Below the pieces are notes generated by a model, which worked only from the letters and a program-made list of their open reading frames with translations, was not told where the DNA came from and searched no databases. Positions 1 through 34,407 of a stretch of 34,407 nucleotides of DNA are shown here, in pieces. A program made the translations under genes and the position numbers. Source of the DNA: Bacteroidia bacterium. GTDB lineage: Bacteria; Bacteroidota; Bacteroidia; UKL13-3. Where the stretch lies: the NCBI GenBank assembly GCA_018058165.1, contig JAGPCI010000003.1, positions 1 through 34,407 on the forward strand, given 5' to 3'. Every line of letters begins with the position of its first letter. Positions within the stretch are counted from its first letter, which is position 1.

Positions 1-413
1 ATTATATCCATATTGCAGGCTACACCAGCATAATGAACAGGAATTATTGCTTTTGTTTTTGGTGTAATTAATGCTTCAATACAGCTTTCGTCCATTCCTG
101 GATGATCTGTGCGGCTATCGGCAAAAATAATTTTAGCACCGCGCAGCACAAATGCATTAGCGGTTGATACAAAAGTGTAAGAAGGCATAATTACTTCATC
201 ACCTGGGGCTATATTAATAAGTATGGCCGCCATTTCTAAGGCATCTGTGCATGAGGTAGTGAGCAAACATTTCTTAAAGCCATATTTTTCTTCAAAATAA
301 GTATGGCACTTTTTGGTGTATATACCATCTCCTGATATTTTACCCGATGCTACTGCATCTGTAATATAGGTGGTTTCTTTTCCTGTAAGGTAGGGTTTGT
401 TAAATGGTGTCAT
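1..413 (-). CDS. wecE: WecE/RffA-like dTDP-4-amino-4,6-dideoxygalactose transaminase (partial, C-terminus cut by window edge)
   Basis: Only the first 137 residues are present; the frame runs open off the left edge. They match the N-terminus of WecE/RffA, the PLP enzyme that converts dTDP-4-keto-6-deoxyglucose to dTDP-Fuc4N: SGKISGDG near residue 23, SCTDALEMAA near 54, GDEVIMPSYTFVSTANAFVL at 71-90 and IPVHYAGVACNMD at 124-136. The PLP lysine lies beyond the edge. The ATG at 411-413 overlaps the 3' end of the amidohydrolase gene by 14 bp, so it is the downstream member of the same operon. The family assignment is strong because the central block is nearly identical to enterobacterial WecE as I recall it; the exact sugar product is inferred. 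Confidence 0.88.
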   Translation of the reverse strand, partial: MTPFNKPYLTGKETTYITDAVASGKISGDGIYTKKCHTYFEEKYGFKKCLLTTSCTDALEMAAILINIAPGDEVIMPSYTFVSTANAFVLRGAKIIFADSRTDHPGMDESCIEALITPKTKAIIPVHYAGVACNMDI

Positions 414-1125
414 TTCTATTTAATGTATAATTTAGCCAGTTAGTTGTAAAAATGGCTTCAATTTGTTCGGTTGAAACATTTAAATTAGTTAATATATCTA
501 ATAGGTTATTGTATTGTATTGTGGGGTCAGAAAATGGAAAATCAGAACCAAAAAAAAGTTTTTCTTTGGGAGTATACTTAATTAATTTAATAAAGTCAAT
601 ATTACAACTGCTATCCATTAAATATTGTAACGAAAATGATAAATCGTAGGCAACATTCTTTAACTCTCGTAAATGAAAAAAATATTCCAACACCTTATAC
701 CCGCCTGCATGCGCTACTATAAACTTTGTATTCGGTAGTTCTTTTGCTAAATAAATTAATCCTGAAAGGCTTGGTTGGAAAACCATATCGTTGCCAAAGT
801 AAAATGCGTCATAGATAATTGGTATGTTTTGGTTCGCTTTTTTTAATGATTTAAGCAGCTCTGGATAATCATTTGATGCGATCTTCTGAATTCGACTATG
901 TATTTTGATTGCTTGAACTTGTTCTGCTAGCACCTCTTCAAGCACGTAATCATAATTGTACTTATAGTCAAATATTAAAGATTTAAAATAACCATTGTAG
1001 TTGGCTTTTTCCTTTTTATAATTCTCAACATTGTTAAAGATAATATTGGCGTTCTCATGTCGTAAAGAGTAATCTTTTAGACCATTTTCAATATGTAAAT
1101 GACAATCAAATACCTTATGAATCAT
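400..1125 (-). CDS. Amidohydrolase family (Amidohydro_2, PF04909-like) metal-dependent hydrolase
   Basis: A 241-residue protein with the TIM-barrel amidohydrolase signature: HxH at residues 9-11 (DCHLH), KIH at 74-76, a conserved histidine in IVAHAGG near 139, and the metal/catalytic aspartate in FFGSDFPFSD near 195. This pattern fits the PF04909 group, which includes hydrolases and decarboxylases of cyclic or acidic substrates. No signal peptide is seen, so it should be cytosolic. Its ATG overlaps the stop of the aminotransferase gene by 4 bp. It is shorter than typical family members (about 280-300 residues), but all metal-ligand motifs are visible. The substrate is unknown; its place beside an aminotransferase and an ATP-grasp ligase suggests it acts on an acyl or amino-acid-like decoration. 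Confidence 0.8.
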   Translation of the reverse strand: MIHKVFDCHLHIENGLKDYSLRHENANIIFNNVENYKKEKANYNGYFKSLIFDYKYNYDYVLEEVLAEQVQAIKIHSRIQKIASNDYPELLKSLKKANQNIPIIYDAFYFGNDMVFQPSLSGLIYLAKELPNTKFIVAHAGGYKVLEYFFHLRELKNVAYDLSFSLQYLMDSSCNIDFIKLIKYTPKEKLFFGSDFPFSDPTIQYNNLLDILTNLNVSTEQIEAIFTTNWLNYTLNRNDTI

Positions 1126-2243
1126 AAATTGCTTATAATTTCAGTTAATAATGTGCTTTCTTTTGTTAAACAAATTCTGATAGAATTGTCGAATTTTTTA
1201 CCGTAGTTTATTCCAGCTGTCAATAAAACACCTTGCTTTTCAAAATAATCACAAGCAATCTGTCCGTTTTCAAATTTATTATTTACATCAAATAACATAT
1301 AAAAAGTAGCATCGCTCTTTATGGGTTTATATCCTTTTCTTAATAATTCATTATAACTAGCCTCATATCGTTCTTTGTAAATTAAACTACATTTTTTTGT
1401 ATAATCAGCATAGGTATCAACATTTATATGCCTTAAAACAAAAGCAGTTAATGAATTTATACTTGTAGCAATGTGTTGATGAAGCAAATTGAAGTTTGAT
1501 ATAAAAGTTTCGTTTGCTAGAATATACCCAGAACGAAACCCGGGTATTGCTAAGCTTTTAGAGAATGAACCAATTCTTATCAAGTTATTTGAAAACAAGT
1601 TTTGATGTAGATTTGCATTTGTATTAAAGCATAAATCTTTATAAACCTCATCAAGTATTACCCAAATATCATTGTTATTGCAATAATCAATTAGTAACTC
1701 TAGTGTATGTTTGTCAAATATATAGCCAGAAGGGTTAATAGGGTTATTAATAACAATTACACGAGGTCGAATGGTACTTTTCTCAATTAATAGTTTAAAA
1801 TCACTGAACGAATAATTGTTATCAATGGGTTCCCAAAATGATGCTTTCAACCCTAAACTTTCGCAAATGTCTGTATAGCTTAACCAATAAGGTTCGATTA
1901 GTAATACACTATCACCAATGTTACAAATTGTTTTTAAAGTTAAGTATATACCATATTTAGCCCCAGGAGTTAAAATTACATTCTTGTTCGGGTTTAACAA
2001 TTCGTTTGTGCCATCAATTAAACTAATTACATTTTTTATTGTTTCTAAACCTCCTTTTGTTGGTTGATATTGAAAATTGGGATTTTTTCCGAAGTCGTTA
2101 ACTAGGTCATATATTTGAGTTGGTGGCGGAATATCTGGAGATCCCACTGCTAAGTTGTGTTTATTGTTGCCTTCTGTTAAACCCTTAGCCATTGATGCTG
2201 AAGGCTTCATTTGCTTTAATAATAGATTATAATGTTGGTTCAT
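1122..2243 (-). CDS. Class I/II (fold type I) PLP aminotransferase
   Basis: A 373-residue aspartate-aminotransferase-like enzyme. Visible landmarks are NNPINPSG at 166-173, the PLP-contacting aspartate in ILDEVYKD near 198, the Schiff-base lysine K229 in GSFSKS, and the phosphate/carboxylate arginine in GFRSGY near 237. This is the amino-acid aminotransferase type, not the sugar DegT type found elsewhere in the window, so its natural substrate is more likely a 2-oxo acid or amino acid than a nucleotide sugar. It overlaps the ATP-grasp gene by 17 bp and the amidohydrolase gene by 4 bp. The most economical reading is that it supplies or modifies an amino acid used by the adjacent ATP-grasp ligase; that is inference. 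Confidence 0.85.
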   Translation of the reverse strand: MNQHYNLLLKQMKPSASMAKGLTEGNNKHNLAVGSPDIPPPTQIYDLVNDFGKNPNFQYQPTKGGLETIKNVISLIDGTNELLNPNKNVILTPGAKYGIYLTLKTICNIGDSVLLIEPYWLSYTDICESLGLKASFWEPIDNNYSFSDFKLLIEKSTIRPRVIVINNPINPSGYIFDKHTLELLIDYCNNNDIWVILDEVYKDLCFNTNANLHQNLFSNNLIRIGSFSKSLAIPGFRSGYILANETFISNFNLLHQHIATSINSLTAFVLRHINVDTYADYTKKCSLIYKERYEASYNELLRKGYKPIKSDATFYMLFDVNNKFENGQIACDYFEKQGVLLTAGINYGKKFDNSIRICLTKESTLLTEIISNL

Positions 2244-3441
2244 AATTTATTTCTATGGTGTTGTAAATGAATTCTATGTTTGCTGAGACTTCTTCTTTTG
2301 AAATGCCTGAAACAACAACGTAACCTTGTCGACTCCTGTCGTCTTGTGCATTTTTAATAATATCACCAACTTTAAACTCTAAACCAATATCTATTACAAA
2401 ATTCAATTTTTTGCATTCCTCAACACCTTTAATCGACATAACTTGTCCTGAATCAAACTCGAAAAAGTGTAATGTTACACTACTATTATTCAGAACTCGA
2501 ATATCTGTTTCGAATTTGCTTTTATACATTGCCTGATAATAAATTTCGTATAAATTTAGACTTGTTACTTTTGGAACAATGTGCGAAGGAATAAGACTAC
2601 CACCACCTCTGCAGGCGACTTCAACTAAATAAAATGACTTTTCATTTTCACTTATAATATATTCAGCGTGTGTAATTGCTGTTATTAACCCTGTCTTTTT
2701 AATCAAACTATTATGAAATGAAAATAATTCATCTTCTAATTTTGAATTTATAGTTAGTGGGTAACTTAAATTTGAAGCGATGCCTGTTCTAAAATGTTTT
2801 TTATTACTTCCAGTAAGCGTATAATGTTCGTTGTTAAGGCAAATGCCTTCTAGGGTAATTTCTTCACCAACAATAAATTGCTCGGCAATTATTGCGCTTT
2901 CTACGCTAAATGATTTACAATTTTCATAAGCAGATTTTACTTCATTAATACTACTGTATTGATTTAATAAATGGATGCCTCTGCTTGATTGTGCGTCAAC
3001 TGGTTTAATTATAATATGATCATGTTTTTTAATAAATTCAGTTAGTTTTAATATGTCTGTAATTAATTCAAAGTCTGGATAATGTTTATTGAAATTGTCT
3101 TTGAGAAATTTTCGTGATACCCCTTTATTCGCATACCTTCTAACTATTTCTGGTTCGTTTATTTGAATATCCAGTGCTTTCGCAATTATAGAGACTGGTA
3201 ATGTGCTGACGTCTGTTTGCTCTGATGTTACCATTTCAATTTGAAACTTATTTTCATGAACAAATGTGATAATACTGTCTACATTTTTTACGTCCTCCTT
3301 AAAAAAAATATCGGCAAATTCCACACAAGGAGAATCTGGGTATGGGTCGACCAATATTATTTTATGTCCTTTGTTTTTTAAAAACTTAAACCATGGCAAT
3401 TGCCATTTTCCACCACATAAAAACAGTGTATAAATACTCAT
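2227..3441 (-). CDS. ATP-grasp ligase (carboxylate-amine ligase type)
   Basis: A 404-residue protein with a Rossmann-like pre-ATP-grasp N-terminus (LFLCGGKWQLPW near residue 6, VDPYPDSP near 31) followed by an ATP-grasp core: IIIKPVDAQSSRG at 143-155 with K146, the EQFIVGEEITLEG nucleotide-binding stretch near 187-199, and the Mg-binding VEVACRGGGS near 273-282. The E-x-x-x-R-x-GG form is typical of ligases that join a carboxylate to an amine through an acyl-phosphate, including L-amino-acid ligases and PurK/biotin-carboxylase relatives. It overlaps the methyltransferase gene by 4 bp. In this locus it could attach an amino acid to an amino sugar or uronic acid by an amide bond; neither substrate can be read from sequence. 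Confidence 0.85.
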   Translation of the reverse strand: MSIYTLFLCGGKWQLPWFKFLKNKGHKIILVDPYPDSPCVEFADIFFKEDVKNVDSIITFVHENKFQIEMVTSEQTDVSTLPVSIIAKALDIQINEPEIVRRYANKGVSRKFLKDNFNKHYPDFELITDILKLTEFIKKHDHIIIKPVDAQSSRGIHLLNQYSSINEVKSAYENCKSFSVESAIIAEQFIVGEEITLEGICLNNEHYTLTGSNKKHFRTGIASNLSYPLTINSKLEDELFSFHNSLIKKTGLITAITHAEYIISENEKSFYLVEVACRGGGSLIPSHIVPKVTSLNLYEIYYQAMYKSKFETDIRVLNNSSVTLHFFEFDSGQVMSIKGVEECKKLNFVIDIGLEFKVGDIIKNAQDDRSRQGYVVVSGISKEEVSANIEFIYNTIEINYEPTL

Positions 3442-4085
3442 TGATAAATTAATTTAGTTCTGTCAATTGTTTTATCTCTTCTAACATAAACAGTAAACTC
3501 AAATGGCATATAATCATTTCTAAGTATTACATTATTTGAATATTTGTAACACAATTCTAGAATCTTTTGAGGGCTTGAGTTGTGATTGTTTAAGGTTTTA
3601 TACTCAACTTTATCTGACAAAAAGTTTATTGCAAAACCTTTGGTCGAAAAACTTGCAATCTTTTCGATACATTTTTCAGTAAATTCAATTTCATCAGAAA
3701 ATTCCAATTTATGGTTGAATACTCCCGATGAGAAAGTGAAGTCAAACTGTTGGTCAAATGGTTCGTTTAAAATATCGCCTATCCAAAAATGTGCATTAGG
3801 ATATCGTTTTTTACCTATCGTAACTAACTCATTATTGATATCAATACCTGTATAATTAATACTTGACACACCATTTGAGCTTAAGAATCCATAGAGATCG
3901 CCAAATCCACAGCCAAAATCACAAATTTTTGACCCAGAAAGCTCATCTTTCCATTCTTTTATTAAGTATTCGAATCTTAACGAATTATTATTTCTCGTCC
4001 AGCCTAACGATTCTTCTGAACTACCAAACTTTTCGAGCCGTTCGTTATATCGATTAATAGTATTATCTATATCTCTTTTATCCAT
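3438..4085 (-). CDS. Class I SAM-dependent methyltransferase
   Basis: A 215-residue Rossmann methyltransferase. Motif I is ICDFGCGFGDL at 54-64, the acidic residue ending strand beta2 is D82 in YTGIDIN, and a GDIL motif lies near 103. No membrane segment or signal peptide is seen. The gene overlaps the upstream GT2 by 8 bp and the downstream ATP-grasp gene by 4 bp. In a polysaccharide operon it most likely methylates a sugar hydroxyl, an amino group or the amino-acid decoration made by its neighbours. The catalytic class is sure; the acceptor is not known. Confidence 0.85.
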   Translation of the reverse strand: MDKRDIDNTINRYNERLEKFGSSEESLGWTRNNNSLRFEYLIKEWKDELSGSKICDFGCGFGDLYGFLSSNGVSSINYTGIDINNELVTIGKKRYPNAHFWIGDILNEPFDQQFDFTFSSGVFNHKLEFSDEIEFTEKCIEKIASFSTKGFAINFLSDKVEYKTLNNHNSSPQKILELCYKYSNNVILRNDYMPFEFTVYVRRDKTIDRTKLIYQ

Positions 4086-5007
4086 TTATGTTGATTTTAT
4101 TTTCAATAATATGATTCGGGCGTGCTTTTATTTCATCAATCATCTCTCTCATATATTCGCCTATTATACCTAGCACAATTAAAATTACGCTACCAATAAA
4201 TAAAATGGAAACTATTAATGACGAGTAGCCTAATGGAACATTATAAAATAACTTTAAGTAAATAAAATACATTCCAATTATTATCGCAAATAAAGACGAT
4301 AATAGGCCAATATATGTTCCTGTAGAGAGTAGTTTTGTTGAGCTGCTAAGTATCCCAAGCCGGGCTAGTTTTAGTTGTTTTTTTAAGGTGTAATTTGATT
4401 TGCCGTTTTTTCTGGCTTGGTGTTCCACTTCGATTATGCTATGCTCAAATCCCAACCAATTAAATATTCCAGCCAAGTATCTTTTTTTTTCGGGTAATTC
4501 AAAAAATGCCCGCTTAACATTTGTAGTGAAAATCCTATAAGTGCCTATTCCTGCGTTGTGTTTATAACCAGATAGTTTTTCTAATATATAATTTATAACG
4601 AATGACGCTAGAACCTTTGTTGTTTTATCTTTTCTGTTTGCTCTTAATGCATAAACAATTTGAACTTCTTTCTGAAGTAGATGTTCATACATACGGGGGA
4701 TGTTTTCAGGCTCGTCTTGTTGGTCACAATCTAAGAGTACAACATAGTCCCCACTTGCGTATTCAATTCCTGCTGTTAATGCACTATGTTGCCCAAAATT
4801 TCGAATAAACCTTATTCCTTTAATTTTGGGATTTTCTGCACACAAATCTTTAATGACTTCCCATGAGTTATCCTGACTTCTATCATCGACCAAAATAATT
4901 TCGTAGTCTGTAAAGCAAGTTTCAACACTCTGGATAATCCTTGTTGTTAAAACCCTTAATGGTTTGCCTTCATTATAAACTGCACTTACAACACTTACTT
5001 TTTTCAT
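4078..5007 (-). CDS. GT2 glycosyltransferase, GtrB/DPM1-like with two C-terminal membrane helices
   Basis: A 309-residue protein. The GT-A domain has ILVDDRSQDNS with the nucleotide-binding DD at 41-42, and the metal-binding acidic motif LLDCDQQDEPE near 92-101. Two hydrophobic helices follow at about 229-251 and 262-285, ending in GIIGEYMREM and a basic tail. This is the architecture of polyprenyl-phosphate sugar transferases (GtrB, ArnC, DPM1-like), which put one sugar onto undecaprenyl phosphate for later transfer outside the cell. It overlaps RraA by 4 bp. A second protein of the same architecture is encoded at 24649-25575. Direct transfer to a lipid-linked oligosaccharide is the alternative role. 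Confidence 0.87.
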   Translation of the reverse strand: MKKVSVVSAVYNEGKPLRVLTTRIIQSVETCFTDYEIILVDDRSQDNSWEVIKDLCAENPKIKGIRFIRNFGQHSALTAGIEYASGDYVVLLDCDQQDEPENIPRMYEHLLQKEVQIVYALRANRKDKTTKVLASFVINYILEKLSGYKHNAGIGTYRIFTTNVKRAFFELPEKKRYLAGIFNWLGFEHSIIEVEHQARKNGKSNYTLKKQLKLARLGILSSSTKLLSTGTYIGLLSSLFAIIIGMYFIYLKLFYNVPLGYSSLIVSILFIGSVILIVLGIIGEYMREMIDEIKARPNHIIENKINING

Positions 5008-5708
5008 TTTTTGAATGAAATTAACTTTACTTTATCCTTTAATATGTCGGGTAGCACCTCAGGGTTTGTTAAATATTTTTTCTGACAAACAGTGTCATAT
5101 GTAGACCATTTTAGCGTATTAATACAAAAACTCCATATATCTTCCTGTAGTTCAATTAGCTCAAGTCGGTTAAAAGTGTCTTCTGAAACTAAGTCTTTCT
5201 TTATTAACGTGCATCCACTGTCATCACAAACAATAATTCCGCCATTTATATGGCGTTTTCTTTTTTCAACTTCTTCGATTATTTCATTACTAGGCGCAAT
5301 ATCTCTATTGTAACATCCTAAAGGAGAATATCCTGTGCACCATATTGGAAACGAGTATTTTTTAATATCAGGAATATCTCTCATTTTTCCTTGAACTACT
5401 ATTCCTTTTACTTTTTTGTATAACAACAAGTACTTGCTTACTAAGTCTCCAAATATTGCCTTGTCTCCACAATTAAATGTATCAACATAAAGCAAGCAGT
5501 TTTCTGGCAACTCCTGAATTTGATCATGTAGAGGCCAATTAGACTCGTCATGAGCATAAACATAGTGAGCTCTTCCAACAACATGCCTTCCCGTATTGAC
5601 TGGTTGTAAATTATTAAGCACACCTGTTTTATCTAGAGCGTCAGCAACTTCTGTACTGCTTATTCTGTTTGATTCTATAAGCTCGATACATTTTTCTGTT
5701 ATATTCAT
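5004..5708 (-). CDS. RraA-family protein (4-hydroxy-4-methyl-2-oxoglutarate aldolase / oxaloacetate decarboxylase-like)
   Basis: A 234-residue protein with the RraA/HMG-aldolase fold signature: SSTEVADALDKTG near 17-29, GDLVSKYLLLYKKVKGIVV at 87-105, the active-site R110-D111 pair in GKMRDIPD, FPIWCTGYSP near 120-129, and the acidic CDDSG turn near 161. In characterised relatives this scaffold performs divalent-metal-dependent retro-aldol or decarboxylation chemistry on pyruvate-derived acids. Enzymatic members retain the G...RD arrangement seen here, favouring an enzyme over a pure RNase E-inhibitor homologue. It sits 4 bp downstream of the amidotransferase gene and overlaps the GT2 by 4 bp. 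RraA proteins are uncommon in capsule clusters. Either making or cleaving a branched hydroxy-acid is possible. Confidence 0.78.
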   Translation of the reverse strand: MNITEKCIELIESNRISSTEVADALDKTGVLNNLQPVNTGRHVVGRAHYVYAHDESNWPLHDQIQELPENCLLYVDTFNCGDKAIFGDLVSKYLLLYKKVKGIVVQGKMRDIPDIKKYSFPIWCTGYSPLGCYNRDIAPSNEIIEEVEKRKRHINGGIIVCDDSGCTLIKKDLVSEDTFNRLELIELQEDIWSFCINTLKWSTYDTVCQKKYLTNPEVLPDILKDKVKLISFKK

Positions 5709-5712
5709 ATTT

Positions 5713-7608
5713 TTACTTATTTAATTGATTAACTAATTCTTCTTGCTTAATATATCTTTCATGCCAAATTTCTAAACTGTAAATGGTTAATATACGTTGA
5801 TATATGCTAGCCCGGCTAATATAGCTTATGGCTTGCGGGTTATTAAGACTATTAAACAATGTTTCAACATACTGTTGTTTTATAAATTTTGTATAAAAAA
5901 CATTTGGTTTTAATAGGTAGTTTTTTATTTCATTTAAATTTTGTTCGCCAAGCCATGTATCCAAAGGTATGGTAAATCCCTTTTTAGGTAATTCACTTAG
6001 TTTTTTTGGGTAAACCATGCTATGCAAATAACGCAAAATAATTTTAGTAATTTTACGGTTAGACTTATAGTGGTATGGGATGCCTAATGAAAACTTGGTT
6101 AGATCTTCGTCAAGCATGGGTACCCTAAACTCTAAACTATTATACATGCTCATCATATCACTTTTTTTAAGGTAATCGCTTTGCATGCGTTTTACAAAGT
6201 AATTGCGTACAATTTTTTCTTTGGCAGTTAAATTATTTGGTGGTGGTTTAACCAAACTCATGGGGTTATAAGTAAATGGGTTTTCGGCATACATAGCAAT
6301 ATCAGGCGGAAACCACGACTCCCAATAAAACAGTAATTCTTCAGTGTTTTTACAACTTAATAAACCATTAAGTTTTTTTAGCTCTCGTTTACGTGAACCA
6401 CTTGTAAATTGAGTGGCCACTTTTATAAGAGGGGTAATAAATACACCTAACCTAAGGTTAATAACTTTTGCAAGTATGGGTAAATATCTGTGGCCTAAAT
6501 ATCCGTTATGAATCTCATCGCCACTATCACCACCTATAAGTACTTTACTATGTAATGCCGCTGCTTTGGTTAAAAAATAAAATGGAATAAGTGATGAGTC
6601 TGAGTAGGGTTGGTCAAAATGTAACAATAGCTTATTTAGTAAATCTAACTTATTGGTTACATCTGTTTTTTCTAATTGATGCGGAGCTCCTATATGTTGT
6701 GCATGTGCAGCAGCAGCGTCACTCTCATCATAATCTTTATCATCAAATGATATGGTAATGCCAGTGGTGTTGTTATTAGAAAACTTATTTGCGTAAGCAT
6801 ATACCAACGAAGAATCTATACCGCCACTTAGCGCAACATTTACTTTTACATCGGCTACTAAGTTTCGTTTGGTGGCCTGTTGTAGCAATGTTTCAGTCTG
6901 CTGTATTGCATCTATTTTAGTGATGTTTTTTTGGGTAAACTCATATACTAAAATTGGGTGTGCGGTGAGTTGTGCATTTTTAAAGTGGTAGGTATAAGCA
7001 ATGCCGGGAGTAAGCGCGCTAATGTTTTTAAATGCAGTATTTGGTTCAGCACAATACCCAAGGTGTATGTATTCTTTTATGCTGTTTTCATTTACTTCAA
7101 TTGGGCTGTTTATTAATGGTAGTATGGCTTTTATTTCGCTAGCAAATATTATGGCATTATCTGTTTGGTGATAATAAAATGGTTTAACACCAGCAGGGTC
7201 TCTTAGCAATACACAAATAGGATCTGTTTCGTTTCGCAAATCCATTATTGCTATTGCGTATATTCCTCTAATTTTATAAAAAAAATCTATGCCATGTTTT
7301 TCGTAGCCTTTAATTAGTACTTCGGTATCAGACTTTGTTTGTAGGCTAAGTCCTTCTGAAATCTCAGTATAGTTATAAATCTCGCCATTAAAAATAATTG
7401 CAAGTTTATTATTATTAAAAACCAAAGGTTGGTTAGCACCAGTACTTAAATCAATAATACTTAACCTGCGGTGACCAAATGAAACATATTCATTATGAAA
7501 TACGCCAAAACCATCTGGTCCTCTGTGCAGCATAGTATTAAGCGCATCAAGAAACTGTTCTTTATTTGTTTGATTATTGGTGGATATATATCCTAAAATT
7601 CCGCACAT
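5713..7608 (-). CDS. Asparagine synthase (glutamine-hydrolysing)-like amidotransferase
   Basis: A 631-residue AsnB-type enzyme. The start is certain because the N-terminal nucleophile must be Cys2 (MCGILGY). The glutaminase domain shows RGPDGFG near 29-35, GHRRLSIIDLS near 45-55 and FNGEIYNY near 73-80. The synthetase domain carries the PP-loop SGGIDSS at 261-267. Free-standing AsnB proteins of this length in polysaccharide loci, such as WbpS in Pseudomonas O6-type clusters, amidate hexuronic acids. The WbpO/WbpP pair at the other end of this window would provide the UDP-HexNAcA substrate, so uronamide formation is the favoured role; housekeeping asparagine synthesis cannot be excluded. It follows the acetyltransferase gene after 3 bp. 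Confidence 0.88.
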   Translation of the reverse strand: MCGILGYISTNNQTNKEQFLDALNTMLHRGPDGFGVFHNEYVSFGHRRLSIIDLSTGANQPLVFNNNKLAIIFNGEIYNYTEISEGLSLQTKSDTEVLIKGYEKHGIDFFYKIRGIYAIAIMDLRNETDPICVLLRDPAGVKPFYYHQTDNAIIFASEIKAILPLINSPIEVNENSIKEYIHLGYCAEPNTAFKNISALTPGIAYTYHFKNAQLTAHPILVYEFTQKNITKIDAIQQTETLLQQATKRNLVADVKVNVALSGGIDSSLVYAYANKFSNNNTTGITISFDDKDYDESDAAAAHAQHIGAPHQLEKTDVTNKLDLLNKLLLHFDQPYSDSSLIPFYFLTKAAALHSKVLIGGDSGDEIHNGYLGHRYLPILAKVINLRLGVFITPLIKVATQFTSGSRKRELKKLNGLLSCKNTEELLFYWESWFPPDIAMYAENPFTYNPMSLVKPPPNNLTAKEKIVRNYFVKRMQSDYLKKSDMMSMYNSLEFRVPMLDEDLTKFSLGIPYHYKSNRKITKIILRYLHSMVYPKKLSELPKKGFTIPLDTWLGEQNLNEIKNYLLKPNVFYTKFIKQQYVETLFNSLNNPQAISYISRASIYQRILTIYSLEIWHERYIKQEELVNQLNK

Positions 7609-7611
7609 AGT

Positions 7612-8136
7612 TTAACTAAAATGTTTTTTAATTTCGGCTTTATTTGTAGCTAATAGCACATTATCTGGATATTTTCCTTTAACACTACAACCAGCAGCTA
7701 CAAGAGTTGATTTGCCAATAATTGTTCCTCCTGCAACATTAACATTTGCTGCCAACCAACTTCCATCGCCTATAAAAATTTCCTCATCATCAAAGTTAAC
7801 TTCATCATAAAAATTACCATTGTTTAATTTATGGCTTCCACTCGCAATTACGCATCCAGGCCCAAATGAAACTTTGTCTCCAATGGTTATTTTTACGCCA
7901 GCACAAATCCAACAACTAAATGCAATATACACTTGATTACCAATATTTATTTTTGATGGGTTGTAAAAAACTAAATTTCTGCCCAGAGTTAAACCTTTGC
8001 CACAAGTTGCAAAAAAGGGGCTACATAATTTACCTCTTAATTTCATAAATACCACATTGTCGGGTAGCCAATTGGTAAATAATAAAATAAAATGTAATGG
8101 CCAATCGTACCTAATTAATCGATATTTATTGCTCAT
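7612..8136 (-). CDS. Left-handed beta-helix (hexapeptide) acyltransferase, WcaF/CysE-like
   Basis: A 174-residue acyltransferase. The ATG at 8134-8136 (MSNKYRLIRYDWPLHF) is chosen over a TTG 24 bases upstream because it aligns better with WcaF-type proteins, which begin with a short helical region containing a WLP...MKLRG motif. Hexapeptide turns run through the middle: INIGNQVYI, ITIGDKVSFG, IFIGDGSWL, TIIGKSTLV. The C-terminal turn VAAGCSVKGKYPDNVLLA is a variant of the usual VPAK ending. It overlaps the GT4 gene by 11 bp. Expected role: acetyl-CoA-dependent O-acetylation of a sugar in the repeat unit; the acceptor is unknown. Confidence 0.82.
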   Translation of the reverse strand: MSNKYRLIRYDWPLHFILLFTNWLPDNVVFMKLRGKLCSPFFATCGKGLTLGRNLVFYNPSKINIGNQVYIAFSCWICAGVKITIGDKVSFGPGCVIASGSHKLNNGNFYDEVNFDDEEIFIGDGSWLAANVNVAGGTIIGKSTLVAAGCSVKGKYPDNVLLATNKAEIKKHFS

Positions 8137-9301
8137 TAATCTGTGATTTAATTTTGTCAATCAGAAGTTTGGATTGGTGTTCAAGTGTTACTTCCTTACT
8201 ATAAAGGTATGCATTTTTAATTAGGCGCTTCCTTAATTCAGTATCATTAATTATTAGTTCAATAGCATTTGCAATTTCTATTGAGTTTTTGGGTTCAATA
8301 ATAATAGCATTTTTTTTATGCTCTAGATAATATGGAATGCTTCCAACATTAGTTGCTATAACCGGTACTGAATTGGCCATCGCCTCCCAAATAGTTCTCG
8401 GAAACCCTTCATGATAGGATGGGATAACATAAATATCTGCCAATCGGTAAAATGCATCTAGTTCTGGTCCAATTTTCTTTTTACCATGAAAAAAGACTTT
8501 ACTATTAATACCTAAATTATCACTAAGTTGTTGCAGTTGTTGTTGATAATTAAATGAACTTGGCTCTTCCCATCCAACAATGTGCAATTCTATATTATAC
8601 TTTGGCTGCAAAGTTGCAATAGCATCAATTAACTCTCTAAGTCCTTTCTGAAAATTAATTCGCCCGGTAAATAATATTTTAAATACATTATTAGTACATG
8701 TATCTTCTCGTTGGTAAAAACTCTCTTTACTTAATGTAGTTGTTTTTATTAAGGTTATTTGCTTAGATATTTGGGCGTTATCTTTTAATAATTCGCCACT
8801 GTTTACAAATATAAATTGGTTTTTAAGTGTTCTGTTTTGTAAAAATTGATAATAGTAAGTTAACAAACTTATTCCTATTTTTCTGATAAGAGGTTGCTTT
8901 AAACTATTTAAACCTTTTGTATAGTTACCAACTAAAAGGGCAAATGTAGCAGTGTTTTTCTTTACAGAATTTATAATGTGAGGACCTAATGGAGTTGGCA
9001 TACGTACCAAAAAAGCATCTATTAATTTAATGTGCTCATTAATTATTTTTAATTGTTTTCCTGGTTTCAGTATGCGGCTATAAAAGGTGCTTTTATAACC
9101 AAGGTTTATCATTGTTATGTTTTTACCTTTAAGAGAATAGTCCTCTTCTTGTGAGTTTTGATCTTGTTGTTCTTCCAAAAACAAATATAATTGGTCAACT
9201 TGCTCAGCAATTGAGTCTATAAATACACCAATATAACCTGGAACGCAATAACTTCCATTTTTATGGCTAAAGGCACTATGGTAATAGAATCCGAGAATCA
9301 T
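8126..9301 (-). CDS. GT4-family glycosyltransferase
   Basis: A 391-residue GT-B enzyme. The C-terminal nucleotide-sugar domain shows FTGRINFQKGL, the long alpha/beta donor fold ending HIVGWEEP, VFFHGKKK, and the EX7E-type signature SYHEGFPRTIWEAMANSVPV with IATNVGSIP behind it. The N-terminal acceptor domain begins MILGFYYHSAF and has no signal peptide, so it works at the cytoplasmic face on lipid-linked intermediates. It overlaps the O-antigen ligase-like gene by 26 bp upstream and the acetyltransferase gene by 11 bp downstream. A retaining mechanism is expected for GT4. The sugar donor cannot be predicted. Confidence 0.9.
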   Translation of the reverse strand: MILGFYYHSAFSHKNGSYCVPGYIGVFIDSIAEQVDQLYLFLEEQQDQNSQEEDYSLKGKNITMINLGYKSTFYSRILKPGKQLKIINEHIKLIDAFLVRMPTPLGPHIINSVKKNTATFALLVGNYTKGLNSLKQPLIRKIGISLLTYYYQFLQNRTLKNQFIFVNSGELLKDNAQISKQITLIKTTTLSKESFYQREDTCTNNVFKILFTGRINFQKGLRELIDAIATLQPKYNIELHIVGWEEPSSFNYQQQLQQLSDNLGINSKVFFHGKKKIGPELDAFYRLADIYVIPSYHEGFPRTIWEAMANSVPVIATNVGSIPYYLEHKKNAIIIEPKNSIEIANAIELIINDTELRKRLIKNAYLYSKEVTLEHQSKLLIDKIKSQINEQ

Positions 9302-10550
9302 TTTTTGATTGAATTAATGCATTAGTAATACCAAGTAAAAACCAGCCATAAACATTAATCATGCCTGCAATAAACCATGCATGTATACACATAAATAGTA
9401 CCCCAATAAATAACGCTTTTTCCGTACCACTTAATTTATTATAGTGAGTTATAAAAAAGCCAATAGGATAAAACATCAGAAATATGGCCGGAATAAACAG
9501 AACCAAACCACCCTCTGATAAAAATGAAATATAGGAATTGTGAGGATTTGTTTTTGATTCTAGTTGTTCTTCTTTTCCTTCAATATATTCGGAGCCTTCA
9601 AACTCAAAATCTATATCAAATGATTTACTTGAAAAGTTGCCAATTCCGATACCCGCTATGGGATACTCTTCAAAAATGTTTAGCCCTTTTTCAATCATAG
9701 CTAATCGTGTAAGGAACGACCTGTCAGTGGCTAAAGTAGCATCAGTTTCATATAATAGATCATAGGTTCGTTCGTTTAAATTATAAATCTCCATTTTAAT
9801 TGATGGAGAGCTTAATAGTTGTGGAGTAATCAAGTACAATACAAATCCTAGAAATGCCAATATCATTATTTTTAGCCAACTTTCAATTGATACAGCTAAT
9901 GCACAACCTAAAAAAACCAATAATGACCCAGAGCGGCTTCCTGAAATAATTCCACAAAAGGATATCCCCAATATCGCTAATATCGTATAAAAACCATTTC
10001 TCCATTTAAGTTGCACATAATACACACCCATTGGACCAAATGATATGAGAATAAAAGCAAAGTTATTTTGTGTAACGTTACGAAAAAACGGCAACCCTTC
10101 AAGTATTGGTTTTAAAAGGAAAAAAGATAAACAAGATGCAACTAATCCATAAAATATCATTTTATAAATTTGGTCAAGTTGTACAGTTTTTAATGCCAAG
10201 TTACCAAGTGTAAGTACCAGAAACCCCCAATATAAATAATTTGGTAACACCTTTATTGCTAGTTCAAAATACTCGTATCCTAAATTAATTCCTGCGCCAA
10301 TTGTTGAAGTTATAGCACCTATCATAAATAAAATACTTCCGAAAGCCATCGCACCTCTTACTTCTAACATTTTGTGAGGTAGCTTAAATGATTTTTGGTA
10401 AAAAAACAACATGTAAAAAAAAGAAACATTTTGTATGATGGTCCAAAAAGGATAAGCCATAAAAAAGGTGGCCCATGAAAGATTTCTTTTGGCTTTTCGA
10501 ACAGCGTATTGATATAATAATGGTAGCTTAGGCTGCGTCTCGTTTTGCAT
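9276..10550 (-). CDS. O-antigen ligase/polymerase-like (Wzy/WaaL, PF04932) membrane protein
   Basis: A 424-residue polytopic protein with about 10-11 hydrophobic helices. Wzy_C/WaaL features are the GSRSGSLLVFLG helix in the middle, a large periplasmic loop with RSFLTRLAMIEKGLNIFEEYP and AGIGIGNFS, and the NPHNSYISFLSEGG motif before the final helices. These match the PF04932 family, which polymerises repeat units or ligates them to a lipid acceptor in the periplasm. As the only such protein in the window it is the best candidate for the repeat-unit polymerase (Wzy), although ligase activity looks equally possible from sequence. It overlaps its upstream neighbour by 23 bp and its downstream neighbour by 26 bp. 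Confidence 0.85.
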   Translation of the reverse strand: MQNETQPKLPLLYQYAVRKAKRNLSWATFFMAYPFWTIIQNVSFFYMLFFYQKSFKLPHKMLEVRGAMAFGSILFMIGAITSTIGAGINLGYEYFELAIKVLPNYLYWGFLVLTLGNLALKTVQLDQIYKMIFYGLVASCLSFFLLKPILEGLPFFRNVTQNNFAFILISFGPMGVYYVQLKWRNGFYTILAILGISFCGIISGSRSGSLLVFLGCALAVSIESWLKIMILAFLGFVLYLITPQLLSSPSIKMEIYNLNERTYDLLYETDATLATDRSFLTRLAMIEKGLNIFEEYPIAGIGIGNFSSKSFDIDFEFEGSEYIEGKEEQLESKTNPHNSYISFLSEGGLVLFIPAIFLMFYPIGFFITHYNKLSGTEKALFIGVLFMCIHAWFIAGMINVYGWFLLGITNALIQSKNDSRILLP

Positions 10551-11490
10551 CTTCGTAATAATTAATTTTAGGGCCTATAATATGTCGCTGTATATAGCCA
10601 TATTTTGCTACCCACTTAATAGCTAACAAAATTGATTTGAGTTTAGAAACAGAATTTATAGTTAAGTTAGATTTAATGATAAACAACAATACCCAAATAT
10701 GATGAAAATGACTTGGATTAATTTTATTGTATTGATGCGCAATCCAAATTCTTGAATAAAAAACTTTAGCCCAAAAGGTTATTAGGTTGTTAAAGTAGGT
10801 ACTTTCGATAGGCGGGTGGTACAAATAGGTTTTTTCTCCTAAATACATCATTTTTCCTTTTGCGGCTACCCGCATACTTATTACTTTGTCTTCGCCCATT
10901 CCCATTTTTTTTTCGAATAATGCAAACATTGTTTCATCAAATACATCTTCTAGCATATTGCGATTAAAGCACATATTTGGGCCAGGTAAAAATGTGGTAT
11001 CAATGTTTTTTTGAGGAAGTGCAGCTGTTTGTCCAAATCGGGTAATTTGTCCAGGAAGTATTTTAGGTCTTAAAACTTTTAGTATAGTATTAAATATGTT
11101 ATGACTTGGTTTAATAAGTGTTGTTGAAATTGGATTATGATAATCTATGCCCAATCCCAAACCTATCAGATCTTTGTTTTTTATAAAAGTATTAGCTATA
11201 GTTTCAAAAAGTGAATTGTCTTTAATTTCTAAGTCGTCATCAAAAAAAACTAAAATATCAGCTGATGAAACAAGGTAACCAACATACCTTTGGTATGGCT
11301 GCGATTTATGAGAAGATTTTCTGTAAATTACTTCAGTATTTGATTGTAGTTCTTTATTAGTGGCATCAGACGAGTCTATGACAATAAGTTTATTAGGTTT
11401 TGGCGAACATTGTAAAATTTCTTTGCAAAATTTCACAATGTGTTCGGGTCTATTGTAAGTGGTAATAACTACGTCAAATGTCAAGTTCAT
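10528..11490 (-). CDS. GT2-family glycosyltransferase
   Basis: A 320-residue GT-A enzyme. It begins with the classical FDVVITTYNRPEH strand-loop, has a VIDSSD turn near residue 38 where the first acidic motif sits, and carries the DXD-like motif VFFDDDLEI near 82-90. Further down, FLPGPNMCFNRNML and GMGEDKVISMR (probable catalytic ED) are typical of GT2 inverting enzymes. There is no C-terminal membrane pair, unlike the two GtrB-like GT2s in this window. It overlaps the GT4 gene upstream by 4 bp and the polymerase gene downstream by 23 bp. Likely adds one sugar to the lipid-linked repeat unit; donor unknown. Confidence 0.88.
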   Translation of the reverse strand: MNLTFDVVITTYNRPEHIVKFCKEILQCSPKPNKLIVIDSSDATNKELQSNTEVIYRKSSHKSQPYQRYVGYLVSSADILVFFDDDLEIKDNSLFETIANTFIKNKDLIGLGLGIDYHNPISTTLIKPSHNIFNTILKVLRPKILPGQITRFGQTAALPQKNIDTTFLPGPNMCFNRNMLEDVFDETMFALFEKKMGMGEDKVISMRVAAKGKMMYLGEKTYLYHPPIESTYFNNLITFWAKVFYSRIWIAHQYNKINPSHFHHIWVLLFIIKSNLTINSVSKLKSILLAIKWVAKYGYIQRHIIGPKINYYEDAKRDAA

Positions 11491-12542
11491 GAGTTTGCAA
11501 TTTCCTTAAATACCCTTTCATATTCGTTAGTTAATACTGTTACACTAAACGAATCATGTACACGCTGTAAAGCATTTTTACCCATTTCTTTTTGTAGGTT
11601 TATGTTTTGTGCCAACAGTAGTAATTTATCACTAAAATCTTGAATGGTGTTGCAATGTAACCCATCTACCCCATCTCTTACAATAAATGAATTAACTCCT
11701 ACTGGTGATACTAGTGCTGGTATTCCAATTGCCATATATTGTACTGCTTTTAATGCACACTTACCTCTTTCAAATGGCTCATCTTTTAATGGCATCATTC
11801 CTATGTCAAAATGTTGCAACCCTGCCACCTCAGTATCTTCAGTCCATTCAATAAAACGAGTTTTTACACCTTCCCAATTTATCTCAGGATTTTTATTTGA
11901 TATTACTATAAACTCAAAGTCTAATTTTTGCGCCAAGTTCATCAAGGGTTCTTTTAGCAATGGTAGCGCGTATACATTGGTGTGATGCGAACCACTCCAA
12001 CCAATTCTTAAAATACCATTGGGCCTAATGGCAGCAGGTTTATAGTTATTGGTATTAATGGCCATAGGTATGTAATAACATTTTACACCATAATTATTTT
12101 CGATATAACTTTGCAAAACTGTACTGCCCGCTATTACTGCTTTATAGTATGGCATTATTGCTTTTAGCTTATCACCTCTGGCACCTAAATATATCGCGTC
12201 ATCAATATCAAATACCAATTTCGAATTAAACTTACTCATTAGTTTCTCTACCCATTTAATATTTAAATTGGGCAGTAAATCTTTATTGGTATAAATTATA
12301 TCGTATTGTTTTGCTTTAAATAATATAAAAGTAAGTAATTGCCATAGTCTTTTAATAAGTTGTATGCGTTGTTCTATTATTTGCAAAGCAAAAGACTTTG
12401 ATTTAAGTACACTATTACGACTTGGGTTTAAAACAAACACATCAACTAGGTGACCTTTTTCTCTTAATGGTTCAATAAATTGAAGGAATCTAAATCGAGG
12501 CGAAGGGTCTTTTAATCCGCTAATCCAAAATGCAAGTTTCAT
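11487..12542 (-). CDS. GT4-like glycosyltransferase
   Basis: A 351-residue GT-B protein of the glycosyltransferase-4 group common in Bacteroidota surface-glycan loci. It begins MKLAFWISGLKDPSPRFRFLQ, has the KLVFDIDDAIYLG segment near 110-122 typical of this subgroup, RIGWSGSHHTNVYALP where the donor domain starts, and AVQYMAIGIPALVSPVGVN near the donor site. The EX7E motif is degenerate here (FERGKCALKAVQYMA). It starts on the same base that ends the FAD-oxidoreductase gene and overlaps the GT2 gene by 4 bp. Donor and acceptor are not predictable. Confidence 0.86.
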   Translation of the reverse strand: MKLAFWISGLKDPSPRFRFLQFIEPLREKGHLVDVFVLNPSRNSVLKSKSFALQIIEQRIQLIKRLWQLLTFILFKAKQYDIIYTNKDLLPNLNIKWVEKLMSKFNSKLVFDIDDAIYLGARGDKLKAIMPYYKAVIAGSTVLQSYIENNYGVKCYYIPMAINTNNYKPAAIRPNGILRIGWSGSHHTNVYALPLLKEPLMNLAQKLDFEFIVISNKNPEINWEGVKTRFIEWTEDTEVAGLQHFDIGMMPLKDEPFERGKCALKAVQYMAIGIPALVSPVGVNSFIVRDGVDGLHCNTIQDFSDKLLLLAQNINLQKEMGKNALQRVHDSFSVTVLTNEYERVFKEIANS

Positions 12543-13633
12543 TAAATAGTTTTATTTTTAATGATAGAAAGTAAATTTTGTGCTGCCGAAATACAGGTGG
12601 TAACTTTGCCACTAAATAAAGAATATACATTGTTATCATGGCTCAATACTAAAGTTGGTCTTGCATCATCAATATCTTGGTTGGGTAATACCATTTTTGT
12701 AGTAATCCAAGATTCTTTTATTACTGCTTTTTCTAAAATTGGGTAATAGGTTTGGCAATAATCTACTATGTTTTTTTCTACATTACCATCAATGCTATTC
12801 CATTCGGGTTTTTCAAAACCTAAATACGATTGAACCACAGAGTGGGAAACATGCGATAAAATATATTCTCCTTTATTAAATCCTTTTGGTACAATAGAGC
12901 AAAATGGGCCATCCATAATGGTTACGCCAAATGGTTCTATATTGTCGGGCAGGGTTATAATTGGTAAAACCAGTAATTCGTAATGTGCTTTAATTGCAGG
13001 TAAGTTAAGCGCCTTAAGTACATCTGATAAGCCGCTATAACTAGCATTTACAATTACACTTGCGCTAAGTTTATAGCCATTATTAAGGGTGATTTGATGG
13101 GCTTTGTTGGTGTATGTAGCGTTAGTAATAAAGGCATTACGCAGTATGCGTATCTTTTTTAATTGTTCGATGCGCTTTTTTACATTTTGACGAAGGATAT
13201 GGTAATCAAAAGCGGGTTCTTCAACCAACCAACATGCCTCCATATTTTCTCTACGTAAAATACCCTCATCTGGCCACTCTTCTTTAAGCGGAATATTTAA
13301 TTCGTTGCAAAAAGCTACAAACTCTGCCGCGCTAAGTTGACTACCGTTTTGGGCAATGCTGTAATATTTCTTAAATGAGGCATTAATGCAATTGCCATAG
13401 TACTGTTTAAACGAGGGTAAACCTTCTAAAGCTTCTTTACCTGTATTAATACTTCTTGGATAATGGTAACCGTAATGAATGCGGTTTTGATTAACCAAAG
13501 AAGCCTCTTGCATAATGTCTAGGTTCTTTTCTATTACAGTAACTTCAAAACCATTTTCGGCTAAAATTATGGCTGCTGATAATCCAAAAATTCCAGCACC
13601 TACAATGATGATATGATTATTGTCTTCACTCAT
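12542..13633 (-). CDS. FAD-dependent oxidoreductase of the DAO (D-amino-acid oxidase) fold
   Basis: A 363-residue flavoprotein. The N-terminal Rossmann motif is IIIVGAGIFGLSAAIILAENG with the ribose-binding glutamate in VTVIEKN. A substrate-cap region with RIHYGYHYPRS follows, and a NASYSGL segment occupies the position of the second FAD-contacting strand. No signal peptide or membrane segment is visible. It overlaps the SDR gene by 1 bp and the GT4 gene by 1 bp, so the three are translationally coupled. DAO-type enzymes oxidise amines or hydroxy acids. Pairing with an SDR suggests a two-step oxidation/reduction on a sugar or acyl precursor, but I recognise no characterised homologue. Confidence 0.82.
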   Translation of the reverse strand: MSEDNNHIIIVGAGIFGLSAAIILAENGFEVTVIEKNLDIMQEASLVNQNRIHYGYHYPRSINTGKEALEGLPSFKQYYGNCINASFKKYYSIAQNGSQLSAAEFVAFCNELNIPLKEEWPDEGILRRENMEACWLVEEPAFDYHILRQNVKKRIEQLKKIRILRNAFITNATYTNKAHQITLNNGYKLSASVIVNASYSGLSDVLKALNLPAIKAHYELLVLPIITLPDNIEPFGVTIMDGPFCSIVPKGFNKGEYILSHVSHSVVQSYLGFEKPEWNSIDGNVEKNIVDYCQTYYPILEKAVIKESWITTKMVLPNQDIDDARPTLVLSHDNNVYSLFSGKVTTCISAAQNLLSIIKNKTI

Positions 13634-14301
13634 TAAATCATTCCTCCATTAACTTGTAAAACCTGTCCGGTTATTTGCTTTTGGGTACTCATAAAATATA
13701 TAGCTTCTGCACACTCTTGTGCAGTAGTGTGTTTGTGTGTTAAAGTGTTATTCAGGTGTTTTTCTCTAAAGTCAGGAGTCATTCTGTTAAACACGGGCGA
13801 ATCTGCAATTAAACTGGGCGAAATGGCATTTATACGTATGGCCGGTGCCAAGTCTTTAGCTAAAGTTTTAATTAACGCATTTACTGCACCTTTTGCCGAT
13901 GCATATATTGGATCGTAGCTTCCTTTTAACGCAGCAGGTGATGACAAGAGGATAATTGCCCCACCAACTTTAACATTATTTTTTATTTGTTTAAGCAATA
14001 AAATTGGCCCAAGTAAATGTATATTTATCATCGCCAAAAGATGCTCATAGCTTGTGCCTTCAAGGTTAAATTGAGGTTCTTTACCAGCACTAATTATTAC
14101 GCAATCAAATTTTATAGTTGTGGTTAATGCTTCTATTGAGGCTATATTATTAAAATCAACCCAAAAACAAGTATTATTATCACACTTTTCTTGCGCGCTT
14201 GATGTAGTATAAGTGCTATATCCAGCTTGCTCAAACTTGGTTTTACAGGCACCGCCAATAGCACCTGTTGCACCAATTATCAGTACTGTATTATTTTCCA
14301 T
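13633..14301 (-). CDS. Short-chain dehydrogenase/reductase (SDR)
   Basis: A 222-residue classical SDR. The NAD(P)-binding motif is GATGAIGGA at residues 10-18, an ISAGKEP segment replaces the usual NNAG, the catalytic serine lies in LLSSPAA, the YASAK motif supplies Tyr/Lys, and the family ending QVLQVNGGMI is intact. It is a little short compared with the usual 240-260 residues but appears complete. It overlaps the upstream GT-B-like gene by 11 bp and shares one base with the FAD oxidoreductase gene. Likely a keto-sugar or keto-acid reductase in a precursor pathway; the substrate is unknown. Confidence 0.87.
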   Translation of the reverse strand: MENNTVLIIGATGAIGGACKTKFEQAGYSTYTTSSAQEKCDNNTCFWVDFNNIASIEALTTTIKFDCVIISAGKEPQFNLEGTSYEHLLAMINIHLLGPILLLKQIKNNVKVGGAIILLSSPAALKGSYDPIYASAKGAVNALIKTLAKDLAPAIRINAISPSLIADSPVFNRMTPDFREKHLNNTLTHKHTTAQECAEAIYFMSTQKQITGQVLQVNGGMI

Positions 14302-15520
14302 TTTTTTGTCTTTTTATCATGTTGGAAATTATTTTAGAATAGATACCAATCACTATTGCCGATAATGTGCGTTTGTTTAGTTTTGCTTTTAAGGTTTGAT
14401 TTTGTAGTTCGAGGCGTAATAGTTTTGCCCTTAGCCAGCTATCATCTGTGTGTTGAAGGGTTTCTCTGTTTAAAAATATATGTTTTGGTGCCAATGGTAT
14501 ATTCAAATTTTGGTAAAACACAGGAGCGAGTAAAAATTCAGGCATGGATTTACCTGGGTATTCTGTAGAAAATTCAATCATTTTAACAATTAATTCGGCT
14601 ACTCTTTTTGCCGAATTATTGTCTTTTACACACATCAGGTGTTGGCAGGCATCTTGCATCCACATTTTAAATGGCTCAGGAGCTAATAATTCTTTAATAA
14701 TTTGTGGGATATGATCTTTACAACTTATTTTCCAAGTGGTGTTTACCATGTTTGGCACATTAAAATAATCTATTTGTGCTACAGGTTTACCACATCGCAT
14801 AGCCTCTATAATAGCAGTGCTAGGCATAGATATTACAGCATCACACGACATTATTTGGTCTACAATCTCTTTACTCTCTTTGGCATTAAAAGTTGTTTTA
14901 ACATCAATATCTTTAAATAATAATTTTGTAACACGCCAAACTGGTTCAATATCGGCTCTCGAATCAAAATATGCTTTTAAATCAAGCAACATTTGGTGCA
15001 CCACTGTTTCTTGTTCATCTTTAAACCAAGGCTTGGTGGCAGTAATAACCATTATTCTTTTTTTTCTGTTAGGTGTTTTGTCAGGCGAGTAGGGGCGTAT
15101 AGGTAGCTTATCCATTTTAGGCATTCCTGTTACCTCAACTCTTCCTTCGTTACCTAAACATTGTATAATATGGGCATAATATGGACTTATACAAGCATAC
15201 TTGTCTGCCAATACCGGGAAATGCAATGGCGCACCTTGTACATCTCCTTCGTATATTGGGTTTTCAAACATAAAACGCCACTCTAAAATACCATCTTGTA
15301 AGGTTAAAGTGGGAATATTAAGCGATTGAGCAAGCTCATAACAATAGGCAACTTCTGGATGAAACTCGTTAATGCCGATAATGATATCAGGTTTTGCATT
15401 TTTTATTTTATCTGTTGTCCATTCTTCTAAATACTCAAATGTTATAATTCCTGCCAAAGAATCTTCAACAGGTTTTATGTGGGCATACTGGTCTCTAAAT
15501 AGGCAAATGGCTTTATACAT
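14291..15520 (-). CDS. GT-B-fold protein, capsule/CDP-glycerol-transferase-like (possible glycosyltransferase)
   Basis: A 409-residue soluble protein that I do not assign firmly. Features resembling GT-B CDP-glycerol/capsule transferases are LNIPTLTLQDGILEW near 86-100 (Q-D/H-G turn), EVTGMPKMDKL near 128-138 where these proteins carry a G-N/M-P motif, and MSCDAVISMPSTAIIEAMR near 245, a donor-phosphate-binding type helix, followed by GKPVAQIDY. The last 60 residues are basic and helical (LRLELQNQTLKAKL). It sits between the acetyltransferase gene and the SDR gene. A Kdo or other acidic-sugar transferase role would fit the neighbouring kdsA/kdsD, but that is only contextual. Confidence 0.6.
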   Translation of the reverse strand: MYKAICLFRDQYAHIKPVEDSLAGIITFEYLEEWTTDKIKNAKPDIIIGINEFHPEVAYCYELAQSLNIPTLTLQDGILEWRFMFENPIYEGDVQGAPLHFPVLADKYACISPYYAHIIQCLGNEGRVEVTGMPKMDKLPIRPYSPDKTPNRKKRIMVITATKPWFKDEQETVVHQMLLDLKAYFDSRADIEPVWRVTKLLFKDIDVKTTFNAKESKEIVDQIMSCDAVISMPSTAIIEAMRCGKPVAQIDYFNVPNMVNTTWKISCKDHIPQIIKELLAPEPFKMWMQDACQHLMCVKDNNSAKRVAELIVKMIEFSTEYPGKSMPEFLLAPVFYQNLNIPLAPKHIFLNRETLQHTDDSWLRAKLLRLELQNQTLKAKLNKRTLSAIVIGIYSKIISNMIKRQKNGK

Positions 15521-15538
15521 AATCTAGGGTTTAATTTG

Positions 15539-16171
15539 TTATTTGTTTTCTTTATCAAGGTTACTTTTGATAATTTTAGCGGGTACACCTCCTACTAGCG
15601 TATTTGGAGGAATCGACTTAGTTACGATACTTCCAGCAGCAACTACAGCACCATTGCCTATCTCTACTCCACCCAAAACAATGGCATCCATTCCAATCCA
15701 AACATCATTTCCAATATTAATATTTCCACCTGATGCTTCATAGCTATCTATAAATCCATGATGTGCTATGTACTCACATTGTGTGTGTCTCTCAATTGGA
15801 TTAAGCGGATGATTGTCTGTGTCCCATAACCTAACATTTGGTCCAAACATGCAGTGCGACCCGATTATTAAGTTATGGTCAATTCTAAAAGTTGCAGAAG
15901 TAATGTATACATAATTTCCTATGGTTATACTTCCTTTTTTGTTTAAGTTAATATTTACTGCAACATTACAATTATCACCAAAACGTATTTTATTTTTATC
16001 TCCAGTTTGGTTATGTGCTTTTACTGATAATAATGGATGCTTGTTTTTATATATAGGCGACTCACAGAAGCCATCTCCAACAATGATATTATTGAATAGA
16101 CTCTTTTTATATGACTCATATTTAAAGGAATTAAGTTTTCTTTTTAAATAATTTATTATATATAGAAGCAT
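15539..16171 (-). CDS. Left-handed beta-helix acyltransferase (WbbJ/maltose-acetyltransferase type)
   Basis: A 210-residue O-acetyltransferase. A basic N-terminal arm is followed by hexapeptide turns (ITIGNYVYITS, LIIGSHCMFG, INIGNDVWIGMDAIVLGG, VEIGNGAVVAAGSIVTK) and the diagnostic ending NTLVGGVPAKIIK. The probable catalytic histidine lies in the WDTDNHPL segment. The ATG at 16169-16171 overlaps the 3' end of the flippase gene by 41 bp, an unusually long overlap but the only ATG that preserves the N-terminal arm. It probably acetylates a sugar of the repeat unit in the cytoplasm. Confidence 0.88.
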   Translation of the reverse strand: MLLYIINYLKRKLNSFKYESYKKSLFNNIIVGDGFCESPIYKNKHPLLSVKAHNQTGDKNKIRFGDNCNVAVNINLNKKGSITIGNYVYITSATFRIDHNLIIGSHCMFGPNVRLWDTDNHPLNPIERHTQCEYIAHHGFIDSYEASGGNINIGNDVWIGMDAIVLGGVEIGNGAVVAAGSIVTKSIPPNTLVGGVPAKIIKSNLDKENK

Positions 16172-17621
16172 ATATTGGATTTAAAATTTCTTTTTCTGAT
16201 TTGAAAGATATTACAGTATCTCCAACAATTAAAATTAATACCAATATTGATATTGCCCATTTGTAAAAAGGTAAATCAAATAGTGGAATAAAAAATAATG
16301 GGGCTATAATAAATAACTTTAAAAGGTTGTCTTTAAACGGTACTCTTACTAATTCAGAGGCCAGCTTATTGAAATAAATATTAGAAAATATTACAGTTGC
16401 AATAATATTACTTATTAAAATTGCTTTAAGGGAGAAAAAGGGTATAAGAGCGATTACTAATATTAACTTAAAAATACCTTCTAGTAATCTCGAGGTGGCA
16501 TTATGTTTTATTTTAAAAAACGAACTCATCAGAATAATGCGGTTGGGCAGTACTGCGGATTGAAGTATGAAATTTAAACATAAAAGCAAGTTGATATCTT
16601 CTCCAAGATAAAAATCAGCACCAATCCAATGTGTTATAAATAGATGATTAATTAACATTATTGAAACACCCATAAATACTGCGATTAATAAGGATGAATT
16701 AAATAAAATCTTATAAAAACCTTTAAACTTACTATTATCACCTTTACCTGCAAGCTGTACAAAATATGGACGAGATTGGTTAAATAATTGTTGGTGCATC
16801 ATATCTGCAATAGTGTATAACTTTGATGTTATGACATATCCCGTTACCAACTCTAAAGTAAAATACCTACTGATTACATAGTTATCAATACGTGCTATAA
16901 GAATTCCAGCTACTCCCCCGATTGTTAGCCAGATTCCTGTATTAATGAGGGTTTTAAATATCGGTGCTTTAAAATTAGCTAAATTGATTTTAATGGAAGG
17001 TATTGATATTTTTATCCTATAAAATGTAATTATGGCAACAACTATTAAAGAAATAATATTACTTAAAGCAAGAGCCAAAAGGTTCATTCCCATATTTAGA
17101 AATAAAACTGTCAATATTGTTCTAATTGCTAAAGTTCCAAATTTTAAATAATTGTCTATGTGCACCTGCTTATTTGCCACAAGTACACCATTTAACGGTT
17201 GCATTATAAAGCCAATCATTCCTCCTAATGCTAGCAAAAATAGAACTAACCCGAGGTTTTCTGTTTCTAGTGTACTTCCAATTATAGAATTGGGATAGAG
17301 TGCCACATAAAAAGCAAACAACAACATAATCGAAGAAAGTAATAACTGGCCCCAGAAAGCACTATTAACAGTTGTGTTTAATTCATTGTAATCTTTTTTT
17401 GCAATTAACTGACCACTTCTTACATTTAAAGATGGACCAACACCTAGGCTTGTTAAGGCTAACCAAACGATGATATCTCCTATTATAGCAAATACCGCAT
17501 ACTCTGATTTGGAAAGAAATTTTAATACATAAGGAAGTAGCCAAAGACTAACCAATAAATTGGCCGCCATGTATGCATAACTTGAAGAAATTGCTTTTAA
17601 AAAACTTTTAGAATCTGACAT
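16131..17621 (-). CDS. wzx: Wzx-type polysaccharide flippase (MOP superfamily)
   Basis: A 496-residue membrane protein with about 12-14 hydrophobic helices, starting MSDSKSFLKAISSSYAYMAANLLVSLWLLPYVL, the usual opening of Wzx/RfbX flippases. Charged and polar residues inside helices (GVGPSLNVRSGQL, GVAGILIARIDNYVISRYF) match the MOP translocation path. It would move undecaprenyl-diphosphate-linked repeat units across the inner membrane. It is the first gene after a 116-bp gap following kdsA and overlaps the acetyltransferase gene by 41 bp. The name wzx reflects role and context; sequence conservation in this family is low. Confidence 0.87.
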   Translation of the reverse strand: MSDSKSFLKAISSSYAYMAANLLVSLWLLPYVLKFLSKSEYAVFAIIGDIIVWLALTSLGVGPSLNVRSGQLIAKKDYNELNTTVNSAFWGQLLLSSIMLLFAFYVALYPNSIIGSTLETENLGLVLFLLALGGMIGFIMQPLNGVLVANKQVHIDNYLKFGTLAIRTILTVLFLNMGMNLLALALSNIISLIVVAIITFYRIKISIPSIKINLANFKAPIFKTLINTGIWLTIGGVAGILIARIDNYVISRYFTLELVTGYVITSKLYTIADMMHQQLFNQSRPYFVQLAGKGDNSKFKGFYKILFNSSLLIAVFMGVSIMLINHLFITHWIGADFYLGEDINLLLCLNFILQSAVLPNRIILMSSFFKIKHNATSRLLEGIFKLILVIALIPFFSLKAILISNIIATVIFSNIYFNKLASELVRVPFKDNLLKLFIIAPLFFIPLFDLPFYKWAISILVLILIVGDTVISFKSEKEILNPIYASIYNKLFKKKT

Positions 17622-17737
17622 TTAATTCAATTATACATGGTTACTTTGGCTAATGTTGAGTATATATGCCTGATAATTTATCAATTATTCAATTTGTTAT
17701 TCGTAAATTAATACTAATGTATTTAGGTAGGACGATT
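17622..17737. other. 116-bp intergenic gap between kdsA and wzx
   Basis: The largest gap inside the otherwise tightly packed left-hand operon. It is AT-rich, has no open frame worth naming, no clear TAnnTTTG/TTTG promoter on the minus strand and no strong hairpin. It is noted because it is the only place in this operon where an internal promoter could easily fit. Confidence 0.5.
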
Positions 17738-18541
17738 TTAATTTTTAATTTGGGTTTTGTATTTAACAACACTATCTAAAAGTAATTGTTTAAAGTCTTT
17801 TAGTGGTATCATATTTGGGCCATCGCTCATTGCTTCATCGGGGTTTTCGTGTACTTCAAAAAAGAAACCGTCAACACCAACAGCCGCAGCCGCACTTGCT
17901 AAATACACTGCATACTCTCTATTTCCACCACTTTTGCCGCCCATACCTCCAGGTTTTTGAGTGCTATGTGTAACATCCATACAAACTGGATATCCGAAGG
18001 CCTTCATATCAACTAAGTTTCTAAAATCAACCACTAAGTTGTTATAGCCAAACATGGTTCCGCGTTCAGTAAGTATAATTTGTTTGTTACCTGTACTTTC
18101 CACTTTTTTTACAGCATGTATCATATCGTGGCCCGATAGAAATTGTGCTTTTTTTATGTTTACAATGCGGTTGGTTTTACCACACTCTATCAACAAATCT
18201 GTTTGTCTGCATAAAAATGCCGGAATTTGTAAAATATCAATTACTTCGGCTAATTCTTTTGCTTGCCAACTCTCATGAATATCTGTAGTAACAGGTAAAC
18301 CAAAAGTGTCTTTTACTTTTTGTAAAATTCTTAACCCCTCTTTCATTCCGTGTCCTCGGTAGCTTTCTACAGCCGTACGGTTCGCTTTATCAAATGAAGC
18401 TTTAAATACGTAAGTTAGGTTTAACTCTTCGGCAATTTTCGATATTTTTTCGGCTAGATTCATTACCATACTTTCATTTTCGATAATGCATGGACCTGAC
18501 AATAAAAAGGTATTGGATTTTAGGTTTTCGTATAAACTCAT
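17738..18541 (-). CDS. kdsA: 3-deoxy-8-phosphooctulonate synthase (Kdo-8-phosphate synthase)
   Basis: A 267-residue enzyme condensing phosphoenolpyruvate with arabinose-5-phosphate to Kdo-8-phosphate. Family features are the SGPCIIEN opening near residues 15-22, [18 protein letters not shown] near 45-62, TTDIHE near 79, the [16 protein letters not shown] block near 158-173, [11 protein letters not shown] near 189-199 and the ending [19 protein letters not shown]. Length is typical. It lies 24 bp downstream of kdsD, so both early Kdo steps are coupled. KdsB (CMP-Kdo synthetase) and KdsC are not in the window. Confidence 0.97.
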
Positions 18542-18565
18542 GTAGTGATTTTATTAATAATTTTG

Positions 18566-19516
18566 TTATTTATTGAAACTGTATATTTGAACAACACCAT
18601 CTAATTTGCCTTTAGTATCTGCAACTATTAGCGACATTATTTTATGGGTATTCATTAACTCTTCAGCTTCTGCCATCATCATTTTTTTGTTAATGGTAAT
18701 TGGCTTGTGAGTCATTATTTTACTTGCTGTTAAAGTAAATAGTTTTGCAGTATGTTTATCCATTGCCCTACGTAAATCACCATCTGTAATAATACCAGCT
18801 ATAGCTTTTTTGTCAACTACAATGGCTAATCCTAATCTACCACTACTCATTGTATTTATTACTTGTTGAATAGAGTCGGTAGGTTTTACAATAGGTAAAT
18901 TCTCCTTAGTCATACAACTTTCAACAGTAGTTAATAACTTACGGCCAAGGCTACCTCCAGGATGGTATTTAGCAAAATCTTCTGGTTTGAAATTTCTTGC
19001 TTTCATAAGGGCTACTGCTAATGCATCACCCATTGCCATAGTCGCAGTTGTGGATGATGTTGGCGCAAGTTCGAGCGGACAAGCCTCTTTATATACTTTT
19101 ACATTTAAATGGAAATGACTGTTTTTTGCCAAAGTTGAAGCTGGGTTCCCGCTAATACCTATAACTTTAATATTGCGGGATAAGATATAGGGAATGAGTT
19201 TCAATAATTCTTCTGTTTCTCCACTGTATGATATTGCTACAACTACATCATCTTTGGTTAACATACCCAAGTCTCCATGAAATGCTTCTACTGGATGCAT
19301 AAACATACTTGGTGTACCTGTGCTTGCCAAAGTTGCTGAAATTTTTGCTCCTACTAATCCTGATTTTCCAACACCTGTTATCACCAAACGTCCATTACTT
19401 TTTAAAACAGCATCTACAGCCTTATTAAAATTACTGTCAAGTTGTTTACTTAAATTGGTTAACGATTTTGCTTCAATATCAAAAACTTCTTTAGCGTATT
19501 TTGTGTAATCTATCAT
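18566..19516 (-). CDS. kdsD: D-arabinose-5-phosphate isomerase (KdsD/KpsF/GutQ family)
   Basis: A 316-residue protein with an N-terminal SIS sugar-isomerase domain (VITGVGKSGLVGAKISATLA near 45-64, AFHGDLGML near 79-87, AISYSGETEELL near 94-105, ELAPTSSTTATMAMGDALA near 148-166) and two C-terminal CBS motifs from about residue 200 (SCMTKENLPIV, GIITDGDLRRA, IMTHKPITINK). This is the full KpsF/KdsD architecture, converting ribulose-5-phosphate to arabinose-5-phosphate for Kdo synthesis. The ATG at 19514-19516 is 8 bp downstream of the winged-helix gene. Feedback regulation through the CBS pair is known for the family but not shown here. Confidence 0.96.
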   Translation of the reverse strand: MIDYTKYAKEVFDIEAKSLTNLSKQLDSNFNKAVDAVLKSNGRLVITGVGKSGLVGAKISATLASTGTPSMFMHPVEAFHGDLGMLTKDDVVVAISYSGETEELLKLIPYILSRNIKVIGISGNPASTLAKNSHFHLNVKVYKEACPLELAPTSSTTATMAMGDALAVALMKARNFKPEDFAKYHPGGSLGRKLLTTVESCMTKENLPIVKPTDSIQQVINTMSSGRLGLAIVVDKKAIAGIITDGDLRRAMDKHTAKLFTLTASKIMTHKPITINKKMMMAEAEELMNTHKIMSLIVADTKGKLDGVVQIYSFNK

Positions 19517-19524
19517 GTTCGAAT

Positions 19525-20052
19525 TTAATTTAGTACTTCAATATGTGGTTTAGCTAGTAAATTAGCTTTTTGTAACTCAAATTCTACTTCGCTAAAAGTT
19601 ACGTATTTTACTTTTTTACCAATTAACTTCTCCGCCTTCTCGGTAAGGTTAGCTAAATATAATTTATCAATATCACCCACTAAAATTAAATCAATTACTG
19701 GGCTGTCTAATCCCTTGGCCAAATCTCCCACTATATATACCAACTCTACATTACCAAGCCTTCTTATTACTTGCTCAACAATTTTATCAAGCCCTGTATA
19801 TTTCATTAAAATACTTTGTATATCACTAAACAAAGGGTGTTTGGTGTTGGCCTTAAATACTTTTTTGTTGCCACTGGTACTTGTTGTTAAAAGTCCAGCA
19901 TCTTCAAATTTATTTAACTCCAATCGTATAGCATTGGTACTTTCTCCAAATTCAGTTTCTAAATTTCGTAAATAGGAAGAGGTTTTGCTATTTAAGAAAA
20001 ACTTAAGCAGCAACTTTATTCTTGTTTTAGATGTGATGAGAGACTCGAGCAA
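19525..20052 (-). CDS. Winged-helix protein with degenerate nucleotidyltransferase-like C-terminal domain
   Basis: A 175-residue two-domain protein. Residues about 8-70 form an ArsR/MarR-like winged helix (KTRIKLLLKFFLNSKTSSYL, ESTNAIRLELNKFEDAGLL, wing SGNKKVFKAN). Residues about 98-165 look like a nucleotidyltransferase fold (LVYIVGDLAKGLDSPVIDLI), but the catalytic GS...DxD is changed: GD replaces GS and only one Asp of the pair remains, so catalysis is doubtful. Homologous proteins precede kpsF in other Bacteroidota loci as I recall, suggesting a local regulator. The start appears to be a TTG at 20050-20052; no ATG is available and repeat DNA begins immediately upstream. It is followed by kdsD after 8 bp. 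Confidence 0.75.
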   Translation of the reverse strand: MLESLITSKTRIKLLLKFFLNSKTSSYLRNLETEFGESTNAIRLELNKFEDAGLLTTSTSGNKKVFKANTKHPLFSDIQSILMKYTGLDKIVEQVIRRLGNVELVYIVGDLAKGLDSPVIDLILVGDIDKLYLANLTEKAEKLIGKKVKYVTFSEVEFELQKANLLAKPHIEVLN

Positions 20053-20320
20053 AGGAAAATTAAAAATTACGAATTACGAATTGGGGGCTAATTTAAGTTG
20101 ATGATTTTGTTCACCTCAATACTTTTTTTAACCGCAAACTTTGCAAAGAACTAGCTAAGGTCGTGAAGGGATTATGAGTTGTAGAATATTTTACTTCAAC
20201 ATTCAATATTCAAAGTTCAGTATTCATTATTTCTTTTTTGAGAGTCCTAAAATCGAAGAGTTAAACTGCAAAATAAGTCAATCTTCCCCTTTTCGAAACA
20301 ACGTTCAGCGTAGCTAATTT
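20053..20320. repeat. CAAAG-type mosaic repeat, diverged copy, upstream of winged-helix gene
   Basis: Non-coding stretch built from the same blocks seen at 22183-22465, 23055-23345 and 33745-34140, in the same order and orientation: AATTACGAATT-type runs, a degenerate AACCGCAAA...GCAAAGAA block near 20130-20170, ATTCAATATTCA-type runs, then the block ending CAACGTTCAGCGTAGC that precedes repeat A elsewhere. It reaches the start codon of the winged-helix gene. No promoter matching TTTG-N19-TAnnTTTG was found on the minus strand. Confidence 0.7.
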
Positions 20321-21450
20321 TAGATTTCGGATTTTCTCATTATTAATCTTTTTCACTTTGATTAACATGAATGGAAAAGTCAACAACACATTTAACAAAA
20401 ATCTAACTAGGGAAACGCTGCTCCCATGTTAGGGGAGCTCCCCGTACTCGGGGTGAGGGGTAACTTTTGCCACCACCCCGGCTTTGCCACCCCTCCTGCT
20501 AGGCGGGGAGCACTTCCGATTGGTGATTTATCGAACAATAAATTCAAAGTACGAAGCACGAATCTCGAATTTTTTATTCCCTTCAATATTCAATATTCAT
20601 TATTCGATGTTTTCTTAGAATCTAAAAACGTAGCCAAAAGCAACAATGTAAGTCAATCTTCTCCTTTTCGAAACAACGTTCAGCGTAGCTAATTTTAGAT
20701 TTCGAATTTTCTCATTATTAATCTTTTTCACTTTGATTAACATGAATGGAAAAGTCAATAACACATTTAACAAAAATCTAACTAGGGAAACGCTGCACCC
20801 ATATTAGGGGAGCTCCCTGTACTCGGGGTGAGGGGTAACTTTTGCCACCCCTCCTGCTAGGCGGGGAGCACTTCCGATTGGTGATTTATCGAACAATAAA
20901 TTCAAAGTACGAAGCACGAATCTCGAATTTTTTATTCCCTTCAATATTCAATATTCAAAATTTTTTATTCGATGTTTTCTTAGAATCTAAAAACGTAGCC
21001 AAAAGCAACAATGTAAGTCAATCTTCCCCTTTTCGAAACAACGTTCAGCTTAGTTAATTTTAGATTTCGAGTTTTCTCATTATTAATCTTTTTCACTTTG
21101 ATTAACATGAATGGAAAAGTCAACAACACATTTAACAAAAATCTAACTAGGGAAACGCTGCTCCCATGTTAGGGGAGCTCCCCGTACTCGGGGTGAGGGG
21201 TAATTCCACCACCACCCTGGCTTTGCCACCCCTCCTGCTAGGCGGGGCGTACTTCCGATTGGTGATTTATCGAACAATAAATTCAAAGTACGAATCTCGA
21301 ATCTCGAATTTTTTATTCCCTTCAATATTCAAAATTCCGCATTCATTATTCGATGTTTTCTTAGCATCTAAAAACGTAGCCCAAAGCAACAATATAAGTC
21401 AATCTTCTCCTTTTCGAAACAACGTTCAGCGTAGCTAATTTTAGATTTCG
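20321..21450. repeat. Tandem array of three ~375-bp units each containing an A-B hairpin core
   Basis: Three head-to-tail units begin with TAGATTTCG at 20321, 20696 and 21061, and a fourth start appears at 21442, giving periods of 375, 365 and 381 bp. Each unit has an ATTAACATGAATGG stretch, an A core (AAACGCTG...GGGGTGAGGGGTAA) directly joined to a B core (GCCACCCCTCCTGCTAGG...ACTTCCG), and a CAACGTTCAGC end. A-B cores lie at 20413-20518, 20788-20876 and 21153-21257. Units are nearly identical, indicating recent amplification. No convincing gene is present, although a 42-codon minus-strand frame recurs (20615-20743, 20980-21108). The array separates upxY from the downstream operon. Confidence 0.9.
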
Positions 21451-21510
21451 AGTATAGTCTTCCCATAGCTTCGCCCCGTCAGTCCCATTTTTGGGTCTGC
21501 TAACTAACAA

Positions 21511-21529
21511 TGAGTAGAAAAACTACTCA
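21511..21529 (-). terminator. Hairpin downstream of upxY (7-bp stem, 5-nt loop)
   Basis: TGAGTAG-AAAAA-CTACTCA is a perfect inverted repeat about 100 bp beyond the upxY stop. In the direction of transcription it is followed by TTGTTAGTTAG, which is T-rich but not a clean T-tract. It could be a weak terminator or attenuator; function is inferred from position. Confidence 0.35.
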
Positions 21530-21562
21530 ATAGTAAAATACATTTTAAACAAATGCAAATAA

Positions 21563-21594
21563 ATTTTGATGTAATGGATTAAATACATCAAAAT
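21563..21594 (-). terminator. Hairpin downstream of upxY (11-bp stem, 10-nt loop)
   Basis: ATTTTGATGTA (21563-21573) pairs perfectly with TACATCAAAAT (21584-21594) around a 10-nt loop, 31 bp beyond the upxY stop codon. In the transcript direction the following DNA is AT-rich (TTATTTGCATTTGTTT), compatible with a terminator; the long perfect stem could equally be an operator or an attenuator in the leader of the downstream operon. Confidence 0.4.
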
Positions 21595-21625
21595 GTATAC
21601 GAAATATTGGAATTAGTTTACGAAA

Positions 21626-22132
21626 TCACAAAATTTCAAGTTGGTTTGATGGTATTTTAAGTAATAGGTGTGCACCTAATTCCTCAATTTGTATGGCGCA
21701 ATATTGGCCACTTTGTTGTTCAAGTATGGTTGCTGTGCGGCCATTTAACGGACCCGCAATTATTTTTACTTGTTGGTTAGGATTAAAAGTTCCTTGTTTT
21801 ACAATGATATCGCTATAGCCCTTAAGACTAAGTTTAATGGTGCAAATTATTTCATCTCTAATAACGGGTACTTCGCCACCAATACGTACAAACTTTACTA
21901 CACCATCTACACCAAGTACTGTTGATCTTTCTCGTTCCAATTCAATACATACAAATACATACGATTTAAATAGGGGTTCTTCTATTTTCTTTTTTCTATC
22001 GCTCCATTGTTTAACAACTGTTTGCAGAGGTAAATACACTGTAGTTCCGAGTGTAGAAAGTTGTTCGGTTACTTTTTTTTCGGCACGTGGGTTTGTATAA
22101 ATTGCGTACCATTTTTTTTCGTGGGTGGTCAT
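21626..22132 (-). CDS. UpxY/NusG-like transcription antitermination protein
   Basis: A 168-residue protein from the ATG at 22130-22132 (MTTHEKKWYAIYTNPRAEKK); an upstream TTG would add 15 residues of doubtful sequence. Residues about 7-105 form a NGN domain (KWYAIYTNPRAEKKV, YLPLQTVVKQWSDRKKKIEEPLFKSYVFV, VVKFVRIGGEVPVI), and residues about 115-165 a KOW-type module (GPLNGRTATILEQQ). This is the NusG-paralogue layout of UpxY/LoaP/RfaH-type factors, which let RNA polymerase read through long polysaccharide operons. It lies before the kds/wzx operon, matching that role. No UpxZ-like partner was found next to it. Confidence 0.87.
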   Translation of the reverse strand: MTTHEKKWYAIYTNPRAEKKVTEQLSTLGTTVYLPLQTVVKQWSDRKKKIEEPLFKSYVFVCIELERERSTVLGVDGVVKFVRIGGEVPVIRDEIICTIKLSLKGYSDIIVKQGTFNPNQQVKIIAGPLNGRTATILEQQSGQYCAIQIEELGAHLLLKIPSNQLEIL

Positions 22133-22182
22133 GAGGCAAAGTAAAGGTTTAATCTTGAAATGTAAAATTGGGAACAATTATA

Positions 22183-22465
22183 AATTAAGAATTGGGTTTC
22201 ACTTTTCACTTTTAGGTTTTATGTTCTAAAGAATGTCTTCTTTTAACCGCAAAGAACGCTAAGGAGGCGCAAAGAACGCGAAGAAATTACGAGTTGGAGA
22301 AAATTTCCCTTCAATATTCAGCATTCAAAATTCTTTATTCAATATATCTTTTTTTGAATCATTAAATCGAAGTCTAAAGCTACAACCAAAGTCAAACTTC
22401 TCCTTTCGTGCTTCGAATTTTAGATTTCGAATTTCCCTTCAATATTCAGCATTCAAAACTCATTA
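22183..22465. repeat. CAAAG-type mosaic repeat, copy 1, between maoC-like gene and upxY
   Basis: This gap holds a 280-bp copy of the segment also found at 23055-23345. Shared blocks, in order: AATTAAGAATTGGG, TTTTAACCGCAAAGAACGCT followed by AAGGAGGCGCAAAGAACGCG, GAAATTACGAGTTGGAGAAA, TTCAATATTCAGCATTCAAA, an AATCATTAAATCG block and CTTTCGTGCTTCGAATTTTA. It ends on the base before the stop codon of the MaoC-like gene. It has no A or B core. No gene is seen; upxY's promoter should lie here, but no full consensus is visible (TACATTTC at 22157-22164 is a one-mismatch -7). Confidence 0.85.
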
Positions 22466-22876
22466 CTATGCTCCAATAATTTCTTTAGGAACTTTAACTA
22501 TTGCATTTCCATCAATTACAATTTCACCATCTTCATTCTTGCAAATTGTTTTTAGCTTAACCTTGCTTTTTTCTTTGATGATTTCTTCGATAATAACCTC
22601 ACAATGTATGGTAGAACCATGATAAACTGGTTTAAGGAAGCGGGTGTTTTGTTCGAGGTATATTGTGCCAGGGCCTGGCAGTTGATTAGCCAACAGCTCA
22701 GATATTTGGCCAACTACCAATATTCCGTGTACAATAGGTTTTTTGAATATGGTGTTTTCTGCAAAATCTTTATCAAGATGAATGGGGTTACAATCACCAG
22801 TAAGATTGGCGAATGATATAACATTTTCAGTTGTATAAACTTTTATAGATTTTGCTGTTTGTCCGATGTAGATCAT
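22466..22876 (-). CDS. MaoC-like (R)-specific enoyl-CoA hydratase / hot-dog fold dehydratase
   Basis: A 136-residue single hot-dog domain. The hydratase-2 catalytic motif is intact: FANLTGDCNPIHLDKDFA near residues 22-39 supplies the Asp and His (D-x4-H), and FKKPIVHGILV near 44-54 is the adjoining conserved segment. Length matches PhaJ-type proteins. It acts on acyl thioesters in the cytosol. It is not operonically tied to sugar genes: 333 bp of repeat DNA lies on its 3' side and over 900 bp on its 5' side. It may be an unrelated gene caught between repeats, or may supply an acyl group for decoration. Confidence 0.88.
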   Translation of the reverse strand: MIYIGQTAKSIKVYTTENVISFANLTGDCNPIHLDKDFAENTIFKKPIVHGILVVGQISELLANQLPGPGTIYLEQNTRFLKPVYHGSTIHCEVIIEEIIKEKSKVKLKTICKNEDGEIVIDGNAIVKVPKEIIGA

Positions 22877-22975
22877 ATAATTAATTAAAACTTCGCTTAG
22901 TTATTTGCATTCATTATTTTGAAATTAACCTGAGGTATATTGAATGAATTAATCTCAATAAAACCAAGTATGGAA

Positions 22976-22983
22976 CAAATGTA
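22976..22983 (-). promoter_or_regulatory. Putative Bacteroidota -7 element upstream of the MaoC-like gene
   Basis: On the minus strand the octamer reads TACATTTG, matching TAnnTTTG. It lies about 100 bp upstream of the start codon. The expected TTTG at about -33 is not present at the usual spacing, so this is only a partial promoter match. Confidence 0.3.
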
Positions 22984-23054
22984 AATAAATTAAGAAAAAA
23001 AGATAATACTGTTTAAGTTGGATGTGAAACTACGCGGAACAATTAACAATTAAA

Positions 23055-23345
23055 AATTAAGAATTGGGTTTTAATTTTAAGTTGATGTTTTTGTTCAACT
23101 TGCCACTTTCTTTTAACCGCAAAGAACGCTAAGGAGGCGCAAAGAACGCGAAGAAATTACGAGTTGGAGAAAATTCCCCTTCAATATTCAGCATTCAGCA
23201 TTCAAAATTCATTATTCTTCATTTCTTTTTTTCGTGAATCATTAAATCGTAGCCTAGAGTAACTACCAAAGTTAATCTTCTTCTTTCGTGCTTCGAATTT
23301 TAGATTTCGAATTTTCATTCAATATTTAGCATTCAAAATTCATTA
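23055..23345. repeat. CAAAG-type mosaic repeat, copy 2, upstream of the MaoC-like gene
   Basis: Direct-repeat partner of 22183-22465, same orientation, offset about 870 bp, so the MaoC-like gene is bracketed by the pair. The CAAAG block and the 20 bases after it are identical; the tail differs by scattered substitutions. Between it and the MaoC-like gene (22877-23054) is AT-rich sequence with only the -7-like element. It runs into the B-repeat triplet. Confidence 0.85.
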
Positions 23346-23375
23346 AATGAACTTTGATATGGAGGAAAACCTATA

Positions 23376-23691
23376 ACCACCCCGGCTTCGCCACCCCTCC
23401 TAGAAGGAGGGGAGCACTTCCGTTTGGTGAGTTAACTTAAGATTGCAGTTTAAATTGATATGCTTAAATCGGTATTTTTTGACAAACTGAAAGTTAAAGG
23501 AAAACTATAAGCACCTCGGCTTCGCCACCCCTCCTAGAAGGAGGGGAGCACTTCCGTTTGGTGATTTAACTTAAGATTGCAGTTTAAATTGATATGCTTA
23601 AATCGGTATTTTTTGACAAACTGAAAGTTAAAGGAAAACCAACAACCACCCCGGCTTCGCCACCCCTCCTAGAAGGAGGGGAGCACTTCCG
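23376..23691. repeat. Triplicated B hairpin repeat, 134-135 bp period
   Basis: Three B cores (about 23376-23422, 23511-23556, 23644-23691) are joined by two near-identical 88-bp spacers containing ACTTAAGATTGCAGTTTAAA and GACAAACTGAAAGTTAAAGG. Each B core contains GGCTTCGCC and the perfect 8-bp-stem hairpin CCCCTCCTAGAAGGAGGGG, ending AGCACTTCCGTTTGG. No A core is attached to the first two. The array is non-coding and lies on the 3' side of the DUF559 gene. Confidence 0.92.
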
Positions 23692-23794
23692 TTTGGTGAG
23701 TTACTTAAGATTGATAATTTCTTTTTTCAAATGTGTATTTCGTGGTATTTATTCGGGAAGAGGAATTAACATCTCAATAGAAATTTAACTTGGG

Positions 23795-23845
23795 AAACGC
23801 TGCTCCCATGCTAGGGGAGCTCCCCGTACTCGGGGTGAGGGGTAA
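23795..23845. repeat. Repeat A core at the 3' end of the DUF559 gene
   Basis: AAACGCTGCTCCCATGCTAG followed by GGGAGCTCCCCGTACTCGGG and TGAGGGGTAA. Contains GCTCCC/GGGAGC and CCCCG-TACT-CGGGG stems and the self-complementary GGGGAGCTCCCC. The last ten residues and the stop codon of the DUF559 gene are encoded inside this repeat. Confidence 0.9.
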
Positions 23846-24188
23846 AACATTTTTTAATATCGTCCAACACCTGGTCAAGATGCTCAAACACAAATCGATT
23901 TTCAAACCTGATAACCTTAATGCCTTTAGAAGCTAAATCCAAATCGCGTTTTTTATCTTGTTCGATTTTCAAATTGTGTATTCCTCCATCCAATTCAATT
24001 GCAAGTGACTCTTCGTAACAAAAAAAATCAACAATGTAATTGTCTATGCTATGTTGGCGCCTAAATTTTCTTCCAGCTAGCTGCGAATTTTTTAGGCTTT
24101 TCCATAAGGAAGCTTCAGCAGGAGTGCTTTTGTTTCGCAATGCTTTTCGATATGGTAGTAGGTAGGTTTTGTTGTGAGCGGGTTTCAT
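23811..24188 (-). CDS. DUF559-domain (Vsr-like, PD-(D/E)XK fold) endonuclease
   Basis: A 125-residue protein from the ATG at 24186-24188 (MKPAHNKTYLLPYRKALRNK); a TTG further upstream is less likely. The DUF559 signature is complete: TPAEASLWKSLKNSQLAGRKFRRQ, then NYIVDFFCYEESLAIELDGG with the nuclease-like D...ExD residues, IH after it, KRDLDLASKGIKVIRFEN and the C-terminal VLDDIKKCF. The last ten residues (TPHPEYGELP) and the TAG stop come from the A hairpin repeat. A B repeat lies 62 bp upstream. DUF559 belongs to the Vsr/restriction-endonuclease-like superfamily; biological targets are poorly known. The gene is unrelated to polysaccharide synthesis and looks like the cargo of a small repeat-bounded element. 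Confidence 0.88.
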   Translation of the reverse strand: MKPAHNKTYLLPYRKALRNKSTPAEASLWKSLKNSQLAGRKFRRQHSIDNYIVDFFCYEESLAIELDGGIHNLKIEQDKKRDLDLASKGIKVIRFENRFVFEHLDQVLDDIKKCFTPHPEYGELP

Positions 24189-24209
24189 GTGTGAGCTTCT
24201 TTGTATTAA

Positions 24210-24217
24210 CAAATTTA
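24210..24217 (-). promoter_or_regulatory. Putative -7 element for the DUF559 gene
   Basis: On the minus strand the octamer reads TAAATTTG, a match to TAnnTTTG, 21 bp upstream of the chosen ATG. An ATTG 22 bp further upstream is a one-mismatch, slightly long-spaced -33. It lies between the B repeat and the coding region, so the element may carry its own promoter. Confidence 0.35.
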
Positions 24218-24250
24218 AGGAGTATTTACATGAATTGTACAATTTCTGCT

Positions 24251-24297
24251 ACCACCCCGGCTTCGCCACCCCTCCTGCTAGGAGGGGAGCACTTCCG
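24251..24297. repeat. Repeat B core upstream of the DUF559 gene
   Basis: ACCACCCCGGCTTCGCCACC followed by the perfect hairpin CCCCTCCTGCTAGGAGGGG and AGCACTTCCG. The loop (GCT) differs from the AGA loop of the triplicated copies while the 8-bp stem is the same. Confidence 0.9.
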
Positions 24298-24500
24298 TTT
24301 GGAGAGTTGCTTAAGATTGGTAATTTCTATTATGAAGTGTGTATTTCGTGGTATTTATTCGGGAAGAGGAATTAACATCTCAATAGAAATTTAACTTGGG
24401 AAACGCTGCTCCCATGTTAGGGGAGCTCCCCGTACTCGGGGTGAGGGGTAACCTGGCTTCGCCACCCCTCCTGGAAGGCGGGGAGCACTTTCGTTTGGAG
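24298..24500. repeat. Duplicated spacer plus A-B core between DUF559 gene and GT2
   Basis: The about 100 bp after the B core (TGTGTATTTCGTGGTATTTA, then TCGGGAAGAGGAATTAACAT) is a near copy of 23692-23794, and is followed by an A core at 24401-24451 and a shortened B at 24452-24493. The DUF559 unit therefore sits between two directly repeated spacers. The remaining DNA to 24648 has AT-rich filler with ATTCAGTATTCA runs and no gene or clear terminator. Confidence 0.88.
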
Positions 24501-24648
24501 AGTTATTTAAGATTGAAACTAACTTCAATATTCAGTATTCAAAGTAGCTGATTCAATATTTCTTTTTGTAAACTTTATTTCGAATGAACAAGTATCAACC
24601 TAAATCTGACTACCTTTTCACTGTTCAATTCCCACTGTTCACTTTCTC

Positions 24649-25575
24649 TTATATAACTTCATCAACCACAAACGGTGGTCTGTTTCGGCTGGCTTCGAGG
24701 TTACGCCATAAGTATTCGCCAATAATGCCTAGTGCCATCATTTGAAATGATGATACCAATAAAAATACAACCATCATGGTACTCCAACCTTCTATATCAA
24801 TTAGTCCGCTAAGCCTAGCCGTAATTACAAATAATGCATAAATAAACGAGGCCGAACCTAGTAATAAACCTGTTATGGTTATGAGTCGTAATGGCGCGTA
24901 AGAGAAGGATACAAAAGAATCAATAAATAGCTTTATTTTCTTTTTAAAAGTCCATTTTGATTTGCCCAGTTTTCTTTCTTTTCTGGTATAAGGAATGGCT
25001 ACGTAATCGTAATTTAACCACATTAATAGGTATAACGAGTTGGTGTTACTTTCTTTCAGCTCAACAACTTGCTCGCGCAACTGTTTATCAAACAAACAAA
25101 AGTCGAACCCCCCTTTGGGTAAATTAGGCAAGGCATGTTTGCGTATTAGTTTTTGGTATTGCTCAGCAAATAATCTGCTGGTCCATTTGTCTTCACGTTC
25201 ATCCCTATTGGCCACTACTAATTTTACTCCTTTAAGCCAGTAGTCATACATTTTCACCATCAATTCTGGTGGATCTTGTAAGTCGGCAGCAATTACCACA
25301 TTACAATCTCCAGTAGCATATTTCATACCTGCTTGTATGGCATTGTACGAACCAAAATTGCCACTTAGTTTTACTATTTTTACCTTATCGGGGTAGGCTG
25401 ATTTAAACTTTTTAAGTTCGTTGAGTGTTCCATCTTTACTGCCATCATCCACCATTATATACTCAAACAATACATCGCTGGCAAATAAGGCTTCATTTTG
25501 AATAAGCTCATTTGATGTAACGGCAATGTTTAGCTCGTTATAATAACAGGGAACAATTACAGATATTTTAGGCAT
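24649..25575 (-). CDS. GT2 glycosyltransferase, GtrB/DPM1-like with two C-terminal membrane helices
   Basis: A 308-residue protein. GT-A motifs are ISVIVPCYYNELN at 4-16, EYIMVDDGSKDGT near 38-50 and the metal-binding VVIAADLQDPPEL near 93-105. Two C-terminal helices (ITITGLLLGSASFIYALFVI and TMMVVFLLVSSFQMMALGII) are followed by GEYLWRNLEASRNRPPFVVDE, the standard ending of polyprenyl-phosphate glycosyltransferases. It overlaps the FdtB-like gene by 8 bp and is the last gene of the wza operon, so it may load the amino sugar made by that block onto undecaprenyl phosphate. The donor is inferred from context only. Confidence 0.88.
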   Translation of the reverse strand: MPKISVIVPCYYNELNIAVTSNELIQNEALFASDVLFEYIMVDDGSKDGTLNELKKFKSAYPDKVKIVKLSGNFGSYNAIQAGMKYATGDCNVVIAADLQDPPELMVKMYDYWLKGVKLVVANRDEREDKWTSRLFAEQYQKLIRKHALPNLPKGGFDFCLFDKQLREQVVELKESNTNSLYLLMWLNYDYVAIPYTRKERKLGKSKWTFKKKIKLFIDSFVSFSYAPLRLITITGLLLGSASFIYALFVITARLSGLIDIEGWSTMMVVFLLVSSFQMMALGIIGEYLWRNLEASRNRPPFVVDEVI

Positions 25576-26671
25576 TAAAAAATTGTGTTATGTGTTTACA
25601 AACGGTTTTAACTTCTTCATCAGTAAGTCCAGGATACATGGGTAAACTTAGGCAAGTATCTGCGATAGTTTCTGCTAATGGAAAATCACCTTTTTTGTAG
25701 CCTAAATCTTGGTATGCCTCTTGCAAATGTGGAGGTAGTGGATAATGAATAAGGGTGCCAATTTGGTTATCGGTTAAATATTGTTGCAAGGCATCACGCT
25801 TTTGGGTTCTTATTACATATAAATGATAAACAGAAGTAGCACCTTGAGCAACAACAGGTATTGCTATATCACCAATATTTTGTAATAATTGGTTGTATAA
25901 ATTTGCAATATGGTTACGCTGTGCAGTCCAATTGGTTAAATGTTTTAGTTTGATGGATAAAAATCCAGCCTGCACTTCATCTAAACGGCTATTAATTCCT
26001 TTAATTTGGTTGTAATATTTTTTTTGTGACCCGTAATTACGAATCACATTGGTAAGGTTGTATAAATCTTGGTTATTGGTAGTAATTGCCCCACCATCAC
26101 CAAAGGCACCTAGGTTTTTTCCAGGATAAAAACTGGTGGCATTTATATCACCAAAACTACCGGTGGTTTTATTATTAAAAGTTGCACCTTGCGATTGTGC
26201 ATTATCTTCTACTACATATAAATGATGCTTGTTTGCAATACGCATAATTTCTTCCATCTCGCAACATTGTCCGTACAAATGCACTGGCATGATGGCCTTG
26301 GTTTTAGGTGTAATTGCAGCTTCAATTAACGCTGGGTTGATATTGTAGGTAGCCAATATTGGCTCAACAGGAATTGGTGTTGCACCCACATAACTTACCG
26401 CCAACCAAGATGCGATATAAGTATTAGAAGGCACAATAACCTCGTGACCTGGACCAATGTTTAAAGTTTTTAATGCAATAATTAAAGCATCAAGCCCATT
26501 GGCCAAACCCGCACAATATTGGGTGTTGCAATAGGTAGCATAATCTTGTTCAAACTGTATTACTTGGTTGCCCAATACATACCAACCGTTGTCTATAAAG
26601 TTTTCGAATGAGGGTAAAAGCTCTGCTTTAATCTCTTCATTCATGTGTTTAAAACTTAAAAAAGGTATCAT
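25568..26671 (-). CDS. fdtB: FdtB-like dTDP-3-keto-6-deoxyhexose 3-aminotransferase (DegT/DnrJ/EryC1)
   Basis: A 367-residue PLP sugar aminotransferase. The ATG at 26669-26671 (MIPFLSFKHMNEEIKAE) is preferred over a start 66 bases upstream, which would run into the GNAT gene and add unrelated residues. Landmarks are AGLANGLDALIIALK near 54-68, GHEVIVPSNTYIASWLA near 75-91, the PLP aspartate in VVEDNAQSQG near 156 and the Schiff-base K185 in FYPGKNLGAFGDGG. The adjoining FdtA-like gene strongly suggests the 3-amino branch (dTDP-Fuc3N or dTDP-Qui3N) rather than the 4-amino branch. Confidence 0.87.
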   Translation of the reverse strand: MIPFLSFKHMNEEIKAELLPSFENFIDNGWYVLGNQVIQFEQDYATYCNTQYCAGLANGLDALIIALKTLNIGPGHEVIVPSNTYIASWLAVSYVGATPIPVEPILATYNINPALIEAAITPKTKAIMPVHLYGQCCEMEEIMRIANKHHLYVVEDNAQSQGATFNNKTTGSFGDINATSFYPGKNLGAFGDGGAITTNNQDLYNLTNVIRNYGSQKKYYNQIKGINSRLDEVQAGFLSIKLKHLTNWTAQRNHIANLYNQLLQNIGDIAIPVVAQGATSVYHLYVIRTQKRDALQQYLTDNQIGTLIHYPLPPHLQEAYQDLGYKKGDFPLAETIADTCLSLPMYPGLTDEEVKTVCKHITQFFNA

Positions 26672-26676
26672 CGCTT

Positions 26677-27594
26677 TTATTTTGAATAACTTAATATATG
26701 AGTTGTAGCACCTAATTTGTAACCTAGTTTCTCCCATGTATAAAACACCGCTCTATTTGTAGATTGCGTGTTCAGGAAAATATATTCAGCCCCTTGCTCT
26801 CTTAAATGATAAGTCATTTCGGAAATGAGTTTTTTATACCAACCTTTATTGGTTTTGTTTGATACCGCAGAAAGTACCATCTTAGAAACTTTTGTTCCTA
26901 ATATGTCCCAGTCTGATTTTAGATACTTTGCTGTAAGAAAAGAATCTGATGGGATTTGATCTTCGTTTGATGTTAATACAATATCTGCAAATCCTTTTAG
27001 AGACTGTTCAATGTAAGTAGCTAAAAAATTATCGGCTATTTCTTGATTAAAAATTGGGTCCGCATGAAACCGATCATAGTCATTGCGCATTTGGCAAGCT
27101 ACTAATTTTAAGTTATCTATGTCAGAAATAGTGGCTTTTCTTACAGGATATCGAGGTTCGTTAAAGTCATTTAAATTGCCTCTAAAATAGGTTAACCGTG
27201 TTTCTACTAACTGAAATCCAGCTCTTCCTAAAGCTTGTAAAAGTAAAATATCTTCTGATGGAATTTCTAAAAAAACATAAGAACCAATGGGCAGTGCCTC
27301 ATTTCTAAATTGTTTAATTGCTTCTGTTAATTGGTCAATATTATGATCACTGAACAATACGCCTTTTAGTTTGTAAGTATTCAGATTAAAATAGTCCGAG
27401 TCCCAACTTAAATGTTCGTAAACAAAAACATGGTTTTGGTTGTTTAAAGTAACCTCATAAGTTAATGCTTTTGAGTCTTTAAGAGATGGGTATACCAACA
27501 AATTAAGTTGCTTGTCTATACTTATATCTCTAATAAAATTATAAGGAGAATAAAACAAAAGTTTATCCGCTCTAGCATCTAAAAGTTTATCCAT
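26677..27594 (-). CDS. GNAT N-acetyltransferase, WecD/RffC-like
   Basis: A 305-residue protein from the ATG at 27592-27594 (MDKLLDARADKLLFYSPYNF); a TTG five codons upstream would overlap the FdtA-like gene. The first 150 residues form a WecD-like N-terminal domain (FVYEHLSWDSDYFNLNTYKL), and the GNAT domain follows from about 155 (VRKATISDIDNLKLVACQMR, the acetyl-CoA site around SAVSNKTNKGWYKKLI, and TQSTNRAVFYTWEKLGYKLG at the end). WecD acetylates dTDP-Fuc4N. Its position between FdtA- and FdtB-like genes implies it acylates a 3-amino sugar here, or that it serves the WecE product instead. Confidence 0.8.
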   Translation of the reverse strand: MDKLLDARADKLLFYSPYNFIRDISIDKQLNLLVYPSLKDSKALTYEVTLNNQNHVFVYEHLSWDSDYFNLNTYKLKGVLFSDHNIDQLTEAIKQFRNEALPIGSYVFLEIPSEDILLLQALGRAGFQLVETRLTYFRGNLNDFNEPRYPVRKATISDIDNLKLVACQMRNDYDRFHADPIFNQEIADNFLATYIEQSLKGFADIVLTSNEDQIPSDSFLTAKYLKSDWDILGTKVSKMVLSAVSNKTNKGWYKKLISEMTYHLREQGAEYIFLNTQSTNRAVFYTWEKLGYKLGATTHILSYSK

Positions 27595-27596
27595 TA

Positions 27597-28004
27597 TTAT
27601 ACTCCCCAAATTTTTTTAAACTCTTGGTAATCCCTTATGTAATCGTTGGCATCATAGGCCAAGGATGCAAATACCAATTGAATGGCGGTGTGGCTGTATT
27701 GCATGGTGTGCCATACATTTGGAGGAAGGTAAACGCCTTTGTTGGGTTCGTCTAATACAAATGTTTGAATATCACCATTGCCATCATCAGTTGTTACAAT
27801 TATTCGGCCTGTTACTGCAATTAATAATTGTTCGGTTTTATAGTGGGCATGTCGCCCACGCACAATACTTTCTGGTGTATAATAGGTCCAAAAAACCCTT
27901 TCAACAGCAAAAGGTAAATCCTTATTTTCGGCAATAGATAAATAACCTATTCCGCTTTCACCAAGTTTACCAAAGTCGATAATATGTGGGGGTTGATATG
28001 TCAT
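27597..28004 (-). CDS. fdtA: FdtA/QdtA-like dTDP-4-keto-6-deoxyglucose 3,4-ketoisomerase
   Basis: A 135-residue single cupin domain of the WxcM/FdtA family. The catalytic histidines lie in VRGRHAHYKTEQLLIA (H52, H54), with GNGDIQTFVLDEPNKGVYLP forming the rest of the barrel, WHTMQYSHTA near 96 and SLAYDANDYIRDYQEF at the end. These are hallmark segments of the family that moves the keto group from C4 to C3 before transamination. FdtA (galacto product) and QdtA (gluco product) are hard to separate from sequence alone. The gene lies 3 bp after the epimerase gene. Confidence 0.9.
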   Translation of the reverse strand: MTYQPPHIIDFGKLGESGIGYLSIAENKDLPFAVERVFWTYYTPESIVRGRHAHYKTEQLLIAVTGRIIVTTDDGNGDIQTFVLDEPNKGVYLPPNVWHTMQYSHTAIQLVFASLAYDANDYIRDYQEFKKIWGV

Positions 28005-28007
28005 AAA

Positions 28008-28973
28008 CTATAAAAAATAATCAGCGTTTTTTTTGTACCAATCTAATGTAATTTCCAATCCTTTGGCTAAAGTAATGTTTGGTTGGTAATTTAGCAATGA
28101 TTGAGCTTTATTAATATCGGCCAAACTATCACGCACATCACCTAATCGACTTTCTCTATATATAGGTGCTAGGTTAATATTAGGCGTGAATGATTTTAAG
28201 GTATTAAATAATTGGTTGATGGTATGTTGTTCGGCACACGCAATATTATACACTTGGTTCCAAGCTTGTGTATCTGTTGTAAACAATGCTTTAATATTGG
28301 CTTGCACTGCATTAGCAACAAAAGTAAAGTCCCTACTTTGTTCGCCATCTCCATTTATAAATGGCGGTAAGTTATTGATTACTGCACTTGCAAATAATGG
28401 GATAACGGCAGCATACGCTCCATTTGGGTTTTGTTTAGGGCCAAATATATTAAAATACCTTAGGCCAATAAAATTTACACCATAGGTTTTATAAAACACA
28501 TCAGCATACAACTCATTAACCAATTTGGTAACAGCATAAGGAGATAAAGGCTTGCCAATTTGGTCTTCTTTTTTAGGTAGTATTAAACTATCGCCATAAG
28601 TAGAAGAGGAAGCGGCATACACTATTTTTTGAATACCTGCCTGTTGGGCAGCCGTAAATATATTAAGCGCACCAGTAATGTTAACGGAGTTGGTGGTGAT
28701 GGGGTCGTTTATAGAACGAGGCACTGAACCCAATGCAGCTTGATGTGAAATGGCATTAATATCTTTACATGCACTTACACAAGTTTCCCAATCACGAATA
28801 TCACCTAAAATCCATTCTAGTTTTTTGTTGGCTAAAAAGGGTTCAATATTTTTGAGTAATCCAGTAGAAAGGTTATCCAATACACGCACCAAAGTAACCC
28901 TTTCATCATGCAATAAAGCTTCCACTAAATTGCTACCAATAAAACCTGCTCCACCTGTTACTAATATGCGCAT
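28008..28973 (-). CDS. wbpP: WbpP/TviC-like UDP-N-acetylglucosamine 4-epimerase (extended SDR)
   Basis: A 321-residue extended SDR with GGAGFIGSN at 7-15, HQAALGSVPRSINDPITTN near 77-95, AASSSTYGD at 120-128 and the catalytic Y146/K150 pair in SPYAVTK. The GLRYFNIFGPKQNPNGAYAA and NGDGEQSRDFTFV segments closely follow WbpP/TviC, the epimerases preferring N-acetylated substrates. It interconverts UDP-GlcNAc and UDP-GalNAc, or the corresponding uronates. It lies 3 bp downstream of the TviB-like dehydrogenase gene, as in Pseudomonas and Vi-antigen clusters, reinforcing the pair assignment. Confidence 0.9.
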   Translation of the reverse strand: MRILVTGGAGFIGSNLVEALLHDERVTLVRVLDNLSTGLLKNIEPFLANKKLEWILGDIRDWETCVSACKDINAISHQAALGSVPRSINDPITTNSVNITGALNIFTAAQQAGIQKIVYAASSSTYGDSLILPKKEDQIGKPLSPYAVTKLVNELYADVFYKTYGVNFIGLRYFNIFGPKQNPNGAYAAVIPLFASAVINNLPPFINGDGEQSRDFTFVANAVQANIKALFTTDTQAWNQVYNIACAEQHTINQLFNTLKSFTPNINLAPIYRESRLGDVRDSLADINKAQSLLNYQPNITLAKGLEITLDWYKKNADYFL

Positions 28974-28976
28974 AAA

Positions 28977-30236
28977 TTATAATCTTCCGTCTGTTTTTGA
29001 TTTGTCTAAAGTTGATTTTACATCATACACCACTATCTTGTTTTTACCCAATTCGCTGATGTTTAAATTGGCAAAAGGCAAATGGTTTACGGCCATAATA
29101 ATGGTATCGTAAGTGTTGTTGATTAATTTATCTGTAAGGGTAATGTTGTATTCTTCCTGTACTTCGTGTGCATCGGCCATTGGGTCGTACACGTCTACCT
29201 GCACACCAAAATCATATAATTCTGTAATAATATCAATAACTTTAGAGTTACGAATATCGGGACAGTTTTCTTTAAAGGTTATGCCCAGCACCAATGCCTT
29301 AGCCGAATTAACGTTTATACCTTTTTTAATCATTAATTTTACAACCTTGTTAGCCACAAAGGCGCCCATGTTGTCATTAATTTTTCTTCCGGCTAAAATT
29401 ACTTGACTATGGTAGCCAATTTCTTCGGCTTTGTGGGTTAGATAATATGGGTCTACACCAATACAATGTCCGCCCACAAGTCCTGGCCTAAATGGTAAAA
29501 AATTCCATTTTGTACCAGCAGCTTCAAGTACTTCTAAGGTATCAATATTCATTTTATCAAATATTAAAGCCAATTCGTTTACAAAGGCAATATTGATATC
29601 GCGTTGACAATTTTCGATGACCTTAGCCGCTTCAGCTACTTTAATACTTGGCGCTTTATATGTTCCAGCAGTAATGATAGAAGCATACACATCGTTTACG
29701 ATATTAGCAATTTCGGGGGTTGAACCCGCAGTTATTTTTTTTATTTTGGTAACCGTATGAACTTTATCACCTGGGTTAATTCTTTCAGGAGAATATCCGC
29801 AAAAAAAGTCTTGGTTAAATTTTAACCCGCTGTGTTTTTCCAAAACAGGTACACAATCATCTTCGGTACAACCCGGGTACACTGTAGATTCATACACCAC
29901 AATATCCCCTTTTTTCAACACTTTACCTACCGTTTCGCTAGCCTTTATTAAAGGTGTAAGGTCAGGGCGGTTATTTTTATCAATAGGTGTTGGAACAGTT
30001 ACAATAAAAAAATTGGCAGTTTTTAATACAACTAAATCAGCCGTAAACTGCATCATAGTAGCTTCTTTAAGTTGATTTGCATCTACTTCTAAAGTTCTGT
30101 CGAAGCCAGTTTCCAATTCTTTTATTCTTGCTTGGTTAATATCAAACCCAATAGTCTTATATTTTTTACCAAACTCTACAGCTAAAGGTAAGCCAACATA
30201 GCCTAAGCCTATAATTGCAATGGTTTTATCGTTCAT
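28977..30236 (-). CDS. tviB: TviB/WbpO-like UDP-N-acetylhexosamine 6-dehydrogenase
   Basis: A 419-residue UDP-sugar dehydrogenase. The NAD motif is IIGLGYVGLPLA at 8-19, the ENCQRDINIAFVNE helix with upstream K205 is near 209-222, and the thioester-forming Cys258 sits in PGLVGGHCIGVDPYYLT. The FCGYSPERINPGDK and SIITAGTYKA segments match TviB/WbpO (UDP-GlcNAc/GalNAc to uronate) more closely than UDP-glucose dehydrogenase. With the adjacent epimerase the product should be UDP-GalNAcA or UDP-GlcNAcA, a plausible substrate for the AsnB-like amidotransferase further down the locus. Confidence 0.9.
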   Translation of the reverse strand: MNDKTIAIIGLGYVGLPLAVEFGKKYKTIGFDINQARIKELETGFDRTLEVDANQLKEATMMQFTADLVVLKTANFFIVTVPTPIDKNNRPDLTPLIKASETVGKVLKKGDIVVYESTVYPGCTEDDCVPVLEKHSGLKFNQDFFCGYSPERINPGDKVHTVTKIKKITAGSTPEIANIVNDVYASIITAGTYKAPSIKVAEAAKVIENCQRDINIAFVNELALIFDKMNIDTLEVLEAAGTKWNFLPFRPGLVGGHCIGVDPYYLTHKAEEIGYHSQVILAGRKINDNMGAFVANKVVKLMIKKGINVNSAKALVLGITFKENCPDIRNSKVIDIITELYDFGVQVDVYDPMADAHEVQEEYNITLTDKLINNTYDTIIMAVNHLPFANLNISELGKNKIVVYDVKSTLDKSKTDGRL

Positions 30237-30240
30237 GGGG

Positions 30241-32736
30241 TTATGCTTTATTTTTTTTACGTTTTTTATTTACACCTACTAATTTCTGCCACCACGTTCT
30301 TGGGGTGGTTTCATCACTATAATATCCATTATAATATTGGCTATAATATTTGCGGTTGTAGTAACTATTGTTGTTATAGTATCCACCATAATAGTAATAT
30401 CCTCCACCACCATAATATCCACCGTAAGCCGATTTGTATACCGAACCATAAAAGGCAGAGCTATTATCGTACGAGTTTAAGATGATGTACATGTTAGGTA
30501 TTTGGTTATCTTCTTTTAACCTATCCGGAATCATGGCAAAATCTCTCCTCGAATATTGAGAACGAATGATAAATAAGTTAATATCAGCCTTGCTCATTAA
30601 TGCAAACGAATCGGAAACCAAACCAACAGGTGCAGTATCAAAAAATACGTAATCGTAATCTTGTTTAAGTTTGGCCACCAATGCCTCCATTTTGTCAGAA
30701 TTTAATAACTCTGAAGGATTTGGTGGGGTAGGCCCAGCAGTAATTACGTCTAGGTTTTCAAATTCCGACTCTTGGATGATATCTTTTAACTCGTGTTTGC
30801 CAATTAAAAAAGTGGTTAAACCAATATCGTTGGTAATGTTACGGAAAGTTAAATGTATTTTTGGTCTACGTAAGTCGCAACCTACTATAATTACTTTATG
30901 CCCAAGTAGTGTTAACGATGCCGCTAAATTTACCGTTGAAAACGTTTTACCCTCTCCACTCACAGATGAGGTTACACATACAATTTTGTGTATTCCACCT
31001 TTTAAAATAAAGTTTACATTGGTTCTAATACCCCTGATGGATTCACTAAAAATAGATTTTGGACTTTTCATTACGTATAACTCGTAATTTTCTTCCATCT
31101 CGTCATCATTTAGTTTTTTGATAACACCAATAACAGGAGTTTCACTTAAAGCTTCAATGGTTTCTTTATCGGGTATACGGTTGTATATAAAACGTAGTAG
31201 AAAAATAATGGCTGTGCCTAAGGCCAAACCAATCATAAAAGCAATGGCATACACCCTGCCTGGAACAGGATAAAATGGATAATAAGGAGCAATGGCCTGA
31301 TCTATAATACTAGCATTAGCCAAAATGGAAGATTTACTTATACGGGTTTCTAATTTTTTTTCCATTAAATACCCGTAAATTTTTTCGTTTACCTTAAAGT
31401 TACGTTCTAAGTTTAATAAGGCTTGTTGTTTTTGAGGTAAACTTTCTAATTTTGCAGTTGCTTGATTAATAAGTTTGTTGGTATAGGCTATTCTTTCGTC
31501 TACTTTTTCTTGGGCTGATAATAATGCACGTGTTAAAGCTTGTTTTACTTCCTTAATTTTTTTCTCGTTTTCAATCATCACCGGGCTAGTGGGTAATGTT
31601 TTTAAGCTTAAAGATAAACGGTCTAAAATAAGGCCATTTAACAACTCCAACATGCGTGGTAGGTCTTGGGCATCTTCAGGGTCAAGTAATACTAATTCTA
31701 AGGTTTGGTCTTTTGCAGTGTTAATTTGTTCGCCCAACCTGCTCATTATTTTTTTCTTGAGCAACAACATACTTTTTTGGGTTTCTAACTCGGTAAGTTT
31801 AATAAACTCGGCTTGACCAATATCCTCAAGTTGTACGCCAGAATTTGCAGTTTGAAAATCAGTAATATTTTGTTGAGCATTGTCTACCTGACCAGCTAAA
31901 TCCACAATTAATCCATCAATAAATTCTACTGTTTTTTCGGCAGATTGAGATCGCGAATTAATATTTTCCTGTATATAAGTTTTTGCAGTTGCGTTCACAA
32001 AATCTGCTGCTTTTTCTGGTATGTCAGAGATGTAGGTTAGCTTAAGTATGCTGGTTCCTTTTTCTACATCTACCTCTATATTGTTACCCATTGCCATGGC
32101 TTCATTAAACGGATTATTGATGCGAAAAATGATTTCGTTTCCAATTACGGTGTTGATGCGACCATTAGCAGGTGTGGTAACTTTAAACACGCTAGAACCT
32201 AAAATAATACTATCGTTAATATTAATTTCTGGTCCAAGTTGCTTGTCGCCACTTTTTAAAATAAAGGTAGTTGGGTTAATAAATTTTATGCTGTATGATA
32301 CACCATAATCCGCTGAATCGAGGTATAATGGCATCACTTTAAAATAATTAAAGGGGTATAATTCAGAGGTTACTATTTGACCTTTTTGAAAATACGCAAT
32401 ATTATAACCTAAGTTTTTGATGGTATTTAAAGCCAGTGTACGTGATTTGAAAATTTCCGATTCTGTTTTTAACTGGTTTTCAATCCGTCCGCTTATCCGG
32501 CCATACCTGAACAAATCACCCACGTTATTACCTTTATCGTCTTCTATTTTAAGTTGCACGGATGCGGTGTATAAGGGTTTGGTATAGCGTAATATTAAAA
32601 AGGCCACACTTAAAGCAACAACTATGGCAATTAGTAGTACATACCACCTTCTTAATATTACCGAGATTACTCTGTTAATATCTATAGTGCGTTCTATTTG
32701 GTCTTTATAAAGTTTTATTTGGTCCTGATCGGTCAT
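30241..32736 (-). CDS. wzc: Wzc-type polysaccharide co-polymerase with tyrosine autokinase domain
   Basis: An 831-residue inner-membrane protein. Order: Wzz domain with TM1 (WYVLLIAIVVALSVAFLILR), a long periplasmic coiled-coil region with GNVR-like helices (about 240-480), TM2 (VYAIAFMIGLALGTAIIFLL near 505), and a cytoplasmic BY-kinase domain with Walker A VSGEGKTFSTVN, Walker A' VIIVGCDLRRP and Walker B DYVFFDTAPVGLVSD. The C-terminus is an extreme tyrosine cluster, about 19 tyrosines in some 50 residues interspersed with Gly and Asn, the expected autophosphorylation tail. It controls chain length and works with Wza; the ATG is 6 bp after wza. Confidence 0.95.
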   Translation of the reverse strand: MTDQDQIKLYKDQIERTIDINRVISVILRRWYVLLIAIVVALSVAFLILRYTKPLYTASVQLKIEDDKGNNVGDLFRYGRISGRIENQLKTESEIFKSRTLALNTIKNLGYNIAYFQKGQIVTSELYPFNYFKVMPLYLDSADYGVSYSIKFINPTTFILKSGDKQLGPEININDSIILGSSVFKVTTPANGRINTVIGNEIIFRINNPFNEAMAMGNNIEVDVEKGTSILKLTYISDIPEKAADFVNATAKTYIQENINSRSQSAEKTVEFIDGLIVDLAGQVDNAQQNITDFQTANSGVQLEDIGQAEFIKLTELETQKSMLLLKKKIMSRLGEQINTAKDQTLELVLLDPEDAQDLPRMLELLNGLILDRLSLSLKTLPTSPVMIENEKKIKEVKQALTRALLSAQEKVDERIAYTNKLINQATAKLESLPQKQQALLNLERNFKVNEKIYGYLMEKKLETRISKSSILANASIIDQAIAPYYPFYPVPGRVYAIAFMIGLALGTAIIFLLRFIYNRIPDKETIEALSETPVIGVIKKLNDDEMEENYELYVMKSPKSIFSESIRGIRTNVNFILKGGIHKIVCVTSSVSGEGKTFSTVNLAASLTLLGHKVIIVGCDLRRPKIHLTFRNITNDIGLTTFLIGKHELKDIIQESEFENLDVITAGPTPPNPSELLNSDKMEALVAKLKQDYDYVFFDTAPVGLVSDSFALMSKADINLFIIRSQYSRRDFAMIPDRLKEDNQIPNMYIILNSYDNSSAFYGSVYKSAYGGYYGGGGYYYYGGYYNNNSYYNRKYYSQYYNGYYSDETTPRTWWQKLVGVNKKRKKNKA

Positions 32737-32742
32737 GGTTGA

Positions 32743-33612
32743 TTAAAAGTTTTTTGAGAAATTTAAAACTTGAATGGTTATTAGGGTTAGCTGGCTTAAG
32801 GTTAGAATTATAAAAGTAACCGATTGGATGGAACTCAAACTTTCTGTTTGTGCTTTAAATCCATAAGGCTCTACATATACAACATCACCATCCTGTATGG
32901 TCAAAGCGCTGTTTTCTAATGCCTCAATTTTTCTTAAATCCACAATAATTATCTCTTTGCCACGAACTATCTTAATTTTATTTTTTTTACCGGGGTCTTT
33001 AAGCCCACCACTAAGTGCAATCACATCTACTAAAGTTGTATTTTCCTTGTCTAAGATGATCTTACCTGATGTTAAAACTTCTCCCAAGACAGTAACTGTT
33101 AAACTTAAAATATTTACTTCTATTATGGGGTTAATCACATATTTGCCATATTCCTGCTCTAAGCGTTTGGCGGCTTCTAATCTGGTAAGTCCAACTAGGT
33201 TGGTTCTTCCTAGTAAAGGTAAGGTAACTGTACTGTCATAATTAATTAAATATCCTTTTGCACCACCATCTTCTGCGTTTGCAGTAGAAGTAGCACTTTC
33301 TATTGCGGCACGGCCAATATCATAATTGTTTAAAAAGTTAATGTTAAGCCTATCACCTGGTTTTATCCTGTGGCGGTAGTTGTCGTATTTTGTAGCAGTA
33401 TTGCTATCTGGTCCATATACATACACAGCCTCGTTGGTTTTAATCTTTTTAGGGGTTTTAAAAAGAACGTTTTTACGTTTGTACGAACAACTTGCTACAT
33501 TAATAATCAGCAAGAGTAAAAGCAGTTTAGGGAGATAGGTTTTTAAAGGTTTTAACACAGTTTTTCTAATTTGTGCAAGTATAAGACGTTTTTTCAAAAA
33601 AAGAACAATCAA
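32743..33612 (-). CDS. wza: Wza-type outer-membrane polysaccharide export lipoprotein
   Basis: A 289-residue exporter. A basic, hydrophobic leader ends in the lipobox NVASC (Cys at about residue 42), giving a lipid-anchored mature protein. A Poly_export motif follows (HRIKPGDRLNINFLNNYDIG near 82-101), then SLBB-type strands (VTLPLLGRTNLVGLTRLEAA; VTVLGEVLTSGKIILD) and a C-terminal hydrophobic helix (SVTFIILTLSQLTLITIQVL). No ATG fits: the start is TTG at 33610-33612, or a second TTG five codons later that gives a shorter, more normal leader. It is the first gene of the wza-to-GT2 operon; no -7/-33 match was found upstream, where repeats begin. Confidence 0.9.
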   Translation of the reverse strand: MIVLFLKKRLILAQIRKTVLKPLKTYLPKLLLLLLIINVASCSYKRKNVLFKTPKKIKTNEAVYVYGPDSNTATKYDNYRHRIKPGDRLNINFLNNYDIGRAAIESATSTANAEDGGAKGYLINYDSTVTLPLLGRTNLVGLTRLEAAKRLEQEYGKYVINPIIEVNILSLTVTVLGEVLTSGKIILDKENTTLVDVIALSGGLKDPGKKNKIKIVRGKEIIIVDLRKIEALENSALTIQDGDVVYVEPYGFKAQTESLSSIQSVTFIILTLSQLTLITIQVLNFSKNF

Positions 33613-33744
33613 TGTTGGGGGGAAGGGAGAGGAATTAGGAATTGGGAATTAAAAATTAAGAATTAAAAATTAAAAATTAAGAATTTATGAAGTGTTTATA
33701 TTTGTTATTCAGTTGGTTAATAAAGTAGGAATGTTGTGGGAAAT
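33613..33744. other. AT-rich leader upstream of wza
   Basis: This stretch holds short runs such as AATTAAAAATTAAGAATT repeated several times, plus a G-rich patch (GTTGGGGGGAAGGGAGAGG) just before the start codon. The wza promoter must lie here or in the repeat further right, but I could not identify one. Confidence 0.5.
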
Positions 33745-34140
33745 GGGTGGGACAATTTAAAATTATGAATTAAAAATTACGAATTGGACCTTAATTTCGG
33801 AGTGATGATTTTGTACACATAAATACTTTTTTTAACCACAAAGTGCACAAAGAAGGCGCAAAGTTCGCAAAGGAATTATTAAGACAAGTAAGAATTAAAA
33901 ATTACGAATTACGAATTGAGGTTTGATTTTCGACTTAATGGTTTAGTTAACTTCAATACTTTTTTTAACCACAAAGTGCGCAAAGAAGGCGCAAAGGTCG
34001 CGAAGGAATTATGAATTGGAGATTAATTTCTCTTCAACATTCATCATTCAATATTCTTCATTTCCTTTTTTTTAAAATCTCAAAGTCGAAGCTTAAATTA
34101 CCAATATAAGTCAGTCTTCCCCTTTTCGAAACAATGTTCA
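33745..34140. repeat. CAAAG-type mosaic repeats, two tandem copies, right side of window
   Basis: Two successive blocks, TTAACCACAAAGTGCACAAA with GAAGGCGCAAAGTTCGCAAA near 33831-33872 and TTAACCACAAAGTGCGCAAA with GAAGGCGCAAAGGTCGCGAA near 33964-34005, each flanked by ATTACGAATT-type runs. The second is followed by the ATTCATCATTCAATATTC and GTCGAAGCTTAAATT blocks that lead into an A-B core, as in the array at 20 kb. Confidence 0.85.
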
Positions 34141-34230
34141 GCGTAGCTAATTTCCCATTTTTGATTCTTTATGTTTTGATTGACATGAAAGGAAAAGCCA
34201 ACATCACATTTAACAAGAAACTAACCATGG

Positions 34231-34332
34231 AAACGCTGCTCCCATGTTAGGGGAGCTCCCCGTACTCGGGGTGAGGGGTAATTCCACCACCTCGGCTTCG
34301 CCACCCCTCCTGCTAGGCGGGGAGCTCTTCCG
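34231..34332. repeat. A-B hairpin core without gene, right edge
   Basis: AAACGCTGCTCCCATGTTAG through GGGGTGAGGGGTAA (A core), then CCTCGGCTTCGCCACCCCTC through AGCTCTTCCG (B core). Its left flank matches the 375-bp units with scattered substitutions, so it is an older relative of that array. The repeat continues to the end of the window; no gene is seen in 33613-34407. Confidence 0.88.
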
Positions 34333-34407
34333 CATGGCGAATTATCAAGAATTAAATTCGAAATCCGAAGCATGAAATTCGGATTTTTGCTTCAAAATTC
34401 AGCATTC

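Follow-up and report, generated by a model that had tools for sequence, protein, structure and literature searches.

The DUF559 gene described here and the two hairpins that border it most likely form a mobile hairpin element of the REPtron/REPIN kind, in which the enzyme is a nuclease of homing-endonuclease fold instead of a Y1 transposase. Comparison of sequences establishes the anatomy of the unit, its recurrence in several phyla, gene-less copies with remnants of the gene, its presence or absence at orthologous sites, and its insertion in frame in host genes. DNA cutting and the mechanism of copying are inferred; there are no activity data and no insertion event has been watched.

The window, by which we mean the whole stretch of DNA that was analysed, is an entire contig (C143, 34,407 bp) from a 2.65-Mb MAG that is 81% complete. 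Its relevant features are the following.

23811..24188, minus strand: DUF559 nuclease gene, ATG start at 24188, 125 aa; PF04480 E 4e-31
23811-24242, minus strand: alternative TTG-start ORF of the DUF559 gene, TTG at 24242
23795..23845, plus strand: hairpin repeat A, at the gene's 3' end, encoding its last ten codons and stop
24249..24302, plus strand: hairpin repeat B, about 61 nt upstream of the gene's ATG
20413..20523, plus strand: gene-less A-B pair 1
20788..20881, plus strand: gene-less A-B pair 2, with a truncated B that lacks the mini-hairpin and tail
21153..21262, plus strand: gene-less A-B pair 3
24401..24498, plus strand: gene-less A-B pair 4, adjoining the gene-bearing unit
34231..34332, plus strand: gene-less A-B pair 5, just before the contig end
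23381..23696, plus strand: three B repeats without A, in tandem units of about 134 bp
23645..23845, plus strand: B-spacer-A module of 201 nt, left of the gene (repeat family D11)

The preliminary description had placed the last ten codons and stop of the gene inside A, with B 62 bp upstream, and had counted five gene-less A-B pairs of one polarity. These claims held, with B measured at about 61 nt from the ATG, every pair on the plus strand, and the B of pair 2 truncated.

The core of A lies at 23813-23842, and a second copy of the B-spacer-A module, 95% identical to the left one (23645-23845), lies to the right of the gene at 24251-24451. The A and B matches are exact over 26-30 nt, a reversed control pattern gave 0 matches in 2.65 Mb, and shuffled sequences fold less well than the A and B strands do (z -2.8 and -2.1 for the two strands). 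Thus, the recurrence of A and B is beyond chance. No A or B was found outside this contig in the 81%-complete assembly, and the whole assembly contains one DUF559 gene. Because the repeats are confined to this contig and the gene is single, tests had to be made in relatives. The idea that A is a diverged inverted copy of B was tried and is no more than suggestive, as 9 of 500 shuffles reach the score. A known structured RNA was rejected, since an Rfam search of window 20-25 kb matched no family.

Some other observations concern the surroundings of the repeats. The contig breaks (34407) just after an A-B pair, and further copies may have been lost in assembly. A gene for an UpxY-family antiterminator of a polysaccharide locus lies at 21626-22177, between A-B clusters. 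A second repeat family (AACCGCAAAGAACGC...GCGCAAAG), at 20091, 22206, 23076, 33795 and 33928, occupies the same intergenic stretches as A and B, and AATTAAAAATTACGAATT tracts are also found in the intergenic stretches that hold them.

The window gene is intact. An 80%-identical homologue supports the ATG at 24188 as its start, and the protein matches the PF04480 profile with 107.5 bits against a curated cut-off of 20.6. Residues E43, D72, E83, D85 and H89 are invariant among four homologues (the window protein and three others), and the catalytic-type residues are intact. Divergence from the 80%-identical homologue is mostly synonymous (pN 0.12, pS 0.83); thus, the gene is under purifying selection. 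A profile search of the protein matched only DUF559 and the related MTES_1575 nuclease model, and the window unit has no Y1/HUH transposase gene. Foldseek of the AlphaFold model (pLDDT 73, pTM 0.67) returned the solved DUF559 protein 3hrl and the catalytic domain of the homing endonuclease I-Bth0305I (PDB 3r3p, E 1.2e-4); a homing endonuclease of this type is also a weak match in sequence. The protein had been called Vsr-like at first. This is amended here: E. coli Vsr is a weak structural match, and the fold is nearer to I-Bth0305I. A PADLOC defence protein identity was rejected, as PADLOC gave a weak match to a homing-endonuclease model and nothing else.

We searched for DUF559 in 147 relatives and read 60 loci. 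In the closest homologue (80% identity), A-like and B-like hairpins stand at the equivalent positions, and the congener G002 carries gene-less A-B pairs at other loci. We then compared the flanks of 65 free-standing DUF559 genes with those of 265 control ORFs from the same loci. A strong, perfect, GC-rich hairpin was present on both flanks of 29/65 DUF559 genes (45%) versus 2/265 controls (0.8%; p 3e-21), and the 5' flank resembled the inverted 3' flank in 48/65 (74%) versus 11/265 (4%; p 2e-32). By the strict test, about 30% of the free DUF559 genes have no strong hairpin. Y1_Tnp genes of the RAYT/IS200 type from palindrome-rich genomes, used as a positive control, had hairpins on both flanks in 7/18 cases and inverted flanks in 13/18. 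Hairpin arms were all-pyrimidine or all-purine in 60/73 DUF559 hairpins versus 0/20 Y1 hairpins. Thus, DUF559 genes are bordered about as often as Y1/RAYT-type genes, by their own kind of hairpin.

The palindromes also track the gene genome-wide. We counted the pattern CCCCTCYY-loop-RRGAGGGG in the 147 genomes and found 845 copies in the 74 with DUF559 versus 22 in the 73 without. When one genome per family was taken, at least three palindromes were present in 13/29 families with DUF559 versus 1/18 without (p 0.007). The Spearman correlation between palindrome count and DUF559 number was 0.62. Y1_Tnp genes are present in 115 of the 147 genomes; the partial correlation of palindromes with DUF559 given Y1_Tnp was 0.59, and that with Y1_Tnp given DUF559 was -0.02. 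This co-occurrence is correlational, and phylogeny was corrected only crudely. The complete genome G118 contains 11 DUF559 genes and 201 palindromes, and its DUF559 flanks match 105 places across the chromosome.

Gene-less forms and empty sites are found among the relatives. In G118 (869500-870760), a coding unit is lined up with three gene-less ones, and one of these three still has, at its deletion joint, about 35 nt from the end of the DUF559 coding sequence. This gene-less unit is therefore an internal deletion of a coding copy. At one orthologous junction, between genes which we take from our own reading of the translations to be lepA and pyrF, G118 has a 0.5-kb unit where its congener G075 has about 15 bp. 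At another, beside what we likewise take to be mltG, the unit is present in G265 and G118 and there is nothing in G075. No target-site duplication was obvious at these two junctions. We rejected the idea that solo palindromes result when the two hairpins of a unit recombine with each other (arm-hairpin-arm), because the solos of G118 have a single tail and their arms are complementary no more often than those of mismatched controls.

These results bear on the proposal, made in the preliminary description, that A-gene-B is an active unit and A-B its non-autonomous derivatives. The proposal is supported: gene-bearing and gene-less forms occur side by side in relatives, one gene-less copy keeps the gene end, and empty orthologous sites were looked for and exist. 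It could have been refuted by DUF559 genes of the clade without A/B flanks or by A-B pairs abundant in genomes without DUF559. Neither check refuted it, as the clade genes carry equivalent inverted hairpins, and at least three palindromes occur in 2/73 genomes without DUF559 versus 30/74 with it. The suggested analogy to RAYT/REP fits unusually well, with Y1 transposase genes of the same genomes hairpin-flanked at the same rate by a different class of hairpin. The description of an undescribed system here is amended in that the system is not local to this genome, and processing of the hairpins by the nuclease stays an inference.

The unit can also reside inside host proteins. All 16 of the 16 long-frame DUF559 matches first examined proved to be units inserted in LeuRS, MetH or HsdR; on reading them, we rejected helicase fusions as an interpretation. 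Related units were found at LeuRS sites 1 and 2, MetH sites 1 and 2, IleRS and HsdR. A census of 41 LeuRS genes showed that site 1 holds a loop of 23-28 aa in 26 genomes, DUF559 (162-207 aa) in seven genomes plus G118 (8 in total), and a gene-less palindrome in G142. Site 2 holds DUF559 in seven genomes. One LeuRS gene has a gene-less palindrome and DUF559 at its two sites. The insert DNA in LeuRS is ordered tail-hairpin-gene-hairpin-tail; that of G068 has the ends GCCTCACCT...AGGTGAGGC. The reading frame continues through the in-frame copies, on inspection that did not include a scan for intein motifs. Those in LeuRS and MetH belong to a single DUF559 clade, which has moved between these four sites, and the IleRS and HsdR insertions are separate from it. 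A third homologue of the window gene lies in frame inside an isoleucyl-tRNA synthetase (IleRS; L186, G147), flanked by palindromes. The same IleRS carries, in frame and upstream, a gene-less copy that is 94% identical to the left flank of the DUF559 and encodes PHLTSPTGGGTPLPEGGDGRGL. The window copy itself is intergenic, and site 1 of the window genome's own LeuRS is empty. In addition, we observed two frame breaks in the leuS of G118 (L065), a long-read genome, near nt 5150 and at the insert end, which are probably sequencing indels. At locus L226, a DUF559 open frame is joined, by a linker that a palindrome encodes, to a sequence that reads as shikimate kinase.

The gene-plus-hairpins unit recurs across several phyla, as shown by sequence comparison. 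Homologue L057 led us to the genome G148, and we surveyed its relatives: among their 18 free DUF559 genes a hairpin stood at one flank at least in 16 and at both flanks in 11; further DUF559 insertions were found in restriction-methylase genes. On plasmids of Cyanobacteria, Deinococcota and alpha- and gammaproteobacteria, 10/10 DUF559 loci had palindromes on one or both sides by inspection. In E. coli ycjD (L265 1408-1761), the C-terminus RRSPSP and the 3' flank resemble a decayed tail-plus-hairpin (CACCCTCTCCCTGAAAGAGCGAGGGGG); this flank fails the strict hairpin test.

Based on these data, we propose a model in which a small mobile element, about 0.5 kb long, would have the gene and its two hairpins as its coding form. 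The element has at either end a GC-rich hairpin, usually pyrimidine-armed, with a short G-rich tail of the GGGGTG/GGTGAGG type, and the two ends are inverted. The A-B pairs and single hairpins would be gene-less, non-autonomous forms, like REPINs beside a REPtron. The DUF559 protein, whose nuclease activity is itself inferred, may nick or cut the hairpin ends of the element, or hairpins without the gene. Host repair or replication restart may then copy the element or the gene into the break, and loss of the gene would leave A-B. We consider such repair-templated copying likelier than true transposition because a PD-(D/E)XK-like nuclease on its own has no evident means of strand transfer. The sequence does not decide whether DUF559 spreads the hairpins or merely homes into them.

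The alternative that survives best, although we consider it unlikely, is that DUF559 is a parasite resembling a homing endonuclease: the palindromes would arise and spread otherwise, and the gene would invade them by cutting gene-free hairpins and being copied in by repair. In its favour are the fold match to I-Bth0305I, the constant position of the gene between the two hairpins, the fact that one DUF559 clade has occupied the same LeuRS and MetH sites independently, and the LeuRS gene with a palindrome at one site and DUF559 at the other. However, hardly any palindrome-rich genome lacks DUF559, the analysis found no other carrier, and Y1_Tnp does not account for the palindromes.

A second alternative, which we find very hard to support, is that DUF559 serves its host as an ordinary nuclease of repair or restriction and that the hairpins, as terminators or gene-spacing repeats, are nearby by coincidence. 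Caulobacter VsrA, a DUF559 protein that has been studied, is linked to cytosine methylation (PMC12907096), and hairpins at gene ends can terminate transcription. Against this, control ORFs in the same loci have hairpins on both flanks in only 2/265 cases, hairpins are also found on the upstream side of the gene, within coding sequence and throughout the genome, and the unit is inserted in frame in LeuRS and MetH. It remains possible that some DUF559 proteins, VsrA for example, have been domesticated by their hosts.

The last alternative, that the palindromes are REPs moved by RAYT/Y1 transposases with DUF559 genes as passengers, draws on the presence of Y1_Tnp genes, themselves hairpin-flanked, in 115/147 genomes, but it is practically ruled out by the disjoint hairpin classes and the zero partial correlation with Y1, on which we rejected it.

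The mobile-element reading that we prefer has its nearest known counterparts in REPtrons (PMC8266576) and in intragenic REPs and Rickettsia palindromic elements (RPEs; PMC3733652). Like REP/RAYT systems, it has a nuclease gene bordered by inverted hairpins and many gene-less hairpin copies genome-wide, often as inverted dimers, in numbers that track the presence of the gene. Unlike them, it has a PD-(D/E)XK-like nuclease as its enzyme where they have an HUH Y1 transposase, and its hairpins have pyrimidine-rich arms and a GGGGTG-type tail in place of a GTAG tag. By inspection, the stem has no GTAG or CGTC tag; the ends show GGGGTG/GGTGAGG-type tails. Furthermore, the DUF559 gene is multicopy and present or absent between congeners, whereas tnpA-REP is mostly single copy and without evidence of mobility (PMC8266576). 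With EDxHD/Vsr-like homing endonucleases such as I-Bth0305I (PDB 3r3p), the unit shares the fold and insertion into conserved genes, and one DUF559 gene has been called a member of the EDxHD homing-endonuclease family (PMC9403480). In contrast to these, the unit was not observed here within an intron or intein, keeps to the reading frame, and is bounded by hairpins whose gene-less copies lie at many unrelated sites. RPEs and intragenic REPs are likewise palindromes in frame in functional proteins (PMC3733652). Such RPE-like insertion was seen in the relatives (LeuRS, MetH and IleRS) and not in the window copy. No enzyme has been assigned to RPEs, whereas here the gene-bearing form is itself in frame in these three proteins. 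The short gene-less elements with inverted ends, of which one derives from a coding DUF559 copy by internal deletion, recall MITEs, but the unit lacks a transposase of any known class, and no target-site duplication was recognised. We found no link between DUF559 and palindromes in the open-access literature searched; subscription papers and other preprints were outside its scope, and priority is not certain.

A bolder reading, which we judge as likely to be wrong as right, is that DUF559 defines a class of bacterial mobile element apart from transposons, introns and inteins. In this class, a homing-type nuclease gene between inverted hairpins would spread by repair-templated copying, survive as in-frame insertions in essential proteins, and shed gene-less hairpins, which would account for much of the C-rich palindrome content of several phyla. 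For many palindromic repeats of bacteria, in-frame ones among them, no carrier is known, and in one survey the CGTC superfamily of REPs is apparently without a dedicated transposase (PMC3733652). With DUF559, a conserved nuclease family of several phyla and of unknown function, as the marker of one large class of hairpins, those repeats would gain an enzyme that can be tested, and DUF559 would gain a function. The survival of the unit in frame in LeuRS, MetH and IleRS also raises the question of how essential enzymes tolerate a nuclease domain.
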